From NCBI RefSeq assembly GCF_001434145.1, contig NZ_AZED01000014.1, forward strand, positions 248,001 to 312,000: a stretch of DNA of 64,000 bases. The letters run 5' to 3'. This DNA is from Lentilactobacillus otakiensis DSM 19908 = JCM 15040 (GTDB lineage: Bacteria > Bacillota > Bacilli > Lactobacillales > Lactobacillaceae). Position numbers and translations under genes: made by a program. Of this stretch, positions 1 through 64,000 are shown piece after piece; positions within the stretch are counted from its first letter, which is position 1, and each line of letters begins with the position of its first letter. The notes under the pieces are model-generated. The model searched no databases. It saw nothing but the letters and a program-made list of their open reading frames with translations, and was not told where the DNA came from.

Positions 1-198
1 GATCATGATAAAAACACAATGTTTCACAAACTAACTGACTTGAGTAAGCAATATCCTGGTCAAGTTCCCGTCATCGTTTTTGAAATGCAAACTAAAAAAA
101 CGTGGCAGCTAGACCGAAATCTGTGGTTAAATCAAAGCCAGGATCTTAAAGAACAATTAATCACAATCTTTGGCAGGAATAATGTGGTTTATAAGTAA
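1..198 (+). CDS. dnaE: DNA polymerase III alpha subunit, C-terminal end (partial)
   Basis: The window opens inside a reading frame of 65 codons ending in TAA at 196-198. The peptide contains YPGQVPVIVFEM and ends FGRNNVVYK, which resembles the extreme C-terminus of Gram-positive DnaE polymerases, where a short OB-like region precedes the stop. The catalytic PHP and palm domains lie upstream of the window. The next gene is pyk, 248 bases away. In many lactobacilli dnaE is followed by pfkA and then pyk, which supports the identification but makes the missing pfkA notable. Identification rests on the tail alone and on synteny. Confidence 0.75.
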   Translation, partial: DHDKNTMFHKLTDLSKQYPGQVPVIVFEMQTKKTWQLDRNLWLNQSQDLKEQLITIFGRNNVVYK

Positions 199-315
199 TA
201 TTTTGACTTAATTTTCTACCAACCAGCACTTTTAAGTAAAGGCTTTCATTTGCGGTATGCCTAACTTTCCAATTCTGGCAAAAATTATATAAGTTCATTG
301 ATGCCCAAAAGGTGG

Positions 316-344
316 GCGACAACCCGCGCAAAAAGTGATAAAAT
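316..344 (+). promoter_or_regulatory. Candidate pyk promoter
   Basis: A GCGACA box at 316-321 lies 17 bases before TAAAAT at 339-344, and TGA directly before the -10 box gives an extended -10. It leaves a leader of about 95 bases before pyk. The -35 match is only four of six, so the call rests mainly on the -10 and its position. Confidence 0.35.
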
Positions 345-446
345 ACGATTGAAATCTAAAAGGATACCGATACGTTATTTAAAGTGTTTTTACAACATTT
401 TCAATAGGGTGTTGAGTGCCCAAAAACCGAAGGAGAGATTTTACTT

Positions 447-2204
447 ATGAAGAAAACTAAGATCGTAAGTACATTAGGCCCAGCAAGTACTGATGTCGAA
501 ACAATTACCAAGTTGATTGAGGCTGGAGCTAATGTTTTCCGATTTAACTTTTCACATGGTGACCACCCTGAACATCTTGATCGTATGAACAAGGTTCACG
601 AAGCTGAAAAGAAGACTGGTAAGACTGTTGGAATTATGCTCGATACTAAAGGTGCTGAAATTCGTACCACTGTCCAAAAAGACGGCAAGATCGAATTCCA
701 CACTGGTGATGTTTTCCGTATTTCAATGGACGCAAGTCTTGAGGGTACTAAAGAAAAGATTGCCGTTACCTACCCAGGACTCTTTGACGATGTTCACGAA
801 GGCGGCCATGTACTTTTCGATGATGGTTTGTTGGACACTGTTGTAACCAAAAAAGACGCTGCTAACAAAGAATTAGTGGTAACTGTTCAGAACGACAGCA
901 CCCTTGGTTCACGTAAAGGTGTTAACGCACCTGGCGTTTCAATCAACCTGCCTGGTATTACTGAAAAAGATTCAGATGATATCCGTTTTGGCTTGGACAA
1001 TGACATCGACTTTATTTCAGCATCATTTGTTCGTAAAGCTCAAGATGTTTTGGACATTCGTGAATTGCTTGAAGAAAAGCACATGGAACATGTTCAAATC
1101 TTCCCTAAGATCGAATCACAAGAAGGTATCAACAACTTTGACGATATCATCAAGGTATCTGATGGTTTGATGGTTGCTCGTGGTGACATGGGTGTTGAAA
1201 TTCCAGCAGAAAACGTTCCGTTGGTACAAAAGACTTTGATCAAGAAATGTAACCAACTTGGCAAGCCAGTTATCACCGCTACTCAAATGCTTGATTCAAT
1301 GCAAGAAAATCCACGTCCTACACGTGCCGAAGCTTCTGATGTTGCCAATGCCGTCTTTGATGGTACTGATGCAACCATGCTTTCTGGTGAAAGTGCTAAC
1401 GGTGACTATCCTGTTGAATCAGTTCAAACTATGGCTCGGATCGATGTTAAGGCTGAAAACGCATTTAGCGAATTTGGTACCCCACGTCCTCAATTCGACT
1501 CAAGCGATGTAACTGAATCAATTGGTGACTCAGTTGCCCGTGTTGCTAAAGAATTAGGTGTTCACTGTATCGTTGCTGCAACCCGTTCAGGTTACACTGC
1601 AAAGATGATTTCTAAGTATCATCCAGATGCAGACATCCTTGCCATCACATTTGACGAACGTACTCGTCGTGGTTTGATGGTTAACTGGGGTGTTCACCCA
1701 ATCTTAGTTGACGAAGTTAAGAGCACTGATGAAATCTTTGAATTAGCTTCAAAGAAAGCTCTTGAAACTGGTTTAGCCAAGGAAGGCGATTTGATTATCG
1801 TTACTGCCGGTGTTCCAGTTGGTGAAAGTGGTACTACTAACTTGATGAGAGTTCAACTCATCGGTTCAAAGTTGGTTCAAGGCCAAGGTGTTGGTGACAA
1901 GACTGTTATTGGTAAAGCTGTTGTTGCTAAGAACGCAGCCGATGCTAAGAGCAAGGTTACTGAAGGCAGCATTTTGGTTACTAAGTCAACTGACAAAGAA
2001 TATCTTCCAGCTATCGAAAAGGCCAGCGCCGTTGTTGTTGAAACTGGCGGCTTGACTTCACACGCAGCTGTTGTTGGTATCTCAATGGGTATTCCAGTTG
2101 TTGTTGGTGCCCAAAACGCTACCACCAAGATTTCCGACGGTGAATTAATCACTGTTGATTCACATCGTGGTGTGATTTATCACGGTGCTTCATCATCAAT
2201 CTAA
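447..2204 (+). CDS. pyk: Pyruvate kinase with C-terminal PEP-utiliser domain
   Basis: Pyruvate kinase makes pyruvate and ATP from phosphoenolpyruvate and ADP, the last step of glycolysis, in the cytosol. The protein has 585 residues. It begins MKKTKIVSTLGPAS, the usual N-terminus, and carries the active-site region MVARGDMGVEIP and ATQMLDSM. After about residue 475 comes the extra domain found in Bacillus-type enzymes, related to the phosphohistidine domain of PEP-utilising enzymes, with GGLTSHAAVVG. An AGGAGAG site lies 9 bases before the ATG. The gene is monocistronic, ending in a strong terminator. It normally follows pfkA, which is absent here. Codon use is that of a highly expressed gene. 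Confidence 0.97.
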   Translation: MKKTKIVSTLGPASTDVETITKLIEAGANVFRFNFSHGDHPEHLDRMNKVHEAEKKTGKTVGIMLDTKGAEIRTTVQKDGKIEFHTGDVFRISMDASLEGTKEKIAVTYPGLFDDVHEGGHVLFDDGLLDTVVTKKDAANKELVVTVQNDSTLGSRKGVNAPGVSINLPGITEKDSDDIRFGLDNDIDFISASFVRKAQDVLDIRELLEEKHMEHVQIFPKIESQEGINNFDDIIKVSDGLMVARGDMGVEIPAENVPLVQKTLIKKCNQLGKPVITATQMLDSMQENPRPTRAEASDVANAVFDGTDATMLSGESANGDYPVESVQTMARIDVKAENAFSEFGTPRPQFDSSDVTESIGDSVARVAKELGVHCIVAATRSGYTAKMISKYHPDADILAITFDERTRRGLMVNWGVHPILVDEVKSTDEIFELASKKALETGLAKEGDLIIVTAGVPVGESGTTNLMRVQLIGSKLVQGQGVGDKTVIGKAVVAKNAADAKSKVTEGSILVTKSTDKEYLPAIEKASAVVVETGGLTSHAAVVGISMGIPVVVGAQNATTKISDGELITVDSHRGVIYHGASSSI

Positions 2205-2236
2205 ATTTAACTTGTGAGTGATCACAATTAATAATG

Positions 2237-2272
2237 ACAGGTCCGGGCGGTTAATCCGTTCGGACCTGTTTG
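2237..2272 (+). terminator. Rho-independent terminator of pyk
   Basis: The arms 2237-2250 and 2256-2269 pair over 14 base pairs including two G-U pairs, around the loop TTAAT. A short T-rich tail follows. Confidence 0.8.
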
Positions 2273-2290
2273 TGATTATTGATCCCGCGG

Positions 2291-2319
2291 TCGAAATTTT
2301 CCTTGAAAACGTGTAAAAT
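2291..2319 (+). promoter_or_regulatory. Candidate promoter of the cvfB-xerD-scpAB operon
   Basis: TCGAAA at 2291-2296 and TAAAAT at 2314-2319 are spaced by 17 bases and stand about 30 bases before the cvfB start, directly after the pyk terminator. The -35 match is moderate. Confidence 0.45.
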
Positions 2320-2350
2320 AAGAACAAGATGGATTAGATCGGAGATAAGC

Positions 2351-3211
2351 ATGAATAATATTATTGCGCAAGTGTTGACTGGTAAGGTCATCGATGAAAA
2401 TGACAAGGACTATTACGTTCAGATTGAGGGAGAAACTTTTCTGCTCGACAAAACTGAAGTCAAGAAACCTTTGAAGATCGGTGCTAATTTTACTGGTTTC
2501 ACTTATGAAAATGAACAGCATAAAATGCAAATTACAAGAAATATTCCAGACATCCGCCGCGATCATTACGGATTTGCGACAGTTGTGAAGGAAAAGTTTG
2601 GGTTGGGTGTCTTTGTGGACATCGGTTTGCCTAACAAAGATGTCGTGGTTTCAATCGATGAATTGCCAACCGTTCGCTCATTGTGGCCACAAGATGGCGA
2701 CAAGCTGCTGATTGACTTAACGGTTGATAACAAGAACCGAATTTGGGGCCATCTGGCCGATGAGGAGATCTTTGCGGCAATTGCCAAACCAGCCAAGGAT
2801 GATTTGCAGAACAAGAACCTGAAGGCACGGGCATATCGCTTGAAGATTTCTGGTACCCGTCTGTTAACAGAAGACTATAATTTAGCTTTTCTGCACCCAG
2901 ATGAACGGTTAATGGAGCCGCGACTGGGAGAAGAAGTTGAAGGCCGTGTGATTGGAATGCTGCGTGATGGCAGTGTCAATATTTCGACCAAGCCGCGAGC
3001 TTACCAAGAGATTGGCGAAGATGCGCAAATGATTTTAGCTGCAATTGTGCATACTGATGATAAACAGCTCGCCTTCAGCGACAAGAGCACGCCGGACTCA
3101 ATCAAGGATTACTTTGGTATAAGTAAGGGCGCTTTCAAACGTGCGTTGGGTCATCTGCTCAAAGAGAATTTGATTGTTCAAGAAGACGGTCACATTTCAT
3201 TAAAGAAGTAG
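2351..3211 (+). CDS. cvfB: CvfB-family S1-like RNA-binding protein
   Basis: A 286-residue protein with S1-type OB folds in series followed by a C-terminal winged-helix segment, the arrangement of CvfB (YitL), an RNA-binding regulator that affects virulence-gene expression in Staphylococcus. Visible S1 signatures are GFATVVKEKFGLGVFVDIG near residue 75 and VEGRVIGMLRDGSVNIS near residue 195. The last 60 residues (DYFGISKGAFKRALGHLL) look like the winged helix. The ATG at 2351 follows GGAGATAAGC. An in-frame upstream ATG exists at 2279, but it would place the protein start inside the promoter. The gene is first in an operon with xerD, 9 bases downstream. Confidence 0.88.
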   Translation: MNNIIAQVLTGKVIDENDKDYYVQIEGETFLLDKTEVKKPLKIGANFTGFTYENEQHKMQITRNIPDIRRDHYGFATVVKEKFGLGVFVDIGLPNKDVVVSIDELPTVRSLWPQDGDKLLIDLTVDNKNRIWGHLADEEIFAAIAKPAKDDLQNKNLKARAYRLKISGTRLLTEDYNLAFLHPDERLMEPRLGEEVEGRVIGMLRDGSVNISTKPRAYQEIGEDAQMILAAIVHTDDKQLAFSDKSTPDSIKDYFGISKGAFKRALGHLLKENLIVQEDGHISLKK

Positions 3212-3220
3212 GGTCTTAAC

Positions 3221-4108
3221 ATGCACGAACAAATTGAGGACTATCTTCATTATTTGAGAGTTGAACGCGGGCTTTCAGACAATACAATTAAAAGCTATCG
3301 GCAGGATTTGCAAGAGGCCGGTGCTTTTTTTGACAAGCATGCCAGCTCACTGAAAAAGATTGACCAGTTTGTCATTCTGAATTATCTGGAGACCTTGCAG
3401 CAGCAACATAAGGCACGCAATACGATAATTCGTGTCGTTTCAACGTTGCGGCGGTTCTTCCAATATCTGGTTCAATTCAATGTCATCAAAGATGATCCGA
3501 TGTTGAAAGTCGATTCGCCCAAGAAGGCGCAAACCCTGCCGGATGTGTTGACCGTGACGGAGGTTAATCAATTGCTGTCAATGCCGGATGTCCACAAAAA
3601 GTTGGGTGTTCGTGACCGGGCCATTTTGGAAACCCTCTACGCCACCGGACTGCGGGTTAGTGAATTGGTCAACCTCAAGTTAGGCGACCTTCATTTGCCG
3701 ATGAATCTCCTGCAGACAATTGGTAAAGGTGACAAGGAGCGGATCATTCCGATTAGCGATGTGGCGATCGACTGGTTGAATCAATACATGAAAACGACTC
3801 GGGTGCAGCTGCTCTCAGGAAAGCCCAATACGGAATACTTGTTTTTGAACGCCCACGGGCGTCAATTGACTCGCCAAGCAATTTGGCAGATGATCAAGAA
3901 GTATGTTCACCAAGCAGGCATTAAGCGTCATGTGACACCACATACATTGCGGCATTCATTTGCGACGCATTTGTTGGAAAATGGGGCCGACTTACGAATT
4001 GTTCAGGAATTGTTGGGCCACTCGGATATCTCGACAACTCAGATTTATACACATGTTTCGCATAAACATTTGACCGAAGTCTATAATAAATTTCATCCAA
4101 GAGCATAA
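3221..4108 (+). CDS. xerD: Tyrosine recombinase XerD
   Basis: XerD acts with XerC or XerS at dif sites to resolve chromosome dimers at the division septum. The 295-residue protein has the N-terminal SAM-like DNA-binding domain (residues 1-90, HYLRVERGLSDNTIKSY) and the catalytic domain. The catalytic tetrad is visible: Arg in ATGLRVSEL, His-x-x-Arg in HTLRHSFATHLL, His in LLGHSD and the Tyr nucleophile in TTQIYTHVS. Full length. It sits between cvfB and ribT, ahead of scpAB, so chromosome segregation functions are grouped. Confidence 0.95.
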   Translation: MHEQIEDYLHYLRVERGLSDNTIKSYRQDLQEAGAFFDKHASSLKKIDQFVILNYLETLQQQHKARNTIIRVVSTLRRFFQYLVQFNVIKDDPMLKVDSPKKAQTLPDVLTVTEVNQLLSMPDVHKKLGVRDRAILETLYATGLRVSELVNLKLGDLHLPMNLLQTIGKGDKERIIPISDVAIDWLNQYMKTTRVQLLSGKPNTEYLFLNAHGRQLTRQAIWQMIKKYVHQAGIKRHVTPHTLRHSFATHLLENGADLRIVQELLGHSDISTTQIYTHVSHKHLTEVYNKFHPRA

Positions 4109-4125
4109 TTAGCGAGGTTAGATAA

Positions 4126-4488
4126 ATGTTATATCAATACCGAAAAGATTATGAAAAAATAACCATGGGCCTGTTTTCACTGGTTTCTGAACTTCAAAAT
4201 ATGGATTTGGTAGCTCAAGAAATGAACTGGTACGCCGCTAAAGACAACCGACTGATTTATCTGTGGCGGGATCCTTCCAATAACTGGTCGGGGTTAGTTG
4301 GCATTGAACTCCAAAATGAGCAACTATTGGTTCACCAATTGGTATTGACGCCACAAAGCGTCAGCCAAGGAAACTACAACCGAATTTTTGATGACCTTCA
4401 AGATCTTTATCCAAAATACAAGATTGTGGTTGGCTTTGAAAATCGCGCAGCCTGGGAAAAATGGGAGAACGCAACTAACCATGCCTGA
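4126..4488 (+). CDS. ribT: RibT-family GNAT-like protein
   Basis: A 120-residue protein like RibT, the small GNAT-type protein that ends the riboflavin operon in Bacillus subtilis and lies just before scpA there. No catalytic function is established for the family. Here the riboflavin genes are missing and ribT has stayed next to scpA, overlapping it by 8 bases, so it is probably translationally coupled to it. Conserved-looking stretches are LYLWRDPSNNWSGLVGIE and YNRIFDDLQDLYP. The start is the ATG at 4126 after GCGAGG. The name rests on family resemblance and synteny. Confidence 0.75.
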   Translation: MLYQYRKDYEKITMGLFSLVSELQNMDLVAQEMNWYAAKDNRLIYLWRDPSNNWSGLVGIELQNEQLLVHQLVLTPQSVSQGNYNRIFDDLQDLYPKYKIVVGFENRAAWEKWENATNHA

Positions 4489-5230
4489 CACAAAACAGCC
4501 AGAACTACATTTGAATGATTTCGATGGGCCGCTTGAAGTCCTCCTGCATCTGATTCAGGAATCTAAAATGGATATCTATGACATCCAAATTTCCAAGATT
4601 ACTGAACAATATATGCAATATATTTATGATGCTCAACAATTGAATTTAGAAATTGTCGGTGAGTATTTCGTGATGGCCGCCAAATTGATGGTAATCAAGT
4701 CAAAGTTGCTGCTGCCAACAATTACTGATGATGATCCTGATGAGACCCAAGCCGATCCACGTGAGGAGTTGGTCTCCCAACTTCTGAACTACAAACGGTA
4801 TAAGCTGGTGGCTGCTGACATGAAAAAGCGGGAGGCCCGTCGACGGGAAAGCTTTACCCGCTCAGAGTTAACGATGCCCCCGACCAAAGAAGAACTAATC
4901 CAGCCATCACCATTTAACAGTGGTGATATCATGGCCAGTTATGTGGATGCGTTGAAGCAATTTAAGTACAACAAACCGATGTCGACGGTTATCCACGAGT
5001 GGGAATTCACAATTGAAGGCCAGAGCCAGCGGGTTCGTGAGCTTTTAAGCCAAAGTCGTGACCAAATTTCCTTTGACAAACTGGTTGCCAATTCGACTCA
5101 AACTGAGGAAGTGGTGACTGATTTTCTGGCGATTTTGGAAATGGCGAAGTATAACGAAGTTCGGTTAAATCAGTCCGATGTTAAATCGGCAATCCAAATT
5201 CGAAAGGGGCCCGGATACGTTGATCAGTAA
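4481..5230 (+). CDS. scpA: Segregation and condensation protein A (kleisin)
   Basis: ScpA is the kleisin that bridges the head domains of SMC and binds a dimer of ScpB in the bacterial condensin complex, which compacts and separates newly copied chromosome origins. The 249-residue protein starts MPDTKQPELHLNDFDGPLEVL. The LxxFDGPLxLLLxLI motif is the family hallmark. Its C-terminus (DFLAILEMAKYNEVRL) is the winged helix that binds SMC. The ATG at 4481 is preceded by GGGAGAA and lies inside the end of ribT. The gene overlaps scpB, so the two subunits should be made together. Confidence 0.95.
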   Translation: MPDTKQPELHLNDFDGPLEVLLHLIQESKMDIYDIQISKITEQYMQYIYDAQQLNLEIVGEYFVMAAKLMVIKSKLLLPTITDDDPDETQADPREELVSQLLNYKRYKLVAADMKKREARRRESFTRSELTMPPTKEELIQPSPFNSGDIMASYVDALKQFKYNKPMSTVIHEWEFTIEGQSQRVRELLSQSRDQISFDKLVANSTQTEEVVTDFLAILEMAKYNEVRLNQSDVKSAIQIRKGPGYVDQ

Positions 5231-5801
5231 TTTAGCAAAAATTGAATCACTCTTGTACGCATCCGGTGACCAAGGGATCACCCTTCGGCAGATTTCTCAG
5301 CGGACTGCATTAACGGTTGCCGCGTGTCGGCAATTGTTGGAGAAGATTGTTGAGAAATATGCCCAAGATGAAGATAGTGGTCTCAAAGTATTTGTCAGCG
5401 ACAACGTTTATCGATTGGGCACTAAGGAAGAATTATCCGAATTGGTTGGAGACTACGTCAATGACGCTAAGCCACGGGTTTTGTCCGAGGCGGCGTTGGA
5501 AACCATTTCAATTATTATGTATAATCAGCCGATCACCAGAATTGAGATCGATCAGATCCGGGGCGTCAACAGCTCAGCTATCTTGCATCGACTGGTGAAT
5601 CAGGATCTGATTGAAGTGACTGGCATTAAAGACGAAGTCGGCAATCCCAAGCAGTATGGCATTACCAATTTTGGTTTAGATTACTTCGGACTGAAATCAT
5701 TAAAGGACTTGCCGCCACTGCCCAAGGATGAAGTTCTTGACGATGACACCAGCGATTCATTGTTAACCCGTTTTAATAAGGAAATTGATCAAAAAAATTA
5801 G
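5220..5801 (+). CDS. scpB: Segregation and condensation protein B
   Basis: ScpB forms a dimer of winged-helix proteins that docks on ScpA in the SMC complex. I place the start at TTG 5220, giving 193 residues that begin (M)ISNLAKIESLLYASGDQG, the usual family N-terminus, with AAAGGGG upstream. An ATG at 5178 would add 14 residues with no family match. The motif SEAALETISIIMYNQPITRIEIDQIRG (split here: SEAALETISIIMYNQP then ITRIEIDQIRG) is typical of the second winged helix. The gene overlaps the end of scpA. Confidence 0.93.
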   Translation: MISNLAKIESLLYASGDQGITLRQISQRTALTVAACRQLLEKIVEKYAQDEDSGLKVFVSDNVYRLGTKEELSELVGDYVNDAKPRVLSEAALETISIIMYNQPITRIEIDQIRGVNSSAILHRLVNQDLIEVTGIKDEVGNPKQYGITNFGLDYFGLKSLKDLPPLPKDEVLDDDTSDSLLTRFNKEIDQKN

Positions 5802-5812
5802 GAGGTGGATGT

Positions 5813-6541
5813 ATGAACGAACAACGTTTACAAAAAGTGATTGCCCATGCGGGAGTTGCATCCCGACGGAAGGCTGAAGATTTAATTGCAACCGGCCACG
5901 TGAAAGTTAACGGCGAGGTTGTTAAGGAATTGGGAACTAAAGTGACGCCCAACGACGAGGTTAAAGTCGATGAGGTGCCGATTTCAAAGGAAGCCCCAGT
6001 GTATTATCTGCTTTATAAGCCACGCGGCGTCATTACCGCCGTGACTGACGACAAACATCGTAAGACGGTTGTCGACATTTTGGACGAAGTGCCTGAACGA
6101 ATTTACCCAGTTGGGCGTCTGGACTACGACACGTCAGGTTTGCTGTTGTTAACCAACGATGGTGATTTGGATAACAAATTGACCCATCCTAAATATGAAG
6201 TTGAAAAGACTTACGTTGCCAAGGTGAAAGGGATTGTCACCAATGACGATCTCAAGCACTTGCGGACCGGTGTTGTGATTGAACATCGTAAAACTGCCAA
6301 AGCAAAGACCAAATTGATCCGCACCAACAAGGATTCATCAATTGTTCAATTGACAATTCACGAAGGTCGTAATCATCAGGTCAAAAATATGTTTGAAAAA
6401 ATCGGTCACCCGGTTGAAAAATTAAGCCGGGAGACATACGGCTTCTTAACCTTGAAAGGTTTACAACCGGGCGATTATCGGCCACTTAAGCCACATGAAG
6501 TTGAAGAGCTGAAAGAATTGACCGACAAGACAAATCGTTGA
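5813..6541 (+). CDS. rluB: Pseudouridine synthase, RluB/RsuA family
   Basis: The enzyme converts a uridine in 23S rRNA to pseudouridine, by analogy with B. subtilis RluB, which lies after scpB. The 242-residue protein has an N-terminal S4 RNA-binding domain (LQKVIAHAGVASRRKAEDLI) and the catalytic domain, with the nucleophilic Asp in GRLDYDTSGLLLLTNDG and the motif EGRNHQVKNMF. A perfect AGGAGGTGG site precedes the ATG. It is the last gene of the operon. The promoter of ribU overlaps its stop codon. Confidence 0.94.
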   Translation: MNEQRLQKVIAHAGVASRRKAEDLIATGHVKVNGEVVKELGTKVTPNDEVKVDEVPISKEAPVYYLLYKPRGVITAVTDDKHRKTVVDILDEVPERIYPVGRLDYDTSGLLLLTNDGDLDNKLTHPKYEVEKTYVAKVKGIVTNDDLKHLRTGVVIEHRKTAKAKTKLIRTNKDSSIVQLTIHEGRNHQVKNMFEKIGHPVEKLSRETYGFLTLKGLQPGDYRPLKPHEVEELKELTDKTNR

Positions 6542-6565
6542 CATTCAATTCAGTTCTGCTATATT
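6538..6565 (+). promoter_or_regulatory. Promoter of the riboswitch-ribU transcript
   Basis: A perfect TTGACA at 6538-6543 is followed after 16 bases by TATATT at 6560-6565, with TGC in front as an extended -10. The -35 box overlaps the rluB stop codon. The start of transcription would fall about 15 bases before the riboswitch. Confidence 0.8.
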
Positions 6566-6584
6566 TAAGTTAATTAAATTGGTT

Positions 6585-6700
6585 TATCTTCAGGGCAGGG
6601 TGTGATTCCCGACCGGCGGTGATAGTCCGCGACTCACGAGTGATCGTGCTGAGCTGGTGAAATTCCAGTGCCGACAGTAAAGTCTGGTATGTAGAAGATT
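6585..6700 (+). promoter_or_regulatory. FMN riboswitch (RFN element)
   Basis: The conserved core of the FMN aptamer is directly readable: ATCTTCAGGGCAGGGTG at the 5' side, then GATTCCCGACCGGCGG, GAGCTGGTGAAATTCCAG, GCCGACAGT and the closing GTAGAAGAT, which pairs with the first ATCTTC. It binds flavin mononucleotide. With the downstream hairpin at 6721-6753 it should switch ribU off when FMN is plentiful, by premature transcription termination. Confidence 0.96.
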
Positions 6701-6720
6701 AAATTTTACACGCTTTTTAT

Positions 6721-6757
6721 GATGCCCTGACAAATTCTTTTTGTCAGGGCATCTTTT
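6721..6757 (+). terminator. Expression-platform terminator of the FMN riboswitch
   Basis: Perfect 12-base-pair stem (6721-6732 with 6742-6753, GATGCCCTGACA) followed by TTTT. It lies between the aptamer and ribU, as in transcription-terminating riboswitches. Confidence 0.9.
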
Positions 6758-6789
6758 GAAGATTGACCATTGGAGGAGAGGTTTTTTCA

Positions 6790-7374
6790 ATGGAAAATAG
6801 TGGTAAGCATGCACAGTTTGCAACAACTCGGTTAGTGGAAATGTCTGTTTTTGCAGGTCTTTCTTATGTTTTGATGTTTTTGTCAGTGCCGATCATTCCG
6901 ATCGTGCCATACATGCGGTTGGATTTAGCTGATATGCCGATTTTACTGGGGACCGTTTTATTTGGACCGGTTGGCGGCATGACGATTGCTGGTTTAAAAG
7001 CGTTGCTGTACTGGGTCACTACCGGTGCAGACGTGATTAACTTCATCGGTGTCGGGTCATCATTAATTTCATCGTTAGTCTTAATTTGGGCCTACTATTT
7101 GGCTGATCGCCTGTTTTCATTTACCAGCGGTTGGAAGAAGGCCAGTCTGGTCGTCTTGACGATGGCGGTTTCCTTGACGATCATTATGTCGCTCACCAAT
7201 TGGTTAGGCGTCATTCCACTTTACATGAATTTGATCGGTATGAAGCTGGGCTTCCCACTTGCCACTGTGATTTTATCTGGAGTGGTTCCCTTCAACTTCA
7301 TTAAAGGAATTGTCGTCGGGGCGGTCTTTTATCTGATTAAAAACAGTTTCCTGCCGCGCTTAAAGTTTCGGTAA
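6790..7374 (+). CDS. ribU: Riboflavin ECF transporter substrate-binding subunit
   Basis: RibU is the membrane S-component that binds riboflavin and works with the shared ECF energising module, which is not in this window. The 194-residue protein has about six hydrophobic segments, beginning with LVEMSVFAGLSYVLMFLSVP. The stretch LDLADMPILLGTVLFGP is typical of the family. The ATG at 6790 follows GGAGGAGAGG. An upstream TTG at 6763 would lie inside the riboswitch terminator region. Control by the FMN riboswitch strongly supports the function. No riboflavin biosynthesis operon is visible here, so uptake may be the main supply (inference). Confidence 0.95.
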   Translation: MENSGKHAQFATTRLVEMSVFAGLSYVLMFLSVPIIPIVPYMRLDLADMPILLGTVLFGPVGGMTIAGLKALLYWVTTGADVINFIGVGSSLISSLVLIWAYYLADRLFSFTSGWKKASLVVLTMAVSLTIIMSLTNWLGVIPLYMNLIGMKLGFPLATVILSGVVPFNFIKGIVVGAVFYLIKNSFLPRLKFR

Positions 7375-7431
7375 AATTCAGTAGTCACATTCAAAACGTT
7401 TCGTATATAATTAAATAGTGAGTACTCTTAG

Positions 7432-7470
7432 AAGCTAGGACAAACTTACCGGTTTGGACTGGCTTTTTGT
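7432..7470 (+). terminator. Hairpin ahead of ypbB, likely ribU terminator
   Basis: Arms 7432-7445 and 7452-7465 pair over 14 positions with an internal two-base mismatch around the loop TTACCG, followed by TTTTGTTT. It lies 58 bases after ribU and only about 20 bases before the ypbB start, so it could instead attenuate ypbB. Confidence 0.65.
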
Positions 7471-7484
7471 TTGGAGGTTTATAC

Positions 7485-8543
7485 ATGGAGTTAGGCATTC
7501 TCTTGTTAATATTTGGAAGCGATCGGCAGTTTCGCCGCGTCAAGGCAGTCAAAAATACCTTGCGTGGGCGACGAACAGTTTCCAATTTATACTGGGCATT
7601 GCAGTACGGAATGCTTGATTTTGTGGACGCATTGCATGGCGAGCAATTCGGTGATGACCAAAAGACGTTGACTGCATTAAAGTCACAGGGATTGGTTGAT
7701 GCCGATGATGCGTTTCAGATTCAGTTAACGCCCAAGGGGATTACTCAGCAGCAACAATACTTGAACCAGTTAATGCCACTGAAATATTTGGCGATCGCTT
7801 CCAAATATGACGTTGCCAAATTCATGCAGCGATTCAGTTTTGCTGTCCAAATTGTTTCCGAATATAGTTACGGTAACTCTAAATACTATCCGCAAAGAAT
7901 TGATTACTTTGAAGATCAACTGTTGAAACGTTGGTTTGTTCAAAATAAAGAAAATGATTTACCGAATCATTTTCACAAAGAGCTGAATGACTTTTTGGGT
8001 GATCTTGGAGATGATCACTTGGCGGACACCTTCACTGAAAGTTTGATTGGGCATCATTTTTCGGGATTAACTGCGGATCAGATCGCATCTCAACACCAAG
8101 TGCCGGCTACAATCATTGAGCTTCAGTGGCTTCAGCTGTATGGTAAGCTGCTGACCAATTTATTAAGTCTGCCGAAGAACAATGTCTTTTCAATGCTGAC
8201 AGCCGACTTGGAAAAGCCGATTGTTTCCAACAGTGCCAGGGAAACGTTTGATATGTTTCTCCGTCAGGGGGATGGAAATCTGGGACTGATCTCAAAGCGT
8301 CGTAAAATCAAATTGACCACGGTTTATGAGCACTTGCTGGAAGCGGCGATAATGGCGCCTGTTAAGGGGTTCCCATATCAAGCCCTGATTTCGTCAGATT
8401 TAATGGGCCAGTTACGGGCACATCAACCAGAAAATGTGGGTGACTGGAATTTTCAGGATGCCAGTCATGCAATTCCCAACTTAGAATTCTTTCAGTTTCG
8501 ACTTTTTCAAATCTATAGGAGCAAATCGACTGATGAAGATTAA
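7485..8543 (+). CDS. ypbB: YpbB-like helix-turn-helix protein
   Basis: A 352-residue protein encoded directly before and overlapping recQ, as YpbB is in B. subtilis. The family has a C-terminal helix-turn-helix domain, here around HLLEAAIMAPVKGFPYQALI and, further N-terminal, DQIASQHQVPATIIELQW. Its function is not known. The constant pairing with RecQ suggests a role in DNA repair or in targeting the helicase (inference). The ATG at 7485 follows GGAGG with good spacing. An in-frame ATG 18 bases upstream precedes the ribosome-binding site and is rejected. B. subtilis also has a ferredoxin gene here, which is absent. Confidence 0.8.
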   Translation: MELGILLLIFGSDRQFRRVKAVKNTLRGRRTVSNLYWALQYGMLDFVDALHGEQFGDDQKTLTALKSQGLVDADDAFQIQLTPKGITQQQQYLNQLMPLKYLAIASKYDVAKFMQRFSFAVQIVSEYSYGNSKYYPQRIDYFEDQLLKRWFVQNKENDLPNHFHKELNDFLGDLGDDHLADTFTESLIGHHFSGLTADQIASQHQVPATIIELQWLQLYGKLLTNLLSLPKNNVFSMLTADLEKPIVSNSARETFDMFLRQGDGNLGLISKRRKIKLTTVYEHLLEAAIMAPVKGFPYQALISSDLMGQLRAHQPENVGDWNFQDASHAIPNLEFFQFRLFQIYRSKSTDED

Positions 8544-9990
8544 TTTGCAAAGTAAATTAAAAAAATATTTTGGCTTTGACGAATTTCGACCGGGTCAGGA
8601 AGCAATTTTGCGGCATTTGCTGGGGAATCAAGACACACTGGCAGTTTTACCAACTGGTGGCGGGAAAACCTTGCTGTACCAGATGTATGGGGCTGTGACT
8701 CATCAAAGAGTCATTATTGTGTCGCCACTGATCTCATTGATGCAGGATCAAGTGAGCCGGCTGCAGTATTTGGGCTCCAAAAGAGTGGTTGCCCTTACTT
8801 CTGCCCTGGATTTTCAGGAGAAATCGATTATTTTAAATCATTTAAGCAATTATCAATTTATTTATGTTTCTCCTGAAATGTTGGCAAATGACCAAGTCCT
8901 GCGCAGAATTCGAAGCTTGAACGTTGGCTTGTTTGTCATTGATGAGGCGCACTGCATTTCCGAATGGGGGCCTGACTTTCGGCCAGATTACTTGAAGTTG
9001 GGCAAGGTTCGCCAGTTGTTGGGTAAACCATTGACATTGATGATGACCGCGACTGCGACGAAGCTGGTTCGTCGGGACATCATTGATCATTTGGACTTTG
9101 AAGACGGGGATGTTCAACAAATTATCTTGCCGGTTAACCGGCCAAATATCTTTTTGGCGGCCAAAATTTTGCCTAATCAACAGGAAAAAGATCAGACATT
9201 GATTGATTTGGTCCGCCAACTCCATGGTGCCGGGATCATTTATTTTTCCAGTAAAAGCAAAGCCGAACAGGCCGCAGTTGCCCTGACTAACCAGACTGAC
9301 CGTCGAGTGATGGCCTATCACGGCGGGATGGATAATCAGCGTAGATTCCACATCCAGCAGCAATTTATGGATGGCAATCTCGACATTGTCTGTGCGACCA
9401 GCGCATTTGGAATGGGCATTGATAAGGACGATATTCGGTTCGTGATTCACTATCATCTGCCGGCAAACATTCAAAGTTACGTTCAAGAAATTGGCCGCTG
9501 TGGCCGCGATCAACAGCCTGGCTTGGCAATTCTGTTATATGAGCCTAATGATCGCTATCTGCAAATGAATTTGATTGATAACACGATTCCAGAAGCCGGC
9601 TTATTACGGTATTTGTATCGGCATCCCAAAGCAATCACGGATGACGATCAGTTCCGTGTGATTCAATATTATTTTGATAACGATTATTCACTAGACCAGG
9701 CAGCCGCCATATTTGACCGTTCACGGCAACGCCGAATCACCGAGCTGGGATCGATGGTGCAATATATTTATCATGATGGCTGTCGACGGGATGAACTGCT
9801 TAAATACTTTGATGAGAAGTTATCGACCGAAGATCGAAATCAAAATTTCTGCTGCGACAACGATGTTGATTTCTGGAATCATTGGCAGGATTTTAATGAT
9901 AAATATTTGGATCAACAGGACGATGCTTCAAAAAGTGTGTCAAGAAGTTGGCATGAAGTCATCGATCAACTGTTTTTATCAAAAAATTAA
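8533..9990 (+). CDS. recQ: RecQ-family ATP-dependent DNA helicase (short form)
   Basis: A superfamily 2 helicase of 485 residues that unwinds DNA 3' to 5' during recombination and repair. Motifs in order: the N-terminal Q-type GFDEFRPGQEAIL, Walker A LPTGGGKTLLYQ, TSALDF, the DEAH box VIDEAHCISEWGPDFRP, TATAT, then in the second lobe AYHGGMD, TSAFGMGIDKDDIRFVIH and QEIGRCGRD. It ends after a shortened zinc region (FCCDND) and has no HRDC domain, like RecS of B. subtilis. The usual SQWGHDFRP after DEAHCI is EWGPDFRP here, and the last zinc Cys seems to be missing. Overlaps ypbB by 11 bases. Confidence 0.92.
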   Translation: MKINLQSKLKKYFGFDEFRPGQEAILRHLLGNQDTLAVLPTGGGKTLLYQMYGAVTHQRVIIVSPLISLMQDQVSRLQYLGSKRVVALTSALDFQEKSIILNHLSNYQFIYVSPEMLANDQVLRRIRSLNVGLFVIDEAHCISEWGPDFRPDYLKLGKVRQLLGKPLTLMMTATATKLVRRDIIDHLDFEDGDVQQIILPVNRPNIFLAAKILPNQQEKDQTLIDLVRQLHGAGIIYFSSKSKAEQAAVALTNQTDRRVMAYHGGMDNQRRFHIQQQFMDGNLDIVCATSAFGMGIDKDDIRFVIHYHLPANIQSYVQEIGRCGRDQQPGLAILLYEPNDRYLQMNLIDNTIPEAGLLRYLYRHPKAITDDDQFRVIQYYFDNDYSLDQAAAIFDRSRQRRITELGSMVQYIYHDGCRRDELLKYFDEKLSTEDRNQNFCCDNDVDFWNHWQDFNDKYLDQQDDASKSVSRSWHEVIDQLFLSKN

Positions 9991-10055
9991 GGTAAATTTA
10001 ATCAGATTAATGATAAAATAAGTTTGTCTATATCCTGATCAAAAGGGGGTTCAAT

Positions 10056-10703
10056 ATGAATTCGAATGATGAACACAAAAAAACTGACGAAGATCAGCCA
10101 TGGAATCAAACATTTTCTGAGGATCGTGACGAAAATGGCAATCTTTCTCGGGTTAAGCTCAGAAAGCAAAGTCAGAATCATCATCTGATTACCATTGTTT
10201 TGGCTGCGTTGATTTTGATCGTGGCAATTGTGGCATTGGTGTATGGATTAGTGCGTCAAAGCGCCATGGGGAATGATTCTAAGAGTGCTGAGTCGTCATC
10301 TGTCCGAGTTGTCCGCCAAGATACAGCAAAAAAAAAATCTTCAGCAACCCCAAAATCCAAATCGGATTCAACTAAAGCCAAGTCAACTGTGAAACATCGG
10401 ACTGATAAGGCCGCCAAAGAATCCCAAAAAGCTGCGGTAAGGCAATCATCTGCCAGTTCTAATACAACTGCTGCATCTTCCAGCACCCAGTCCAGTGCGA
10501 CTAGTCAGTCCAGTCAAGCAGCGAGTTCATCAACTAAGCGGCCAGCTTCAACTGCCGGACACAAATATGTGACCGTTCAGGCTGGCCAGGGGATGTTTCG
10601 GGTTGCGTACAACAATGGTTTAACCACTGCTCAACTGATGCAGATGAACGGCTTAACGTCCAGTTCACAGCTGTATCCAGGCCAACGTCTGCGGGTTAAA
10701 TAG
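10056..10703 (+). CDS. Membrane-anchored LysM protein (YpbE-like)
   Basis: A 215-residue protein with a charged cytosolic N-terminus (1-45), one membrane segment around 46-68 (LITIVLAALILIVAIVALVYG), then a long Ser/Thr/Ala/Lys-rich linker and a single C-terminal LysM domain (about 168-215, KYVTVQAGQGMFRVAY to YPGQRLRVK). LysM binds peptidoglycan, so the protein probably tethers the membrane to the wall. The position between recQ and cmk matches ypbE of B. subtilis. A run of ten A residues in the linker (10328-10337) is a slippage-prone site within the frame. No enzymatic domain is seen. Confidence 0.85.
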   Translation: MNSNDEHKKTDEDQPWNQTFSEDRDENGNLSRVKLRKQSQNHHLITIVLAALILIVAIVALVYGLVRQSAMGNDSKSAESSSVRVVRQDTAKKKSSATPKSKSDSTKAKSTVKHRTDKAAKESQKAAVRQSSASSNTTAASSSTQSSATSQSSQAASSSTKRPASTAGHKYVTVQAGQGMFRVAYNNGLTTAQLMQMNGLTSSSQLYPGQRLRVK

Positions 10704-10747
10704 TTTCAAGATTCAAATTAAAATAATGTCAGGTAAGGAATGTTAGA

Positions 10748-11425
10748 ATGCGAAAAAATGGATTACAAGTAGCAATTGATGGACCGGCATCGGCTGGTAA
10801 AAGTACGGTTGCCAAGTTGGTTGCCAAACAGTTCCACTATGTTTACTGTGACACCGGTGCCATGTACCGGGCAATCACATTAAAAGCAATTCGGGAAGGC
10901 GTTTCATTCGATAACGTTGCTGAAATTGCTAAAATTGTCAAATCATCAAAGATCACTTTTGAACCCAGCGATGACGGTCAAAAGGTTTTTATCGACGGCA
11001 AAGAAATCACCGAAGCGATTCGTCAAGAAGACGTGACCAATTCTGTTTCCGCAGTTGCCGCAATCGGTGATGTGCGCAAGGAACTAAGCGCTCAGCAGCA
11101 GGCGATTGCTAAAGACGGTGGCATTGTAATGGATGGTCGTGACATTGGAACATCTGTTTTGCCAGATGCTGAAGTCAAAATCTTTTTGATTGCCAGCGTT
11201 GCCGAACGAGCACAACGACGTTACAAAGAAAACATTCAAAAAGGCATCAATACTCCGCTAGATGAATTACAATTGGAAATTGAGGCTAGAGATTATAAAG
11301 ATTCTCATAGAAAGATTTCACCGCTAACCAAGGCTGAAGATGCTGTAGAGATTGATACGACGTCACTTTCTATTGATCAGGTCGTCTCAAAAATTGCAAA
11401 TGTTATAAATAAAACACTGAAATAG
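10748..11425 (+). CDS. cmk: Cytidylate kinase
   Basis: Phosphorylates CMP and dCMP with ATP, feeding RNA and DNA precursors. The 225-residue protein shows the P-loop IDGPASAGKSTVAK at the N-terminus, the CMP-binding YCDTGAMYRAIT and GRDIGTSVLPDAEVKIFL, and the lid segment around RAQRRYKE. Full length. ATG at 10748 after AAGGAATG. The order cmk-rpsA-der is widely conserved in Firmicutes. Confidence 0.97.
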   Translation: MRKNGLQVAIDGPASAGKSTVAKLVAKQFHYVYCDTGAMYRAITLKAIREGVSFDNVAEIAKIVKSSKITFEPSDDGQKVFIDGKEITEAIRQEDVTNSVSAVAAIGDVRKELSAQQQAIAKDGGIVMDGRDIGTSVLPDAEVKIFLIASVAERAQRRYKENIQKGINTPLDELQLEIEARDYKDSHRKISPLTKAEDAVEIDTTSLSIDQVVSKIANVINKTLK

Positions 11426-11508
11426 CAACTAATTGGTCAATTGACTGGTAATATTGGTCAATTTAAGATAAAATTATGATTAGAGTTGTTTCAAGGAGGA
11501 ATTGTTTG

Positions 11509-12759
11509 ATGAGTGAAAATGCAAATAATGATAAAAATGATTTATTAAACGCTTTAAATAGCGTTAATGAAGTAAAAGTTGGTGACGTTGTCACTGGTGA
11601 AGTTTTGGCCAAAGACGACAGTCAACAATTAATCGTGGGTATTGAAGGTTCAGGTGTTGAAGGTGTTGTTCCACCACGTGAGCTTTCATCTGACCAAAAT
11701 GTTGATGACATTAAGCAGGGCGACAAGCTTAAGTTGGTTGTTACTTCCCGTATCGGAAGCGACAAGGAAGGCGGAAGTTTCCTGCTTTCATCAAAGCGTT
11801 TGGAAACCCGTAAAGTTTGGGACGAATTGGCTGAAAAGTCAAAGAACGACGAAACGATTACTGCCAAAGTCAGCCAAGCTGTTAAAGGCGGCTTAGTTGT
11901 TGATGCCGGTGTTCGTGGATTTGTTCCAGCCTCAATGATCTCTGACCACTATGTTGATGATTTGAATCAATTTAAAGGTCAAGAACTTGAATTAAAAGTA
12001 ATTGAAATTGATCCAGTTGAAAATCGTCTTATTTTATCTCATAAGGCAATTGTTCAAGCTGAAAAAGCAGAAGAACGTGAAAAGTTGATGCAAACTCTTC
12101 ACGAAGGCGATATTGTTGAAGGAACTGTTGCCCGTTTAACCAGCTTTGGTGCGTTTGTTGACCTTGGCGGCATGGACGGATTGGTTCACGTCTCACAAAT
12201 CGCTTATGAACGTGTTGACAAGCCTTCTGATGTTTTGAAGGTTGGTCAAAAGGTTCAAGTTAAGGTATTGTCAGTTGACTTCGACCGTAACCGAATCTCA
12301 CTTTCAATCAAACAAACTCTTCCAGAACCTTGGGACGGAATCGAAGAAAAAGCTCCAGTTGGCAGTGTTCTTGAAGGAACTGTTAAGCGCCTTGTTGATT
12401 TCGGTGCCTTTGTTGAAGTCTTCCCAGGTGTTGAGGGATTAGTTCATATTTCTCAAATCGCCCACGAACACATCGACAAGCCTTCTGATGTTTTGAAGGT
12501 TGGCGAGAAGATTCAAGTTAAGGTTCTTGATGTGGATACTGACAGAAAACGTTTGGCATTATCAATTAAAGCTTTGACTGATGCTCCTGAAGAAGAAGCT
12601 AAGCCAAAGAAGTCAAACAACCGACCATCACGTTCACGTAAGTCTAACGACCGTTCAATCAGTAATGCTCCGGAAGAAGAAACCGGCTTTACTTTGGGCG
12701 ACCTCATTGGTGACGAATTGAAGAAGTCCGGCAACAATGACGATGATGATAACAAATAA
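11509..12759 (+). CDS. rpsA: Ribosomal protein S1 homologue, four S1 domains
   Basis: A 416-residue RNA-binding protein with four S1 OB folds: VGDVVTGEVLAKDD (near residue 22), ITAKVSQAVKGGLVVDA (near 110), VEGTVARLTSFGAFVDLGG (near 195) and LEGTVKRLVDFGAFVEVFPG (near 280). The last two are nearly identical to each other. In Gram-negative bacteria S1 has six domains and unfolds mRNA at initiation. The shorter Firmicute form (YpfD) is less clearly ribosomal. The C-terminus is an acidic and basic low-complexity tail. ATG 11509 follows AAGGAGGAATTGTTTG. An in-frame ATG at 11476 lies before this site. Confidence 0.93.
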   Translation: MSENANNDKNDLLNALNSVNEVKVGDVVTGEVLAKDDSQQLIVGIEGSGVEGVVPPRELSSDQNVDDIKQGDKLKLVVTSRIGSDKEGGSFLLSSKRLETRKVWDELAEKSKNDETITAKVSQAVKGGLVVDAGVRGFVPASMISDHYVDDLNQFKGQELELKVIEIDPVENRLILSHKAIVQAEKAEEREKLMQTLHEGDIVEGTVARLTSFGAFVDLGGMDGLVHVSQIAYERVDKPSDVLKVGQKVQVKVLSVDFDRNRISLSIKQTLPEPWDGIEEKAPVGSVLEGTVKRLVDFGAFVEVFPGVEGLVHISQIAHEHIDKPSDVLKVGEKIQVKVLDVDTDRKRLALSIKALTDAPEEEAKPKKSNNRPSRSRKSNDRSISNAPEEETGFTLGDLIGDELKKSGNNDDDDNK

Positions 12760-12779
12760 TCAATTATTTAAATCATGAA

Positions 12780-12826
12780 AAGGGGCTGGAAACAAAACGT
12801 AAGTTTTGTCCCAGCTCTTTTCTTTC
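12780..12826 (+). terminator. Terminator between rpsA and der
   Basis: Long hairpin: AGGGGCTGGAAACAAAAC (from 12781) pairs with GTTTTGTCCCAGCTCTTTT around a short loop, with a T-rich end. It lies 30 bases before the der ribosome-binding site. Confidence 0.85.
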
Positions 12827-12855
12827 TGAATTTACTTAGCAAAGGAGGGATTTAT

Positions 12856-14163
12856 ATGGCATTGCCAACAGTTGCATTTATTGGCCGTCCAAACGTTGGA
12901 AAATCAACAATTTTTAACCGGATTGCCGGCGATCGAATTTCGATCGTTGAAGATACACCGGGTGTGACCCGGGATCGAATCTATTCTCATGGAGAATGGT
13001 TGGCAACTAAATTTGCGATGATCGATACTGGTGGTATTCAGATCAGTGACGCACCGTTTGCAACCCAAATTAAAAGTCAGGCTGAAATTGCCATTGATGA
13101 GGCAGATGTGATTGTCTTTATTGTCAGTGGCAAAGAAGGGGTCACCGCTGATGATGAACAGGTGGCTAAGATTCTTTATCGTAGCGACAAACCAGTTGTA
13201 TTGGCGGTAAATAAAGTTGATAACCCTGAAAGCCGTGAAGATATTTACGAGTTCTATTCACTTGGGTTTGGCGATCCAATGCCAATTTCCGGTGTCCATG
13301 GCCTTGGCCTTGGCGATTTACTCGATAAAGTCGTTGAAAAGTTCCCCAAGACAGATGAAAAAACTGATAACGACGATATCCGATTCAGCATCATTGGCCG
13401 TCCCAACGTTGGGAAATCATCGTTGGTTAACGCGATTTTGGGCGAAGATCGGGTCATTGTTTCAGATATTGCTGGCACTACCCGTGATGCGATTGATACG
13501 CGTTTTGAAGCAGATGGCATGAAGTTCACGATGGTCGACACTGCCGGGATTCGTAAACGAGGCAAAGTTTACGAAAACACTGAACGTTATAGTGTGATGC
13601 GGGCAATGAAAGCCATTGACCAAAGTGACGTCATTTTATTTGTGATGAACGCAGAAGAAGGCATTCGTGAACAGGATAAAAAGGTTGCTGGTTACGCTCA
13701 CGAGGCTGGTAAGGCAATCATTACAGTCGTTAACAAATGGGATACTCTTAAAAAGACTAACCATACGCAACAGGATTTCGAAACTTTAATTCGCAATGAA
13801 TTTCAGTATATGGCCTATTCACCAATCATCTTTGTTTCTGCTGTCACCAAGCAGCGCATTGAGAAACTACCTGAACTGATCAAACGGGTTTACGATAACC
13901 ACGAAAAGCGGGTTCAGTCATCTGCTTTGAACGACGTCATCATGGGCGCGGTTGCCGTTCATCCAACTCCAACGGTTAACGGAAAACGACTGCGAATTTA
14001 TTACGCCACTCAGGTCGTCACTGGGCCACCAACTTTTGTGGTTTTCGTCAATAATCCAGACTTGATGCATTTCTCATATGTCCGCTTCTTAGAAAATCAA
14101 ATTCGGGATAATTTTGACTTTACCGGAACCCCCATTAGAATCATCAAGAGAAGCCGAAAATAG
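12856..14163 (+). CDS. der: Ribosome-assembly GTPase Der (EngA)
   Basis: Der has two GTPase domains in tandem and a C-terminal KH-like domain, and is needed for maturation of the 50S subunit. The 435-residue protein shows both G1 motifs, [14 protein letters not shown] (near residue 9) and [14 protein letters not shown] (near 180), both G3 motifs (DTGGI and DTAGI), and NKVD and NKWD. The KH domain ends in [14 protein letters not shown]. The ATG at 12856 has AAAGGAGGG in front. Upstream in-frame ATGs would start inside the preceding terminator. Confidence 0.97.
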
Positions 14164-14234
14164 ACCGAAAATGCTCGTTTTTTAACAAAATCTTGATTTT
14201 TAGGCGTTTATCGGCACTAAATTAGGCAAAACCA

Positions 14235-14263
14235 TTGCAATGACGGCGTTCTTATGCTATCTT
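14235..14263 (+). promoter_or_regulatory. Probable promoter of hup
   Basis: TTGCAA at 14235-14240, 17 bases, then TATCTT at 14258-14263 with TGC directly in front (extended -10). A partial echo, TTGCAATG...TATCTTTG, recurs at about 14326-14352 but with only 13 bases between the boxes. Confidence 0.6.
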
Positions 14264-14370
14264 TGAAAAAGAAATGATGTTGTAAAAGGCGTTATTTCAG
14301 CATTCCGGATTTGTGAGAATTCGACTTGCAATGTTTTACATACCTATCTTTGAGGGAGGTGAATACACTC

Positions 14371-14646
14371 ATGGCAAATAAAGCAGAATTAGTAACCAAT
14401 GTTGCAACTGCAACTGGTTTGACTAAAAAAGACGCTACATCAGCTGTGGATGCAGTATTTGAATCAATCCAAGCTAGTTTAGCAAAAGGTGACAAGGTTC
14501 AATTAATCGGTTTCGGTAACTTTGAAGTACGTCAACGTGCCGCTCGTAAGGGCCGTAACCCACAAACAGGTCAAGAAATTCAAATTCCTGCAAGCAAAGT
14601 ACCAGCTTTCAAACCTGGTAAGGCGCTCAAGGATGCTGTTAAATAG
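14371..14646 (+). CDS. hup: HU-type nucleoid DNA-binding protein
   Basis: HU dimers bend and compact DNA. The 91-residue protein begins [20 protein letters not shown] and has the core [21 protein letters not shown], whose arm ends in the DNA-intercalating Pro, and [17 protein letters not shown]. The ATG at 14371 follows GGGAGGTGAA. The frame stays open for 15 codons upstream but has no family match there. It has its own promoter and terminator and codon use of a highly expressed gene. The position after der matches hbs in B. subtilis. Confidence 0.98.
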
Positions 14647-14658
14647 TATTCATCTGTT

Positions 14659-14695
14659 AAGCCAGAACGGCATTTGTCGGGCTGGCTTTTTTTAT
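14659..14695 (+). terminator. Terminator of hup
   Basis: AAGCCAG (14659-14665) pairs with CTGGCTT (14682-14688), with a further CG-rich pairing inside, followed by seven T residues. Confidence 0.85.
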
Positions 14696-14713
14696 ACACT
14701 TTGGAGGACAAAC

Positions 14714-15967
14714 ATGAGCTATTCAAAAACTGCTTTAGACCAACTTGAAGGCGGCCAAATTGATGATTTTAAGAAATCATTCCAGCAGGCACTCGACAAT
14801 GACTCGGATGACCTGCTTTATTCCTTGGCTGAAGAGCTGTATTCACTCGGCTTTTCCAATTACTCAAATACTATTTACGAAAAACTATTCAAAAAATATC
14901 CTGAAGATGATGGCTTAAAAATAAATTTGGCTGAATTAGCGATTGATGACGATCAAGATGACAAGGCGCTGAATTATTTGTCCCAGGTTCCCCAGGAATC
15001 AGACGAATATGTCCGTTCGTTGATGGTAGCGGCCGATTTATACCAGACCCAGGGAATGTTCGAGATCAGTGAGCAAAAGCTCTTAGAAGCCCAAAAATTG
15101 GCTCCTGATGAGGATGTCATCAAGTTTGCCTTGGCTGAATTTTACTTCACTACCCGAAACTACCGCAAAGCAATTAATTTATACTTGGATTTGATTACGT
15201 CTGGTACGTTGGAGATGTCATCCGTCAATCTGGTTGAGCGGCTGGGGGTTTCCTACGCTGAAATCGGCAAATTCGAGCAGGCGATGGGGTATCTGGAACA
15301 AATCAAGCCGATCAACATGAACAGTGATGTCAAATTTGAATTGGCATTCACCTATTTCAATTTAAAAGACTATCAAAAAGCGATCAAGACCTTTGAAGAT
15401 TTACGGGATTCTGACCCCCAATACAGTTCTCTGTATCCTTATTTGGCTGATTCTTATGTCAATCTAAAACGGGTACCTGAGGCTTTGAAGGCGATCCAAG
15501 AAGGAATTTCAATCGATCAATTCAACGAAAAGATCTGGCAGAAAGCTGGCCAAATCGCGGAAATGGCCAACGAGGATGATCTGGCATTGAAGTACTTCCA
15601 AAAAGGCCATGAAATCGCCCCTGACGACATGGAGATCTTAACCCTACTATCTGATTGGTATATCGCTCACGAACGATACAGCGACAATCTGAAGATTCTG
15701 GAGGGGGTCTTGGAGGACCACGTCGTTGATGCGCACTTGGCCTATAATTTAGCCCTCTCATATCAAAATACCGGTGAAACTAAAAAAGCTGCCAATAATT
15801 ATGAATTGGCAGCCAATGAATTGTCGGACAACCCGGAGTTCTTGAAGCATGCCACGCTATTTTACCGAGAACTTGGCAAGCCCGAAGTTGAGAAGAAGTA
15901 TTTGAAACAATATTTGGATCTTGTTCCAGGCGACATGGAGATGGAAGAGCTGTGGGACGAGATGTAG
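14714..15967 (+). CDS. TPR-repeat protein (YpiA-like)
   Basis: A 417-residue soluble protein made of tetratricopeptide-like helical pairs. Repeats are visible around FALAEFYFTTRNYRKAINLY, FELAFTYFNLKDYQKAIKTF, PYLADSYVNLKRVPEALKAI and AYNLALSYQNTGETKKAANN. The N-terminal DQLEGGQIDDFKKSFQQAL resembles YpiA of B. subtilis. TPR proteins act as scaffolds; the partner is unknown. The ATG at 14714 has TTGGAGGACAA in front. The final residues are very acidic. The gene follows hup closely but behind a terminator. Confidence 0.88.
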   Translation: MSYSKTALDQLEGGQIDDFKKSFQQALDNDSDDLLYSLAEELYSLGFSNYSNTIYEKLFKKYPEDDGLKINLAELAIDDDQDDKALNYLSQVPQESDEYVRSLMVAADLYQTQGMFEISEQKLLEAQKLAPDEDVIKFALAEFYFTTRNYRKAINLYLDLITSGTLEMSSVNLVERLGVSYAEIGKFEQAMGYLEQIKPINMNSDVKFELAFTYFNLKDYQKAIKTFEDLRDSDPQYSSLYPYLADSYVNLKRVPEALKAIQEGISIDQFNEKIWQKAGQIAEMANEDDLALKYFQKGHEIAPDDMEILTLLSDWYIAHERYSDNLKILEGVLEDHVVDAHLAYNLALSYQNTGETKKAANNYELAANELSDNPEFLKHATLFYRELGKPEVEKKYLKQYLDLVPGDMEMEELWDEM

Positions 15968-15970
15968 ATT

Positions 15971-16093
15971 GTAACGAGCAACGGGTGGGGCGGTTTCTAA
16001 GGGTACTTTGATTGAAGTCCCTGGTTCTGGGGCTTTAATTAAAGTGCCCTTAGAAGTTAGCCCCAGTTGCGTCGGCACACGTTTCGACTAGAG
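15971..16093 (+). repeat. Palindromic intergenic repeat, copy A
   Basis: A long imperfect hairpin of about 110 bases plus a tail. The ends pair as GTAACGAGCAAC with GTTGCGTCGGCACAC, then GGGGC with GCCCC. The inner arms TCTAAGGGTACTTTGATTGA (from 15996) and AATTAAAGTGCCCTTAGA (ending 16054) pair almost fully with several G-U pairs. The tail GTTTCGACTAGAG is shared with copy B, which follows one base later. No reading frame. Confidence 0.8.
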
Positions 16094-16094
16094 T

Positions 16095-16216
16095 GTAACG
16101 AGACCCGGTAGATGCAGTCTCTAACCTAAATTTGGTTTAAGCCCTGGGCTTGGGGTTTAAACCAAATTTAGCTTAGAGGTTAGCATCTGGGTCATCGGCA
16201 CACGTTTCAGCTAGAG
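16095..16216 (+). repeat. Palindromic intergenic repeat, copy B
   Basis: Tandem partner of copy A. Ends GTAACGAGACCCGGTAGATGC and GCATCTGGGTCATCGGCACAC pair with each other (five- and three-prime sides given in part). The inner arms CTCTAACCTAAATTTGGTTT and AAACCAAATTTAGCTTAGAG pair with one mismatch. The tail is GTTTCAGCTAGAG. The outer modules match copies A and C, while the inner arms are unrelated to theirs. Confidence 0.8.
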
Positions 16217-16251
16217 CGAAGGCAAGTATCCACCAATCAGCCTCCCAACAT

Positions 16252-16285
16252 AAAAAAAAGAGCCACTGATCATATCAGCGACTCT
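16252..16285 (-). terminator. Terminator of yitT
   Basis: On the minus strand AGAGTCGCTGAT, loop ATG, ATCAGTGGCTCT, then eight T residues. Eleven of twelve pairs form, plus a G-U. It lies 17 bases after the yitT stop. Confidence 0.9.
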
Positions 16286-16301
16286 CAACATACATATAAA
16301 A

Positions 16302-17192
16302 CTAAAGCAACTTAAACCGTTTAGGCCGCTTATAAGTGAACCCTTCACCAATCGCTTCGTTAACCTCAATAATCGAAATAAAGGCTTCCTCATCAATCGA
16401 TTCGACCAATTTCTTGAGAGTATGCAGCTCACTGGGTGAAACAACACAATAGACAATTTGCTTGGAACGATGGGAATAGCCACCTTCAGCATTGAGGAAG
16501 GTCACACCGCGATGTAATTCGTTTTGAATGGCATTTGAAATCTTTTCGGATTCATTGCTGATAATTAAGATTCCCCGTGCGGTGTAAGCGCCTCGCTGGG
16601 TAAAGTTGACAATCATCGAAAAGATCCAAACGTAAATTAACGTATATGCCATCTGGCGCACATTCAAATAAATTAATGATGAAAGCAAAACGGCGACATC
16701 AATTGTCAACAGTGTTTGTCCCATCTGAACACCTTTGAATCGTTCGAACAATCTGGCAACAATGTCAACACCACCGGTTGTGCCGCCAAACCGGTAAACA
16801 ATCCCACAGCCAAAGCCACCAAATAAACCAGCACCGATAGCCGAAAGCAGTAGATCGTGGTCAATGTTAATCACAATTGGCACTCGCTGCCAAATCCATA
16901 AAAAGACGGCCAGCGCGATGGTTCCGTATAAAGTGTAGAACATATCTTTCTTTCCTAAGAAACGATAGCCAATGGCAAACAACGGAATGTTGACCAAGAT
17001 CGTCGAGTAAGCTGGATCGATGTGAAACAGTGCTCGCAAAATCAAAGTAATACCTGTGACACCGCCATCCGCCAAATGATTATAAATGTTAAAGAAGACA
17101 ATCCCAAATGAGTAAATTGCCGTCCCGGCCGCAATTACCAGCAGGTCGACAAATGAAATATCAATTTTAAAGCGGCTCTCTTTTTTCGCCAT
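16302..17192 (-). CDS. YitT-family membrane protein (DUF161 and DUF2179)
   Basis: A 296-residue protein with about five membrane segments in the first 200 residues, beginning DLLVIAAGTAIYSFGIVFFN, including the family motifs GGVTGITLI and GGTTGGVDIVARLF, and a C-terminal soluble domain (about 210-296, TARGILIISNESEKI to GEGFTYKRP) of the DUF2179 type, a ligand-binding fold. The substrate is unknown. Start at 17192 with GGGAGGAAAAACG upstream; a longer frame from 17228 has no ribosome-binding site. Monocistronic, with its own terminator. Confidence 0.9.
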   Translation of the reverse strand: MAKKESRFKIDISFVDLLVIAAGTAIYSFGIVFFNIYNHLADGGVTGITLILRALFHIDPAYSTILVNIPLFAIGYRFLGKKDMFYTLYGTIALAVFLWIWQRVPIVINIDHDLLLSAIGAGLFGGFGCGIVYRFGGTTGGVDIVARLFERFKGVQMGQTLLTIDVAVLLSSLIYLNVRQMAYTLIYVWIFSMIVNFTQRGAYTARGILIISNESEKISNAIQNELHRGVTFLNAEGGYSHRSKQIVYCVVSPSELHTLKKLVESIDEEAFISIIEVNEAIGEGFTYKRPKRFKLL

Positions 17193-17270
17193 CGTTTTTC
17201 CTCCCTGAATGATCTGACAACTCATCATAGCAATTCTGGCAGATATTTGGCAATGATTTCAGCGTTCTTT

Positions 17271-17298
17271 TTGTTTCACACCAAAATTCTGTTAAAAT
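17271..17298 (+). promoter_or_regulatory. Probable promoter of cca
   Basis: TTGTTT at 17271-17276, 16 bases, TAAAAT at 17293-17298. Transcription would start around 17305, giving a very short leader to the ATG at 17323. Confidence 0.55.
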
Positions 17299-17322
17299 TA
17301 CATCAGGATAAATATTAAATGG

Positions 17323-18534
17323 ATGGCGATAATTGTGCGGATGGTAGAGATTCCTAAAGAGTTCCATGAGGCATTACCAATTTTACAAAAAATTGAATCG
17401 GCAGGCTACGAAGCCTATTTTGTCGGCGGTTCTGTGAGAGATACGATTTTAAAACGACCGATTCACGATGTGGATATTGCTACCAGTGCGTACCCCAGTG
17501 AAGTAAAGGCGTTGTTCAAACGGACTGTAGACACTGGAATCGAGCACGGAACTGTGATGATCCTTGACCATGGGACTGGATATGAAGTGACGACTTTTCG
17601 AACAGAGTCCGGCTACCAGGACTATCGACGCCCGGACAAGGTGACTTTTGTCCGTTCATTAAAAGAAGATCTGAAGCGTCGGGATTTTACAATTAATGCG
17701 CTGGCATTGGCTGAAAATGGCCAAGTGACTGATCTGTTTGGTGGCCTGGAAGATATGAAAAAACGGATTATTCGAGCAGTTGGCGATCCCAACGAACGGT
17801 TCAATGAAGATGCTCTGCGGATGATGCGAGCAGTCCGATTTGCCAGTCAATTGGATTTTAAAATTGAGGATGAGACCCTTGCCGGCATCAGCAAGCACAG
17901 TGAATTACTGGAAAAGATTGCTGTGGAACGTTCGCACACTGAATTTGTTAAAATGATGCTCGGTGTTGATGCCGAAAATGGTTTGAATATCATGTTGGAA
18001 ACAAATTTGTATCAGCATGTTCCAGTATTGGGGCAATACTTGCCGCAGCTACAACAAATCGTTGCCAGTAAATTTGAGCTCACTAATGAAGTTCAGGTTT
18101 GGTCACTTTTAGCCTTTCGATTTGGCTTTTCTTCGAAACAGATTTCCACCTTCTTAAAAAAGTGGAAGACCGCCAATAAAATAATTAATGATGTTATACT
18201 TACCGTTGAATTACTTTTTGCGATCCAACGGAATGATGTTACCAATTTAACTTTGTATCATGTTGGCTGCTCAAACGTCGATAACGCAATTGCGGTCATG
18301 GCAGATCATTCCAAAACTGCCAACCTGCCGGAAAGATACAATCAACTGCCAATCAAAAATAAAAAGCAGCTGCAGATTACCGGAGGCGTTTTAATTAAAA
18401 AGGGCGTCTTGAAGCCCAGTCCACAGCTTGGTAAGGTTTTGGATTATCTTGAACAAAATGTGGTTGCTGGAAAGATCGCCAATCATCAAGACGAGCTTGT
18501 CAAAGCAGCCGTTAACTTTCTAAATGAGGACTGA
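17323..18534 (+). CDS. cca: CCA-adding tRNA nucleotidyltransferase
   Basis: Adds or repairs the 3' CCA end of tRNAs. The 403-residue protein is a class II enzyme with the nucleotidyltransferase head: the GGS motif YFVGGSVRDTIL, the metal-binding DVDIATSAYP, the RRDFTINALAL flexible-loop motif and the base-recognising segment around NEDALRMMRAVRFASQL. The C-terminus is helical. The start is uncertain: ATG 17323 lacks a clear ribosome-binding site, and ATG 17341 six codons later would also fit. It overlaps no neighbour and is followed 7 bases later by an ABC-F gene, so the two are probably co-transcribed. Confidence 0.95.
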   Translation: MAIIVRMVEIPKEFHEALPILQKIESAGYEAYFVGGSVRDTILKRPIHDVDIATSAYPSEVKALFKRTVDTGIEHGTVMILDHGTGYEVTTFRTESGYQDYRRPDKVTFVRSLKEDLKRRDFTINALALAENGQVTDLFGGLEDMKKRIIRAVGDPNERFNEDALRMMRAVRFASQLDFKIEDETLAGISKHSELLEKIAVERSHTEFVKMMLGVDAENGLNIMLETNLYQHVPVLGQYLPQLQQIVASKFELTNEVQVWSLLAFRFGFSSKQISTFLKKWKTANKIINDVILTVELLFAIQRNDVTNLTLYHVGCSNVDNAIAVMADHSKTANLPERYNQLPIKNKKQLQITGGVLIKKGVLKPSPQLGKVLDYLEQNVVAGKIANHQDELVKAAVNFLNED

Positions 18535-18541
18535 TAACTGA

Positions 18542-20458
18542 ATGGAAACAATGCGTGTTGAAAACTTAGCAAAAACGTATGGTGAAAAAACGTTATTTGA
18601 TAAGCTGAATTTTATTATTAATGAACATGACCGAATTGGATTGATTGGAACCAACGGAACCGGGAAAACTTCTTTGCTCAACGCAATCGCAGGAATCGAC
18701 CATGATTCCACCGGTGACATTATTACCTCCAAATCATACACAATCGGCTATTTAAAACAGGACCCCGAACTCGATGATCAATTATCGATCATGGATGCCG
18801 TTTTTTCGGGCTCCCAAGCTGTCTATCGGACAATTCGAAACTATGAAGCATCACTAAAAGAATACTCGGCGCATCCCGAAGATGAGGACGCTGCCAAACG
18901 TTACACGAAAGCAGAAGCCCGCATGAATGAGGAAGATGCCTGGAATGCGCAAAACGACGTCAAGACCATTTTGAACCAGCTGAAAATTACGGATTATAAT
19001 CAAAAAATTTCCGAATTATCTGGTGGTCAGCGTCGCCGAGTTGGTTTAGCACAAGTTTTGATTCAAGCGCCTAATTTATTACTGCTCGATGAACCAACCA
19101 ACCATTTGGACTTTGATTCTATCGACTGGCTGGAGAACTACTTAGCTGGTTACAAGGGTTCCTTGATCGTCGTGACCCATGATCGATATTTTCTTGACCA
19201 CGTTGCCAATAAGATTTGGGAATTGTCATTTGGAAAATTGTACCAATATGATGGAAATTACCAGGATTATGTCCAACAAAAAGCCACTCGAGTTCAAGGC
19301 GAGATACAAGCTGAGCATAAGACCCAGCAGCTTTACAAGCAGGAATTGGCTTGGATGAAGACTGGCGCCAAGGCGCGTTCTACTAAGCAGCAGGCCCGGA
19401 TTAATCGATTCAATGATTTGAAAGAAAACGTCGGTACCTTGCAGCTTGACCAGGATGTCAATATTTCACTTGGCCAGACTCGTTTAGGTAAAGAAGTGCT
19501 CAAAATGAAGGACGCCAATCTCACTATTGACGGTAAAACGATCCTTAAAGATTTCAATATCCTTGTTCAACCCAACGAACGGATCGGGATCAGTGGTGAG
19601 AACGGTGCTGGGAAAACCAGCCTGTTAAATGTGATTGCCGGTCGTTTGAAGTTGGATTCTGGCATTATCAAAGTCGGTGAAACTGTCAAGATTGCTTACT
19701 ATACTCAGTTAACCGAACCGATTCCAGAAGATAAACGAGTCATCAGTTATTTGAGCGAGATTGGTCAACAAGTGACTGACAATACCGGTCAAAAGATCAG
19801 TGTGGCCGAATTGCTTGAAGAATTCTTGTTCCCACGTTTCATGCATGGCACGTTGATTCGTAAGCTCTCGGGTGGTGAAAAACGGCGCCTGTATCTACTG
19901 AAATTGTTGATGCAGCAGCCAAACGTTTTACTCTTGGATGAGCCGACCAACGATTTGGACATTGCGACTTTGACTGTTCTGGAAGACTATATTTCTAAAT
20001 TTCAGGGAACTGTCATCACGGTTTCTCATGACCGTTACTTCTTGGATAAGGTTGCCGACAGGTTATTGATTTTCCAAGGCAACGGGGTGATTGAAGAACA
20101 CCGCGGCCGATTTACGGATTACTTGGCTTCATTAAAAAAGTCACCAAAGCAGGCAGCTAAACCGGCGTCAAATACGTCCACTGACCAAGCTGGTACTTCA
20201 AGTGAAGCCAGCGACTCAACGGACACGGATAAGCAAGAGAAGAAGAAACTCACTTATTCTGAAAAAATCGAGTATGATCATATCGAAGACGATATTGAAA
20301 AACTTGAATCTCAAATTGAAGACATTGATAAACAGATGCAGACCAATGGTTCGGATTATGATAAGCTGGCTGATTTGCAGGCTCAAAAAGACAAATTATC
20401 CGCTGAATCCGATAAAAAGATGAAGCGTTGGGAATATTTGAGTGAATACGCAGAGTAA
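18542..20458 (+). CDS. ABC-F family ATPase (YfmR/Uup-like)
   Basis: A soluble protein of 638 residues with two ABC domains and no membrane part. Walker A motifs are [12 protein letters not shown] (near residue 37) and [12 protein letters not shown] (near 353). Signatures are [15 protein letters not shown] and [15 protein letters not shown], and Walker B regions are [12 protein letters not shown] and [12 protein letters not shown]. The linker between the domains is the region that enters the ribosomal E site in this family. After an Ala/Ser/Thr-rich spacer the last 80 residues form a charged coiled coil typical of Uup and YfmR, which relieve stalled ribosomes. It is unlikely to be an antibiotic-resistance member, but sequence alone cannot exclude it. 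Confidence 0.9.
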
Positions 20459-20496
20459 TTGTAATCATTAACGTTCTTTCAAAAAGGAGAATTGCT

Positions 20497-21447
20497 ATGT
20501 TAGAAGATGCATATTTAGATCTGGCACGTTACGTTTTAGAAAATGGTCATAAGAAAACTGATCGGACCCACACAGGGACTATCAGTACTTTTGGCTATCA
20601 AATGAGATTTGATTTATCCAAGAGATTTCCATTGCTGACCACTAAAAAGGTGCCTTTTGGATTGATTAAGAGTGAACTTCTATGGTTTTTGAAGGGTGAC
20701 ACCAACATTCAATTTTTGCTGAAACACAAAAACCACATTTGGGATGAATGGGCCTTTGAAAAGTTTGTTAATTCAAACGACTATACCGGCCCGGATATGA
20801 CTGACTTTTCCCATCGTGCTCAAAAGGATCCTGAATTCAGCAAAGTTTATCATGAGCAAAAGAAGCTTTTTTGTGATCGAATTGTGGAAGACGACGACTT
20901 TGCGCAAAAGTATGGTGATCTGGGCTTGGTTTACGGCAGTCAGTGGCGTGATTGGAAGACTTCAACCGGCGGCACCATTGATCAAATTCAAAATGTGATT
21001 GATTTGATCAAGACACATCCAGACTCAAGACGGATGATTGTTTCCGCTTGGAATCCAGAGGATGTGCCGACCATGGCCTTACCACCGTGCCACACATTAT
21101 TCCAATTCTATGTCAATGATGGCAAACTCAGCTGTCAATTGTATCAACGCTCGGGTGATATTTTCCTTGGTGTTCCATACAACATTGCCAGCTATGCTCT
21201 GCTGACTTCAATGATTGCCAGAGAATGCGGTTTGGAAGTTGGCGACTTTGTTCATACCTTTGGGGATGCGCACATTTATCTCAACCATATTGACCAAGTT
21301 AAGGAGCTCTTGACTCGCAAACCTCGTCAAGCACCTGAACTTTGGCTGAATCCTGAAAAGAAGCATTTGGATGAATTTGAAATGTCAGATATTAAGGTCA
21401 AAAATTATGATCCATATCCGGTTATCAAAGCACCCGTAGCTGTTTAG
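20497..21447 (+). CDS. thyA: Thymidylate synthase
   Basis: Methylates dUMP to dTMP using methylenetetrahydrofolate, giving dihydrofolate, which the next gene product reduces. The 316-residue length matches the well-known Lactobacillus casei enzyme, which has an insertion of about 50 residues in the small domain relative to E. coli; here it covers about [16 protein letters not shown] to [10 protein letters not shown]. The catalytic Cys is in [12 protein letters not shown]. The dUMP-binding [20 protein letters not shown] and the C-terminal IKAPVAV are intact. AAAGGAGAATTGCT precedes the ATG. Confidence 0.98.
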
Positions 21448-21457
21448 GAGGACACCG

Positions 21458-21949
21458 ATGTTATCTTTTATTTGGGCAGAAGATGCCAACGGATTGATCG
21501 GTGCTGCCGGTCAATTGCCATGGCATTTGCCTGACGACATGCACTATTTTAAGCAAACAACGATGGGGAATACGATTATTTCCGGATCACGGACATTTCG
21601 AAGTTATAATCGACCATTACCTGGTCGTGAGAATATCGTTGTTTCCAGCCAGACTGATTTTCCGGCAGGCATAGAAGTTGTCTCATCAATTGCACGGTTA
21701 TGCGGAATAATTGCCGAAAATCCAGATAAAGAATATATCGTGACCGGCGGCGCAAACTTATTTTCCCAGTTGCTCTCGCAGGTTGATCGGCTTTATCGAA
21801 CTAAAATTGACGCAACATTCTCTGGAGACACTTATATGCCAGCCATCGATTATTCATTGTTTGATCAAATCAAATCAGTTAAAGGGGTTGTGGATGCCAA
21901 AAACAAGTATCCACATACCTTCGAAGTTTTTGAAAGAAAGACAAACTAG
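21458..21949 (+). CDS. folA: Dihydrofolate reductase
   Basis: Reduces dihydrofolate to tetrahydrofolate with NADPH. The 163-residue protein has the N-terminal MLSFIWAEDANGLIGAAGQLPWHLPDDM with the Met20-type loop (given in parts: FIWAEDANGLIGAAGQ, LPWHLPDDM), the active-site Asp in PDDMHYFK, and the NADPH-binding YIVTGGANLFSQL. It lies 10 bases after thyA with GGAGGACACCG in front, forming a two-gene dTMP cycle operon. Confidence 0.97.
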   Translation: MLSFIWAEDANGLIGAAGQLPWHLPDDMHYFKQTTMGNTIISGSRTFRSYNRPLPGRENIVVSSQTDFPAGIEVVSSIARLCGIIAENPDKEYIVTGGANLFSQLLSQVDRLYRTKIDATFSGDTYMPAIDYSLFDQIKSVKGVVDAKNKYPHTFEVFERKTN

Positions 21950-21981
21950 GCATAAATGCTTATGAATCTTTTCGCAAACTT

Positions 21982-21990
21982 TGATATAAT
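21982..21990 (+). promoter_or_regulatory. Extended -10 promoter of degV
   Basis: TGATATAAT at 21982-21990 is a consensus TATAAT with an extended TG motif. No good -35 box is found 16 to 18 bases upstream, as is common for extended -10 promoters. Confidence 0.6.
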
Positions 21991-22043
21991 TGTGTGTGGA
22001 CTATAAATAAATTATTAATTTTGTAAAGAAACGAGTGGCGCAA

Positions 22044-22892
22044 ATGGCAAAAGTAAAAATTGTGACGGATTCATCCGCTCAACTTACAGATGAAGAACTC
22101 AAACAATACGGAATTACGATTGTTCCATTAACAGTGATGATCGATGATACTGTGTACATTGACCGTGACACAATCACCAATGAAACCTTTGTTCCTCAAA
22201 TGCTTGCTGCACATGACCTGCCAAAGACAAGCCAACCACCAGTTGGTAAATTTGTGGAAGCGTTCGATCAATTGGGCGAAGATGGCAGTCAGGTTCTTTG
22301 TTTGGACATGCTGGAAGCAATCAGTGGGACTGTCCATGCTGCAGAACAGGCGGCAACTTTAAGTAAGGCTGACGTAACAGTTGTTGACAGCCAGAGTACT
22401 GACCGTGGATTAGGCTTTCAAGTGATTGAAGCTGCTAAACTTGCTCAACAAGGTGCTGATATGAAGACAATTTTAGCCAGAGTTGATAAAGTACGTAGTA
22501 ATACCAAGTTGTATCTTTGCGTCATGACTTTGGACAACATTGTTAAAGGCGGCCGGCTTCATCCCATTGCTGGAGCGATTACCAATTTCTTAAATATCAA
22601 GTTAGGGCTTCAGGTTACTGGCGGCAAACTTAAAATTATTTCTAAAGGTCGTGGCGATAAGTCACTTAAAAAGTTTTTCAATGGTATCATTGATGAAATG
22701 AAAAACACGCCTTCTATCAAGTCGATTGGCATTTCATATGTCACTGAGACCGAAGTGTTAAAGGATACTGTTCAAAAGCTTAAGGCGGAGTTCCCAGATG
22801 CTTCATTTTTGGAGCGGGTCACTTCACCAACCATTTCCACCCACACTGGAAAGGGTGCCTTCGCGTTAATTTATTACAGTGATCCTGAATAA
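22044..22892 (+). CDS. DegV-family fatty-acid-binding protein
   Basis: DegV (FakB-type) proteins hold a fatty acid and present it to the kinase FakA for phosphorylation. The 282-residue protein has the N-terminal VKIVTDSSAQLTDEEL, the middle TSQPPVGKF and the fatty-acid contact region LDNIVKGGRLHPIAG typical of the family. I start at ATG 22044. A GTG at 22035, three codons earlier, is possible, as the ribosome-binding site GAGTGG overlaps it. Followed by a terminator, so it seems monocistronic. The partner kinase is not in this window. Confidence 0.9.
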   Translation: MAKVKIVTDSSAQLTDEELKQYGITIVPLTVMIDDTVYIDRDTITNETFVPQMLAAHDLPKTSQPPVGKFVEAFDQLGEDGSQVLCLDMLEAISGTVHAAEQAATLSKADVTVVDSQSTDRGLGFQVIEAAKLAQQGADMKTILARVDKVRSNTKLYLCVMTLDNIVKGGRLHPIAGAITNFLNIKLGLQVTGGKLKIISKGRGDKSLKKFFNGIIDEMKNTPSIKSIGISYVTETEVLKDTVQKLKAEFPDASFLERVTSPTISTHTGKGAFALIYYSDPE

Positions 22893-22912
22893 TGTTAGAT
22901 GAATATTGCTTG

Positions 22913-22953
22913 AAGGGGCGAGACAAAGCGGGCGTTTTGTTATCACCCCTTTT
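22913..22953 (+). terminator. Terminator after degV
   Basis: AAGGGGCGAGACAAA (from 22913) pairs with TTTTGTTATCACCCCTT (ending 22952) with a small bulge, followed by T residues. Confidence 0.8.
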
Positions 22954-22977
22954 AGATTTTTATGAGAGGTTGTTTCT

Positions 22978-23904
22978 GTGAGTAAAAATAAACATATCAA
23001 ACAAAAACAGCATCATTTTCATTGGTTGCTCCTGCTGCTTGGGATCGTCGTGATTGGTGCGGCGGCTTTTGGCGGTTACCATTTTCTTAATTCGGGGACG
23101 ACTTCGCTCCCCAAAGAGGTGAAGTTGACTGCAGTTGGTGACTCATTGACCCAAGGAGTTGGGGATCCAACTGCTAAAGGCGGCTATACCCATTTGATTC
23201 GTGAAAAAGTCGCTGACAAGAATCCAAGTGTGAGAATGTCAGTTGCTAACTACGGAATCTCTGGTGAGACAACCAACCAGATTAATCATCGGGTGGTTCA
23301 TTCCAAACGGCTGCAGAACAGTCTTCGCCAGGCAAACGTCATTACGATCACTACTGGTGGTAACGATCTGCTCAAATTTTTAAAAGCTAATGTCGTGGGT
23401 TTGAACAAACACCAGTTGGATCGGAAAATGACGGGTTACTGCCAAACATACCAGACCAGGGTGACACGGTTGTTCAGAAACATTCGCCATTTGAACCGGC
23501 AGGCACCGATTTTTGTGTTTGGGATTTACAACCCGGTATACGTCTACTTTCCACAGGTCAGTTATATTAATGATACGGTGATTCATACCAACCAAATTAC
23601 CAGTAAAGTCATTAATCAACAGCACGGCATGTATTTTGTGTCGATTAACAAACAGTTGACGGATGGTCAGTTTAAGACGGCTAAATCCAGGAAATCCTTG
23701 GAGGAGAAAGCAGCCGCCAGTATCATTGCTGAAGGGCACAATTCACCAGCAGATATTGAACAGCTGCTGGATGGGCAACCGGCTCAATCCAACAAATATC
23801 TGTCAAACGATGATCATTTCCATCCAAATTTAACCGGTTATAAAATCATGACCAACCAACTTTATAAACAAATGGCGGCACATATTACTTGGCTAAAGGA
23901 GTAA
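22978..23904 (+). CDS. Membrane-anchored SGNH-hydrolase (YpmR-like)
   Basis: A 308-residue lipase/esterase-type protein with an N-terminal membrane anchor (about 17-40) and an extracellular SGNH domain. Block I is VGDSLTQGVGD with the catalytic Ser, block II NYGISGETT, block III TTGGNDLL, and block V DDHFHPNLTGY with the catalytic Asp and His. The natural substrate is unknown; an acyl group on a wall or membrane component is likely. The start is GTG 22978 after GAGAGGTTGTTTCT. It is followed after 6 bases by ypmS, as in other Firmicutes. Confidence 0.9.
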   Translation: MSKNKHIKQKQHHFHWLLLLLGIVVIGAAAFGGYHFLNSGTTSLPKEVKLTAVGDSLTQGVGDPTAKGGYTHLIREKVADKNPSVRMSVANYGISGETTNQINHRVVHSKRLQNSLRQANVITITTGGNDLLKFLKANVVGLNKHQLDRKMTGYCQTYQTRVTRLFRNIRHLNRQAPIFVFGIYNPVYVYFPQVSYINDTVIHTNQITSKVINQQHGMYFVSINKQLTDGQFKTAKSRKSLEEKAAASIIAEGHNSPADIEQLLDGQPAQSNKYLSNDDHFHPNLTGYKIMTNQLYKQMAAHITWLKE

Positions 23905-23910
23905 GTTTGA

Positions 23911-24528
23911 ATGAGAAATGCCTCAAACAAAAGTAAACAGCGAAACCCGTGGAAAATTGCTTTTATAGCACTCATCAGCATGTTGATCATCGCAGCGGCT
24001 GGCGTTTTTTTAGCGGTGTCACTTTCTTCATCCATTAACAAGTCAGTTAATCAAAAGTCAACCAACACATCAGAACCAATTTCTGCGACGATCAACAAAA
24101 CCCAGTTGAATCAGTTATCCAATTATTACTTAGGGCGACTGCAAAAGGGTTCGGCAGCTCAATATCATTTCGAAGTGGGAAATGAAGGAATTGTCTATGG
24201 GTCACTCAAGTTATTAGGTTCAAGTGTTGATTACTCACTGACGTTTGATCCCAAGGTGATGCCAAATGGCAATATTGAACTCCATGCAAATAAGCTTGCG
24301 TTAGGCAAGTTCCCGGTGCCAATTAGTTTTGTTCTGATGTATGTTAAGCAAAATTACAAACTGCCCAAATGGGTTCAATTGATTCCAAAGGATAAAACCA
24401 TCAAACTTGATATTATTCATATGAATGGTGACAATGGAATCAATTATCGCGCACGAACCATTGATATGAAGGGTCAGGGTAAATTCACCTTTGACATTCT
24501 TTTGCCGCAAACAGACAAGGAGGATTAG
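23911..24528 (+). CDS. YpmS-like membrane protein (DUF2140)
   Basis: A 205-residue protein with one N-terminal membrane segment (about 15-38, IAFIALISMLIIAAAGVFLAV) and an extracellular domain. It keeps the DUF2140 features TFDPKVMPNGNIELHANKLALG (in part) and LGKFPVPISFVLMYVKQNY. Function unknown. The gene is consistently located between the SGNH hydrolase and yozE, which suggests a joint envelope role. AAAGGAGTAAGTTTGA precedes the ATG. Confidence 0.85.
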   Translation: MRNASNKSKQRNPWKIAFIALISMLIIAAAGVFLAVSLSSSINKSVNQKSTNTSEPISATINKTQLNQLSNYYLGRLQKGSAAQYHFEVGNEGIVYGSLKLLGSSVDYSLTFDPKVMPNGNIELHANKLALGKFPVPISFVLMYVKQNYKLPKWVQLIPKDKTIKLDIIHMNGDNGINYRARTIDMKGQGKFTFDILLPQTDKED

Positions 24529-24530
24529 TA

Positions 24531-24749
24531 TTGAACAAAACATTCTATCAATTTCTGATGACCAAACGTAACCCGGGAAGTACTGATCCTGAGGCTGAGT
24601 TTGCCAACAATGCATTTTATGATCAGTCATTTCCCAAACAGGAAGATGAATTTGATGAACTATCCAAATATTTAGAAGAAAATGCTTCATACCTTCCCAC
24701 CATGGAAATATTTGATTCGGTGTGGAAGGAATACCAAGAAAGCTTTTAG
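24531..24749 (+). CDS. yozE: YozE-family SAM-like small protein
   Basis: A 72-residue acidic helical protein with FYQFLMTKRNP at the start and LSKYLEENASYLPTMEIFDSVW, the pattern of YozE/UPF0346 proteins. These have a sterile-alpha-motif-like fold and no known function. The start is TTG 24531 with AAGGAGGATTAGTA in front, two bases after ypmS. The next gene, rbgA, starts 11 bases after its stop. Confidence 0.9.
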   Translation: MNKTFYQFLMTKRNPGSTDPEAEFANNAFYDQSFPKQEDEFDELSKYLEENASYLPTMEIFDSVWKEYQESF

Positions 24750-24760
24750 GAAGTGAAATA

Positions 24761-25633
24761 ATGGCAGTAACAATACAATGGTTTCCAGGACATATGGCTA
24801 AAGCAATCCGCCAATTCGAAGAAAATCTTTCTTTGGTTGACGTCGTATTCGAAGTGATTGACGCCAGAATTCCACTGACTTCTCAGAACCCCGAAATTAA
24901 ACGGATTAGTGCTGATAAGCCTCATCTTTACATTATGACCAAACGGGACCTGGCAGATCCAAAGCGAACCAATGCTTGGCTGCAATATTTTGCCGAACAT
25001 GATCAACCCGCAATTGCGATTGACGCCAAAACTAAATTTGGAATTAATAACGTCATCTCAGTTATTTCGCCAATTTTGCACGATAAATTGCAGCGTGAGC
25101 AGGATAAAGGGATGAAGAAGCGGCCAATTCGAGCTATCAGTGTGGGCGTTCCCAATGTTGGGAAGTCGACAGTCTTGAACCGATTGGTGAACCGTCGGGC
25201 AGCTCAAGTCGGTAATCGACCTGGCGTTACCAAGGGCCAACAGTGGCTCAAATCCACCGATAAATTGGAATTGCTGGATACGCCGGGCATTTTGTGGCCT
25301 AAATTCTCCAGTCAGGAGGTTGCCAACAAATTAGCATTCACAGGTGCGATTAAGGAAAGTGTCTATGCCAGTGACGATGTTGCCTTATTTGGCTTGAAAG
25401 AAATTAGACAATTAAATCCCGAAGGACTGAAGGATCGTTATCATTTGAATGATGATGATCTCGACTTATCCGATGTTGATTTACTTTTGCAGATTACCAA
25501 AAAAGTTGGTATGCGCGACGATTATGAGAGAGGCTCCGACCGGATTATTCAAGATTTCCGTTCTGGTAAAATTGGCCGGTATACCCTTGACGATCCCGAA
25601 GTGGTGAACGACGATGACCAAGCTAACGATTAA
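24761..25633 (+). CDS. rbgA: Ribosome biogenesis GTPase RbgA (YlqF)
   Basis: A circularly permuted GTPase needed for late assembly of the 50S subunit. The 290-residue protein starts [19 protein letters not shown], with the G4 motif TKRD (near residue 63) ahead of the G1 motif [14 protein letters not shown] (near 130) and G3 DTPGI (near 175), the permuted order. The catalytic His of the family is in the FPGHMAKA segment. The start at ATG 24761 is supported by AGGAAG. An ATG 39 bases earlier is inside yozE. It overlaps rnhB by 20 bases. Confidence 0.96.
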
Positions 25634-26387
25634 AGAAATTAAACAAGTGTTGGCTGAGATCGAGGACCTTACTGATCCTCAATTAGCTGAATTGAAAAGC
25701 GATCCTCGTAAAGGTGTCCAAACAGCCACCCGTGCCACAATCAAACGGCTCCAAAAAAAGGCAGAAGCTTTGGCTGAATTTGAGCATCGTTTTAGATATG
25801 AACGTTCATTTTGGCATCACGGATTACAATACGTTGCCGGCGTGGATGAAGTCGGTCGTGGCCCATTGGCAGGGCCAGTGGTCTCGGCTGCGGTTATCTT
25901 GCCGCACGATTTTGATCTAATTGCGGTCAATGATTCTAAGCAACTGACACCATCCATCCGGGCTGAATTAGCACCGAAAATCCGGGCGGAAGCTTTGAGT
26001 ATTGGAATTGGGATGGTTGATAATCACGGCATCGATGAGTTGAATATTTATCAAGCCACCCGAGTTGCCATGAAACAAGCAGTCGAAGCTTTGGACCCCC
26101 GGCCCGAAGAGATTATTGTCGATGCCATGCAGATCCCAGTACCAATTCGACAAACTCGATTGATCAAAGGGGATGCAAAAAGCATTAGTGTCTCCGCTGC
26201 CAGCATCGTTGCAAAGGTGTACCGGGATCATTTAATGGATGAATATGCCAAACGCTATCCCGAATATGATTTTCCGCACAACGCGGGTTATGGGACGGCT
26301 AAGCATTTAGCAGCTTTAAAAGCGTACGGTCCGACTCCGATTCACCGAATGACCTTTGCGCCAGTTAAAAAATTTAGCAAAAAATAA
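25614..26387 (+). CDS. rnhB: Ribonuclease HII
   Basis: Cleaves the RNA strand of RNA-DNA hybrids and single ribonucleotides in DNA. The 257-residue protein has the N-terminal extension usual in Firmicutes (about 70 residues) and then the catalytic residues in [15 protein letters not shown] (Asp-Glu), DAMQIP and [11 protein letters not shown]. The pairing with rbgA is conserved in Bacilli. The start ATG overlaps the end of rbgA. Confidence 0.97.
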
Positions 26388-26424
26388 ATATTTTTACGTA
26401 ATTACTCTTAAAAGGATGAAGACA

Positions 26425-27309
26425 ATGCTTTTAAGAGATTTTTTATTGAGAATCCATTTATGTAAGGGAATTGGCATTATTGGCAAATCAAAAATTTACA
26501 CTTGGATGGACCGAGTCGGCTGGAACGATCTGCAAATCCCGACGGCAGGCTTTTTGAGTGCGGTCGCTCAGCTAAATTCACGGAATTCGGCAGTTTTTCG
26601 ACAAAGTTATGAGCAGTTGATTCAAGATGATGAACAGGTGATCAAATTAGTCGATGGCGAACGCTGGTTGACCATTGTCGATGCTGAGTATCCATTGCAG
26701 CTGCGAGAATCGTACGCACCACCATTAGTTTTATTTTACCGTGGAGATTTGGACCTATTGAAGCATCCATTGTTGGGGATTGTCGGTGCGCGAGACTGTA
26801 CCTCATATTCCGTTGAAATCTTAAAAAATTTGATTCCTGGAAGAGTTTCCAATACAATGACTATTGTGTCGGGGCTCGCAAAAGGAGTTGATACACTGGC
26901 CCATCAATGTGCGATTGCCAATAACGGTTGTACAATCGGAGTGATTGGGACGGGGATGGATATTTGCTATCCATATTCCAACCAAGACCTCCAAGCCAGC
27001 ATCGCCCGGGATCATTTGCTGATCAGCGAGTATCCGAACCACACGAAGGGCTACCGCAACCATTTTCCAGAACGTAATCGAATCATTGCCGGGTTGGTGC
27101 AAAGCGTTTTAGTCACCGAAGCCAAGCAACACTCGGGCAGTTTAATTACGGCTAATTTAGCGCTTCAAAATAATCGGAATGTGTTAGCAGTTCCGGGATC
27201 GATTTTAGCACCGCTTTCTGTTGGCACGAATGAATTAATTGTTGCCGGTGCAAAACCGGTCTTACGCGATTTGGACATTCTGGAGGAATACTTTCACACC
27301 GGGATTTAG
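26425..27309 (+). CDS. dprA: DNA-processing protein DprA
   Basis: DprA loads RecA on incoming single-stranded DNA during natural transformation. The 294-residue protein has the Rossmann-like core: LLGIVGARDCTSYS, TIVSGLAKGVDTLAH, GCTIGVIGTGMDICYP, FPERNRIIAGL and AKQHSGSLITANLALQ. The C-terminal winged helix of some family members is absent. ATG 26425 is preceded by AAAAGG at good spacing; an ATG nine bases upstream is too close to that site. The gene lies between rnhB and topA as in other lactobacilli. Confidence 0.94.
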   Translation: MLLRDFLLRIHLCKGIGIIGKSKIYTWMDRVGWNDLQIPTAGFLSAVAQLNSRNSAVFRQSYEQLIQDDEQVIKLVDGERWLTIVDAEYPLQLRESYAPPLVLFYRGDLDLLKHPLLGIVGARDCTSYSVEILKNLIPGRVSNTMTIVSGLAKGVDTLAHQCAIANNGCTIGVIGTGMDICYPYSNQDLQASIARDHLLISEYPNHTKGYRNHFPERNRIIAGLVQSVLVTEAKQHSGSLITANLALQNNRNVLAVPGSILAPLSVGTNELIVAGAKPVLRDLDILEEYFHTGI

Positions 27310-27320
27310 AAGTTCATTAG

Positions 27321-27349
27321 TTGACACTTCAAAATTCCTGCAATATGAT
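27321..27349 (+). promoter_or_regulatory. Promoter of topA
   Basis: Perfect TTGACA at 27321-27326, 17 bases, TATGAT at 27344-27349. It begins 12 bases after the dprA stop and leaves a leader of about 63 bases. Confidence 0.85.
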
Positions 27350-27418
27350 GTGGTAGATTTGTAATAAAAATTCCTACAATAATATAACTAAAAATAAGCA
27401 GTTTTGAGGGGAGAAAAT

Positions 27419-29545
27419 ATGGCAACTTCTACAAAAACCAAACCAAAAGCCAAAGCAAAAACTAAAACCAAGCGAAAATCGCCTAAAAAAAATCTGGTGA
27501 TTGTTGAGTCACCAGCCAAAGCTAAGACTATCGAGAAGTATCTTGGTCGCTCATATAAAGTTGTGGCCAGCAAAGGACATGTGCGTGACCTGCCTAAGAG
27601 TAAGATGGGGGTCGACATTGATCACGACTACGAACCACACTACATTTCCATCCGTGGTAAAGGTGACACGATCAAAGAATTACGTTCCGCTGCTAAAAAA
27701 GCCAAAAAAGTTTATCTTGCAGCCGATCCCGATCGTGAAGGGGAATCAATTGCGTGGCATTTACAGCACATTCTTGATTTAGATCCGAATGATAATAACC
27801 GGGTCGTCTTTAATGAAATCACTAAAGGCGCTGTTAAGGAATCATTCAAGCATCCCCGTAACATCGATATGAATTTGGTGGATGCCCAGCAGGCTCGCCG
27901 AATCCTCGACCGATTAGTGGGTTATTCCATTTCACCATTACTCTGGCAAAAAGTTAAGAAGGGCCTAAGTGCCGGACGAGTTCAATCAATCGCACTTTGG
28001 TTGATTATCGAGCGGGAAAAAGCCATCAAGGACTTCACGCCAGAAGAGTATTGGTCCATTGACTCTGAATTTAAAAAGGGACGCAGCAAATTCAAAGCTT
28101 CATTCTATGGCTTGAATGGCAAGAAAAAAGAACTGCCAAATAATGAGGCAGTTCAAAAGATTCTGCAACAATTAGATCCTAAAGGTGATTTTGATATCAC
28201 CAAGGTAACCCGACGTGAACGCAAGCGTCAGCCACAACCACCATTTACCACCAGTACGATGCAACAGGAAGCCAACCGTAAGTTGAATTATCGGACTCGG
28301 AAAACCATGATGGCTGCTCAACAATTATACGAAGGAATCAACATCGGTAAAGAAGGCAGTCAAGGCTTGATTACCTATATGCGTACTGATTCAACCCGGA
28401 TTTCTGTGATTGCCAAGCATGAAGCTTCGAAGTTCCTACACGAAGAATATGGTGCCGAATATGCTGCAACCAAGCCTATTAAGGGTAAGTTGCCTGAAGG
28501 TGCCCAAGATGCCCATGAGGCGATCCGGCCAACTTCAGTATTCAGAACACCAGCTAGTTTGAAGAAGTACTTGACCCGAGACCAGTTCAGGTTATACCAA
28601 ATGGTTTGGTCAAGATTTGTGGCCAGCCAAATGACGCCAGCAATTATGGACACGATGGCAGTCACAATTGAGCAAAACAACGTTGTTTTCAAGGCCAATG
28701 GTTCCAAGATGAAATTTGATGGTTTCTTGAAAGTTTATGGTGATAGCAAAGAAAAAGACAATCTATTGCCGGACTTGGAAACTGGCGATGTTGTCAAGTT
28801 GGTTAAGAATAATCCAGATCAACATTTTACTCAGCCACCTGCACGATACAGTGAAGCCACGCTGATTAAAGCCCTTGAAGAAAAGGGTGTTGGCCGGCCA
28901 TCAACTTACTCACCAACTATTGATACCATTCAACGTCGATATTACGTTAAAGAAGTTGGTCGCCGATTTGAGCCAACCGAATTAGGTGAAATTGTTAACA
29001 AGATTATTGTTGAGTATTTCCCTGATGTCGTTAATATTGATTTCACGGCTAACTTGGAAGGTAAACTTGACCAAGTTGAAGAAGGTAAAGAGAATTGGAT
29101 CAAATTAGTTGATACATTCTACAAGCCATTTTCAAATGAAGTCGATGCAGCAACCAAGAATATGGAAAAAGTTCAGATCAAAGATGAGCCAGCAGGCATT
29201 AATTGTGAAATCTGTGGTGCACCAATGGTCATCAAGATGGGCCGGTACGGCAAGTTCTATGCTTGTTCACGATTCCCGGATTGTCGAAATACCAAGGCAA
29301 TTGTCAAGGAGATCGGCGTCATTTGTCCTAAGTGTCATGAAGGTCAAGTGATTGAACGAAAATCAAGGAAAAATCGAATTTTCTACGGCTGTTCAAGATA
29401 TCCCGATTGTGACTTTGTCTCATGGGATAAACCAATCGGCAGAGATTGTCCAAAAGACGGTCACTTCTTAGTCGAAAAGCGGGTAAAGGGCGGCACCCAA
29501 GTTGTTTGTCCAAACGGCGACTATGAGGAACCGGCACAAAAATAA
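27419..29545 (+). CDS. topA: DNA topoisomerase I
   Basis: Type IA topoisomerase that relaxes negative supercoils. In the 708-residue protein the Toprim domain starts [14 protein letters not shown], with [12 protein letters not shown]. The active-site Tyr is in [13 protein letters not shown]. Three C-terminal zinc-finger units follow: [40 protein letters not shown], and a last one reduced to CPKDGHF and VVCPNGDY. A Lys/Thr-rich extension of about 27 residues precedes the Toprim domain and may help bind DNA (inference). ATG 27419 follows GAGGGGAG. Repeat copy C directly follows the stop. Confidence 0.97.
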
Positions 29546-29670
29546 GTGTGCGACGAGACCCGTTTAGGGCCCGGAGCATAAAAGAGAAGCACCAATGATG
29601 AACGCACTTGGTTTATCGTTGGTGCTTCTCTTTTATGTAGTAGGGTCCTGGGTCGTCGGAGCATAGCTCA
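29546..29670 (+). repeat. Palindromic intergenic repeat, copy C
   Basis: The outer modules GTGTGCGACGAGACCCG and GGGTCGTCGGAGCAT match the ends of copies A and B at 15971-16216. The inner arms, from CATAAAAGAGAAGCACCAAT at 29577 and ending GGTGCTTCTCTTTTATG at 29636, pair over 22 positions with one G-U pair. The element starts at the topA stop codon and could also serve as its terminator. The rest of this gap, to 29907, holds no gene that I can see. Confidence 0.75.
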
Positions 29671-29844
29671 GAAGCAGAAGGGAGCTGTAGGAGAAATAAC
29701 AATTACAAAACCTGCACAATCTAAATCATTGTGGAAATCCTACCCAAACATTTTTCCACCGCCCCTGACCGATCTTTGCCAATATTCCATTTCAATCATC
29801 AAGATTCCACCTGAGCCAACTCAAATTTTCCGTCCAATTCTCTT

Positions 29845-29875
29845 TTGTTCCACAATGCACAAAAGGGTGTAAAAT
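29845..29875 (+). promoter_or_regulatory. Weak candidate promoter of the first pepD
   Basis: TTGTTC at 29845-29850 and TAAAAT at 29870-29875, but separated by 19 bases. The position 32 bases before the start codon is suitable. Low certainty. Confidence 0.3.
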
Positions 29876-29907
29876 CAAGTTGATAGAAGATTAGGGGAGG
29901 CTTTACA

Positions 29908-31335
29908 ATGTTTTCATCAAAACACAGTAGTTGTACAACTATTTTAGTTGGCAAGAAGGCCAGTTATGACGGGTCAACCATTATCGCTCGGAATGAAGAT
30001 GCGGGGGAAGCAGTCCACCCAAAGAAGTTTGTGGTTGTTGAATCAGAGGATCAACCACGCGATTATCATTCAAAATTAACTAACTTTGCTGTTAAATTAC
30101 CAGAGAACCCATTGAGATATACCTCAGTGCCCGATGCTGTCCCTGGCGAGGGCATTTGGGGTGAAGCCGGTATCAATGCCCATAATGTGGCAATGAGTGC
30201 GACAGAGACGATTACGACCAATGCGCGGGTCATCGGTGCCGACCCATTTGAAAAGGATGGTCTTGGTGAAGAAGATCTCTTGACCATCACGTTGCCTTAC
30301 ATTAATTCTGCTCGTGAAGGTGTCCAACGGGTTGGTAAGCTGCTTGAGAAGTATGGCACTTATGAATCTAACGGGATTTTGTTCTCAGACGTCAATGAAA
30401 TTTGGTACATGGAAACTGCCGGCGGCCATCACTGGGCTGCTCAGCGGATTCCAGATGATGCCTATGTGATTGCACCTAACCAAACAGGGATTCAAGAAAT
30501 CGACTTTGATGATCCTGACAGTTTCATGTTCTCAAAGGACCTCCGCAAATTTGCACAAGCTCATCATCTGAATCCATCAAGTCATTTTAACTTCAGAAAG
30601 ATTTTTGGTTCCGATACTCAGTTGGATCGTCACTACAACACACCACGGGCTTGGTATGGTCAGCGTTACTTTGACCCTGAATCAGTCAAGGACAAGACAC
30701 CGATGAGCAATGATTTGCCATTTATTTGTCACGCCAACCGTAAGATCACCATTGAAGATATCAAGTTTGTTTTGAGTTCCCATTATCAAGACACGCCTTA
30801 TGATCCATTTGCGCCTGGTGCAGATTACAAGACAGTTCCATACCGGCCAATTGGAATCAACCGTAACCAGGAATTATCCATTCTGCAGTTACGTCCAGGA
30901 ATTCCTTCAGCCTACTCGGCAATTCAGTGGCTGACATTTGCTTCCAATCCATTTAACACGTTGACACCATTCTTCACCAACGTGGTGAATACACCGGATT
31001 GTTACCGCGATACCACTGGCACTTTAGACAGTCACAACGCATATTGGGCAAACCGTCTCATTTCGTTGATTGCTGCTGATCATTACCAAGAATTGATGCA
31101 GGACATTGAAGACTATCAACTCAAGGCAATGGGCTATGCGCATGAGCGAATTGCCCAAGTTGACAAGCAAATGGCTGAAAAAGAAGCTTCTGGCTCGCAC
31201 GTTGTTAGAGCACTGGGACAAGCAAATGCCCGTACTGCTGATCGGATCATGAAAGATACAGAAGATCTGCTAACGAAGCTGGTTGTTAAAGCCAGCCAAG
31301 ATGTTCCGGGTTCATTCACTCGAGAACATTATTAA
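29908..31335 (+). CDS. pepD: C69-family dipeptidase (PepD type)
   Basis: A cytosolic N-terminal-nucleophile dipeptidase with broad specificity, part of peptide use. The 475-residue protein has the catalytic Cys at position 9 in SSCTTILVGKKAS, followed by DGSTIIARNED, the family signature, and later motifs such as WYMETAGGHHWAAQRIPDD and ARAWYGQRYF-like stretches. The short peptide before Cys9 would be removed on activation in this family. GGGGAGGC lies before the ATG. A paralogue lies at 32253-33686 in the opposite direction. A terminator follows. Confidence 0.94.
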   Translation: MFSSKHSSCTTILVGKKASYDGSTIIARNEDAGEAVHPKKFVVVESEDQPRDYHSKLTNFAVKLPENPLRYTSVPDAVPGEGIWGEAGINAHNVAMSATETITTNARVIGADPFEKDGLGEEDLLTITLPYINSAREGVQRVGKLLEKYGTYESNGILFSDVNEIWYMETAGGHHWAAQRIPDDAYVIAPNQTGIQEIDFDDPDSFMFSKDLRKFAQAHHLNPSSHFNFRKIFGSDTQLDRHYNTPRAWYGQRYFDPESVKDKTPMSNDLPFICHANRKITIEDIKFVLSSHYQDTPYDPFAPGADYKTVPYRPIGINRNQELSILQLRPGIPSAYSAIQWLTFASNPFNTLTPFFTNVVNTPDCYRDTTGTLDSHNAYWANRLISLIAADHYQELMQDIEDYQLKAMGYAHERIAQVDKQMAEKEASGSHVVRALGQANARTADRIMKDTEDLLTKLVVKASQDVPGSFTREHY

Positions 31336-31347
31336 AATTCGGTATTC

Positions 31348-31396
31348 AAAAAGGATGTTCCACAAACCAGCAGTTTGTGAAGCATCCTTTTTTAAA
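31348..31396 (+). terminator. Terminator of the first pepD
   Basis: AAAAAGGATGTTCCACAAAC (31348-31367) pairs with GTTTGTGAAGCATCCTTTTT (31373-31392) around the loop CAGCA, with one mismatch, ending in T residues. Confidence 0.9.
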
Positions 31397-31435
31397 TCGT
31401 AGCATATGGGGCAGTGATGTCCTATTTGTGTTGGA

Positions 31436-31471
31436 TAAAAAACTGGCATTGATGTTTTCCATCAATACCAG
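31436..31471 (-). terminator. Minus-strand terminator downstream of the small membrane gene
   Basis: On the minus strand CTGGTATTGATG, loop GAAAA, CATCAATGCCAG, followed by TTTTTTATCC. One C-A mismatch in twelve pairs. It lies 112 bases after the small minus-strand gene at 31584-31769 and supports that gene being transcribed. Confidence 0.7.
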
Positions 31472-31583
31472 AAAGTTTAGACCACAAATTTGAAGGAAAA
31501 TTCATCTCAGTTTTTGAATCTATTCAAAATGATGAGTTATGGGGGAAAAACTATGTGGAAGCAATTTAGAATCGAGAAACAAT

Positions 31584-31769
31584 TTAATGATTCCTTTTGT
31601 CCCACATGTTTTTTAAAATAATGACACATATAAGAAAGACTGTTGCGCCGATTCCAACCCATAAACCTTGGTGATAAATTCCAATGAAATTCTTGATTGC
31701 TTGGGAAATTCCCCAGGCTATGAAGATCAGTATAATCACTGTGGTGATCCGAATTAATAATTTACTCAT
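31584..31769 (-). CDS. Small membrane protein of unknown function
   Basis: A 61-residue protein beginning MSKLLIRITTVIILIFIAWG. It has two hydrophobic segments (about 4-23 and 33-53) separated by QAIKNFIGIYHQGLWVGIGA and a positively charged end, KNMWDKRNH. I do not recognise a family. AAAGGA lies 11 bases before this ATG. A second in-frame ATG 12 bases upstream abuts that site and is less likely. A minus-strand terminator lies downstream. The gene stands alone in a gene-poor gap between two pepD paralogues. Confidence 0.5.
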   Translation of the reverse strand: MSKLLIRITTVIILIFIAWGISQAIKNFIGIYHQGLWVGIGATVFLICVIILKNMWDKRNH

Positions 31770-32252
31770 GGGTTTATTCATCCTTTAATTAAGCTAAGAT
31801 ACCGAGCACGTCAACGATTTTGACAGTCCAGCATTTCTTAGAAGTGGGTGAGATCGGTGACAAAAACTTGGCCACTCGCTACATTGATAGTTTTTTGCCA
31901 AATGCTTACAAATTTCTTTTCAGAAACCCACCTACCAATCAATAATGAAACTTTTGAGTACATCTTCTTTCGAAGAGTCCCTTCAACATACCTCATCCCA
32001 TATTTTCAACCGAGAGTAGTCATAAGCTTCCAATCTGCTTGATCGGGACCGTATATTGGATCGTTTGATTGAAGATTATTTGAGTATGGAAAACTTCTTT
32101 CAGCGTTTCTTTAGCGAGTTCGTTGTCTGATTCTCTTAGAACAATATCATTGTCAATTCTATTAGTATCGTAGTCTGTGGCTCGTATAGCAGTACTTTCC
32201 TCTAAAGCATCAATAGTACCAACAACAGATATTGTAAAACCTTTTTTAGCTC
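31770..32252 (-). other. Gene-poor stretch with degraded-looking frames
   Basis: No convincing gene fills this 483-base gap. Two open stretches on the minus strand are worth recording. One, 31838-31996, reads MRYVEGTLRKKMYSKVSLL at the start and ends VASGQVFVTDLTHF; the ending faintly recalls the (V)TDIT region of IS3-type integrases, with no ribosome-binding site. The other, about 32042-32250, lacks a start codon and contains KKGFTISVVGTIDAL and ESDNELAKETLKEVF. It begins right after the pepD stop in another frame. They may be remnants of displaced genes (inference). Confidence 0.3.
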
Positions 32253-33686
32253 TTATAGATTCATGTCCTGGGTAAAGTTGATTGGTGATAAATCAGTCGA
32301 ATTGGTAATCAAATCACTTATCAAGCTGTTGTAAGCATTCAGTCCAGTTTTAGCATTGTCAAAGTTAACCTTGGTTAAGTAATCACCAAGTTCGACGTTG
32401 GATAAACCGGCGATGGCCGCATCAGCCTGTTTAACGGATTGCTGGAACTTGACCCGTAACTTCGCTTTCGTGTCATTTAGTTTCGGGCCAAACTTAACGT
32501 AGTGGGGATCAACTAACACGCCGGCAAGTTTGTAAGTCCAATAAGCTTGGTTGGGTGCATAACTGCCGGAAGCGTTTTGATAAGCTTTTGGTGTATCATT
32601 GGCGCCCGCATAGAATGGCACAAAGGAACTTTGAGCAGCGACACCCATCGCCAACCACTGGATCCCAGCGGCTGCAGTAGGCATATTTGGCCGAATTTGG
32701 AGGATATGAGCCTCTTGCGTCTTGGCTAGGCTAATTGGTCGGTAAAGGTGTTGATCGTGCTCAGAGCCCTCACCAATGGGGTCAAATGAGGTGCCTTGAT
32801 AATGGGAACTTAAGAAGTCTTGAACATCAAAGACACTTAATTTTCGATTAGCATGGTTAATGAACGGCATTTCCTGACTGGTAGGTTCAAAATTCAATTC
32901 GGGCGAGAACATTTTCAGGCCGTACCAAACCCGTGGTGTGTTGTAATACGTATCGGACAAATCAGCCGTTCCAAAAATCTTTCGGAAGTTAAATGTCTTC
33001 CCAGAAAGATCCGGATTCAAATGGTTTTCAGCAACAAAGTCGCGGATCTTGGGTGACCACATAAAATTGTCAGGATCGTCAAAGTCAATTTCTTGAATGG
33101 CACTTTGATTGGCAATAACCGCATATCCATCATCTGGAATGCGTTGGGCAACCCAGTTGTGGCCGCCGCCAGTTTCCATATACCAAGCTTCATTTTTGTC
33201 GGCAAAGAGGATCCCATTTGATTCTGAGGTCCCATAGTATGCGACAATTTGACCTAAACGCTGAACACCTTCACGGGCGGTCTTGACGTATGGTAGGACA
33301 ACGGTGATCATGGCTTCTTCGCCAATGCCGTCTTCTTCAAGCGGATCAGCACCCAAAGCCAATTTATTGGTATAAGTACTTTCAGTGGCACTCATCGCAA
33401 CGCCGTATTCGTTAAAGCCATCTTCTTCAAATAACCCGAATTTTTCAGTCCATTCAGGAGTGGCCGAATACTTGAATCTGATTTTGGGTAAGGTGAGTTT
33501 AAAACCATTATCATTAGATGAAAATTCTGGTTCGTCATCGAATTCTTGATGCTTATGGATAACATAGTTCTTTGGCCAGGAAGACTTACTGTCCTCGTTT
33601 CGGGCAATCATAATTGAGCCATCGATGCTGGCGTTTTTACCAACAATCATGCTGGTACATGCAGAAAAGTTTTTGTAAGGTATCAT
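32253..33686 (-). CDS. pepD: C69-family dipeptidase (PepD type), second copy
   Basis: A 477-residue paralogue of the dipeptidase at 29908-31335, pointing toward it. The catalytic Cys is residue 10 in SACTSMIVGKNASIDGS, followed by IMIARNED. Shared stretches include ESNGILFADKNEAWYMETGG, the WVAQRIPDDGY region and INHANRK. The two proteins are clearly related but divergent, so the duplication is old. AGGAGATTTTAAAA precedes the ATG. No clear terminator is seen right after the stop, where a possible gene remnant begins. Confidence 0.93.
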   Translation of the reverse strand: MIPYKNFSACTSMIVGKNASIDGSIMIARNEDSKSSWPKNYVIHKHQEFDDEPEFSSNDNGFKLTLPKIRFKYSATPEWTEKFGLFEEDGFNEYGVAMSATESTYTNKLALGADPLEEDGIGEEAMITVVLPYVKTAREGVQRLGQIVAYYGTSESNGILFADKNEAWYMETGGGHNWVAQRIPDDGYAVIANQSAIQEIDFDDPDNFMWSPKIRDFVAENHLNPDLSGKTFNFRKIFGTADLSDTYYNTPRVWYGLKMFSPELNFEPTSQEMPFINHANRKLSVFDVQDFLSSHYQGTSFDPIGEGSEHDQHLYRPISLAKTQEAHILQIRPNMPTAAAGIQWLAMGVAAQSSFVPFYAGANDTPKAYQNASGSYAPNQAYWTYKLAGVLVDPHYVKFGPKLNDTKAKLRVKFQQSVKQADAAIAGLSNVELGDYLTKVNFDNAKTGLNAYNSLISDLITNSTDLSPINFTQDMNL

Positions 33687-33783
33687 TTTTAAAATCTCCT
33701 ATTTGCAGTTGACTATTGCTTTCGTTATTGTATCATTTTTTGTTATAAATCGGTTCGACAGTGTTCAAACGTTCATTTGCATA

Positions 33784-33812
33784 TTGCAGGCAAAAAATAT
33801 TTAAGGTATACT
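33784..33812 (+). promoter_or_regulatory. Promoter of the tautomerase gene
   Basis: TTGCAG at 33784-33789, 17 bases, TATACT at 33807-33812, about 35 bases before the start codon. Confidence 0.65.
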
Positions 33813-33846
33813 TTTGCCATTCAAAACAAATGGAGGAATTTTACAC

Positions 33847-34035
33847 ATGCCAATCGTAGATATTCATTTAATTGCCGGTCGTTCTCAAGATCAATTGAAG
33901 GGTCTGGTTGAGGACGTTACTGCTGCCGTTGTTAAAAACACTGGTGCACCAGCTGAACACGTTCACGTTATTTTAAGCGAAATGGAAAAGAATCGTTACA
34001 GTGTTGGCGGTGTGCTTAAAAGCGACGAAAAGTAA
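33847..34035 (+). CDS. 4-oxalocrotonate tautomerase family protein
   Basis: A 62-residue protein with Pro directly after the initiator Met (MPIVDIHLIAGRSQDQLKGL), the catalytic base of this superfamily once Met is removed. The helix QLKGLVEDVTAAVVKNTG and strand VHVILSEMEKNRYSVGG fit the family. It works as an oligomer. The physiological substrate in lactobacilli is unknown. TGGAGGAATTTTACAC precedes the ATG. Its own promoter and terminator make it a single-gene unit. Confidence 0.93.
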   Translation: MPIVDIHLIAGRSQDQLKGLVEDVTAAVVKNTGAPAEHVHVILSEMEKNRYSVGGVLKSDEK

Positions 34036-34053
34036 TTTTGAAATTCATCAATT

Positions 34054-34085
34054 AGCCTGCAATCCAATCATTGTGGGCTTTTTGT
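34054..34085 (+). terminator. Terminator of the tautomerase gene
   Basis: AGCCTGCAAT (34054-34063) pairs with ATTGTGGGCT (34070-34079) including two G-U pairs, followed by TTTTTG. Confidence 0.85.
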
Positions 34086-34180
34086 TTGAGATTCTGTTTG
34101 AATGAATGAAAGAAAATTCTTTTACTTTTATAAAGTTTGACTGAGGGTTGGTTTGCCAATCGATATTATTGTATACTTAA

Positions 34181-35740
<1,560 letters not shown>

Positions 35741-35758
35741 TTAATCATTTTGAAATCA

Positions 35759-35794
35759 AAAAGCGACCGGCCAAAAATTGGTCAGTCGCTTTTA
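35759..35794. terminator. Bidirectional terminator between glpK and the HAD gene
   Basis: AAAGCGACCGGCCAA and TTGGTCAGTCGCTTTT form a stem of about 15 pairs with an internal mismatch. T runs are present on both strands, and the convergent HAD gene stops 7 bases away. Confidence 0.8.
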
Positions 35795-35800
35795 TGTTCA

Positions 35801-36628
35801 TTATTGTCCTACAGCAATATCTAAATGATCCTGTAGATACCGGGCAACGCCGTCATCATCGTTAGTGAAATCAGTGACTTCATCGGCAGAATTTTTAATT
35901 TTGTCGATGGCGTTTTTCATAGCGACACCGGTTCCGGCATACTCCATCATGGTCAGGTCATTGCCTTCATCGCCAAACGCAATAATATCTTTTTGCAGAA
36001 CACCATAGTAATCGGCCAGGAATTTTAACCCGGTTGATTTGTGGACACCTTTGGTTGCAATTTCAACGATTGGATGTGGGCCACCCCAAGGGGAGACTTC
36101 CACTTGATCACCAAATTGTTGTTCAACGAAATTAATCAGGCCTTGCTTCAATTCCGGCTCCACTTGAACCGTGATACTAATCGGATTAGTCTTTAAGCTC
36201 TTTCGACTTAACACCTGATTAGTTTTCAAACTGCTTGGGAAAAAGCCAAAGCCGGTATTAAGACCGCGGTTGGCCAAGAACATGTCTCGTCCCTCCACGG
36301 CAATGAGGGAAAGGCCGAGCGGCTTGCTTTTTTCAAGTAATTCCGTCACGATTTCTTTATCGATGGTGTATTGGTATTCACGATTCCACTCTTGATGTGG
36401 TAAAATGCCAAGGTTGCCATTGAAATTAATCATTGGGGTTTCCAATTTTAAATCATCATAAAAATTTTCAGAAAGTCTATTGGGACGGCCGGTCACAATG
36501 CTCACTATGTAGCCCTGCCGTGCAGCTGCACGAATGGTTTCAGCGGTTTGTGGGCTGATCTGGCTGTCATCGTTTAAGGTGGTGCCGTCCAAGTCGAGTG
36601 CGATTAATTTTTTCGTAATTGTGATCAC
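35801..36628 (-). CDS. Cof-type HAD-superfamily phosphatase
   Basis: A HAD hydrolase of about 272-275 residues with a C2B cap, likely acting on sugar phosphates or similar. Motifs: LIALDLDGTTLNDD with the nucleophilic Asp, SIVTGRPNRL, the motif III Lys in KGVHKSTGLKFLAD, and FGDEGNDLTMMEYAG. The start is unusual. The only ordinary start codon in the open frame is GTG at 36628, directly abutting AAGGA, which is too close. ATT at 36619 stands eight bases after AAGGAG and gives (M)TKKLIALDLDG, so an ATT start is plausible. The exact substrate cannot be deduced. Confidence 0.85.
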   Translation of the reverse strand: MITITKKLIALDLDGTTLNDDSQISPQTAETIRAAARQGYIVSIVTGRPNRLSENFYDDLKLETPMINFNGNLGILPHQEWNREYQYTIDKEIVTELLEKSKPLGLSLIAVEGRDMFLANRGLNTGFGFFPSSLKTNQVLSRKSLKTNPISITVQVEPELKQGLINFVEQQFGDQVEVSPWGGPHPIVEIATKGVHKSTGLKFLADYYGVLQKDIIAFGDEGNDLTMMEYAGTGVAMKNAIDKIKNSADEVTDFTNDDDGVARYLQDHLDIAVGQ

Positions 36629-36705
36629 TCCTTACTAACATATCCATTCATACTATCTGAAAACTCATAACACGTCAATTATTAGTACCCAAAAGGGAGA
36701 TTAGA

Positions 36706-38070
36706 ATGCATTTACCAAGTGATTTTATTCATAAATACCAACAATTAATGGGGGAAGTGGAAGCCGATAAGTTCATTGCCAGTTTTGATCAGCCGACCAC
36801 TCCAGGCTTCAGAATCAACCCATTGAAGGCTCATCGGCCAGCCGATTTGGACCTGAGCGAACCCACTGAACATTGCCAGTTTGGCTATCATGGCCAGGTG
36901 AGTGGGAAGACCGTTGATCATCAAAGTGGCGCAGTTTACAGTCAGGAACCCAGTGCCATGTACGTCGGCGAGGTCGCTCATCCTAATCTCAATGAGAAAG
37001 TCCTGGATTTATGTGCCGCACCGGGGGGTAAGACCACCCACCTGGGAAGTTATCTGAAAAATACTGGCTTGTTGATTGCCAACGAGATTGATAGTAAGCG
37101 CTCTAAGGCATTAGTGGAAAATGTGGAACGGTTTGGGATGACCAATACGATTGTGACCAATACCGATCCAGATCACTTAGCTGCCCAGCTGCCGGAATTC
37201 TTTGACCGGATTTTGGTGGATGCTCCATGTTCCGGTGAAGGGATGTTCAGAAAAGATCCCGATGCTATTCAGTATTGGAGCCTGGATTATCCAGTTGAAT
37301 GTGCATCCCGACAGCGAACGATTTTGACCCAAGCAGTTAAGAATTTGAAGCCAGGTGGAGAACTGATCTATTCGACCTGTACATTCGCACCGGAAGAAGA
37401 TGAACAGATCATTGCCTGGTTGGTTGACACCTATGGTTTCGAAATTCAACCCATCAAGAAGTTTGCTGGGATGGATGATGGCAAACCTGAATGGGCAAAT
37501 GGAAATGCTGACTTAACGAAGTGTGTCCGTATTTTCCCACATCACTTTAATGGTGAAGGCCACTTCATTGCCAAACTCAAAAAGCCGGTCAACATTGACA
37601 ACGTGAAGGAACCACGACGTTTTCGCGGGATTAGTAAAAATATCGAAATGCCGACGAAGGATCAAAATCAATTATTTGATCAGTTTGCCAAAGAAACACT
37701 TAATCATGTTCATTTCCAGAAGTTGGTCGTCTTTAAAGATCACTTATACTCAGTGCCTGAGGAGACCCCCAATCTTTCTCGGGTCAAGATTGTGCGGTTG
37801 GGATTGGAAATTGGCACATTCAAGAAAAATCGCTTTGAACCTAGCTATGGCTTAGCCTTGGCACTGCACCCAGATCAAGCTGTTCAAAAAATAACGATTG
37901 ATCAGGCTGAATGGCAGAAATATGTCCATGGTGATACCTTCCAAGTTAGCTCAGACCTGAAGAAGGGCTGGTATCTGTTAGTCTGTGAAAATCAGCCGGT
38001 TGGCTTCGCTAAAGTTGTCAACGGAACGGCTAAGAACTTCTTTCCAAAAGGGTTGAGGTTTGCCGTTTAA
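36706..38070 (+). CDS. rsmF: 16S rRNA cytosine-C5 methyltransferase, RsmF-like
   Basis: A 454-residue Nol1/Nop2/Sun-family enzyme that methylates cytosine C5 in rRNA with S-adenosylmethionine. The binding motif is LDLCAAPGGKTTHLG. The two catalytic Cys are in DAPCSGEGMFRKDP and YSTCTFAPEEDE. A C-terminal domain of the RsmF type (about 310-454) follows, with a PUA-like end GWYLLVCENQPVGFAKV. AAAGGGAGATTAGA precedes the ATG. Whether the target is 16S rRNA is inferred from the family. Confidence 0.9.
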   Translation: MHLPSDFIHKYQQLMGEVEADKFIASFDQPTTPGFRINPLKAHRPADLDLSEPTEHCQFGYHGQVSGKTVDHQSGAVYSQEPSAMYVGEVAHPNLNEKVLDLCAAPGGKTTHLGSYLKNTGLLIANEIDSKRSKALVENVERFGMTNTIVTNTDPDHLAAQLPEFFDRILVDAPCSGEGMFRKDPDAIQYWSLDYPVECASRQRTILTQAVKNLKPGGELIYSTCTFAPEEDEQIIAWLVDTYGFEIQPIKKFAGMDDGKPEWANGNADLTKCVRIFPHHFNGEGHFIAKLKKPVNIDNVKEPRRFRGISKNIEMPTKDQNQLFDQFAKETLNHVHFQKLVVFKDHLYSVPEETPNLSRVKIVRLGLEIGTFKKNRFEPSYGLALALHPDQAVQKITIDQAEWQKYVHGDTFQVSSDLKKGWYLLVCENQPVGFAKVVNGTAKNFFPKGLRFAV

Positions 38071-38131
38071 AAAAGAGTTAAATCACAATCTGAGAAGGTA
38101 ATTCTCAGTTGTTGATTTAACTCTTTTTAGT
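38069..38131. terminator. Bidirectional terminator between rsmF and fni
   Basis: AAAAAGAGTTAAATCACAA pairs with TTGTTGATTTAACTCTTTTT across an inner hairpin (CTGAGAA with TTCTCAG). Both strands end in T runs. It overlaps the last bases of rsmF and fni and serves both convergent units. Confidence 0.9.
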
Positions 38132-39161
38132 AGGTCAATTTTCTTTGATTTAAATATGAAATAAGTTGTGGGTCAAGAAGTAGTCGTTGTTGCTGCAAAT
38201 CAGAAATGCTCTGGCAATTCAACATCAACATGATGGCTTTTAGTCCATACTGCCATTCTTTAATGTCAGCGATGATTTGATCATCACTTTGATGGATGAT
38301 GTCGTGGAGAAAATAGCCAGCAACGCCAACCGCTGATGCGCCTAACGCTAAGCATTTAGCGACATCTAATGGTGATTTGACCCCTCCGGAAGCAATGACA
38401 GTCAATTGATTGTTAAATGAGCGGGCTTCCATTAGGGATTCAATTGTGCTCAATCCCCAATTTTTGAGGTAGGCCATATCTTTAGAGTGACGGCGGAAAT
38501 TTTCGATGGCCGCAAAATTTGTGCCACCATGACCGCTCACGTTCACAGACTCAACGCCAATTTTGGCGAGTTGCGCGATCGTTTCTTGACTCATCCCAAA
38601 GCCAACTTCTTTGACAACAACTGGCACGTTAACGTGTTCAACAATTTGTTGGATGTTTTCAACAAAGTCGAACTGACGATCACCTTCCGGCATCACTAAT
38701 TCCTGGGCAACGTTAATGTGGAGTTCCAGTGCATTGGCACCAATCATATCAACCGCAGCTTGGGCGTCTTCGAAAGGATGATTGGCCCCAATATTGGCAA
38801 ACAAAACGCCATCCGGATTGGTTTGTCGAACCACCGTGAAAGAATCACTCACGCTGGGGTCACTCAAGCCAACGCTTTCTGAGCCAACTGCCATCGCTAG
38901 GCCAGTTGCTTTGGCAATTGAAGCCAGCCGACGATTAATTTCTTTTGTGTGTTCACTGCCACCAGACATGGCTTCGATGTAGAAAGGCGTCTTTAGTGGA
39001 ATCCTGGCAATCTGGGTTGAAAGATCGATTTCGTCTAATGAATATTTAGGCAGGCTGGTGTTAATAAAACGAACACCGTCAAAAGCGGTGTCGTCATTTG
39101 TGTAAAATTTTTCGGCCAACGAAACGTGCTCGTCTTTTCGATGTGAGTGTTGTGACGTCAT
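38127..39161 (-). CDS. fni: Isopentenyl-diphosphate delta-isomerase, type 2
   Basis: Interconverts isopentenyl and dimethylallyl diphosphate using FMN and NADPH. The 344-residue protein has the N-terminal RKDEHVSLAEKFY, the conserved FYIEAMSGGSEHTKEIN, HINVAQELVMPEGDRQF, VKEVGFGMS and the phosphate-binding SGHGGTNFAAIE and ASGGVKSPLDVAKCLALGA. Last gene of the mevalonate operon, starting 3 bases after the mvaK2 stop on the minus strand. The operon supplies precursors for undecaprenyl carriers and quinones. Confidence 0.97.
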   Translation of the reverse strand: MTSQHSHRKDEHVSLAEKFYTNDDTAFDGVRFINTSLPKYSLDEIDLSTQIARIPLKTPFYIEAMSGGSEHTKEINRRLASIAKATGLAMAVGSESVGLSDPSVSDSFTVVRQTNPDGVLFANIGANHPFEDAQAAVDMIGANALELHINVAQELVMPEGDRQFDFVENIQQIVEHVNVPVVVKEVGFGMSQETIAQLAKIGVESVNVSGHGGTNFAAIENFRRHSKDMAYLKNWGLSTIESLMEARSFNNQLTVIASGGVKSPLDVAKCLALGASAVGVAGYFLHDIIHQSDDQIIADIKEWQYGLKAIMLMLNCQSISDLQQQRLLLDPQLISYLNQRKLTY

Positions 39162-39164
39162 ATG

Positions 39165-40250
39165 CTACTCCTTGTCGAGATCAATGACTGGGTGCACTTT
39201 AAGAGTGAGCTGTTGAATGCCATTCTCCTCCCAATGCTTGATCATTGAATCAATATCGGTATCCTTGTCAGCAACCACAATTCCGCAATCTCCACCTCCG
39301 GCACCGGAGGATTTAGCAGCTGCGGCATGATCCACAGCAATATCACACATTTTTTTGAGAATTGGCGTTTCAATTGGGACTTTGGTGAACTCAGCCAAAT
39401 GCTGGAGAATTTCTCGATTGCGACGAATACCATGTTTGATGACTGAAAGACTCCCATCTTTGAAGCCGTCAATCAGTTCTTCCAGGCAGGATTTGCTTTC
39501 TGCTAAAAATTGCGAATAAGTTTCGTGCTGATTGCTCTTCTGAATCGCCACTTTATCAACTAAATGAGAAGTAGACGCCGGAGAACCTGTCCAGCCGATG
39601 ATTAATTTTAAGTCATCGGGGGGAGTCAGTTGGGTAATTTTGAGATGCGGCCATGGTTTATTGACCAACTCGATGAGATCTTCCTGCATTCTGGCAGCCA
39701 TTAACCAGCTGCGATCAAAGGAGCGGTAGGCGATCCAACCACCATAAACGCTGGCGGCAATGTCGCCCAGTGAGCCATTTCCTTGGACATCTAAATGAGC
39801 AATCGCTGATAATTTGAATAGTTTGCTTTTGGTTAATGGTAATTTGTAAAATTGACAGAGTGCCTTGACGGTTGCAACAGTGACAGCAGCCGAAGAACCC
39901 AAACCGTACTTTTTACCATTGGGACTATCCAAATCACTATTAATCCGCAGGTCATAGACTTCCATCGACCGGCCAAGTGATTGGGCGTATTCTTCAGTCA
40001 AGTGAATGGCTGAAATTATGTAGTTAAAAGTATTATCACGATTATCAAGAATCATTTGATCGCCACGACGGCGCCAGTAAACAGAATCCTCGCGATATTG
40101 TTTTGAAACGATACTGCCGTAAGACTTGCTCCGAGAAATTTCGACAGTAACGAATTGGTCAAGAGCCACAATAATAGAAGGGTAGCCGGTTTCGACTACC
40201 GCGTATTCACCGGCGATATATAATTTTCCCGGAGCTTTAACCTTAATCAA
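39165..40250 (-). CDS. mvaK2: Phosphomevalonate kinase
   Basis: Phosphorylates mevalonate 5-phosphate to the diphosphate, the third step from mevalonate. The 361-residue GHMP kinase has KAPGKLYIAGEYAVVETGYP at the N-terminus, the P-loop GLGSSAAVTVATVKAL and the C-terminal SSGAGGGDCGIVV. Part of the order mvk-mvaD-mvaK2-fni on the minus strand. The spacing to mvaD is 20 bases. Confidence 0.97.
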   Translation of the reverse strand: MIKVKAPGKLYIAGEYAVVETGYPSIIVALDQFVTVEISRSKSYGSIVSKQYREDSVYWRRRGDQMILDNRDNTFNYIISAIHLTEEYAQSLGRSMEVYDLRINSDLDSPNGKKYGLGSSAAVTVATVKALCQFYKLPLTKSKLFKLSAIAHLDVQGNGSLGDIAASVYGGWIAYRSFDRSWLMAARMQEDLIELVNKPWPHLKITQLTPPDDLKLIIGWTGSPASTSHLVDKVAIQKSNQHETYSQFLAESKSCLEELIDGFKDGSLSVIKHGIRRNREILQHLAEFTKVPIETPILKKMCDIAVDHAAAAKSSGAGGGDCGIVVADKDTDIDSMIKHWEENGIQQLTLKVHPVIDLDKE

Positions 40251-40270
40251 CGGATCATTTCCTTTCTTGC

Positions 40271-41257
40271 TTATAAATATTTCACACCCGGTCCTGGCTG
40301 AGCAACCGTGACTTTTTCAGGCCCGAACATTTTCGAAAATGTGTCAGTAATTGCGGCCGCATTTTGCTTTTGGCAAATCACTTTGACGTTTGGCCCAGCG
40401 TCAATTGTATAGTAGCACTCAATGCCGGAATGCCGAAGTCGTTTGACTTCGTTCATGGCTTCAAGCGTATCCCCAGTAAAGTAAAGAAAATCTGGATTGG
40501 CACTCAACGTTAAGGCGTGCATCCGCATCGCATTTAATTCGCTGATGGTGCCAAAACGGGTAAAGTCATCGGCGTTAATTGCCGTTTTAATACTCTGCAG
40601 GTCTGATTCGACCACCTTTACCCAGGTTGGATAGTACGGCGAAGTGGTGACTGATAACGCCATTCCTTGACGACTTGAAATTGGTTTGTGGTGTTTTTCG
40701 ACCGTCAGGGCCACAATTCGAATGTCATTTAAATTAGGCGTTTCGATTGGAACTGCGTAGGAATCGGAATCGTTGGTGCCACGCTGCCACTCTACAAAGC
40801 CGCCAAATATTGATCGACAAGCGGATCCAGAACCGCGACGAGCCAATCGGGATAGGGCTTGCAAGTCCAAGTCCATTCCCGCAGCTCGACTGGCAGCCGC
40901 TGCCAGGGCAGCAAATGCTGAGGCGGACGACGCCAATCCAGCGGCAGTCGGCACGTGGTTTTCGGATTTTACTCGGGCGTTTAAGGTTATATCTGACTGC
41001 TGACGAACAATGTTTAAGAAATCGTGAACCCGTTGCCAGCCATTACCATCAATCAGTTGATCATCGATCGAAACCGAATCCTGGTCCAAGCTGGCATCAA
41101 ATTGAACACTGGTTTGAGTATAAAATTGATCCAGCGTCAACGAGAGACTGCCGGTATATGGAATAATAAATTCTGCGTTCCGTTTGCCCCAATATTTGAT
41201 TAAGGCGATATTCGTATGGGCAATCGCGGTAACGATCTTATCTGACGAGATTGTCAT
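40271..41257 (-). CDS. mvaD: Diphosphomevalonate decarboxylase
   Basis: Converts mevalonate diphosphate to isopentenyl diphosphate with ATP. The 328-residue GHMP-family protein has AIAHTNIALIKYWGKRN and VPTAAGLASSASAFAALAAA, with the catalytic Asp expected in the YTIDAGPNVKVIC segment. ATG 41257 follows CAGGAGAAGCCC and overlaps the end of mvk by 20 bases. A longer frame upstream lies within mvk and is discounted. Confidence 0.97.
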   Translation of the reverse strand: MTISSDKIVTAIAHTNIALIKYWGKRNAEFIIPYTGSLSLTLDQFYTQTSVQFDASLDQDSVSIDDQLIDGNGWQRVHDFLNIVRQQSDITLNARVKSENHVPTAAGLASSASAFAALAAAASRAAGMDLDLQALSRLARRGSGSACRSIFGGFVEWQRGTNDSDSYAVPIETPNLNDIRIVALTVEKHHKPISSRQGMALSVTTSPYYPTWVKVVESDLQSIKTAINADDFTRFGTISELNAMRMHALTLSANPDFLYFTGDTLEAMNEVKRLRHSGIECYYTIDAGPNVKVICQKQNAAAITDTFSKMFGPEKVTVAQPGPGVKYL

Positions 41258-42239
41258 GGGCTTCTCCTGTTGAAAATTGATAGTTCTTAAATGATTGAAT
41301 CCAAGTTTGAGTGGCGCCAGCTGATCTGAGCGCCGTGGAAATTTGTTGGGCGTCGCTTTGATTTTTTGCCAAGGCAATCACACAACCGCCTAGGCCACTA
41401 CCGGTCAGTTTGGCACCCAAGGCGCGGTTGTCACAGGCAACCCGACAGAAAGTGTCAAGCGTCTGATTGCTGACACCGAGTTGAGCCAAATCGCGTTGAG
41501 ACTGATTCATTAATTTGCCTAATCGTTCATCATCAGTCGTTGCCAATGCATCCTTGGCAGATACAGCAATCTTCCCAAGCTCCTCTATGAGCGGTTTGGC
41601 TGTTTCAGGTTCGTCGACGATATTATCGTGGATCAGCGAAACGGCTTCAGATGTTTTCCCTTTGATTCCGCTATCAGCGATGACAAGTGAAGAGGTAGGG
41701 AGATTAAAATCGATCTGTTCGTTAATTTCATTTTTGACAAACCAAATTGGCATGTTGGAGCTGGCAGTTGCCGAATCTAAGCCGCTTGGATTGCCATGGG
41801 TAATTTTTTCTTCAATGTCAGCTAATTTTAATAGTTGGATTCTGGTCAAATTGACTTCAAAAAAGCCAAAGAAGGCCCGGACGATCGCAATCGCCGTTGC
41901 TGCTGAAGAACCCATCCCACGTTCGGAAGGTAATTTACTCTCAATATTGAGATCAAATGAAAGGTCCTGGGCGCCAAATAGGCTAATCAGATGGTTGGTT
42001 AACGTTTTAACGCCACGCAAATTGTCGGCCATTTCACTGATCGGGCCATCAAAATAACGGCAGTGGATTTCTTGCCCACTGGGGATTTTTTTCAAGGTTG
42101 CTGTGACGTCTACAGAATAGATTGGAATGGCAATTGCCGGCTGCCCGTATACGACACTGTGCTCACCAAACCAAATGATTTTTGCGTAACTTTTTCCAGT
42201 TGCTTTATCTTTCAACTTTATCCGCTCACTTTCAAACAT
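41238..42239 (-). CDS. mvk: Mevalonate kinase
   Basis: First kinase of the pathway, making mevalonate 5-phosphate. The protein is about 333 residues with KIIWFGEHSVVYGQPAIAIP, the P-loop RGMGSSAATAIAIV and the C-terminal KLTGSGLGGCVIALA. First gene of the operon. The start is uncertain: ATG 42239 (used here) has only TTGGA in front, ATG 42260 has no site, and a TTG at 42215 gives (M)KDKATGKSYAKII after GTGAGCGG. The usual enzymes begin close to GKSYAKII, so the shorter form is possible. dinG diverges upstream. Confidence 0.93.
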   Translation of the reverse strand: MFESERIKLKDKATGKSYAKIIWFGEHSVVYGQPAIAIPIYSVDVTATLKKIPSGQEIHCRYFDGPISEMADNLRGVKTLTNHLISLFGAQDLSFDLNIESKLPSERGMGSSAATAIAIVRAFFGFFEVNLTRIQLLKLADIEEKITHGNPSGLDSATASSNMPIWFVKNEINEQIDFNLPTSSLVIADSGIKGKTSEAVSLIHDNIVDEPETAKPLIEELGKIAVSAKDALATTDDERLGKLMNQSQRDLAQLGVSNQTLDTFCRVACDNRALGAKLTGSGLGGCVIALAKNQSDAQQISTALRSAGATQTWIQSFKNYQFSTGEAHDNLVR

Positions 42240-42409
42240 TCCAATTTTATCATAGTTCACTGATTCGAGAACGTTTTAAAGATATTTTTAGAGATTCATA
42301 AATAATTCGACTTCTTTCCATGGTAGATTATCACATCTAGCTTGTAGTATGATTAAAGTTAGTGAATATTTAAGAAAAGTCAGCTAATAAATCAGATTGG
42401 TGAATGACA

Positions 42410-45247
42410 ATGAATTCAAAAACCACCTTCGCAGTTGTTGATATTGAAACGACCGGGACGGATATTGCCGCCGATAACCGGACAATTCAGTTCAGCTGCT
42501 GCTTGGTTTCCAACAATAAAATTATAAAAACGTTCGTAACTGATATTAACCCGCAACGAGAAGTACCCAATCGAATCGTGCAGTTAACCGGCATTACCAA
42601 CGAACGACTTAAAAAAGCAAAAACTTTTGATCAGGTTGCCGCTCAACTCTATTCCCTGTTGAACAATACGGTCTTTGTCGCCCATAACGTCAACTTTGAT
42701 TTTCCATTTTTAAATTCGGAATTTCAACGGGTCGGCTATCCTGAATTACAAATTGAAGCCATCGATACAGTCACGTTGAGCCAGATACTATTGCCCACCT
42801 TGTCCAGCTATCGGCTTCAGGATCTGAGTGCTTACTTCAATATTGAGCACGATCATCCCCACACCGCAGACAGTGACGCAATGGCAACAGCCAAACTATT
42901 GCTGATCTTACTTCGACAAATCCAAATGCTGCCAAGAATCACCTTGGAGCAGATCATCAGCGTGAATCCATCCCTGCCTCAAGATACGATGCAGGTCTTT
43001 TTGGACGCCGATGAGGCTAATCGTAAGCGGGTTCACACGCCCAAGCTGCCGGATCAGCTACGAATTTCTTCAGGACTCGTTTTACGGAAACATGATTCAG
43101 TTGATCAAACCGATGAGGCCGGTCGACAGGATTTCCGATATCCAAAGACTAAGAAAGCCAAGCAAAAGATTTTACCCGACAACCTGGAATCACGCCTGGA
43201 ACAAAACAAAATGATGAACCTGATCTACAACAACTATGCAGATCCGCAACATCACGATGCCAAAACATTGTTAATCGAAGCCCCAACTGGGATTGGTAAA
43301 AGTTTGGGTTATTGTTTGCCGCTCAGTTACTTGGTATCTGCCAAGAAACCAGCGGTCATCAGTACCTCCACGACTTATTTGCAGTTTCAGCTGCAGAACC
43401 AAACCCTGCCAATGTTAAACGAAGGGCTGCCATTTAAAGTCCACAGCGTCATCTTAAAGGGTGCCAGTCACTATATTGATCTCTATAAATTCCGCAACCT
43501 ATTATTTGTTCCGGACAGTTCCAGTCAAACTGCGTTTATTAAGGCGCAGATTTTAGTGTGGCTGACGGTGACCACGACTGGTGATCTGGATGAACTGCAT
43601 TTAAACGTCGACCAGACACCATTTGTCTGGAAAATTCAGCACACCGGTGTTAAGTGGCTTGATCCAAATGAACCGTTTTATGACGACGATTTTCTGCGCT
43701 ACAACTTACAAAAAGCTGAAAGTGCCGACTTTGTCATTGTGAATCACAGTTATTTAATCAAAAATTGGCAATACTTCAAGGACTTGCCAACCAAGCCCTA
43801 TCTGTTAATTGATGAAACCCAACAATTTGCCGAGACTGCCATTCGCAATAATCAGGAACGCATCAATCCGTTATCGCTGATTACCACGATTAACAAAATT
43901 CTGGCAAACATTAACGGCACCCACGAGGATAATATCAGAGAAATTGTCGGTGAAGATGCAATCTTGGATCACGCCATTAGTGAACTTGACGGGCAGCTTC
44001 GTGAAGGCAAGAACTTGGTTGCCAATGTAATCCAGACCTTTTTCGAAATGGTGGTTAAAGGTAAACGGCTCCATCGCAATGTTGAGTTCTTTGAGCGGCT
44101 CATTCCGATTACTGAAATGAAGTCGGTCATTAGTGCCAACCAGGCTTCCATCAAGAAACTAAGGGCAGTTCATGACAGTTTGGATGGCTTGCTGGCAACC
44201 TTAAATACCCAGATTGATCACAATGCGGGTGCCTATACCAACCATGATTTCTTGAGCATTTATTCATTTTTTGAAAATTATAATGAGTTTAATCATAAAT
44301 TGAGATTGCTGTTGTCCATTATTGATGTCGACGACAAATCCATTGAGCAGCATGTGACTTGGGTGACAGTCAATAATGTCAAAGATGTTAATAGTTTGAC
44401 TTTGAATCGGGGGATTTTGAAAACCGAGGATTATCTCCGAGATCACGTCTACTCAGCCTTTGAACCGGTGACCTTCACTGGCGCGACAATCTTTTCGTCG
44501 CGGCGATCGCAGTTCATCTATAACTTATTGGGGATTAGTCGTGAAGATTCGGCTATTAAACGTCTGAAGAGTGACTTTAATCCAAAAGATCAGGCAAGAT
44601 TGTATTTGGTGACCGGTCAAGATGATCAGCAGTTTGCCACCAACTCAGATACGTATCTGGAAAAAGTGGCCGCCAATATTGAAACCATTTATAAGAATGA
44701 GCCGCGGCAGACTTTGGTGTTGTTTAATTCGTTAAACGCGATTGAGCGAACTTATCATTTGCTTCAGGAGAATGGCTTTACCGCCACCCATTTTGTCTTG
44801 GCGCAGGGTGTTCATGGAACGGCTTCTAAAATCAGTAAGCAATTTATTCACCACGAACCGGCAATCCTGCTGGGTGCCAACACATTCTGGCAGGGGGTTG
44901 ATTTCCCGCGGAATTTATTGGAAAATTTGATTGTTGCGCAATTACCATTTGATACGCCATCAGATCCATATAATCACGCGCTGTACTCAATTGAACGGAG
45001 TAAGGGTAAGAATCCGTTTTACAGTATTACGCTCCCCAAAGCGACGCTACGGCTCCGTCAGGGCATGGGACGGCTGCTCCGAACCAAGGATGATTTTGGG
45101 ACGATCTTTATTTTGGATCCAAGGTTGTTATCCAAACGATACGGCAGCACAATTCTATCAAATCTGCGAAACGATATTCCCGTTATCCAAGGCGATATTG
45201 ATGATTGCGTGCTGGACATGGTTAAGTTTTTTGAAAGCAGAAATTAA
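42410..45247 (+). CDS. dinG: DinG-type helicase with N-terminal exonuclease domain
   Basis: A 945-residue protein joining a DEDDh 3'-5' exonuclease (FAVVDIETTGTDI, HNVNFDFPFL, HTADSDAMATAKLL, residues 1-170) to an XPD/DinG-like helicase (Walker A EAPTGIGKSLGYCLPL near residue 290; DETQQFAE in place of DEAH; LLGANTFWQGVDFP and LRQGMGRLLRT at the end). The Firmicute version is often better described as an exonuclease of DNA repair, with no iron-sulfur Cys set apparent. ATG 42410 follows GGTGA; ATG 42404 is an alternative. First gene of a five-gene operon. Confidence 0.93.
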   Translation: MNSKTTFAVVDIETTGTDIAADNRTIQFSCCLVSNNKIIKTFVTDINPQREVPNRIVQLTGITNERLKKAKTFDQVAAQLYSLLNNTVFVAHNVNFDFPFLNSEFQRVGYPELQIEAIDTVTLSQILLPTLSSYRLQDLSAYFNIEHDHPHTADSDAMATAKLLLILLRQIQMLPRITLEQIISVNPSLPQDTMQVFLDADEANRKRVHTPKLPDQLRISSGLVLRKHDSVDQTDEAGRQDFRYPKTKKAKQKILPDNLESRLEQNKMMNLIYNNYADPQHHDAKTLLIEAPTGIGKSLGYCLPLSYLVSAKKPAVISTSTTYLQFQLQNQTLPMLNEGLPFKVHSVILKGASHYIDLYKFRNLLFVPDSSSQTAFIKAQILVWLTVTTTGDLDELHLNVDQTPFVWKIQHTGVKWLDPNEPFYDDDFLRYNLQKAESADFVIVNHSYLIKNWQYFKDLPTKPYLLIDETQQFAETAIRNNQERINPLSLITTINKILANINGTHEDNIREIVGEDAILDHAISELDGQLREGKNLVANVIQTFFEMVVKGKRLHRNVEFFERLIPITEMKSVISANQASIKKLRAVHDSLDGLLATLNTQIDHNAGAYTNHDFLSIYSFFENYNEFNHKLRLLLSIIDVDDKSIEQHVTWVTVNNVKDVNSLTLNRGILKTEDYLRDHVYSAFEPVTFTGATIFSSRRSQFIYNLLGISREDSAIKRLKSDFNPKDQARLYLVTGQDDQQFATNSDTYLEKVAANIETIYKNEPRQTLVLFNSLNAIERTYHLLQENGFTATHFVLAQGVHGTASKISKQFIHHEPAILLGANTFWQGVDFPRNLLENLIVAQLPFDTPSDPYNHALYSIERSKGKNPFYSITLPKATLRLRQGMGRLLRTKDDFGTIFILDPRLLSKRYGSTILSNLRNDIPVIQGDIDDCVLDMVKFFESRN

Positions 45248-45311
45248 TGTCCGTTTGTCGGGCAGTTTATTTGCTATAATTAGAAATAACGAAATTTAAG
45301 AGGGAGATAAC

Positions 45312-45818
45312 ATGCAACGGCATCGAAGAGTAAAAAAACAATCATATGTTAAAATTTCCTGGATCGTGATCGCCGTTATTTTAATTCTCTGCTTTACGTT
45401 CTTCATTATCATGCATACCGCAGAACGACCAATGACAATTGCCCGTGGCCAAACCGAGACCATTGCGAAAAAGTATGCCGGTTTACGAGATGTAGACTCC
45501 TTCTACACTTCTAATTTAGGCAAAACCTACTACTCGGTTTCCGGTGTCGATAACAAGAATAAGAACGTCTATGTGATTGTTGCCAAGAAGGGCGGAACAG
45601 TAACCGTCATTAACCGCAACAGTGGCATTACCGAACAACAAGCAAAGAATGTGATTCAGCGCCAGAAGCACCCGGCAAAGTTGAATGGGATTGGGCTGAC
45701 TTTGATCAAGTCCAAACCATACTGGGTGGCCAGTTATATGAATTCTAAAGGCAACTTGTGCTTTACAACCATTAGTTTCAAGAATGGGGCAATTTATAAA
45801 TCAATCGAAAATATTTAA
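45312..45818 (+). CDS. ypmB: YpmB-like membrane protein (DUF5590)
   Basis: A 168-residue protein with a charged N-terminus, one membrane segment (about 13-36, ISWIVIAVILILCFTFFIIM) and an extracytoplasmic region carrying two PepSY-like halves (YYSVSGVDNKNKNVYVIVAK and YWVASYMNSKGNLCFTTIS). Function unknown. It lies between dinG and aspB exactly as ypmB does in B. subtilis. AGGGAGATAAC precedes the ATG. Confidence 0.88.
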   Translation: MQRHRRVKKQSYVKISWIVIAVILILCFTFFIIMHTAERPMTIARGQTETIAKKYAGLRDVDSFYTSNLGKTYYSVSGVDNKNKNVYVIVAKKGGTVTVINRNSGITEQQAKNVIQRQKHPAKLNGIGLTLIKSKPYWVASYMNSKGNLCFTTISFKNGAIYKSIENI

Positions 45819-45837
45819 TTCATGAAAGGATACTTTA

Positions 45838-47058
45838 ATGAAATTTTCTGATAGGGCGATGCAGGTCACGCCTTCCGCAACTGTAAAAGTCTCTAACACT
45901 GCCAAAGCAATGATCAGAAAGGGCATCGAAGTCATTAATTTAGGCATTGGCGAACCCGATTTTAAAACGCCTAAAGTGATTGCAGATGCTGCCATCAAAG
46001 CAATTCAGGACGGTAAGACGAGTTTCTATACGCCGGCAAGTGGATTGCCTCAGTTAAAAGAAGCCATTGCAGAACGGATCAAAAAGGACTGCGGGGTCAT
46101 TTACCCGGTTGATCAGATTAGTGTGACCAATGGGGCTAAAATGGCGCTGTACGTTTTGATGCAGGTGTTAGTAGATCAAGGCTCTGAAGTTCTCTTACCA
46201 CGGCCAAGCTGGGTGAGCTACAAGCAACAGGTTCTCCTAGCCGGTGGCAAGCCGGTGGTTGTTGAGACTGGCGATGATTTTAAAATTACGACTAAAACCC
46301 TGGACGATGCTGTTTCCAGGGATGCCAAGGTCTTAGTAATCAATTCGCCACAGAATCCAACCGGGACCGTTTATTCCAGGGATGAACTGGAAGCGATTGG
46401 TAAATGGGCTGTTCTGCACAATGTCACTTTGATTGCCGACGATATCTATGGCAAATTGATGTATAACCAAAATCAGTTTGTGTCACTCATTCAAATTAGT
46501 GACGAAATTGCTGCATCAACGGTGTTGGTCAATGGCGTATCCAAAGCTTATTCCATGACCGGTTGGCGGATTGGCTATGTTGCCGGTGCTCCTGAGCTCA
46601 TTAGCAAGGTGAACGCCATCCTTTCTCATTCGACTGGGAACCCAGCGACTGTTAGCCAGTATGCGGCAATTGCAGCTTTTGAATCAGACCAGACTGAGGT
46701 GGAATCGATGCGAGTCGCTTTTGAAGAACGACTGAATACGATTTATCCACTGGTTCAAAAAATCCCTGGATTTAAGATGGCAGTTAAACCTCAGGGTGCC
46801 TTTTACCTGTTCCCAAATGTTCAAGAAGCCATCAAACTTGCTGGAGTAAATACATCTGGGGAGTTGGTTGATCTTTTGCTGGATAAAGCACACGTTGCTG
46901 TCGTTGACGGGGATGCGTTTGGCATGCCCGGCTACTTGCGATTAAGTTATGCTGCCAGCTTGAAAGATTTGTTGACAGCGGTTGATCGAATTACTAAATT
47001 TATGAATCAATTTTTAAAAAAACAAGTATCTGGAGGGATCGGAATTGAAACAAATTAA
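45838..47058 (+). CDS. aspB: Aspartate aminotransferase
   Basis: A class I PLP-dependent aminotransferase of 406 residues that exchanges amino groups between aspartate and 2-oxoglutarate. The N-terminal [14 protein letters not shown], the [16 protein letters not shown] segment, and the PLP-binding Lys in [16 protein letters not shown] are intact. Location next to asnS fits supply of aspartate for asparagine and protein synthesis. The last codons overlap the asnS start by 14 bases, implying coupling. Confidence 0.94.
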
Positions 47059-48340
47059 CATGGTTGACGCCCCAAAGTACGTTAACGAAAAAGTCAAAAT
47101 TGGTGTTTGGTTAACCAATAAACGCTCAAGTGGGAAGATTGCTTTCCTGCAGCTCCGTGATGGATCAGCCTTTTTCCAAGGTGTGGTCGTGAAAAACAAT
47201 GTTACCCCGGAAGTTTTTGAATTGGCCAAGGAAGTTAAACAAGAGACCAGTATGTGGGTCACAGGAATTATTCACGAAGATTCCCGGTCTAAATTTGGCT
47301 ATGAGATTGAAATTGAAACCATTGAAGTGATTTCTGAAGCTCATGATTATCCAATTACACCCAAAGAACATGGTATTGACTTCTTGATGGATCACCGACA
47401 CCTATGGTTGAGATCTAGTCGACCACATGCCGTTATGCGGATCCGTAATGAAGTCATCAAAGCAACTTATGATTTTTTCAATGACGAAGGATTTATTAAA
47501 ATTGATGCGCCAATTCTGACCGGTAGTGCACCAGAGGGAACCACCACTTTATTCCATACTGAATATTTTGATCGGGATGCTTATCTTTCTCAAAGTGGTC
47601 AGTTATACGAAGAAGCTGGTGCCGAAGCCTTTGGCAAGGTCTTTTCATTTGGGCCGACTTTTAGAGCGGAAAAATCCAAGACCCGTCGCCATTTGATCGA
47701 ATTTTGGATGATTGAACCCGAAATGGCCTTTATGCACCAAGAGGAAAGTTTGGAAATTCAAGAGCGCTACATCGCTTACTTGGTCACTCGGGTTCTTAAA
47801 AATTGTGAAATGGAATTAAAGACCTTGGATCGTGATCCTGAAGTTCTTAAAAAATATACGATTTTACCATACCCTCGCATTAGTTATGATGAAGCAATCG
47901 ACATGCTCAAAAAGGGTGGTTTTGATCTTGAATGGGGTGTTGATTTCGGTTCACCTGAGGAGACTTTCCTGGCAGATCAATTTAACCAACCAGTCTTTGT
48001 CATTAACTATCCAAAGGCAATTAAGCCATTTTACATGAAGCCACATCCAACCCGCGATGACGTGGTTATTTGTGCTGACTTGTTGGCGCCTGAAGGTTAT
48101 GGGGAAATCATCGGTGGTTCAGAACGGGCAACCGATTACAATTACCTTTATGACCAAATTGTCAAAGCCGGCTTAGACCCTAAGGAGTATTCATGGTACT
48201 TGGATCTCCGTAAGTACGGAAGTGTTCCGCATTCTGGATTTGGATTGGGACTTGAACGTGCCTTGACCTGGTTAACAGGTGAGGACCATGTCCGTGAGGC
48301 AATTCCATTCCCAAGATTACTTAACCGAATTTATCCATAG
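47045..48340 (+). CDS. asnS: Asparaginyl-tRNA synthetase
   Basis: Charges tRNA-Asn. The 431-residue class IIb synthetase has an N-terminal OB fold ([20 protein letters not shown]), motif 2 around [20 protein letters not shown] and motif 3 [16 protein letters not shown] take the TTG at 47045 after GGAGGGATCGGAA; ATG 47060 five codons later is the alternative. The enzyme type is asparagine-specific, so the organism does not depend only on transamidation for Asn-tRNA. Confidence 0.96.
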
Positions 48341-48384
48341 ACTGAAATGTCACAGTCATTTTAAGAGGATCCGAGGCGATTTGA

Positions 48385-49098
48385 ATGGATGATTATGCAC
48401 ACAGCATTTTGTCAGCTGGGCAAACCACGGTCAGCAATTATTTGTTGGCAAATTATCATCAGATTGGTATCAACAATCAGGAGTTGTTTATTTATCTGCT
48501 GATCAAAGGTGACCACGATTTGGTCATCCCGATGCCTGAAATGGCTGATTTGCATGATCAAACTGGTTATTCTGAGCAACAGCTGTTCAATCTCTTTCAT
48601 CAAATGATCGAAAAAAAGTTAACGAAGATCACTCAAATCACGATCGAAGGTCAACAAGTTGATGCGTATGATTTCACACCAATGTACGAAAAGTTGGCAA
48701 TGTTTAAGCCAGAAGAGGACGGACGGCTGACATCATCTACTACAACTGATATTGTTGACAGTACGCAACGTCAGGCGGTTTTCCAAAGCATTGAGCAAGA
48801 ATTCGGCAGAACGCTGTCGCCAATCGAAATGGAATCCATCAGTCAGTGGCTGGATATTGATCACTATTCACCGGAGTTGATTCAGTTGGCTTTAAAAGAG
48901 GCAGTGTTGAATCAAGTTTACAATTTGAAGTATATGGATCGAATCATTAGTAACTGGTACAAAAAGAATCTTAAAACCCCCGCACAAGTTGAGGCATATA
49001 AGAAGACCCGGAAGAATCCCCATTCGGATGATATCTCAAATGGGTATGATGGGCCAGATATTCCGTTTATCAACTTATCGGGAAATTCAAATAAATAA
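48385..49098 (+). CDS. dnaD: Replication initiation/primosome protein DnaD
   Basis: DnaD helps load the replicative helicase at oriC and restart sites in Firmicutes. The 237-residue protein has an N-terminal winged-helix oligomerisation domain (NNQELFIYLLIKGDHD) and the DnaD-like C-terminal domain (FGRTLSPIEMESISQWLD, ALKEAVLNQVYNLKYMDRII) ending in a DNA-binding tail. Last gene of the dinG operon. The nth gene that often follows in other species is absent. Confidence 0.93.
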   Translation: MDDYAHSILSAGQTTVSNYLLANYHQIGINNQELFIYLLIKGDHDLVIPMPEMADLHDQTGYSEQQLFNLFHQMIEKKLTKITQITIEGQQVDAYDFTPMYEKLAMFKPEEDGRLTSSTTTDIVDSTQRQAVFQSIEQEFGRTLSPIEMESISQWLDIDHYSPELIQLALKEAVLNQVYNLKYMDRIISNWYKKNLKTPAQVEAYKKTRKNPHSDDISNGYDGPDIPFINLSGNSNK

Positions 49099-49102
49099 CT
49101 GG

Positions 49103-49135
49103 AAGATCGGCAATAAAAAATGTCGATCTTTTTTC
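49103..49135 (+). terminator. Terminator of the dinG-dnaD operon
   Basis: AAGATCGGCA (49103-49112) pairs with TGTCGATCTT (49121-49130) with one G-U pair, followed by TTTT. Confidence 0.85.
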
Positions 49136-49138
49136 GTA

Positions 49139-49183
49139 TATAAAAAACGATAGCTGCAAGAAAATTTCTTACAACTATCGTTT
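49139..49183 (-). terminator. Terminator of the recU-pbp1A operon
   Basis: On the minus strand AAACGATAGTTGTAAGAAA pairs with TTTCTTGCAGCTATCGTTT (19 pairs with G-U) around a two-base loop, followed by TTTTATA. It directly abuts the dnaD terminator. Confidence 0.9.
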
Positions 49184-49193
49184 GATTTGATTT

Positions 49194-51542
49194 TTATTGG
49201 GTGACGTCTGCTCCGCCGTTATTGCTGTCGGTATTGGTGTTGCCGCCAGTATCTGGCGTGGTGTTACCGCCATCGCCGCCGCTATTACCACCACTGCCGC
49301 CATTATCAGTGGAACTAGAGCTTGCAGAACTGCTGTCAGAACCACCATCTCCGCCATCTCCGCTTGGCTTTTGCTCGGATGGAGTGGATTCAGATGATTC
49401 ACTGGAACTCTCAGCACTGCTTGAACTTTCATTTTCTCTTGGCTGGGTCACGACTGCTGAGCTGGAACTTGAACCACTGTCAGTTGTGTAACCACTGGTT
49501 GTCTGATTGGAGCTGTTGTCGGTGACAGTTCCCGGATAACCTGCCACATAATATTCAGTCTGGCCGCCACGGTTGGTTGCTACAACGTCACTTGGCTGAG
49601 TCCAGTCTGTATTGGGCTTGTCTTCTGAAATATAGCCCATAACATTTTTGTAAATTTGTTGAGCAATTGTCGTTTGTGCTGAGGTGACATAGGAATTGGC
49701 CTTGAATTGATGATCATAGCCGGTCCAAATTGCCAACGAATAGTTCTTCGTATAGCCAGAGAACCATGAATCCATGGTGGACATGGCAGGCACTTTATTC
49801 AAATAGTCATCAGGATACTGAGTGGTACCGGTTTTACCGGCCTCATATAATCCAGAAATCTTTGCTGCAGTTCCAGAACCTTGTGAGTCGGTCATGACGC
49901 CTTTAAGCATGTTGGTAATCATAAAAGCGGTCGCAGGGGACATTGCCCGTTTACCTTGTTTGTGATATTTGTGAGTCACACCATTGACTTGAACAATTTT
50001 GTTGATCAAATATGGCTTATAATACGTTCCACCATTCGAGAAGGCAGCATATGAAGCGGCCAACTGTTCCGATGAAATGTAAAGGCCAATTCCGTTTTGA
50101 ATTTCAAGTGGTTTACTGAAGGACATTCCCAAATTCTTCAAGAAGGTTGTGGCCTTAGGTACGCCAACGTTTTCAAGTGTACGAATCGCAGGAATATTCC
50201 GTGATTCAACTAACGCTTTTCGCATTGTAATGGTCCCTTGATACTTATTATCAAAATCATAAACTGACTTATCTGTTCCAGGATAGACGTACGGGGTATC
50301 TTTGACTGGTTGGTAGGTCGGATATTTTAAGTACTGAATTGCTGGACCGTAATCCATAATCGGCTTGGCAGTCGATCCAGATGAACGTCCGGTTTGAACA
50401 GCACGGTTAAGGCCAAAGGCGACTTTAGTCTTGCGACCACCTTGCATTGCAACAACACGACCGTTATTCACATCCACAACGGTCGCTCCGACTTGGAATC
50501 GATCGTTAGGATAGGCGATTGTTGGATCATTGTTGCTGACTTGATAAAGCTTCTTTTGGGCGCTCATGTTCAAATTAGTGTAAACTTTGAGCCCGCTATT
50601 TGGTTTATAACCTTTGTCCTCAAGTTCTTCAATTGCCTGTTTTAAGTAAGAGTCAATATATTTGGATGTTTTTTCAGAAGTGCGTGCTTTGGCATGAGTT
50701 TCGGAAAGATGCGCCTTAACACTGGTATTCTTGGCGGATTGCGCCTGTTGTTGTGTAATGGCTTTTGTTTTGACCATGGCATCCAGAACTTCATCGCGTC
50801 GTTTGGTTGCATATTGTGGATACTTGTATGGATTATATAAAGTCGGTGATTGTGGCATCCCTGCAAGTAGAGCAAATTCAGGCAGAGTTAATTGGTCAAG
50901 CGTCTTGTCGTAATAATACTCTGCGGCGGTTTGCATCCCGTAAACGCCATTACCCATATAAACTTTGTTGATATAAAATTCCAAAATTTGACTCTTGGAA
51001 TAGCGGTTTTCGACTTTAATGGCAAGCCAAGCTTCCTGTGCTTTTCGTTTAAGCGTCCGATCACTGGCAGCCGTGGAGAAAACTGATAATTTAACTAATT
51101 GCTGAGTAAGGGTACTACCACCTTGAAGGCCGAGTGATGACCCAGTTAAGTTGGAAATGGCTGCTCCAGCAATTCGAATCGGGTCAACTCCATGGTGTTT
51201 ATAAAAGCGTCGATCTTCAATCGAGACAACGGCCCGCTTAAGGGTTCTGGGAATCTTGTTGGATTTAACATAATCTCGATTTTGGCTGCCCAAACGTGAA
51301 ATAACCGTGCCATTTGCATCATAGAATTTGGTTGAGTTATCGCTGGTCAAAGCCGATCGAGTAATTCTTGGGGCACTGGCCGCATAATACGTAAACAAGC
51401 CGGCACCAAAGAGGAATAATGCGCCGACCAAAATTAAAGCCCATTTGAGGATTCGACGAAATGGTCCTTTTTTATGGGTATTGCTAAACTGTCGTCCGCG
51501 CCGAACTTCAGCACGGGAGTTCTTAGGATTGTTCTGTGACAT
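49194..51542 (-). CDS. pbp1A: Class A penicillin-binding protein 1A
   Basis: Bifunctional peptidoglycan synthase at the outer membrane face. The 782-residue protein has a cytosolic basic N-terminus, a membrane segment near 30-52, the glycosyltransferase domain with the catalytic Glu in VVSIEDRRFYKHHGVDPIRI and LQGGSTLTQQLVK, and the transpeptidase domain with the acyl-serine STAK (GSTAKPIMDYG), SRN and KTGTTQ. The last 125 residues are a Ser/Gly/Thr/Asn/Pro-rich low-complexity tail, probably wall-exposed. Co-transcribed with recU, as ponA is in B. subtilis. Confidence 0.96.
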   Translation of the reverse strand: MSQNNPKNSRAEVRRGRQFSNTHKKGPFRRILKWALILVGALFLFGAGLFTYYAASAPRITRSALTSDNSTKFYDANGTVISRLGSQNRDYVKSNKIPRTLKRAVVSIEDRRFYKHHGVDPIRIAGAAISNLTGSSLGLQGGSTLTQQLVKLSVFSTAASDRTLKRKAQEAWLAIKVENRYSKSQILEFYINKVYMGNGVYGMQTAAEYYYDKTLDQLTLPEFALLAGMPQSPTLYNPYKYPQYATKRRDEVLDAMVKTKAITQQQAQSAKNTSVKAHLSETHAKARTSEKTSKYIDSYLKQAIEELEDKGYKPNSGLKVYTNLNMSAQKKLYQVSNNDPTIAYPNDRFQVGATVVDVNNGRVVAMQGGRKTKVAFGLNRAVQTGRSSGSTAKPIMDYGPAIQYLKYPTYQPVKDTPYVYPGTDKSVYDFDNKYQGTITMRKALVESRNIPAIRTLENVGVPKATTFLKNLGMSFSKPLEIQNGIGLYISSEQLAASYAAFSNGGTYYKPYLINKIVQVNGVTHKYHKQGKRAMSPATAFMITNMLKGVMTDSQGSGTAAKISGLYEAGKTGTTQYPDDYLNKVPAMSTMDSWFSGYTKNYSLAIWTGYDHQFKANSYVTSAQTTIAQQIYKNVMGYISEDKPNTDWTQPSDVVATNRGGQTEYYVAGYPGTVTDNSSNQTTSGYTTDSGSSSSSAVVTQPRENESSSSAESSSESSESTPSEQKPSGDGGDGGSDSSSASSSSTDNGGSGGNSGGDGGNTTPDTGGNTNTDSNNGGADVTQ

Positions 51543-51560
51543 AGAGTTCTCCTTCGTAAC

Positions 51561-52160
51561 TTATTCGATGAAAGAATCAACCGCCTTAAGATAGGGTAGT
51601 AGTGGGTTAATCCTGTATTGAATCAAAAAGCCTTCCTGTTCAATGACTTTTCTTGGAATGGATTTACGGCCGCCTTTGTTTTGATCATCCCAGTAGGCAA
51701 TCAGGTCAGTTGCCTTAAGCACGTAGACTGATTGATCAGACACAAATTTGATGATCGCAAAGCAAATGCCTTGTTGATCAAGGCATTGCCGCATATGTTC
51801 AACTTGATGTTCATGAAAGTTTTTTAATGGGAACGATGTTTTATTCTTGGTCTCTTTGGCATCAAAGTCAATATATTTTCCATGATAAACACCATTGTAA
51901 TCAGTGGTTGAAGCACGACGAAAATAAGCCTCTTTAATTCTGGCAGCACTTCTCTTGGGATAATCAACAGAAACAATTTGAATTGGGGTCGGCTTTTTAT
52001 GAATGACCGCGATTCCTTCACGCAGGTAATACTGATTGCTTTTGTTGATTTCATCTTCCAAAGTCATTCCACGATTTGAGAAGTCAATTGAATCATTGCT
52101 GGTACCAGAAGAAACTGGTTGTCCGCGAAACTGATTTCCATTCGGGTATCTGATAGTCAT
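51561..52160 (-). CDS. recU: Holliday junction resolvase RecU
   Basis: Cuts Holliday junctions in recombination and chromosome segregation. The 199-residue protein has the nuclease region with GVYHGKYIDFDAKETKNKTS (the metal-binding DxE-K pattern D-A-K-E-T-K) and FPLKNFHEHQVEHM. The start at ATG 52160 gives MTIRYPNGNQFRG and has AAGGAAG 10 bases upstream. A 15-residue longer frame exists but begins before that site. Eighteen bases from pbp1A. Confidence 0.95.
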   Translation of the reverse strand: MTIRYPNGNQFRGQPVSSGTSNDSIDFSNRGMTLEDEINKSNQYYLREGIAVIHKKPTPIQIVSVDYPKRSAARIKEAYFRRASTTDYNGVYHGKYIDFDAKETKNKTSFPLKNFHEHQVEHMRQCLDQQGICFAIIKFVSDQSVYVLKATDLIAYWDDQNKGGRKSIPRKVIEQEGFLIQYRINPLLPYLKAVDSFIE

Positions 52161-52285
52161 TAAACATGAACTTCCTTTTTTGTGAATAGTTATATTGTAC
52201 TTCATTTAACTTAATAATAACTACAATAATGTTATTATACCAAGTAGAGTCTCTATTTAAAATATTTAATCGTTAGGGTGATATC

Positions 52286-52858
52286 ATGAGCCGCTTGTGG
52301 GTAACCGGCTATCGAAGTTATGAGTTAGGAATTTTTAAAGATGACGATCCAAAACGAAAAGTCATCGATTCGGTTTTAAAAAGTGAAATTAGTCAAGCAA
52401 TTGTCGACGGCATGGACTGGCTGATTTCTGGTGGGCAACTGGGAATTGAACAATGGTCGCTCGAAATGGCATTGAATTTAAAAAAAGATTATCCTGGTGA
52501 ATTTCAAACATCAATGATGTTGCCTTTTGCGGAATTTGGTAATAATTGGAATGAGAACAATCAAGCCAAGCTGCAAACATTGAAAGCCAAGGTTGATTTT
52601 TCTGCAGCAGTGTCAGAAAAGCCGTATCAATCGCCGCAACAGTTAAGAAATTACCAAGAATTCATGCTTAGCCATACGGATCAGGCATTATTGATATATG
52701 ATTTAGATAATCCAGGGAAATCGCAGTACGATTATGATAAAATAAAAAAATTTGCAGAGAACCATCCATATCCGTATAAGCTAATTACTTTCGACGATTT
52801 ACAAAGCGCTGCGGATGAATATCAGGAAAACTTGAATAATAGTGTTCAAGATGACTAA
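52286..52858 (+). CDS. ypsA: YpsA-like SLOG-family protein (DUF1273)
   Basis: A 190-residue cytosolic protein of the SLOG nucleotide-binding superfamily with RLWVTGYRSYELGIF at the start, DWLISGGQLGIEQWSLEMAL and MMLPFAEFGNNWNENNQ. YpsA influences cell division in B. subtilis and lies beside gpsB there as here. The ligand has not been settled. AGGGTGATATC lies before the ATG. Divergent from recU across a 125-base AT-rich gap with an AATAATAAC/GTTATTAT inverted repeat. Confidence 0.92.
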   Translation: MSRLWVTGYRSYELGIFKDDDPKRKVIDSVLKSEISQAIVDGMDWLISGGQLGIEQWSLEMALNLKKDYPGEFQTSMMLPFAEFGNNWNENNQAKLQTLKAKVDFSAAVSEKPYQSPQQLRNYQEFMLSHTDQALLIYDLDNPGKSQYDYDKIKKFAENHPYPYKLITFDDLQSAADEYQENLNNSVQDD

Positions 52859-52911
52859 TTTATGATATTATTTTAGGTGGTTTGTTGCAAATAGTGAGGT
52901 GTAACCCATAA

Positions 52912-53292
52912 ATGGAAAACATTAATTATACTCCGAAGGATATCCTTCAAAAAGAGTTCAAACAAAAGATGCGTGGCTATGATCCTAACGATGTTGACAG
53001 TTTCTTGGACGACATCATCAAGGACTATGAAACCTTTAACAAAGAACTCCAATCTCTTAGTGACGAAAACGAGCGTTTAAAAGTCCAAGTTGACGAATTG
53101 AACAAGCAGCTTGCTGTATCCGGTTCTCAACCGATGCCATCAACCAGTGGCACGGCACCAACCAGAACTGCACCAAGTCAGCCAATGTCAAGTGCAACCA
53201 ATATGGACATTTTGAAACGCCTTTCCAACCTTGAAAGACGAGTATTCGGATCACAACTTGATAATAATACCAATGATTCACACAGGCTTTAA
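52912..53292 (+). CDS. gpsB: Cell-division regulator GpsB
   Basis: A coiled-coil adaptor of the septum and side wall that steers penicillin-binding proteins. The 126-residue protein has the N-terminal DivIVA-like domain ([34 protein letters not shown]), a coiled coil to about residue 70, a Pro/Ser/Thr-rich linker, and the small C-terminal helical ending [15 protein letters not shown]. The pbp1A gene is close by. The promoter for rnpB lies in its last codons. Confidence 0.95.
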
Positions 53293-53306
53293 AGCTTGCA
53301 TATAAC
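53277..53306 (+). promoter_or_regulatory. Promoter of rnpB
   Basis: TTCACA at 53277-53282 (inside the end of gpsB), 18 bases, TATAAC at 53301-53306. The first paired base of the RNA is at 53312, at the expected transcription start. Confidence 0.75.
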
Positions 53307-53311
53307 TAAAT

Positions 53312-53700
53312 GGTGTAAATCCTGAGTAATTGCGGTCGTATTGTTACGGCTGAGGAAAGTCCATTCTCGCACGGGCTGAGATGCCCGTAGTGTTCGTGCT
53401 CGGTGAAAAAATAAGCCGGGGGACTCTTTGTGAGTTACGGCGGATATTAAGGCTAAGGCTTTGCTATGCTTTAATTCCCTAAGGTGCCACAGTGACGAAC
53501 AGTGTAGGAAACTATGCTGATGGAACGCGGTAAACCCCTCGAGCGGGAAACCCAAACTTTTGGTAGGGGAGCTTCACACACGGTAAATGAACCAAGTGTG
53601 GGGGAGAAGTATTTCGATATTTCTCAGATAGATGATTACTACTTGTTATGTCGTCCTGGGATATAATAAGCACAAAACATGGCTTACAGGGATTTACACC
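53312..53700 (+). ncRNA. rnpB: RNase P RNA (Bacillus type)
   Basis: The catalytic RNA that removes 5' leaders from tRNA precursors. The terminal P1 helix is exact: GGTGTAAATCC (53312) with GGATTTACACC (ending 53700). Conserved regions are visible: GAGGAAAGTCCATTCTCGCA near the 5' side, the CR segments CACAGTGACGAACAGTGTAGG (in part) and GAAACTATGCTGATGGAACG-like stretch, and GATAGATGATTACTAC followed by GGCTTACAGG near the 3' end. No reading frame within it is real. Same place as in B. subtilis, beside gpsB. Confidence 0.95.
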
Positions 53701-53710
53701 AAACAGGTTG

Positions 53711-53736
53711 AGTGGGAGCTTGCTCCCACTTTTTTG
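53711..53736 (+). terminator. Terminator of rnpB
   Basis: AGTGGGAGCT and its reverse AGCTTGCTCCCACT form a near-perfect nine-pair stem (53711-53730) followed by TTTTTTG. Confidence 0.9.
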
Positions 53737-53757
53737 TTACCCAGAATATGAAATGAG

Positions 53758-54927
53758 ATGGATAAAATGAAATTCAAATTAATGGCCACATGTGCCGCCG
53801 GAATTGAAGCCTTAGTCGGCAAAGAAATGCGTGATCTAGGCTACGAAGTTCAAGTTGAAAATGGCCGGGTGCGTTTTACCGGTGATGAAACAGATATTAT
53901 TAAAACTAATCTTTGGCTGAGAACCGCTGATCGAATCAAAATTATCGTTGACGAATTTGATGCCCAAACCTTTGATGAATTATTTGAGCAGACAACCGCC
54001 ATTGCTTGGGACAAAATGTTACCAATGGATGCCGCTTTCCCAGTTGAAGGCCGCTCCAGAAATTCAAAACTTCATAGTGTGCCTGATTCTCAGGCGATTG
54101 TTAAAAAAGCCATTGTGAATGAATTAAGCACCGCTTATCACCGTCACACCCGACTACCTGAAACCGGTGCTGAATTTCCATTAGAGGTTGCCATTAACAA
54201 AGATCATGTGATGTTAACGATGGATACCACTGGCTCAAGTCTTTTTAAACGAGGTTATCGAGTTGAAAAAGGGACTGCACCTCTAAAAGAGAACATGGCC
54301 GCAGCTTTGGTGATGCTGACGAGCTGGTATCCTGAAATGCCATTTTTAGATCCCTTCTGTGGATCCGGAACTATTCCGATTGAAGCAGCAATGATTGGTC
54401 GAAATATCGCTCCCGGTTTTAACCGTGATTTTATCTGTGAACAATGGCCTTGGATTGACGGCGATATGGTTCAAAAGGTTCGTGACGACGCTGATTCAAA
54501 AGCTGATTACGATATTGAATTAGATATTTCAGCCAGTGATATTGACGGCAACATGATTGAAATTTCAAAGCGAAATGCTGAGGAAGCTGGTTTATTGGCT
54601 GATATTCACTTTAAGCAATTGGCAGTTGCCGATTTCAAAACCGACAAAGTCAACGGCGTGATCGTTGGTAATCCACCATACGGTCAACGGATGAGTGATG
54701 AGGAGCATGCCCATGAATTGTACAAGCAAATGGGAAAGGTCTTCAATCCGTTAACGAGTTGGTCCAAATACTTCTTAACTTCAGATTTGGACTTTGAGAA
54801 GTATTACGGTGCAAAAGCAACTAAACGGCGAAAATTATACAACGGTTCCATAAGGACGGACTATTTCCAATTTTGGGGCAAAAAAGTTCGAGATTTGAGT
54901 AGTTTAGACCAAATTCGAACGAAATAA
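53758..54927 (+). CDS. THUMP-domain rRNA/tRNA methyltransferase (YpsC, RlmL-like)
   Basis: A 389-residue class I methyltransferase. The N-terminal ATCAAGIEALVGKEMRDLGY and a THUMP domain (about 60-160) precede the Rossmann fold with MPFLDPFCGSGTIPIEAAM (SAM-binding), ISASDIDGNMIEISKRNAEEAG and the catalytic GNPPYGQRM, a mark of N-methylation of a nucleobase. By family this is the 23S rRNA m2G enzyme (RlmL N-terminal half). ATG 53758 and ATG 53767 are both possible. A separate Shine-Dalgarno site is not evident. Confidence 0.9.
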   Translation: MDKMKFKLMATCAAGIEALVGKEMRDLGYEVQVENGRVRFTGDETDIIKTNLWLRTADRIKIIVDEFDAQTFDELFEQTTAIAWDKMLPMDAAFPVEGRSRNSKLHSVPDSQAIVKKAIVNELSTAYHRHTRLPETGAEFPLEVAINKDHVMLTMDTTGSSLFKRGYRVEKGTAPLKENMAAALVMLTSWYPEMPFLDPFCGSGTIPIEAAMIGRNIAPGFNRDFICEQWPWIDGDMVQKVRDDADSKADYDIELDISASDIDGNMIEISKRNAEEAGLLADIHFKQLAVADFKTDKVNGVIVGNPPYGQRMSDEEHAHELYKQMGKVFNPLTSWSKYFLTSDLDFEKYYGAKATKRRKLYNGSIRTDYFQFWGKKVRDLSSLDQIRTK

Positions 54928-54977
54928 GTTTAAAAATATGCTAAAATAAGAACAACTTGGCGAAAAGAAGTGGGTAG

Positions 54978-56090
54978 ATGGTTAAACAAATCGCAATCAT
55001 TGGCGGCGGCATTATTGGTGCAACAACCGCATTTTATCTGAGTGATTTGCAAGGAAATGAAAATGTCCAGGTCACCTTATTTGATGATGATACTGGTCAA
55101 GCAACAAAAGCAGCCTCAGGAATCATTTCTCCGTGGCTGTCAAAGCGCCGAAACAAGCGCTGGTACGCTTTAGCAAAGCGGGGTGCGGAATTATACCCTG
55201 AATTGGTTAAAGCAGCCCAGCTAAGCGATAGAGCCTATCAGCAAAGTGGGACAATTGTCACTCGAAAGAGTCATGATGATTTGTTGGCACTTTATCATGA
55301 AGCCGAAATTAAAATTCAGCACACTTCCGCGATGGGAAATGTTGAATTACTTGACGCTGATGAAGTCCAAAGACGAATGCCGCTGTTAACAAATGCGCCG
55401 GAAGGCATTTTTGTCAGTGGTGGTGCACGAATCGATGGGGCCAACTTTGTGACGGAATTGCTGACTCGAGCAGAGCAAAACAATGTTCAGGTCAGTCACC
55501 AACGGGTATCGTTAACAGCCGATGGCAGCCTTGAGACTCATGATGGTCCGCGGAAGTTTGACAGAGTGATCATTGCAACTGGCGCCTGGATGCATGAAAC
55601 TTTGCAGCCATTGGGACTGAATATCAAAGTTCGACCACAAAAAGGGCAGTTGATTGATATAACAATCAACATGCCCAATCGGTGGAAGGATATGCCTGTG
55701 ATGATGCCTGAAAGTATGAGTGACATTATTCCGTTCAACGGCGGTAAATTAGTGATTGGTGCGACCCATGAAAATGATGAGGGCTTTGATCTGACACCCA
55801 AAGCGGCCGCTCGCAAACAACTATTCAAAAATGCTCAGGCTTTTATAGACAATTTGTCTGAAAGCCAAATTACGGATATGCGCGTCGGCACTCGAGCTTA
55901 TACCGATGACTTCGCACCGTTTTTTGGTGTTGTACCGATGCTGCCAAACTTTCTAATTGGCGGCGGACTTGGATCTTCAGGTTTGACGACGGGTCCGATT
56001 ATTGGTTATTTCCTGGCACAGGCTATTTTGGGTGGTCCACTCGATGATTGGTCTCAGTATACAAAACCTGTGAGCCGGTATATCGTCTAG
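54978..56090 (+). CDS. FAD-dependent oxidoreductase (DadA/glycine-oxidase family)
   Basis: A 370-residue flavoprotein with the dinucleotide-binding IAIIGGGIIGATTAFYLSD, the following acidic end LFDDDTG, the FAD-associated RVIIATGAWMHETL, and the C-terminal LIGGGLGSSGLTTGPIIG. Members oxidise D-amino acids, sarcosine or glycine; the substrate is not readable here. The stop overlaps that of the convergent RNase HI-like gene by 4 bases. Its spacing to the upstream methyltransferase is 50 bases, and a separate promoter is likely (AAAATAAGAAC region). Confidence 0.88.
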   Translation: MVKQIAIIGGGIIGATTAFYLSDLQGNENVQVTLFDDDTGQATKAASGIISPWLSKRRNKRWYALAKRGAELYPELVKAAQLSDRAYQQSGTIVTRKSHDDLLALYHEAEIKIQHTSAMGNVELLDADEVQRRMPLLTNAPEGIFVSGGARIDGANFVTELLTRAEQNNVQVSHQRVSLTADGSLETHDGPRKFDRVIIATGAWMHETLQPLGLNIKVRPQKGQLIDITINMPNRWKDMPVMMPESMSDIIPFNGGKLVIGATHENDEGFDLTPKAAARKQLFKNAQAFIDNLSESQITDMRVGTRAYTDDFAPFFGVVPMLPNFLIGGGLGSSGLTTGPIIGYFLAQAILGGPLDDWSQYTKPVSRYIV

Positions 56091-56476
56091 ATCGAGTGCA
56101 GTGCTTGAATGGCGAGATTGTGGGCGCCCATATTCTGGCTATCAGGAATCCAAGTGTTGACGACTGTTGTGAACCGATCTTGTAATGCGAGAAGTTGATC
56201 AACGTAGGTTTCAAAATGCTTGGCGTATTGTTTATTCAAACTGTCAACCACAATTTTACTATCAGTATTGAAAAAGATAATTTCAGTCGGATCAATCTTT
56301 AAATCAATCAACTTTTCAAATCCTGTGATTGCAGCGATAAACTCAGCTTCGTGATTATTTGTCGGTTCAATCACGTCATTTAGCTGAAGTTGTTTGCCGT
56401 TATGAACGATCAACAGTCCGATTGCCGTGTGCCCGGTATGTTGATTGACGGCTGCATCTGTATATAGTTTAATCAT
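56087..56476 (-). CDS. Ribonuclease HI-like protein
   Basis: A 129-residue RNase H-fold protein: KLYTDAAV with the first catalytic Asp (residue 7), the Glu in NNHEAEF (residue 45) and the Asp in FFNTDSKIV (residue 72). The fourth carboxylate, normally ADxLA in the C-terminal helix, is replaced: the segment reads GAHNLAIQAL, His in place of Asp. The protein is short, without the basic protrusion of E. coli RNase HI. It may be an RNase H with altered metal binding or a nucleic-acid-binding derivative. Overlaps the convergent FAD gene by 4 bases. Confidence 0.85.
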   Translation of the reverse strand: MIKLYTDAAVNQHTGHTAIGLLIVHNGKQLQLNDVIEPTNNHEAEFIAAITGFEKLIDLKIDPTEIIFFNTDSKIVVDSLNKQYAKHFETYVDQLLALQDRFTTVVNTWIPDSQNMGAHNLAIQALHSI

Positions 56477-56507
56477 CTTATCTACACTTTCTTTAAGGAG
56501 TTTATTT

Positions 56508-56894
56508 ATGATAACCCAAAAGCGTCACTTCTTTTATCAACCAAGCCCATTAAGCAGCATTATTTGTTGGAGCTGGACGTTTGTCATCTTTTTTATTGGT
56601 GTCATCATCTGGCTTGAGATCACACATTTTCAATGGATTACACTGTTTTTCTTTGTATTGTTTGCGGTCATTGTCTGGGCGGAAATTCATTTCCGGAGCA
56701 TCAATGTGTATAACGACAAATTTATTGTCAGCAGAATTACCAATCCGCACTGGCTAACTTTAGATTTGGACCAGATTTCCCATGTCCAAACGTCAAAGTA
56801 CCAATTAGCCTTTGTTGCTAATACAAAGATCTATAGTTTTATTTTACCTGCTAACTCAGTCATTGAAATAAAAGAATTGATTTCCAACAAATAA
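56508..56894 (+). CDS. ebsA: EbsA-family membrane protein
   Basis: A 128-residue protein with the N-terminal HFFYQPSPLSSIICWSWTF and two closely spaced membrane segments (about 17-62), then a small soluble domain with NVYNDKFIVSRI and DQISHVQTSKY. The pattern fits EbsA-family proteins of enterococci and lactobacilli, reported as part of aggregation-substance or envelope functions but not well characterised. AAGGAG precedes ATG 56508; an ATG upstream lies in the divergent gene. Confidence 0.7.
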   Translation: MITQKRHFFYQPSPLSSIICWSWTFVIFFIGVIIWLEITHFQWITLFFFVLFAVIVWAEIHFRSINVYNDKFIVSRITNPHWLTLDLDQISHVQTSKYQLAFVANTKIYSFILPANSVIEIKELISNK

Positions 56895-56944
56895 TGTCTG
56901 GTATTGTTGTCTGTCGATAGTTATTTAGGAGGGTCATTATCATT

Positions 56945-58606
56945 ATGAAGAGCGATGTTGAAATTTCCCAAGAAACTGCTATGGAACCAATTACCAAAGT
57001 TGCTAAAAAAATTGGCATTACTGAAGACCAAATTGAACAATACGGCAAGTATAAGGCAAAAATTAATTTTGACCCAACTACTGAAAAAGCCAAGGGTAAA
57101 TTAATTTTAGTCACATCGATCAACCCAACGGCTGCTGGTGAAGGTAAGACGACTGTTACCATTGGTCTTGGCGATGCATTAAACGAACTACATAAAAAGG
57201 TTGTCCTGGCACTTCGGGAGCCATCTCTTGGCCCAGTGATGGGCATGAAAGGCGGCGCAACTGGTGGCGGTTATGCTCAAGTTGTGCCAATGGACGACAT
57301 CAATTTACACTTTACTGGTGATTTTGATGCGCTCACAGAAGCCAATAATACCTTGGCAGCTTTAATTGATAACCATATTCAACATGGCAACCAATTGAAC
57401 ATTGATCCGCGGCAAATCACTTGGAAACGGGTGATGGATGTGAATGACCGTGAATTGCGTCAAGTTGTAGTTGGTTTGGGTGGCCGAACTTCTGGCGTGC
57501 CTCGTCAAGATGGCTTTGACATCACAGTTGCCAGTGAATTGATGGCCATTTTGTGTTTAGCTACCAGTCTAACTGATTTGAAGAAACGGATTAGCAAAAT
57601 GTTAATTGGCTATACTTATGATCGCCAGCCGGTTACCGTGGCTGATTTACATGTTCAAGGGGCATTAACATTATTACTCAAAGATGCCATTAAGCCTAAC
57701 TTGGTTCAGACCATCGAACATACCCCTGCATTTATCCATGGCGGCCCGTTTGCCAATATCGCCCATGGATGTAACAGCATATTGGCCACACAAGCTGCTC
57801 TTCATTTCGGTGATTACGCGATTACCGAGGCCGGATTCGGTTCAGACTTAGGCGCTGAAAAGTTCATGGATATTGTGACACCACGTCTTCAGCAATCACC
57901 AGATTGTGTTGTAGTGGTAGCAACTGTTCGGGCACTTAAACTCAACGGTGGGGCTGATAAGAAGACACTTAACGAGGAAAATCTGGATGCACTCAAAAAG
58001 GGCGTTGTTAACCTCAAACGGCACGTCGAAGGAATGCAGCAATATGGCAAACCAGTTGTTGTTGCCATTAACAAGTTTGCAACTGATACCGATGATGAGC
58101 TGACGTATCTGCAAAACTATGTTACTAATGAATTGCAAGTTACCGGCACGATTATTAATAGTTGGGCAGAAGGTGGCAAAGGTGCCATTAATCTTGCCAA
58201 AGATGTGATGGATGCATGTGCACAGCCAGCCAAATTCCATGAATTATATGCCGATGACGATTCAATTGAAGATAAAATGGAAAAGATCGTCACTAGAATT
58301 TATGGTGGCAATGGCATCGAATTTTCAAGCAAAGCTAAAAATGCCTTGAAACGAATTAAGAAATTGGGTTACGACCAGATGCCGGTTTGCATGGCTAAAA
58401 CTCAATACTCATTTACCGATGATGCCAAACAATTAGGTGCGCCGGAAAACTTCAAGATTCACGTGTCAGATTTGCAACTGAAATTGGGTGCTGGATTTAT
58501 TGTGGCACTTACAGGAAAAATTTTAACCATGCCCGGTCTGCCAACTCATCCGGCAGCTCTCGATATGGATATTGATGAACAGGGGCGGATTACCGGCCTG
58601 TTCTAA
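56945..58606 (+). CDS. fhs: Formate-tetrahydrofolate ligase
   Basis: Makes 10-formyltetrahydrofolate from formate, THF and ATP, for purine and formyl-Met synthesis. The 553-residue protein has the P-loop [37 protein letters not shown], and [16 protein letters not shown], and ends with [18 protein letters not shown]. The usual Pro in TPAGEGKTT is Ala here. AGGAGGGTCATTATCATT precedes the ATG. Together with thyA and folA it covers folate one-carbon use. lspA starts 14 bases after its stop. Confidence 0.97.
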
Positions 58607-58620
58607 AAGGGGCGTTTATT

Positions 58621-59061
58621 TTGCCAGTACTTTATGCAATTGGGATCATTGCCTTAATTGTGATTGATCAGTTAGTTAAACATTTTGTGGTCGCCAGCTT
58701 GGCACTCGGTCAATCAGTATCCGTCGTCAATGGTTTATTGTCGATCACTAGAATCAATAATACCGGTGCGGCCTGGAGCATTCTATCCGGACATCAGTTT
58801 ATTTTTGTGATTATCGCAATCTTAGCGGCAATCCTAGTTTCATATTTTATCTTTAGGTACTGGTCAAACATTCCTTATCGAATTGGACTTGGTCTGTTGT
58901 TGGCGGGAACCCTTGGAAACGTGATTGATCGGATCGTGAACAATCATGTGGTCGATATGTTCCAACTGGATTTTATCAACTTCCCAATTTTTAATTGTGC
59001 TGATATGTATTTGACGTTTGGAATTTTGCTTTTGGCAATCGCGATTATTCGCGAAGGCTGA
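58621..59061 (+). CDS. lspA: Lipoprotein signal peptidase (signal peptidase II)
   Basis: Membrane aspartic protease that cleaves prolipoproteins. The 146-residue protein has four hydrophobic segments. The catalytic Asp residues are in GNVIDRIVNNHVVDMFQ (first) and NCADMYLTFGILLLA (second). NNTGAAWSIL is conserved. The start is TTG 58621 after AAAAGGGGCG. rluD follows with 16 bases between stop and its TTG start, a conserved pair in Firmicutes. Confidence 0.96.
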   Translation: MPVLYAIGIIALIVIDQLVKHFVVASLALGQSVSVVNGLLSITRINNTGAAWSILSGHQFIFVIIAILAAILVSYFIFRYWSNIPYRIGLGLLLAGTLGNVIDRIVNNHVVDMFQLDFINFPIFNCADMYLTFGILLLAIAIIREG

Positions 59062-59077
59062 CGAGGGGTCGATCATT

Positions 59078-59986
59078 TTGAAAAAATATATTATTTCCGA
59101 TCAAAACGGCCGACTGGACAAAGTCATCCCGGAGCTCGATCCGTCAGTCAGCCGTTCACGAGCTAAAAATTTAATTGATGATGGGCACGTCCACGTTAAT
59201 GGCGAAGCTGCCAAACCGAAATATAAGGTCAAACCAAATGATCAAGTTGAAATTGAGGATGCCAAGCCGCAACCCATCAGTTTAGAACCTGAGAACATCC
59301 CACTCGACATCGTGTATGAAGATGACGATGTGATTGTCGTTAACAAACCTCAGGGGATGGTGGTTCATCCTTCCCCTGGCCATCCTGACCATACCCTGGT
59401 CAACGCGTTGCTGTATCATAGCCCGCTTTCGACCATCAACGGTGAGTACCGTCCCGGAATTGTCCACCGAATTGATAAAGATACTTCAGGTCTATTGATG
59501 GTCGCAAAAAATGATGCAGCACACAAATTTCTTTCACAACAATTGAAAGAACAGAAAAGCCTCAGAAAATATGTTGCCCTTGTTCACGGCCGCATTAGTG
59601 AAGATTCTGGTGTCGTTAATGCACCAATTGGACGGTCGCCCAAAGATCGCAAAAAGCAGGCAATTGTTCCTGATGGCCGTCATGCGGTGACCCATTTTGA
59701 GGTCTTAGAGCGATTCGCTGATTATACCTTGGTTGCGTGTCGACTTGAGACCGGACGGACACACCAAATCCGGGTTCACATGAAATACATTGGTCATCCA
59801 ATCGTGGGTGATCCCTTGTATGGGCCTAGGAAAACGATTGCCGGCAACGGCCAATTCCTCCATGCGCAAGAGCTGGGATTTGAACATCCTAAAACCCATG
59901 AATTAATGATTTTTTCAGCACCACTACCAGAAATATTTGAACGAACACTTAATAATTTACGATTAAACAACGCGCTAGGATCTTGA
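59078..59986 (+). CDS. rluD: 23S rRNA pseudouridine synthase, RluD-type
   Basis: A 302-residue enzyme with an N-terminal S4 domain (RLDKVIPELDPSVSRSRAKN), the catalytic Asp in RIDKDTSGLLMVAKN, the motif GRTHQIRVHMKYIGHPI and VGDPLYGPRK. The start is TTG 59078 after GAGGGGTCGATCATT. A longer frame from an upstream ATG lies within lspA. Same place as ylyB of B. subtilis, upstream of pyrR. A promoter for pyrR overlaps its stop codon. Confidence 0.95.
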   Translation: MKKYIISDQNGRLDKVIPELDPSVSRSRAKNLIDDGHVHVNGEAAKPKYKVKPNDQVEIEDAKPQPISLEPENIPLDIVYEDDDVIVVNKPQGMVVHPSPGHPDHTLVNALLYHSPLSTINGEYRPGIVHRIDKDTSGLLMVAKNDAAHKFLSQQLKEQKSLRKYVALVHGRISEDSGVVNAPIGRSPKDRKKQAIVPDGRHAVTHFEVLERFADYTLVACRLETGRTHQIRVHMKYIGHPIVGDPLYGPRKTIAGNGQFLHAQELGFEHPKTHELMIFSAPLPEIFERTLNNLRLNNALGS

Positions 59987-60004
59987 CAATCCCGCGTTGT
60001 TTTC
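59965..60004 (+). terminator. Terminator of rluD
   Basis: AAACAACGCG (59965-59974) pairs with CGCGTTGTTT (59993-60002); the inner GGAT and ATCC extend it with a CTA bulge. The T run is short. The promoter of pyrR begins in its loop. Confidence 0.65.
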
Positions 60005-60011
60005 ATATTCT
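59983..60011 (+). promoter_or_regulatory. Promoter of the pyrR operon
   Basis: Perfect TTGACA at 59983-59988, 17 bases, TATTCT at 60006-60011. The -35 box overlaps the rluD stop and the terminator hairpin. The leader, about 60 bases to the pyrR ATG, shows no obvious attenuator. Confidence 0.75.
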
Positions 60012-60076
60012 GAAGAGGTATAGCATTTAATGTAATCATCAGGTACAAACGTTACTCAATTAAGGAGCTTTTACTA

Positions 60077-60610
60077 ATGGGAAAGATAATACTAGATAAA
60101 ATGGCTATGCAGCGGGCCTTAACCAGAATTACTTATGAAATCGTTGAAAAAAATAAAGGTGTCGAAGACCTCGTTTTAATCGGCATCAAAACGCGTGGAA
60201 TTTTTTTAGCAAATCGGATTGCCGATCGGCTCCAACAATTGGAAAATGTCTCGATTCCCGTTGGCGAGTTGGATATTACTAATTATCGTGATGATATCGA
60301 ACATGACGCGATGAGCAGTGATGTCAAGATGTCCAACAATAAAATCAATTTTTCCATTGAAGGGAAACGGGTCATCTTAGTTGATGATGTGTTGTACACT
60401 GGCCGAACTGTCCGGGCAGCGCTCTCAGCTGTTATGGATTTAGGCCGGCCAAAGAGCATCAACTTAGCAGTTCTGGTTGACCGTGGTCACCGTGAGCTCC
60501 CGATTCGCGCCGATTTTGTTGGCAAAAATATTCCGAGTTCTCAAAAGGAAAAGATCAAGGTTTACGTATCAGAGATTGATGATAAGGATGCTGTTGAACT
60601 CATCAAATAA
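60077..60610 (+). CDS. pyrR: PyrR bifunctional regulator / uracil phosphoribosyltransferase
   Basis: PyrR binds nascent pyr mRNA when UMP is high and promotes termination; it also makes UMP from uracil and PRPP. The 177-residue protein has the PRPP-binding [18 protein letters not shown], the N-terminal [14 protein letters not shown] and the LDITNYRDD hood segment, all intact. AAGGAGCTTTTACTA precedes the ATG. The first downstream gene starts 21 bases after its stop. No PyrR-responsive leader is seen here, so this copy does not seem to control its own operon by attenuation, or other pyr leaders in the genome are its targets. Confidence 0.95.
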
Positions 60611-60631
60611 TTCTTATTGCGAGGAGTCAGC

Positions 60632-61723
60632 ATGACGGAAAGATATTTAATTTTAGAAGATGGGTCCGCTTATGCTGGAAAAGCATTCGGATCGCTGGCG
60701 ACAACTACCGGTGAAATTGTTGCCAATTCAACTATGAATGGTTATCAAGAAATTATCTCCAATCAGATTTACCATAACCAAATCATTGTTTTCACCCAAT
60801 CATCCATTGGAAATACCGGACTCGACCAGAATGCGTACGAGTCCATTTTGCCGTCCGCAAAAGGGGTCATTGTCAGGGAGTACGAAAACCTGGCAACTGA
60901 CCACTTTAAGCGGATTTCTTTGGATCGATATTTAAAACAACATAAAATTCCTGGGATCTACGATGTCGATACCAGAGAAATTCGGCACCATTTACAGAAA
61001 CGGGGCAACATGAAGGCTAGCATCGTGGATGTTGCTGATGATCATGCATTTGATCAGCTGCATGCCACCGTTCTAACCAATCAGCAAGTTGCCCAAGTTG
61101 CCACTCCGAAGCCATTTCCCAATCCTGATGAAGGCGCAAACGTGGTCGTGGTCGACTTTGGTTTAAAAAGTGGTATCTTGAGAGAATTGTCCCACCGAGA
61201 CTGTAACGTCACCGTTGTGCCCTGGAACTTTTCTGCAGCTCAAATCCTGGATCTGGATCCAGATGGCATTGTCTTATCAACTGGCCCTGGATCACCAGAA
61301 AATCTCCCAACTTCTGTACTGGACATGATCACAGAAGTTCAGTCGCAAGCGCCATTGTTTGCAATTGGGTTAGGCCATGAATTATTTGCTTTGGCAAATG
61401 GTGCGAAAATTTCCAAATTAACCGTTGAACACCACGGTAGTAATCATCCAATCCGTGAAATTATTACCAACGAAATCTTTTTCTCAGGTCAAGAACAAGG
61501 CTATGCGGTTGATCCCAAATCGATTGATCACGCTCAGCTGTTCATTACCCATGTCGATTTGGTAAACGGCACTGTTCAGGGATTACGTCACCGAGATTAT
61601 CCGGCATTTTCTGTCCAGTTTTCACCAGATGGCGCGCCGGGGCCTAAAGACAGCGTTGGCCTCTTTGATGACTTTGTTGAAATCATGGCAAGAAGAAGGG
61701 ACAGCAATGACGATAGATATTAA
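60632..61723 (+). CDS. Carbamoyl phosphate synthase small-subunit-like protein lacking catalytic residues
   Basis: A 363-residue protein with the two-domain layout of CarA: an N-terminal domain (YLILEDGSAYAGKAFGS, MNGYQEIISNQIY) and a C-terminal class I glutaminase-like domain (from VVVVDFGLKSGILREL). The glutaminase active site is missing. The elbow that reads GICLGHQ in active enzymes is AIGLGHE (residues 244-250), with Gly246 for the Cys. The YHPE of the His-Glu pair is FSPD (330-333), so Ser331 replaces His and Asp333 replaces Glu. QNHGY is QEQGY. ATG 60632 follows GAGGAGTCAGC. It cannot use glutamine by the normal route. Coupled to the next gene. Confidence 0.9.
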   Translation: MTERYLILEDGSAYAGKAFGSLATTTGEIVANSTMNGYQEIISNQIYHNQIIVFTQSSIGNTGLDQNAYESILPSAKGVIVREYENLATDHFKRISLDRYLKQHKIPGIYDVDTREIRHHLQKRGNMKASIVDVADDHAFDQLHATVLTNQQVAQVATPKPFPNPDEGANVVVVDFGLKSGILRELSHRDCNVTVVPWNFSAAQILDLDPDGIVLSTGPGSPENLPTSVLDMITEVQSQAPLFAIGLGHELFALANGAKISKLTVEHHGSNHPIREIITNEIFFSGQEQGYAVDPKSIDHAQLFITHVDLVNGTVQGLRHRDYPAFSVQFSPDGAPGPKDSVGLFDDFVEIMARRRDSNDDRY

Positions 61724-64000
61724 AAAAGTACTTTTACTCGGCGGCGGTCCCACTAACATTGGTCATGAAAATGAACTGGATGCTGCTGCTTTTGAACGAC
61801 TCATGGCTTTAAAGAAAACTGGGGCCAAGATTATTTATTTGGATAACAATGCTTTTTCTGTCACCACAGAAGAAATCCAACCAGCTAACGTTTATGTTCA
61901 AGAAGTTAATTTTCAAAACGTTGTTAATATCATTGATAAAGAAAATCCTGATGCCATTATGGCAACAACTGGTGGGCTCAATGGCATGCAAATTGCTTGG
62001 CAGCTAGCTGAAAGTGGTGTCTTGGCATCGAACAATATTTCGTTGCTTGGGATTAAACCTGCCGATCTGCGGAAAGTTATGGACAATCAAAAACTTCGTG
62101 ATACATTAACAGAAATCAATGAAAAAGTGATTGCTTCAAAGATTGTTGCCGATGACGATGAAGCAATGGACTTTGTCAGAGAAGTTGGCTTTCCAGTAAT
62201 TGTGAAGCCTATGTCATCAAGCCATGATACTAGCCGTTTCATCTGCAATAACACCGATGAATTGGAAGACGCCTTAGATGTTAGTTTTAAACGGACGTAT
62301 ATCAAACGTTGTTCAATTGAACAAAGCATCGTTGGCTACAAAGAAATTGAAATGGTTGGAATTCGCGATGCCAGTGGAAATAAGATTTTAATCTCCGGTA
62401 TGGAGGATATGGATCCAATTGGAATTCACTCTGGAGATTCAATCATTTTTGCTCCAACTCAAACGCTCATTAATGAGGAATACCAGGCGCTTCGAAGCGC
62501 CACTTTCCGAATTATGGATGCCCTCAATGTGACGGGAACCTGTCATGTTCAGTTTGCTCAATCAAGGACTGATTCAAATTATTTTGTGACTAAGGTTAGT
62601 CCATTCTTCACACGTAACACCATTTTGGCTGCGAAGGCGACAGGGTACCCCTTAACCTACGTCTCAAGTTTTCTGGAACTTGGGTATAATCTTACCGAAA
62701 TCAAGTTACCAAGCAAATACAGCAAGTTTTTGGCGTTTATGGAGCCAACAATGGATCACGTAGTCGTCAAAATTCCGTTATGGCCATTTAGAGATATCAC
62801 TGACGTTGACCAACATTTGAATACATTGATGAAATCAGTTGGGTCGACGATTGGGATTGGTCGGACAGTTGAGGAAGCAATTATCAAATCAATGCACAGC
62901 TCCCAGTTCTCACCGCGGGATATTTTACCCAGTGTCTCAACCGTTGACGATGATGATGTGATTAATCAGTTAATTCATCCATTGGCCAGTCGAATATTAA
63001 TTTTAATGGAAGCCCTTCATCGGGGGTTCTCCATCGATGAACTCTCTGAATTGACTCAAATCGACCGTTTTTATTTCTATAAATTGAATCAATTGTTGAG
63101 AGCACAAGATTTCGTAGTCAACAATCCGATGTCACCACAATCCATTGAGATTGGCCACAAGTATGGTTTTGGTGATGGTATGCTGGCTGAGTTATGGAAA
63201 GTCAATATTTCTAAAATTCAGCAAATGAATGAAAACTATCATAATCACGTGACTTACAAAGCCATCGAGCCCAGTGCTGGTGAATTCTTGGAATCTACAA
63301 ATATCTTCTACAGTAGTTATGAACTTGAGAATGAAAGCCACCCATTTACTGACAAGAGCGCTTTAGTTATTGGACGGGGTGGTAATCAGTTGGGCCCTAA
63401 TTCGGCCGCTGATTATTACACATCCCAAATTTTGCGGGCACTTCACAAATCTGGTTATAAAACCATTATTATGAATACCAATCCAAACGCGGTTTCCCTG
63501 ACACCTCAATTGAGTGATAAACAATATATTGAACCGATTCAACTTGGAAATATTTTGAACATTGTGGATATTGAGAAGCCGGATGTCGTCATTTTACCAG
63601 GCAACCGTCATTATTTATCCAAACAGTTAAAGCAGTTCAAGAATTTAAATATTATTGTATTGCCGCCAGATCAGAAAGTTGCCACATACAATCAAAAGTA
63701 TGCGACGACTGCTGTCGATCTGTTTATTGAAGGTGACGAGGTATTACCGGTCACAACAATTTCCTTCGTTGGTAAAGATCAGCGTACCGATCTTCGATTC
63801 ATTAATGATTATAAAGAGCCGATGGATAACTGGCAGACTGACGAAGCCAAACTAATCGCTGACGCTTCAACGAATGTTGATACTCAAGAATGGCAAGGCT
63901 TAGTCCAGGTCTTGTATAATACAACTGGTAATTCTGAATACGAGATGACCGGGATTCGACCAGTTCGAATTACTGAGACGGCCTTCTTAACTAAAACGAC
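61707..64000 (+). CDS. Carbamoyl phosphate synthase large-subunit-like protein lacking catalytic residues (partial)
   Basis: Open to the window end (764 codons seen). The order follows CarB: Rossmann-type GGGPTNIGHENELD, first ATP-grasp, oligomerisation domain (ILMEALHRGFSIDELSEL, FFYSSYELENES-like), then a second Rossmann unit, VIGRGGNQLGPNSAADYY. The ATP-grasp glycine loop is gone: RPAFTLGGTGGG becomes KPMSSSHDTSRF (167-178). The metal ligands EVNPR read KVSPF (296-300). In the second half about 90 residues are missing between DVVILPGNRHYL and TGIRPVRIT (748-756), where EVNPR aligns with GIRPV. Conserved structural pieces (GIHSGDSIIFAPTQTL) remain. Overlaps the previous gene by 17 bases with AAGAAGGG upstream. 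Confidence 0.88.
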   Translation, partial: MTIDIKKVLLLGGGPTNIGHENELDAAAFERLMALKKTGAKIIYLDNNAFSVTTEEIQPANVYVQEVNFQNVVNIIDKENPDAIMATTGGLNGMQIAWQLAESGVLASNNISLLGIKPADLRKVMDNQKLRDTLTEINEKVIASKIVADDDEAMDFVREVGFPVIVKPMSSSHDTSRFICNNTDELEDALDVSFKRTYIKRCSIEQSIVGYKEIEMVGIRDASGNKILISGMEDMDPIGIHSGDSIIFAPTQTLINEEYQALRSATFRIMDALNVTGTCHVQFAQSRTDSNYFVTKVSPFFTRNTILAAKATGYPLTYVSSFLELGYNLTEIKLPSKYSKFLAFMEPTMDHVVVKIPLWPFRDITDVDQHLNTLMKSVGSTIGIGRTVEEAIIKSMHSSQFSPRDILPSVSTVDDDDVINQLIHPLASRILILMEALHRGFSIDELSELTQIDRFYFYKLNQLLRAQDFVVNNPMSPQSIEIGHKYGFGDGMLAELWKVNISKIQQMNENYHNHVTYKAIEPSAGEFLESTNIFYSSYELENESHPFTDKSALVIGRGGNQLGPNSAADYYTSQILRALHKSGYKTIIMNTNPNAVSLTPQLSDKQYIEPIQLGNILNIVDIEKPDVVILPGNRHYLSKQLKQFKNLNIIVLPPDQKVATYNQKYATTAVDLFIEGDEVLPVTTISFVGKDQRTDLRFINDYKEPMDNWQTDEAKLIADASTNVDTQEWQGLVQVLYNTTGNSEYEMTGIRPVRITETAFLTKT

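Follow-up and report, generated by a model that had tools for sequence, protein, structure and literature searches.

Why does an intact pyrR gene share its locus with two overlapping genes for a carbamoyl-phosphate synthetase (CPS) that appears unable to catalyze its reaction? The question arises from a 64,000-nucleotide stretch of Lentilactobacillus otakiensis DNA (the window), in which these three genes occupy positions 60077-64000. We tentatively favor the answer that the two CPS-like genes encode a conserved pseudoenzyme pair, left from an ancestral pyr operon, that serves as a regulatory partner in PyrR-centered pyrimidine control.

The pyrR locus of the window

The pyrR gene (60077-60610, + strand) lies at the same site as L. 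plantarum pyrR2 and encodes a protein of 177 aa that passes the PyrR equivalog NF003548 (267.5 bits against a cut-off of 218), contains the PRPP loop and has solved PyrR relatives in 1NON and 1A3C. It is the only PyrR found in this genome at E 1e-20. The next gene (60632-61723, + strand) encodes a CarA-like subunit of 363 aa that aligns with E. coli CarA and contains a CPSase_sm_chain domain (PF00988) and a class-I GATase fold (PF00117). The CarB-like gene starts at 61707, before the CarA stop, and carries PF25596, PF02786 and PF02787; the window holds its first 764 residues (61707-64000, + strand), and in the contig the gene reaches 833 aa, ending at window-equivalent position 64208 (locus L003). 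The sequence-only reading of this DNA was thus correct in describing an intact pyrR followed by two overlapping, degenerate CPS subunits.

Upstream of pyrR, a terminator-like hairpin of rluD (59965-60006, + strand; the fold of 59955-60010 has -15.3 kcal/mol and z -3.7) encloses in its loop the -35 box of a promoter-like site for the operon. This site, TTGACA-17-TATTCT (59983-60011, + strand), matches the consensus at 10/12 positions, a match that is weak by itself given that the scan returned 16 sites in the region against 12.1 expected. Directly 3' of CarB, past the window end, there is a 13-pair terminator-like hairpin. Together the promoter-like site and this hairpin are consistent with a three-gene transcription unit; to this extent the earlier proposal of a unit shared with PyrR is supported.

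PyrR functions by binding pyr leader RNA. As the earlier reading had noted, no PyrR RNA element is found by Rfam in the pyrR leader of the window, and pyrB, pyrC and active carAB are missing from the locus; they are encoded elsewhere in the genome (contig C4). PyrR RNA elements of this genome precede pyrB and also a permease gene.

Catalytic loss under strong conservation

In CarA, Cys269, the nucleophile, and His353 are catalytic. Alignment of the window CarA-like subunit (E. coli numbering for the residues replaced) places codon GGG at 61367-61369 (+ strand), encoding Gly246, in the position of Cys269 within a GLGHE motif, and His353 is replaced by Ser. In CarB, E299, N301, R303 and the Gly-rich loop 175-180 are the metal, ATP and bicarbonate residues. 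The window CarB-like subunit has Lys296 (AAG, 62592-62594, + strand) in place of the metal ligand Glu299; the aligned changes read E299K, N301S, R303F, G179R and N283H.

The CarA-like protein nevertheless scores above the CPS cut-offs (354.2 bits against 307.35 for TIGR01368 and 406.4 against 221 for NF009475), and automatic annotation would therefore name it a glutamine-hydrolyzing CPS subunit. The full 833-aa CarB-like protein falls below them (553.6 against 1027 for TIGR01369 and 530.5 against 599 for NF003671); its match stops at profile position 635, and no second ATP-grasp domain is recognizable in it. The MGS domain PF02142 is missing from the three dead CarB subunits scanned, which contradicts the suggestion that the pseudo-CPS keeps allosteric sensing of UMP and ornithine through this domain; the genome's own active CarB likewise lacks it. 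The predicted structure of the dead large subunit (pLDDT 86) superposes on E. coli CPS with TM 0.89, and its fold matches include human CPS1 structures; the model of dead CarA (psCarA), with a mean pLDDT of 69, is too weak for use.

The same replacements recur widely. Among 25 loci from 23 genera, CarA carries C269G and has lost His353 in 25/25, with Q273E in 23/25 and S47I in 19/25; CarB has E299K in 21/25, G179R in 21/25, N283H in 20/25 and R303Y/F in 20/25, while keeping E215 (24/25), H243 (23/25) and D246 (25/25). Another 20 divergent dead loci all have the Gly and have all lost the His, and GLGHE is present in 80/80 named loci. The CarB ATP loop is intact in 6 of the 20 divergent loci (genera g14 and g21), so there the residues show only the glutaminase to be dead. 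L063 keeps the Cys but has His353L, E299A and N301K and is another degenerate CPS; it sat among the 16 'true' rows of our residue comparisons and trees.

Could these genes simply be decaying remnants of the old pyr operon? Decay would account for the lost catalytic residues, and psCarB of L119 is indeed split into three ORFs, though this may be an assembly error. Against it, CarB is open and longer than 800 aa in 78/80 named loci, the exceptions being the broken L119 and L154, which is cut at a contig end. Moreover, when the same two species are compared, dead CarA shows higher identity than active CarA, in 19/19 pairs from four genera; the 19 are not mutually independent, and in G023 the active CarA (55% to its two congeners) may not be the ortholog of the one in those congeners. 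Mean dead-CarA identity is 85% in Paucilactobacillus and Limosilactobacillus. Where dS is measurable, dN/dS is 0.003-0.076, with the psCarA row L149/L151 (48%) left out because the active CarA of L149 was mis-paired; many dS values are saturated and yield no ratio, making the amino-acid comparison the main evidence of constraint. Conservation and dN/dS contradict decay as the explanation, leaving it scarcely credible, and support a CPS pair that is, to judge from its sequence, catalytically dead yet under strong selection.

Distribution, origin and the link with PyrR

A CarA with the Cys-to-Gly change and no catalytic His is present in at least 32 of the 40 Lactobacillaceae genera sampled. Best matches alone gave 23 genera; checking second and low-scoring CarA genes added nine with a Gly-type CarA (g4, g9, g10, g14, g21, g27, g35, g37 and g40). 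The count becomes 33 if the divergent locus L049 (g17, GLGY) is included; its C-terminus, QFDPEAGPG, read by eye, indicates that the His is lost too, and we keep it outside the stricter 32. The sampled genomes of g12, g13, g25, g30, g31 and g33 (G123, G097) contain no dead CarA, and there PyrR is near pyrB.

Many genomes have at least two CarA. In 17 sequence-checked genomes, however, dead CarA is the only one, meaning the sole PF00988 match, and no PyrB scores above cut-off (G009, G013, G015, G024, G027, G034, G048, G051, G052, G060, G083, G084, G106, G110, G131, G133 and G135). L. brevis is among the species with only dead CarA. The CarB ATP loop is intact in three of the 17 (G052, G083 and G110).

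In a scan of 395 genomes with a dead-CarA profile, none from other Lactobacillales families scored above 554.5 bits, and each genome listed from these families has one match at E 1e-60. With the same profile, active lactobacillar CarA reach 565 bits, a verified dead CarA (G026) reaches 562 and divergent dead CarA score far lower; because dead and active scores overlap, the scan does not establish a restriction to Lactobacillaceae. In a first quick CarA tree, L054 (G022) fell among active sequences, and the AU test of a single dead-CarA clade gave p 0.513. When the 20 divergent dead loci were added, 47 rows formed one clade (SH-aLRT 96) with L054 again outside, and forcing all 48 rows together gave a likelihood above that of the free quick search (p 0.752). 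The trees contain long branches, and a single origin of dead CarA is compatible with them, though not proven.

The sequence-only reading had proposed a survey of Lactobacillaceae for pyrR beside such genes, with absent co-conservation to count against a PyrR-linked role. We find pyrR adjoining the dead CPS in 60/80 named loci (including L118 and L125, whose CarA ORF is called too long), while 20/80, from 5 Paucilactobacillus and 15 Limosilactobacillus and relatives, keep the pair without it, so co-conservation is partly absent. In Paucilactobacillus (L167, L073) PyrR is beside pyrB rather than the dead pair, in L153 it adjoins active carAB, and in L168 and G005 it lies at another site, away from the pair. 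Of the 20 divergent dead loci, 11 have pyrR no more than 70 nt off, 6 have a single permease gene in between, and in 3 (G027, G037 and G098) pyrR is distant. Among the 151 genomes, PyrR is encoded in all those whose dead CPS was checked by sequence except G017, which is 87% complete and has a degenerate CPS with no PyrR found; conversely, all CarA of the PyrR-less genus g29 (five genomes) are Cys-type (8/8). Given that 145/151 genomes encode PyrR, this co-occurrence carries little weight. In genomes that lack the pyrimidine pathway, nucleobase permease genes are preceded by PyrR RNA sites.

Candidate roles and known systems

How might a dead CPS act? In our reading, an old pyr operon of Lactobacillaceae would have lost pyrB and pyrC from this site; active CPS genes now stand at other sites or have disappeared, and the CPS genes that stayed beside pyrR would have come to encode two proteins that are strongly conserved but catalytically dead. 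On sequence evidence we take as established the loss of catalytic residues, the common replacements and truncation, the purifying selection, the place beside NFACT as in complete operons (active pyr genes adjoin NFACT in L045, L046, L057 and L061) and the retention of the pair without an active CPS. The regulatory mechanism itself we infer: dead CarA and CarB may form a CPS-like complex whose rebuilt first ATP-grasp site could bind a nucleotide or other anion without turnover, and the pair would then be a regulatory partner of PyrR control, acting on the pyr operon or, where the pathway is lost, on nucleobase permeases. In L. plantarum, it would be by way of this pair that PyrR2 adjusts pyr expression to inorganic carbon. 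Replacement of R303, on the bicarbonate side, and of the metal ligand E299 argues against an ancestral mode of bicarbonate binding, and replacement of S47, Q273 and N311 in the glutamine pocket against glutamine sensing.

The PyrR link may be inherited position only, since 20/80 named and 3/20 divergent loci have no pyrR nearby. It is doubtful, though a serious possibility, that the pair regulates or scaffolds something other than PyrR, such as a different enzyme or an RNA, and that adjacency merely preserves ancestral order: complete pyr operons are also headed by pyrR, and the pair persists both in the lineages and genomes where PyrR lies elsewhere and in those lacking active CarA or PyrB. 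The presence of PyrR in all dead-CPS genomes but the incomplete G017, and the lack of dead CarA in g29, speak weakly for a PyrR partner, PyrR being near-universal. An improbable role is that of a dominant-negative partner, in which dead subunits join those of active CPS and so lower or adjust its output of carbamoyl phosphate; the subunit fold, the PF02787 oligomerization domain and the overall architecture are kept, and more than one CarA is present in many genomes, but the 17 genomes without another CarA or PyrB contradict this, and signaling to an authentic CPS, as a general role. Very improbable is neo-functionalization, with the CPS scaffold put to a different reaction. In its favor, the replacements are specific and common to many genera rather than random, and g14 and g21 keep the CarB ATP loop; the window and its closer relatives, however, lack the nucleophile, the His, the Gly-rich ATP loop and first-half metal ligands, with no second ATP-grasp domain recognized. 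What survives of the earlier interpretation is a dead CPS under strong selection in an apparent unit with PyrR, and not the allosteric sensing or a general authentic-CPS role.

Extending the regulatory-partner reading, we put forward as speculation, and rather unlikely, that early in Lactobacillaceae a whole CPS became a non-catalytic, signal-receiving complex with PyrR, a pyrimidine switch responsive to nucleotides or inorganic carbon, and that in L. plantarum it would be the missing sensor behind PyrR2 CO2 control. The dead pair is a concrete candidate for how PyrR2 could respond to CO2/bicarbonate. More broadly, that a central metabolic enzyme has a pseudoenzyme counterpart of two subunits in most genera sampled, more constrained than the active copy where the two were compared, points to an unrecognized function in industrially used bacteria, and dead-only species, L. 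brevis among them, may be credited with carbamoyl-phosphate synthesis that they lack.

With glutamine-dependent CPS (CarAB / PyrAA-PyrAB) the pair has in common its fold, first-half domain order, gene overlap and oligomerization domain; in contrast to CarAB, it lacks the nucleophile, the first-half metal and ATP-loop residues, a recognizable second ATP-grasp domain and MGS. Mammalian CPS1, an active ammonia-dependent synthetase, has likewise lost the Cys of its glutaminase domain; unlike CPS1, the dead pair has also lost its synthetase sites. The Bacillus-type pyr operon runs pyrR-pyrP-pyrB-pyrC-pyrAA-pyrAB-..., and finds a parallel in the order pyrR-permease-dead CarA-CarB in some lactobacilli (L221, L233, L245) and by the active pyr genes beside NFACT in others, whereas the window keeps only pyrR and the dead CPS, behind a leader without the PyrR RNA element.

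The closest counterpart is in L. plantarum, whose operon name pyrR1BCAa1Ab1DFE is suggestive of earlier awareness of a second set of CPS genes. The primary PyrR2 study reportedly addressed pyrR2 itself rather than the CPS genes, and the open-access literature searched yielded no description of a dead CPS. Of the two PyrR in L. plantarum, one lies next to pyrB-pyrC and the other next to the dead CPS, which identifies the latter as PyrR2. This protein is reported to place the pyr operon under inorganic-carbon control (PMC3582564). Its locus (L094) has the arrangement of the window, rluD-pyrR-dead CarA-dead CarB; unlike L. plantarum, the genome of the window encodes just one PyrR, on which the classical task must therefore fall as well.

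A degenerate CPS pair beside pyrR

Three forward-strand genes stand at the right end of the window: pyrR (60077-60610), a CarA-like gene 3' of it (60632-61723), and a CarB-like gene that begins at 61707, inside the end of the CarA-like gene, and runs beyond the window to the equivalent of position 64208. The sequence-only reading had described overlapping, degenerate CPS subunits, and this overlap is borne out. A promoter-like site lies 5' of pyrR, and the terminator-like hairpin that follows rluD carries the -35 box of this site in its loop; another terminator-like hairpin is 3' of the CarB-like gene. The same reading saw no PyrR attenuator in the leader; consistent with this, a search of the pyrR leader for the Rfam PyrR element found none. 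The genome also encodes active carAB divergent from pyrB-pyrC (L004:9747-13870), with a PyrR element 5' of pyrB and an active CarB of 1021 aa that has no MGS domain match. Ordinary RNA features of the window are an FMN riboswitch (6582-6703) and a class B RNase P RNA (53318-53691).

We aligned the pair with E. coli CPS, whose catalytic, metal, and bicarbonate residues are known from the CPS literature. The small subunit has Cys269 changed to Gly and His353 to Ser; it also carries E355D, which is not diagnostic of a dead CarA because active CarA of lactobacilli has it too. In the first ATP-grasp domain of the large subunit, the residues for metal and bicarbonate are replaced, as is the Gly-rich loop; CPS similarity ends near E. 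coli residue 640 by sequence comparison, and searches for the second ATP-grasp and MGS domains recognized neither. We infer that the window pair would be unable to catalyse carbamoyl phosphate synthesis through the CPS mechanism. The predicted model of the dead CarB orthologue from L. brevis (pLDDT 86, pTM 0.89) superposes on E. coli CPS with a TM-score of 0.89 by query length, and its alpha/beta structure goes on to about residue 840; by this confident model, the overall CPS architecture is kept. Residues 133-168 of dead CarA, a linker around HAFDQLxAxVLTNQQV...NPG, vary less within the dead CarA sequences of the sample than within the active ones and are a candidate interaction surface.

Distribution, origin, and constraint

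From a sample of 151 Lactobacillaceae genomes in 40 genera, our first survey took the best CarA match of one genome per genus for 35 genera and, in some cases, a second locus as well (40 loci, 36 genomes); the Cys-to-Gly CarA was present in 24 of the 40, which together with the window represent 23 genera. A second survey, of the remaining genera and second CarA genes (27 genomes, 40 CarA), found 20 divergent Gly-type CarA, adding nine genera, and 20 with Cys and His. At least one dead CarA therefore occurs in 32 of the 40 genera, or 33 counting g17, where the L049 CarA has the Gly and the adjacent His is changed to Tyr. None was seen in g12, g13, g25, g30, or g31 (one genome examined each), in g29 (five genomes), or in g33 (three, including that with degenerate locus L063). 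A genome-collection scan gave 320 matches, and all of the best 80 carry GLGHE; these come from Lactiplantibacillus, Secundilactobacillus, Paucilactobacillus, Levilactobacillus, Limosilactobacillus, Pediococcus, and other lactobacilli.

In the CarA tree, 47 dead rows form one clade (SH-aLRT 96), with L054 outside. The trees are compatible with a single origin of dead CarA, rather than proof of it. L054 (G022), a Gly CarA and a 643 aa CarB with PyrR alongside, branches separately from the remaining dead CarA in each of the two quick trees and may represent an independent conversion. Two loci look like less advanced states: L044, with a Gly CarA and a 1059 aa CarB with an MGS domain, and L063.

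At the same site, L063 (G033, 6956-9186) has a CPS that has degenerated in another way, in the order permease (PF00860), CarA, CarB, ahead of NFACT. Its CarA keeps the Cys with His353 changed to Leu, and its CarB has E299A/N301K; this CarA is the only PF00988 match in G033, which nevertheless encodes PyrB. L049 (G017) lies between rluD and NFACT and pairs a GLGY CarA with a full-length degenerate CarB of 1056 aa. Six loci, L231-L233 and L243 in g14 and L245 and L247 in g21, join a dead glutaminase to a CarB with an intact first ATP loop (SIGGTGGG, TLGGTGGG); such a pair is perhaps a half-dead CPS or one that depends on ammonia.

The pair is a real, conserved pseudoenzyme. Where dS is measurable, dN/dS within genera is 0.003-0.076 for dead CarA, for dead CarB, and for PyrR. 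Lactiplantibacillus (n=15) and Levilactobacillus (n=17) each show a mean dead-CarA identity of 96% within the genus, higher than that of PyrR, RluD, LspA, Fhs, NFACT, or dead CarB; in Secundilactobacillus, PyrR (87.7%) exceeds dead CarA (83.0%). In all 19 same-species pairs, from four genera, identity is higher for dead than for active CarA, by 0.5-25 points, and conservation of dead CarB falls below that of dead CarA in 6/6 genera compared. Because the divergent dead CarA are only about 30-44% identical to that of the window, strong constraint is established for the main group only.

Association with pyrR

Among the best 80 of the 320 relatives, dead CarA has rluD on its 5' side in 79 loci and lspA in 78 (L114 begins at a contig end), and pyrR adjoins it in 60. 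In 59, the stretch examined also shows NFACT downstream, encoded on the other strand; the remaining 21 include ten loci of Lactiplantibacillus and several short contigs. In L045, L046, L057, and L061, pyrB-pyrC-active CarA-active CarB stands at NFACT instead, and L221, L233, and L245 have the order pyrR-permease(PF00860)-dead CarA-CarB. G010 and G022 carry a PyrR RNA element directly ahead of pyrR at their dead loci, as does G044, whose CarA is called dead by score only; the window lacks one.

The most likely reading, still unproven, is that the dead pair is a regulatory partner in PyrR-centred pyrimidine control. The sequence-only reading had looked to co-occurrence of pyrR with Cys-less CarA, and this holds in part: 77 of 100 dead loci have pyrR next to them or separated by a single permease gene (60 of the best 80 of 320 relatives and 17 of 20 divergent ones, with L232 and L243 judged by coordinates), and g29, a genus without PyrR, has no dead CarA in its five genomes. 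Both observations speak for a link to PyrR. A function independent of PyrR follows close behind as a reading, because 23 of the 100 loci have no pyrR nearby, because G017 has a degenerate CPS and a search of this genome (87% complete) found no PyrR, and because pyrR adjacency is also expected as the ancestral order.

Genomes without active CPS and the PyrR2 site

In 17 of the 151 genomes, checked by sequence, dead CarA is the sole PF00988 match and no PyrB (aspartate carbamoyltransferase) scores above the cut-off (G009, G013, G015, G024, G027, G034, G048, G051, G052, G060, G083, G084, G106, G110, G131, G133, G135); G013 has a match below it, at 140 bits. The CarB ATP loop is intact in three (G052, G083, G110). 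G084 is apparently L. brevis, as its PyrR lies at the contig coordinates seen in the genome of L132. All 17 encode PyrR, and the nine searched for PyrR RNA elements all have them (E up to 0.01), the one in G060 being weak and having no nucleobase permease gene downstream. Six elements were traced in L. brevis and G051: four precede a nucleobase permease gene (by >500 nt in two cases; one permease is split over two ORFs) and two do not; the second PyrR element of the window genome also precedes such a gene. Dead CarA is thus retained in genomes where the task left to PyrR seems to be pyrimidine uptake. In G028, G035, G043, G047, and G102, PyrB is present and the only CarA is dead, and carbamoyl phosphate would therefore need another source.

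L. plantarum (L094, G151) has two PyrR proteins, 65% identical, one encoded beside pyrB-pyrC and the other beside the dead CPS. A transcriptome paper gives lp_2704 as pyrR1, lp_1782 as pyrR2, and lp_2700 as carB, large subunit 2 (PMC7911632), and a second paper reports control of the pyr operon by PyrR1 in response to pyrimidines and by PyrR2 in response to inorganic carbon (PMC3582564). By that report, the dead pair neighbours an inorganic-carbon regulator, and it descends from a bicarbonate-using enzyme. The combination is suggestive, but the pair has its bicarbonate and metal residues replaced.
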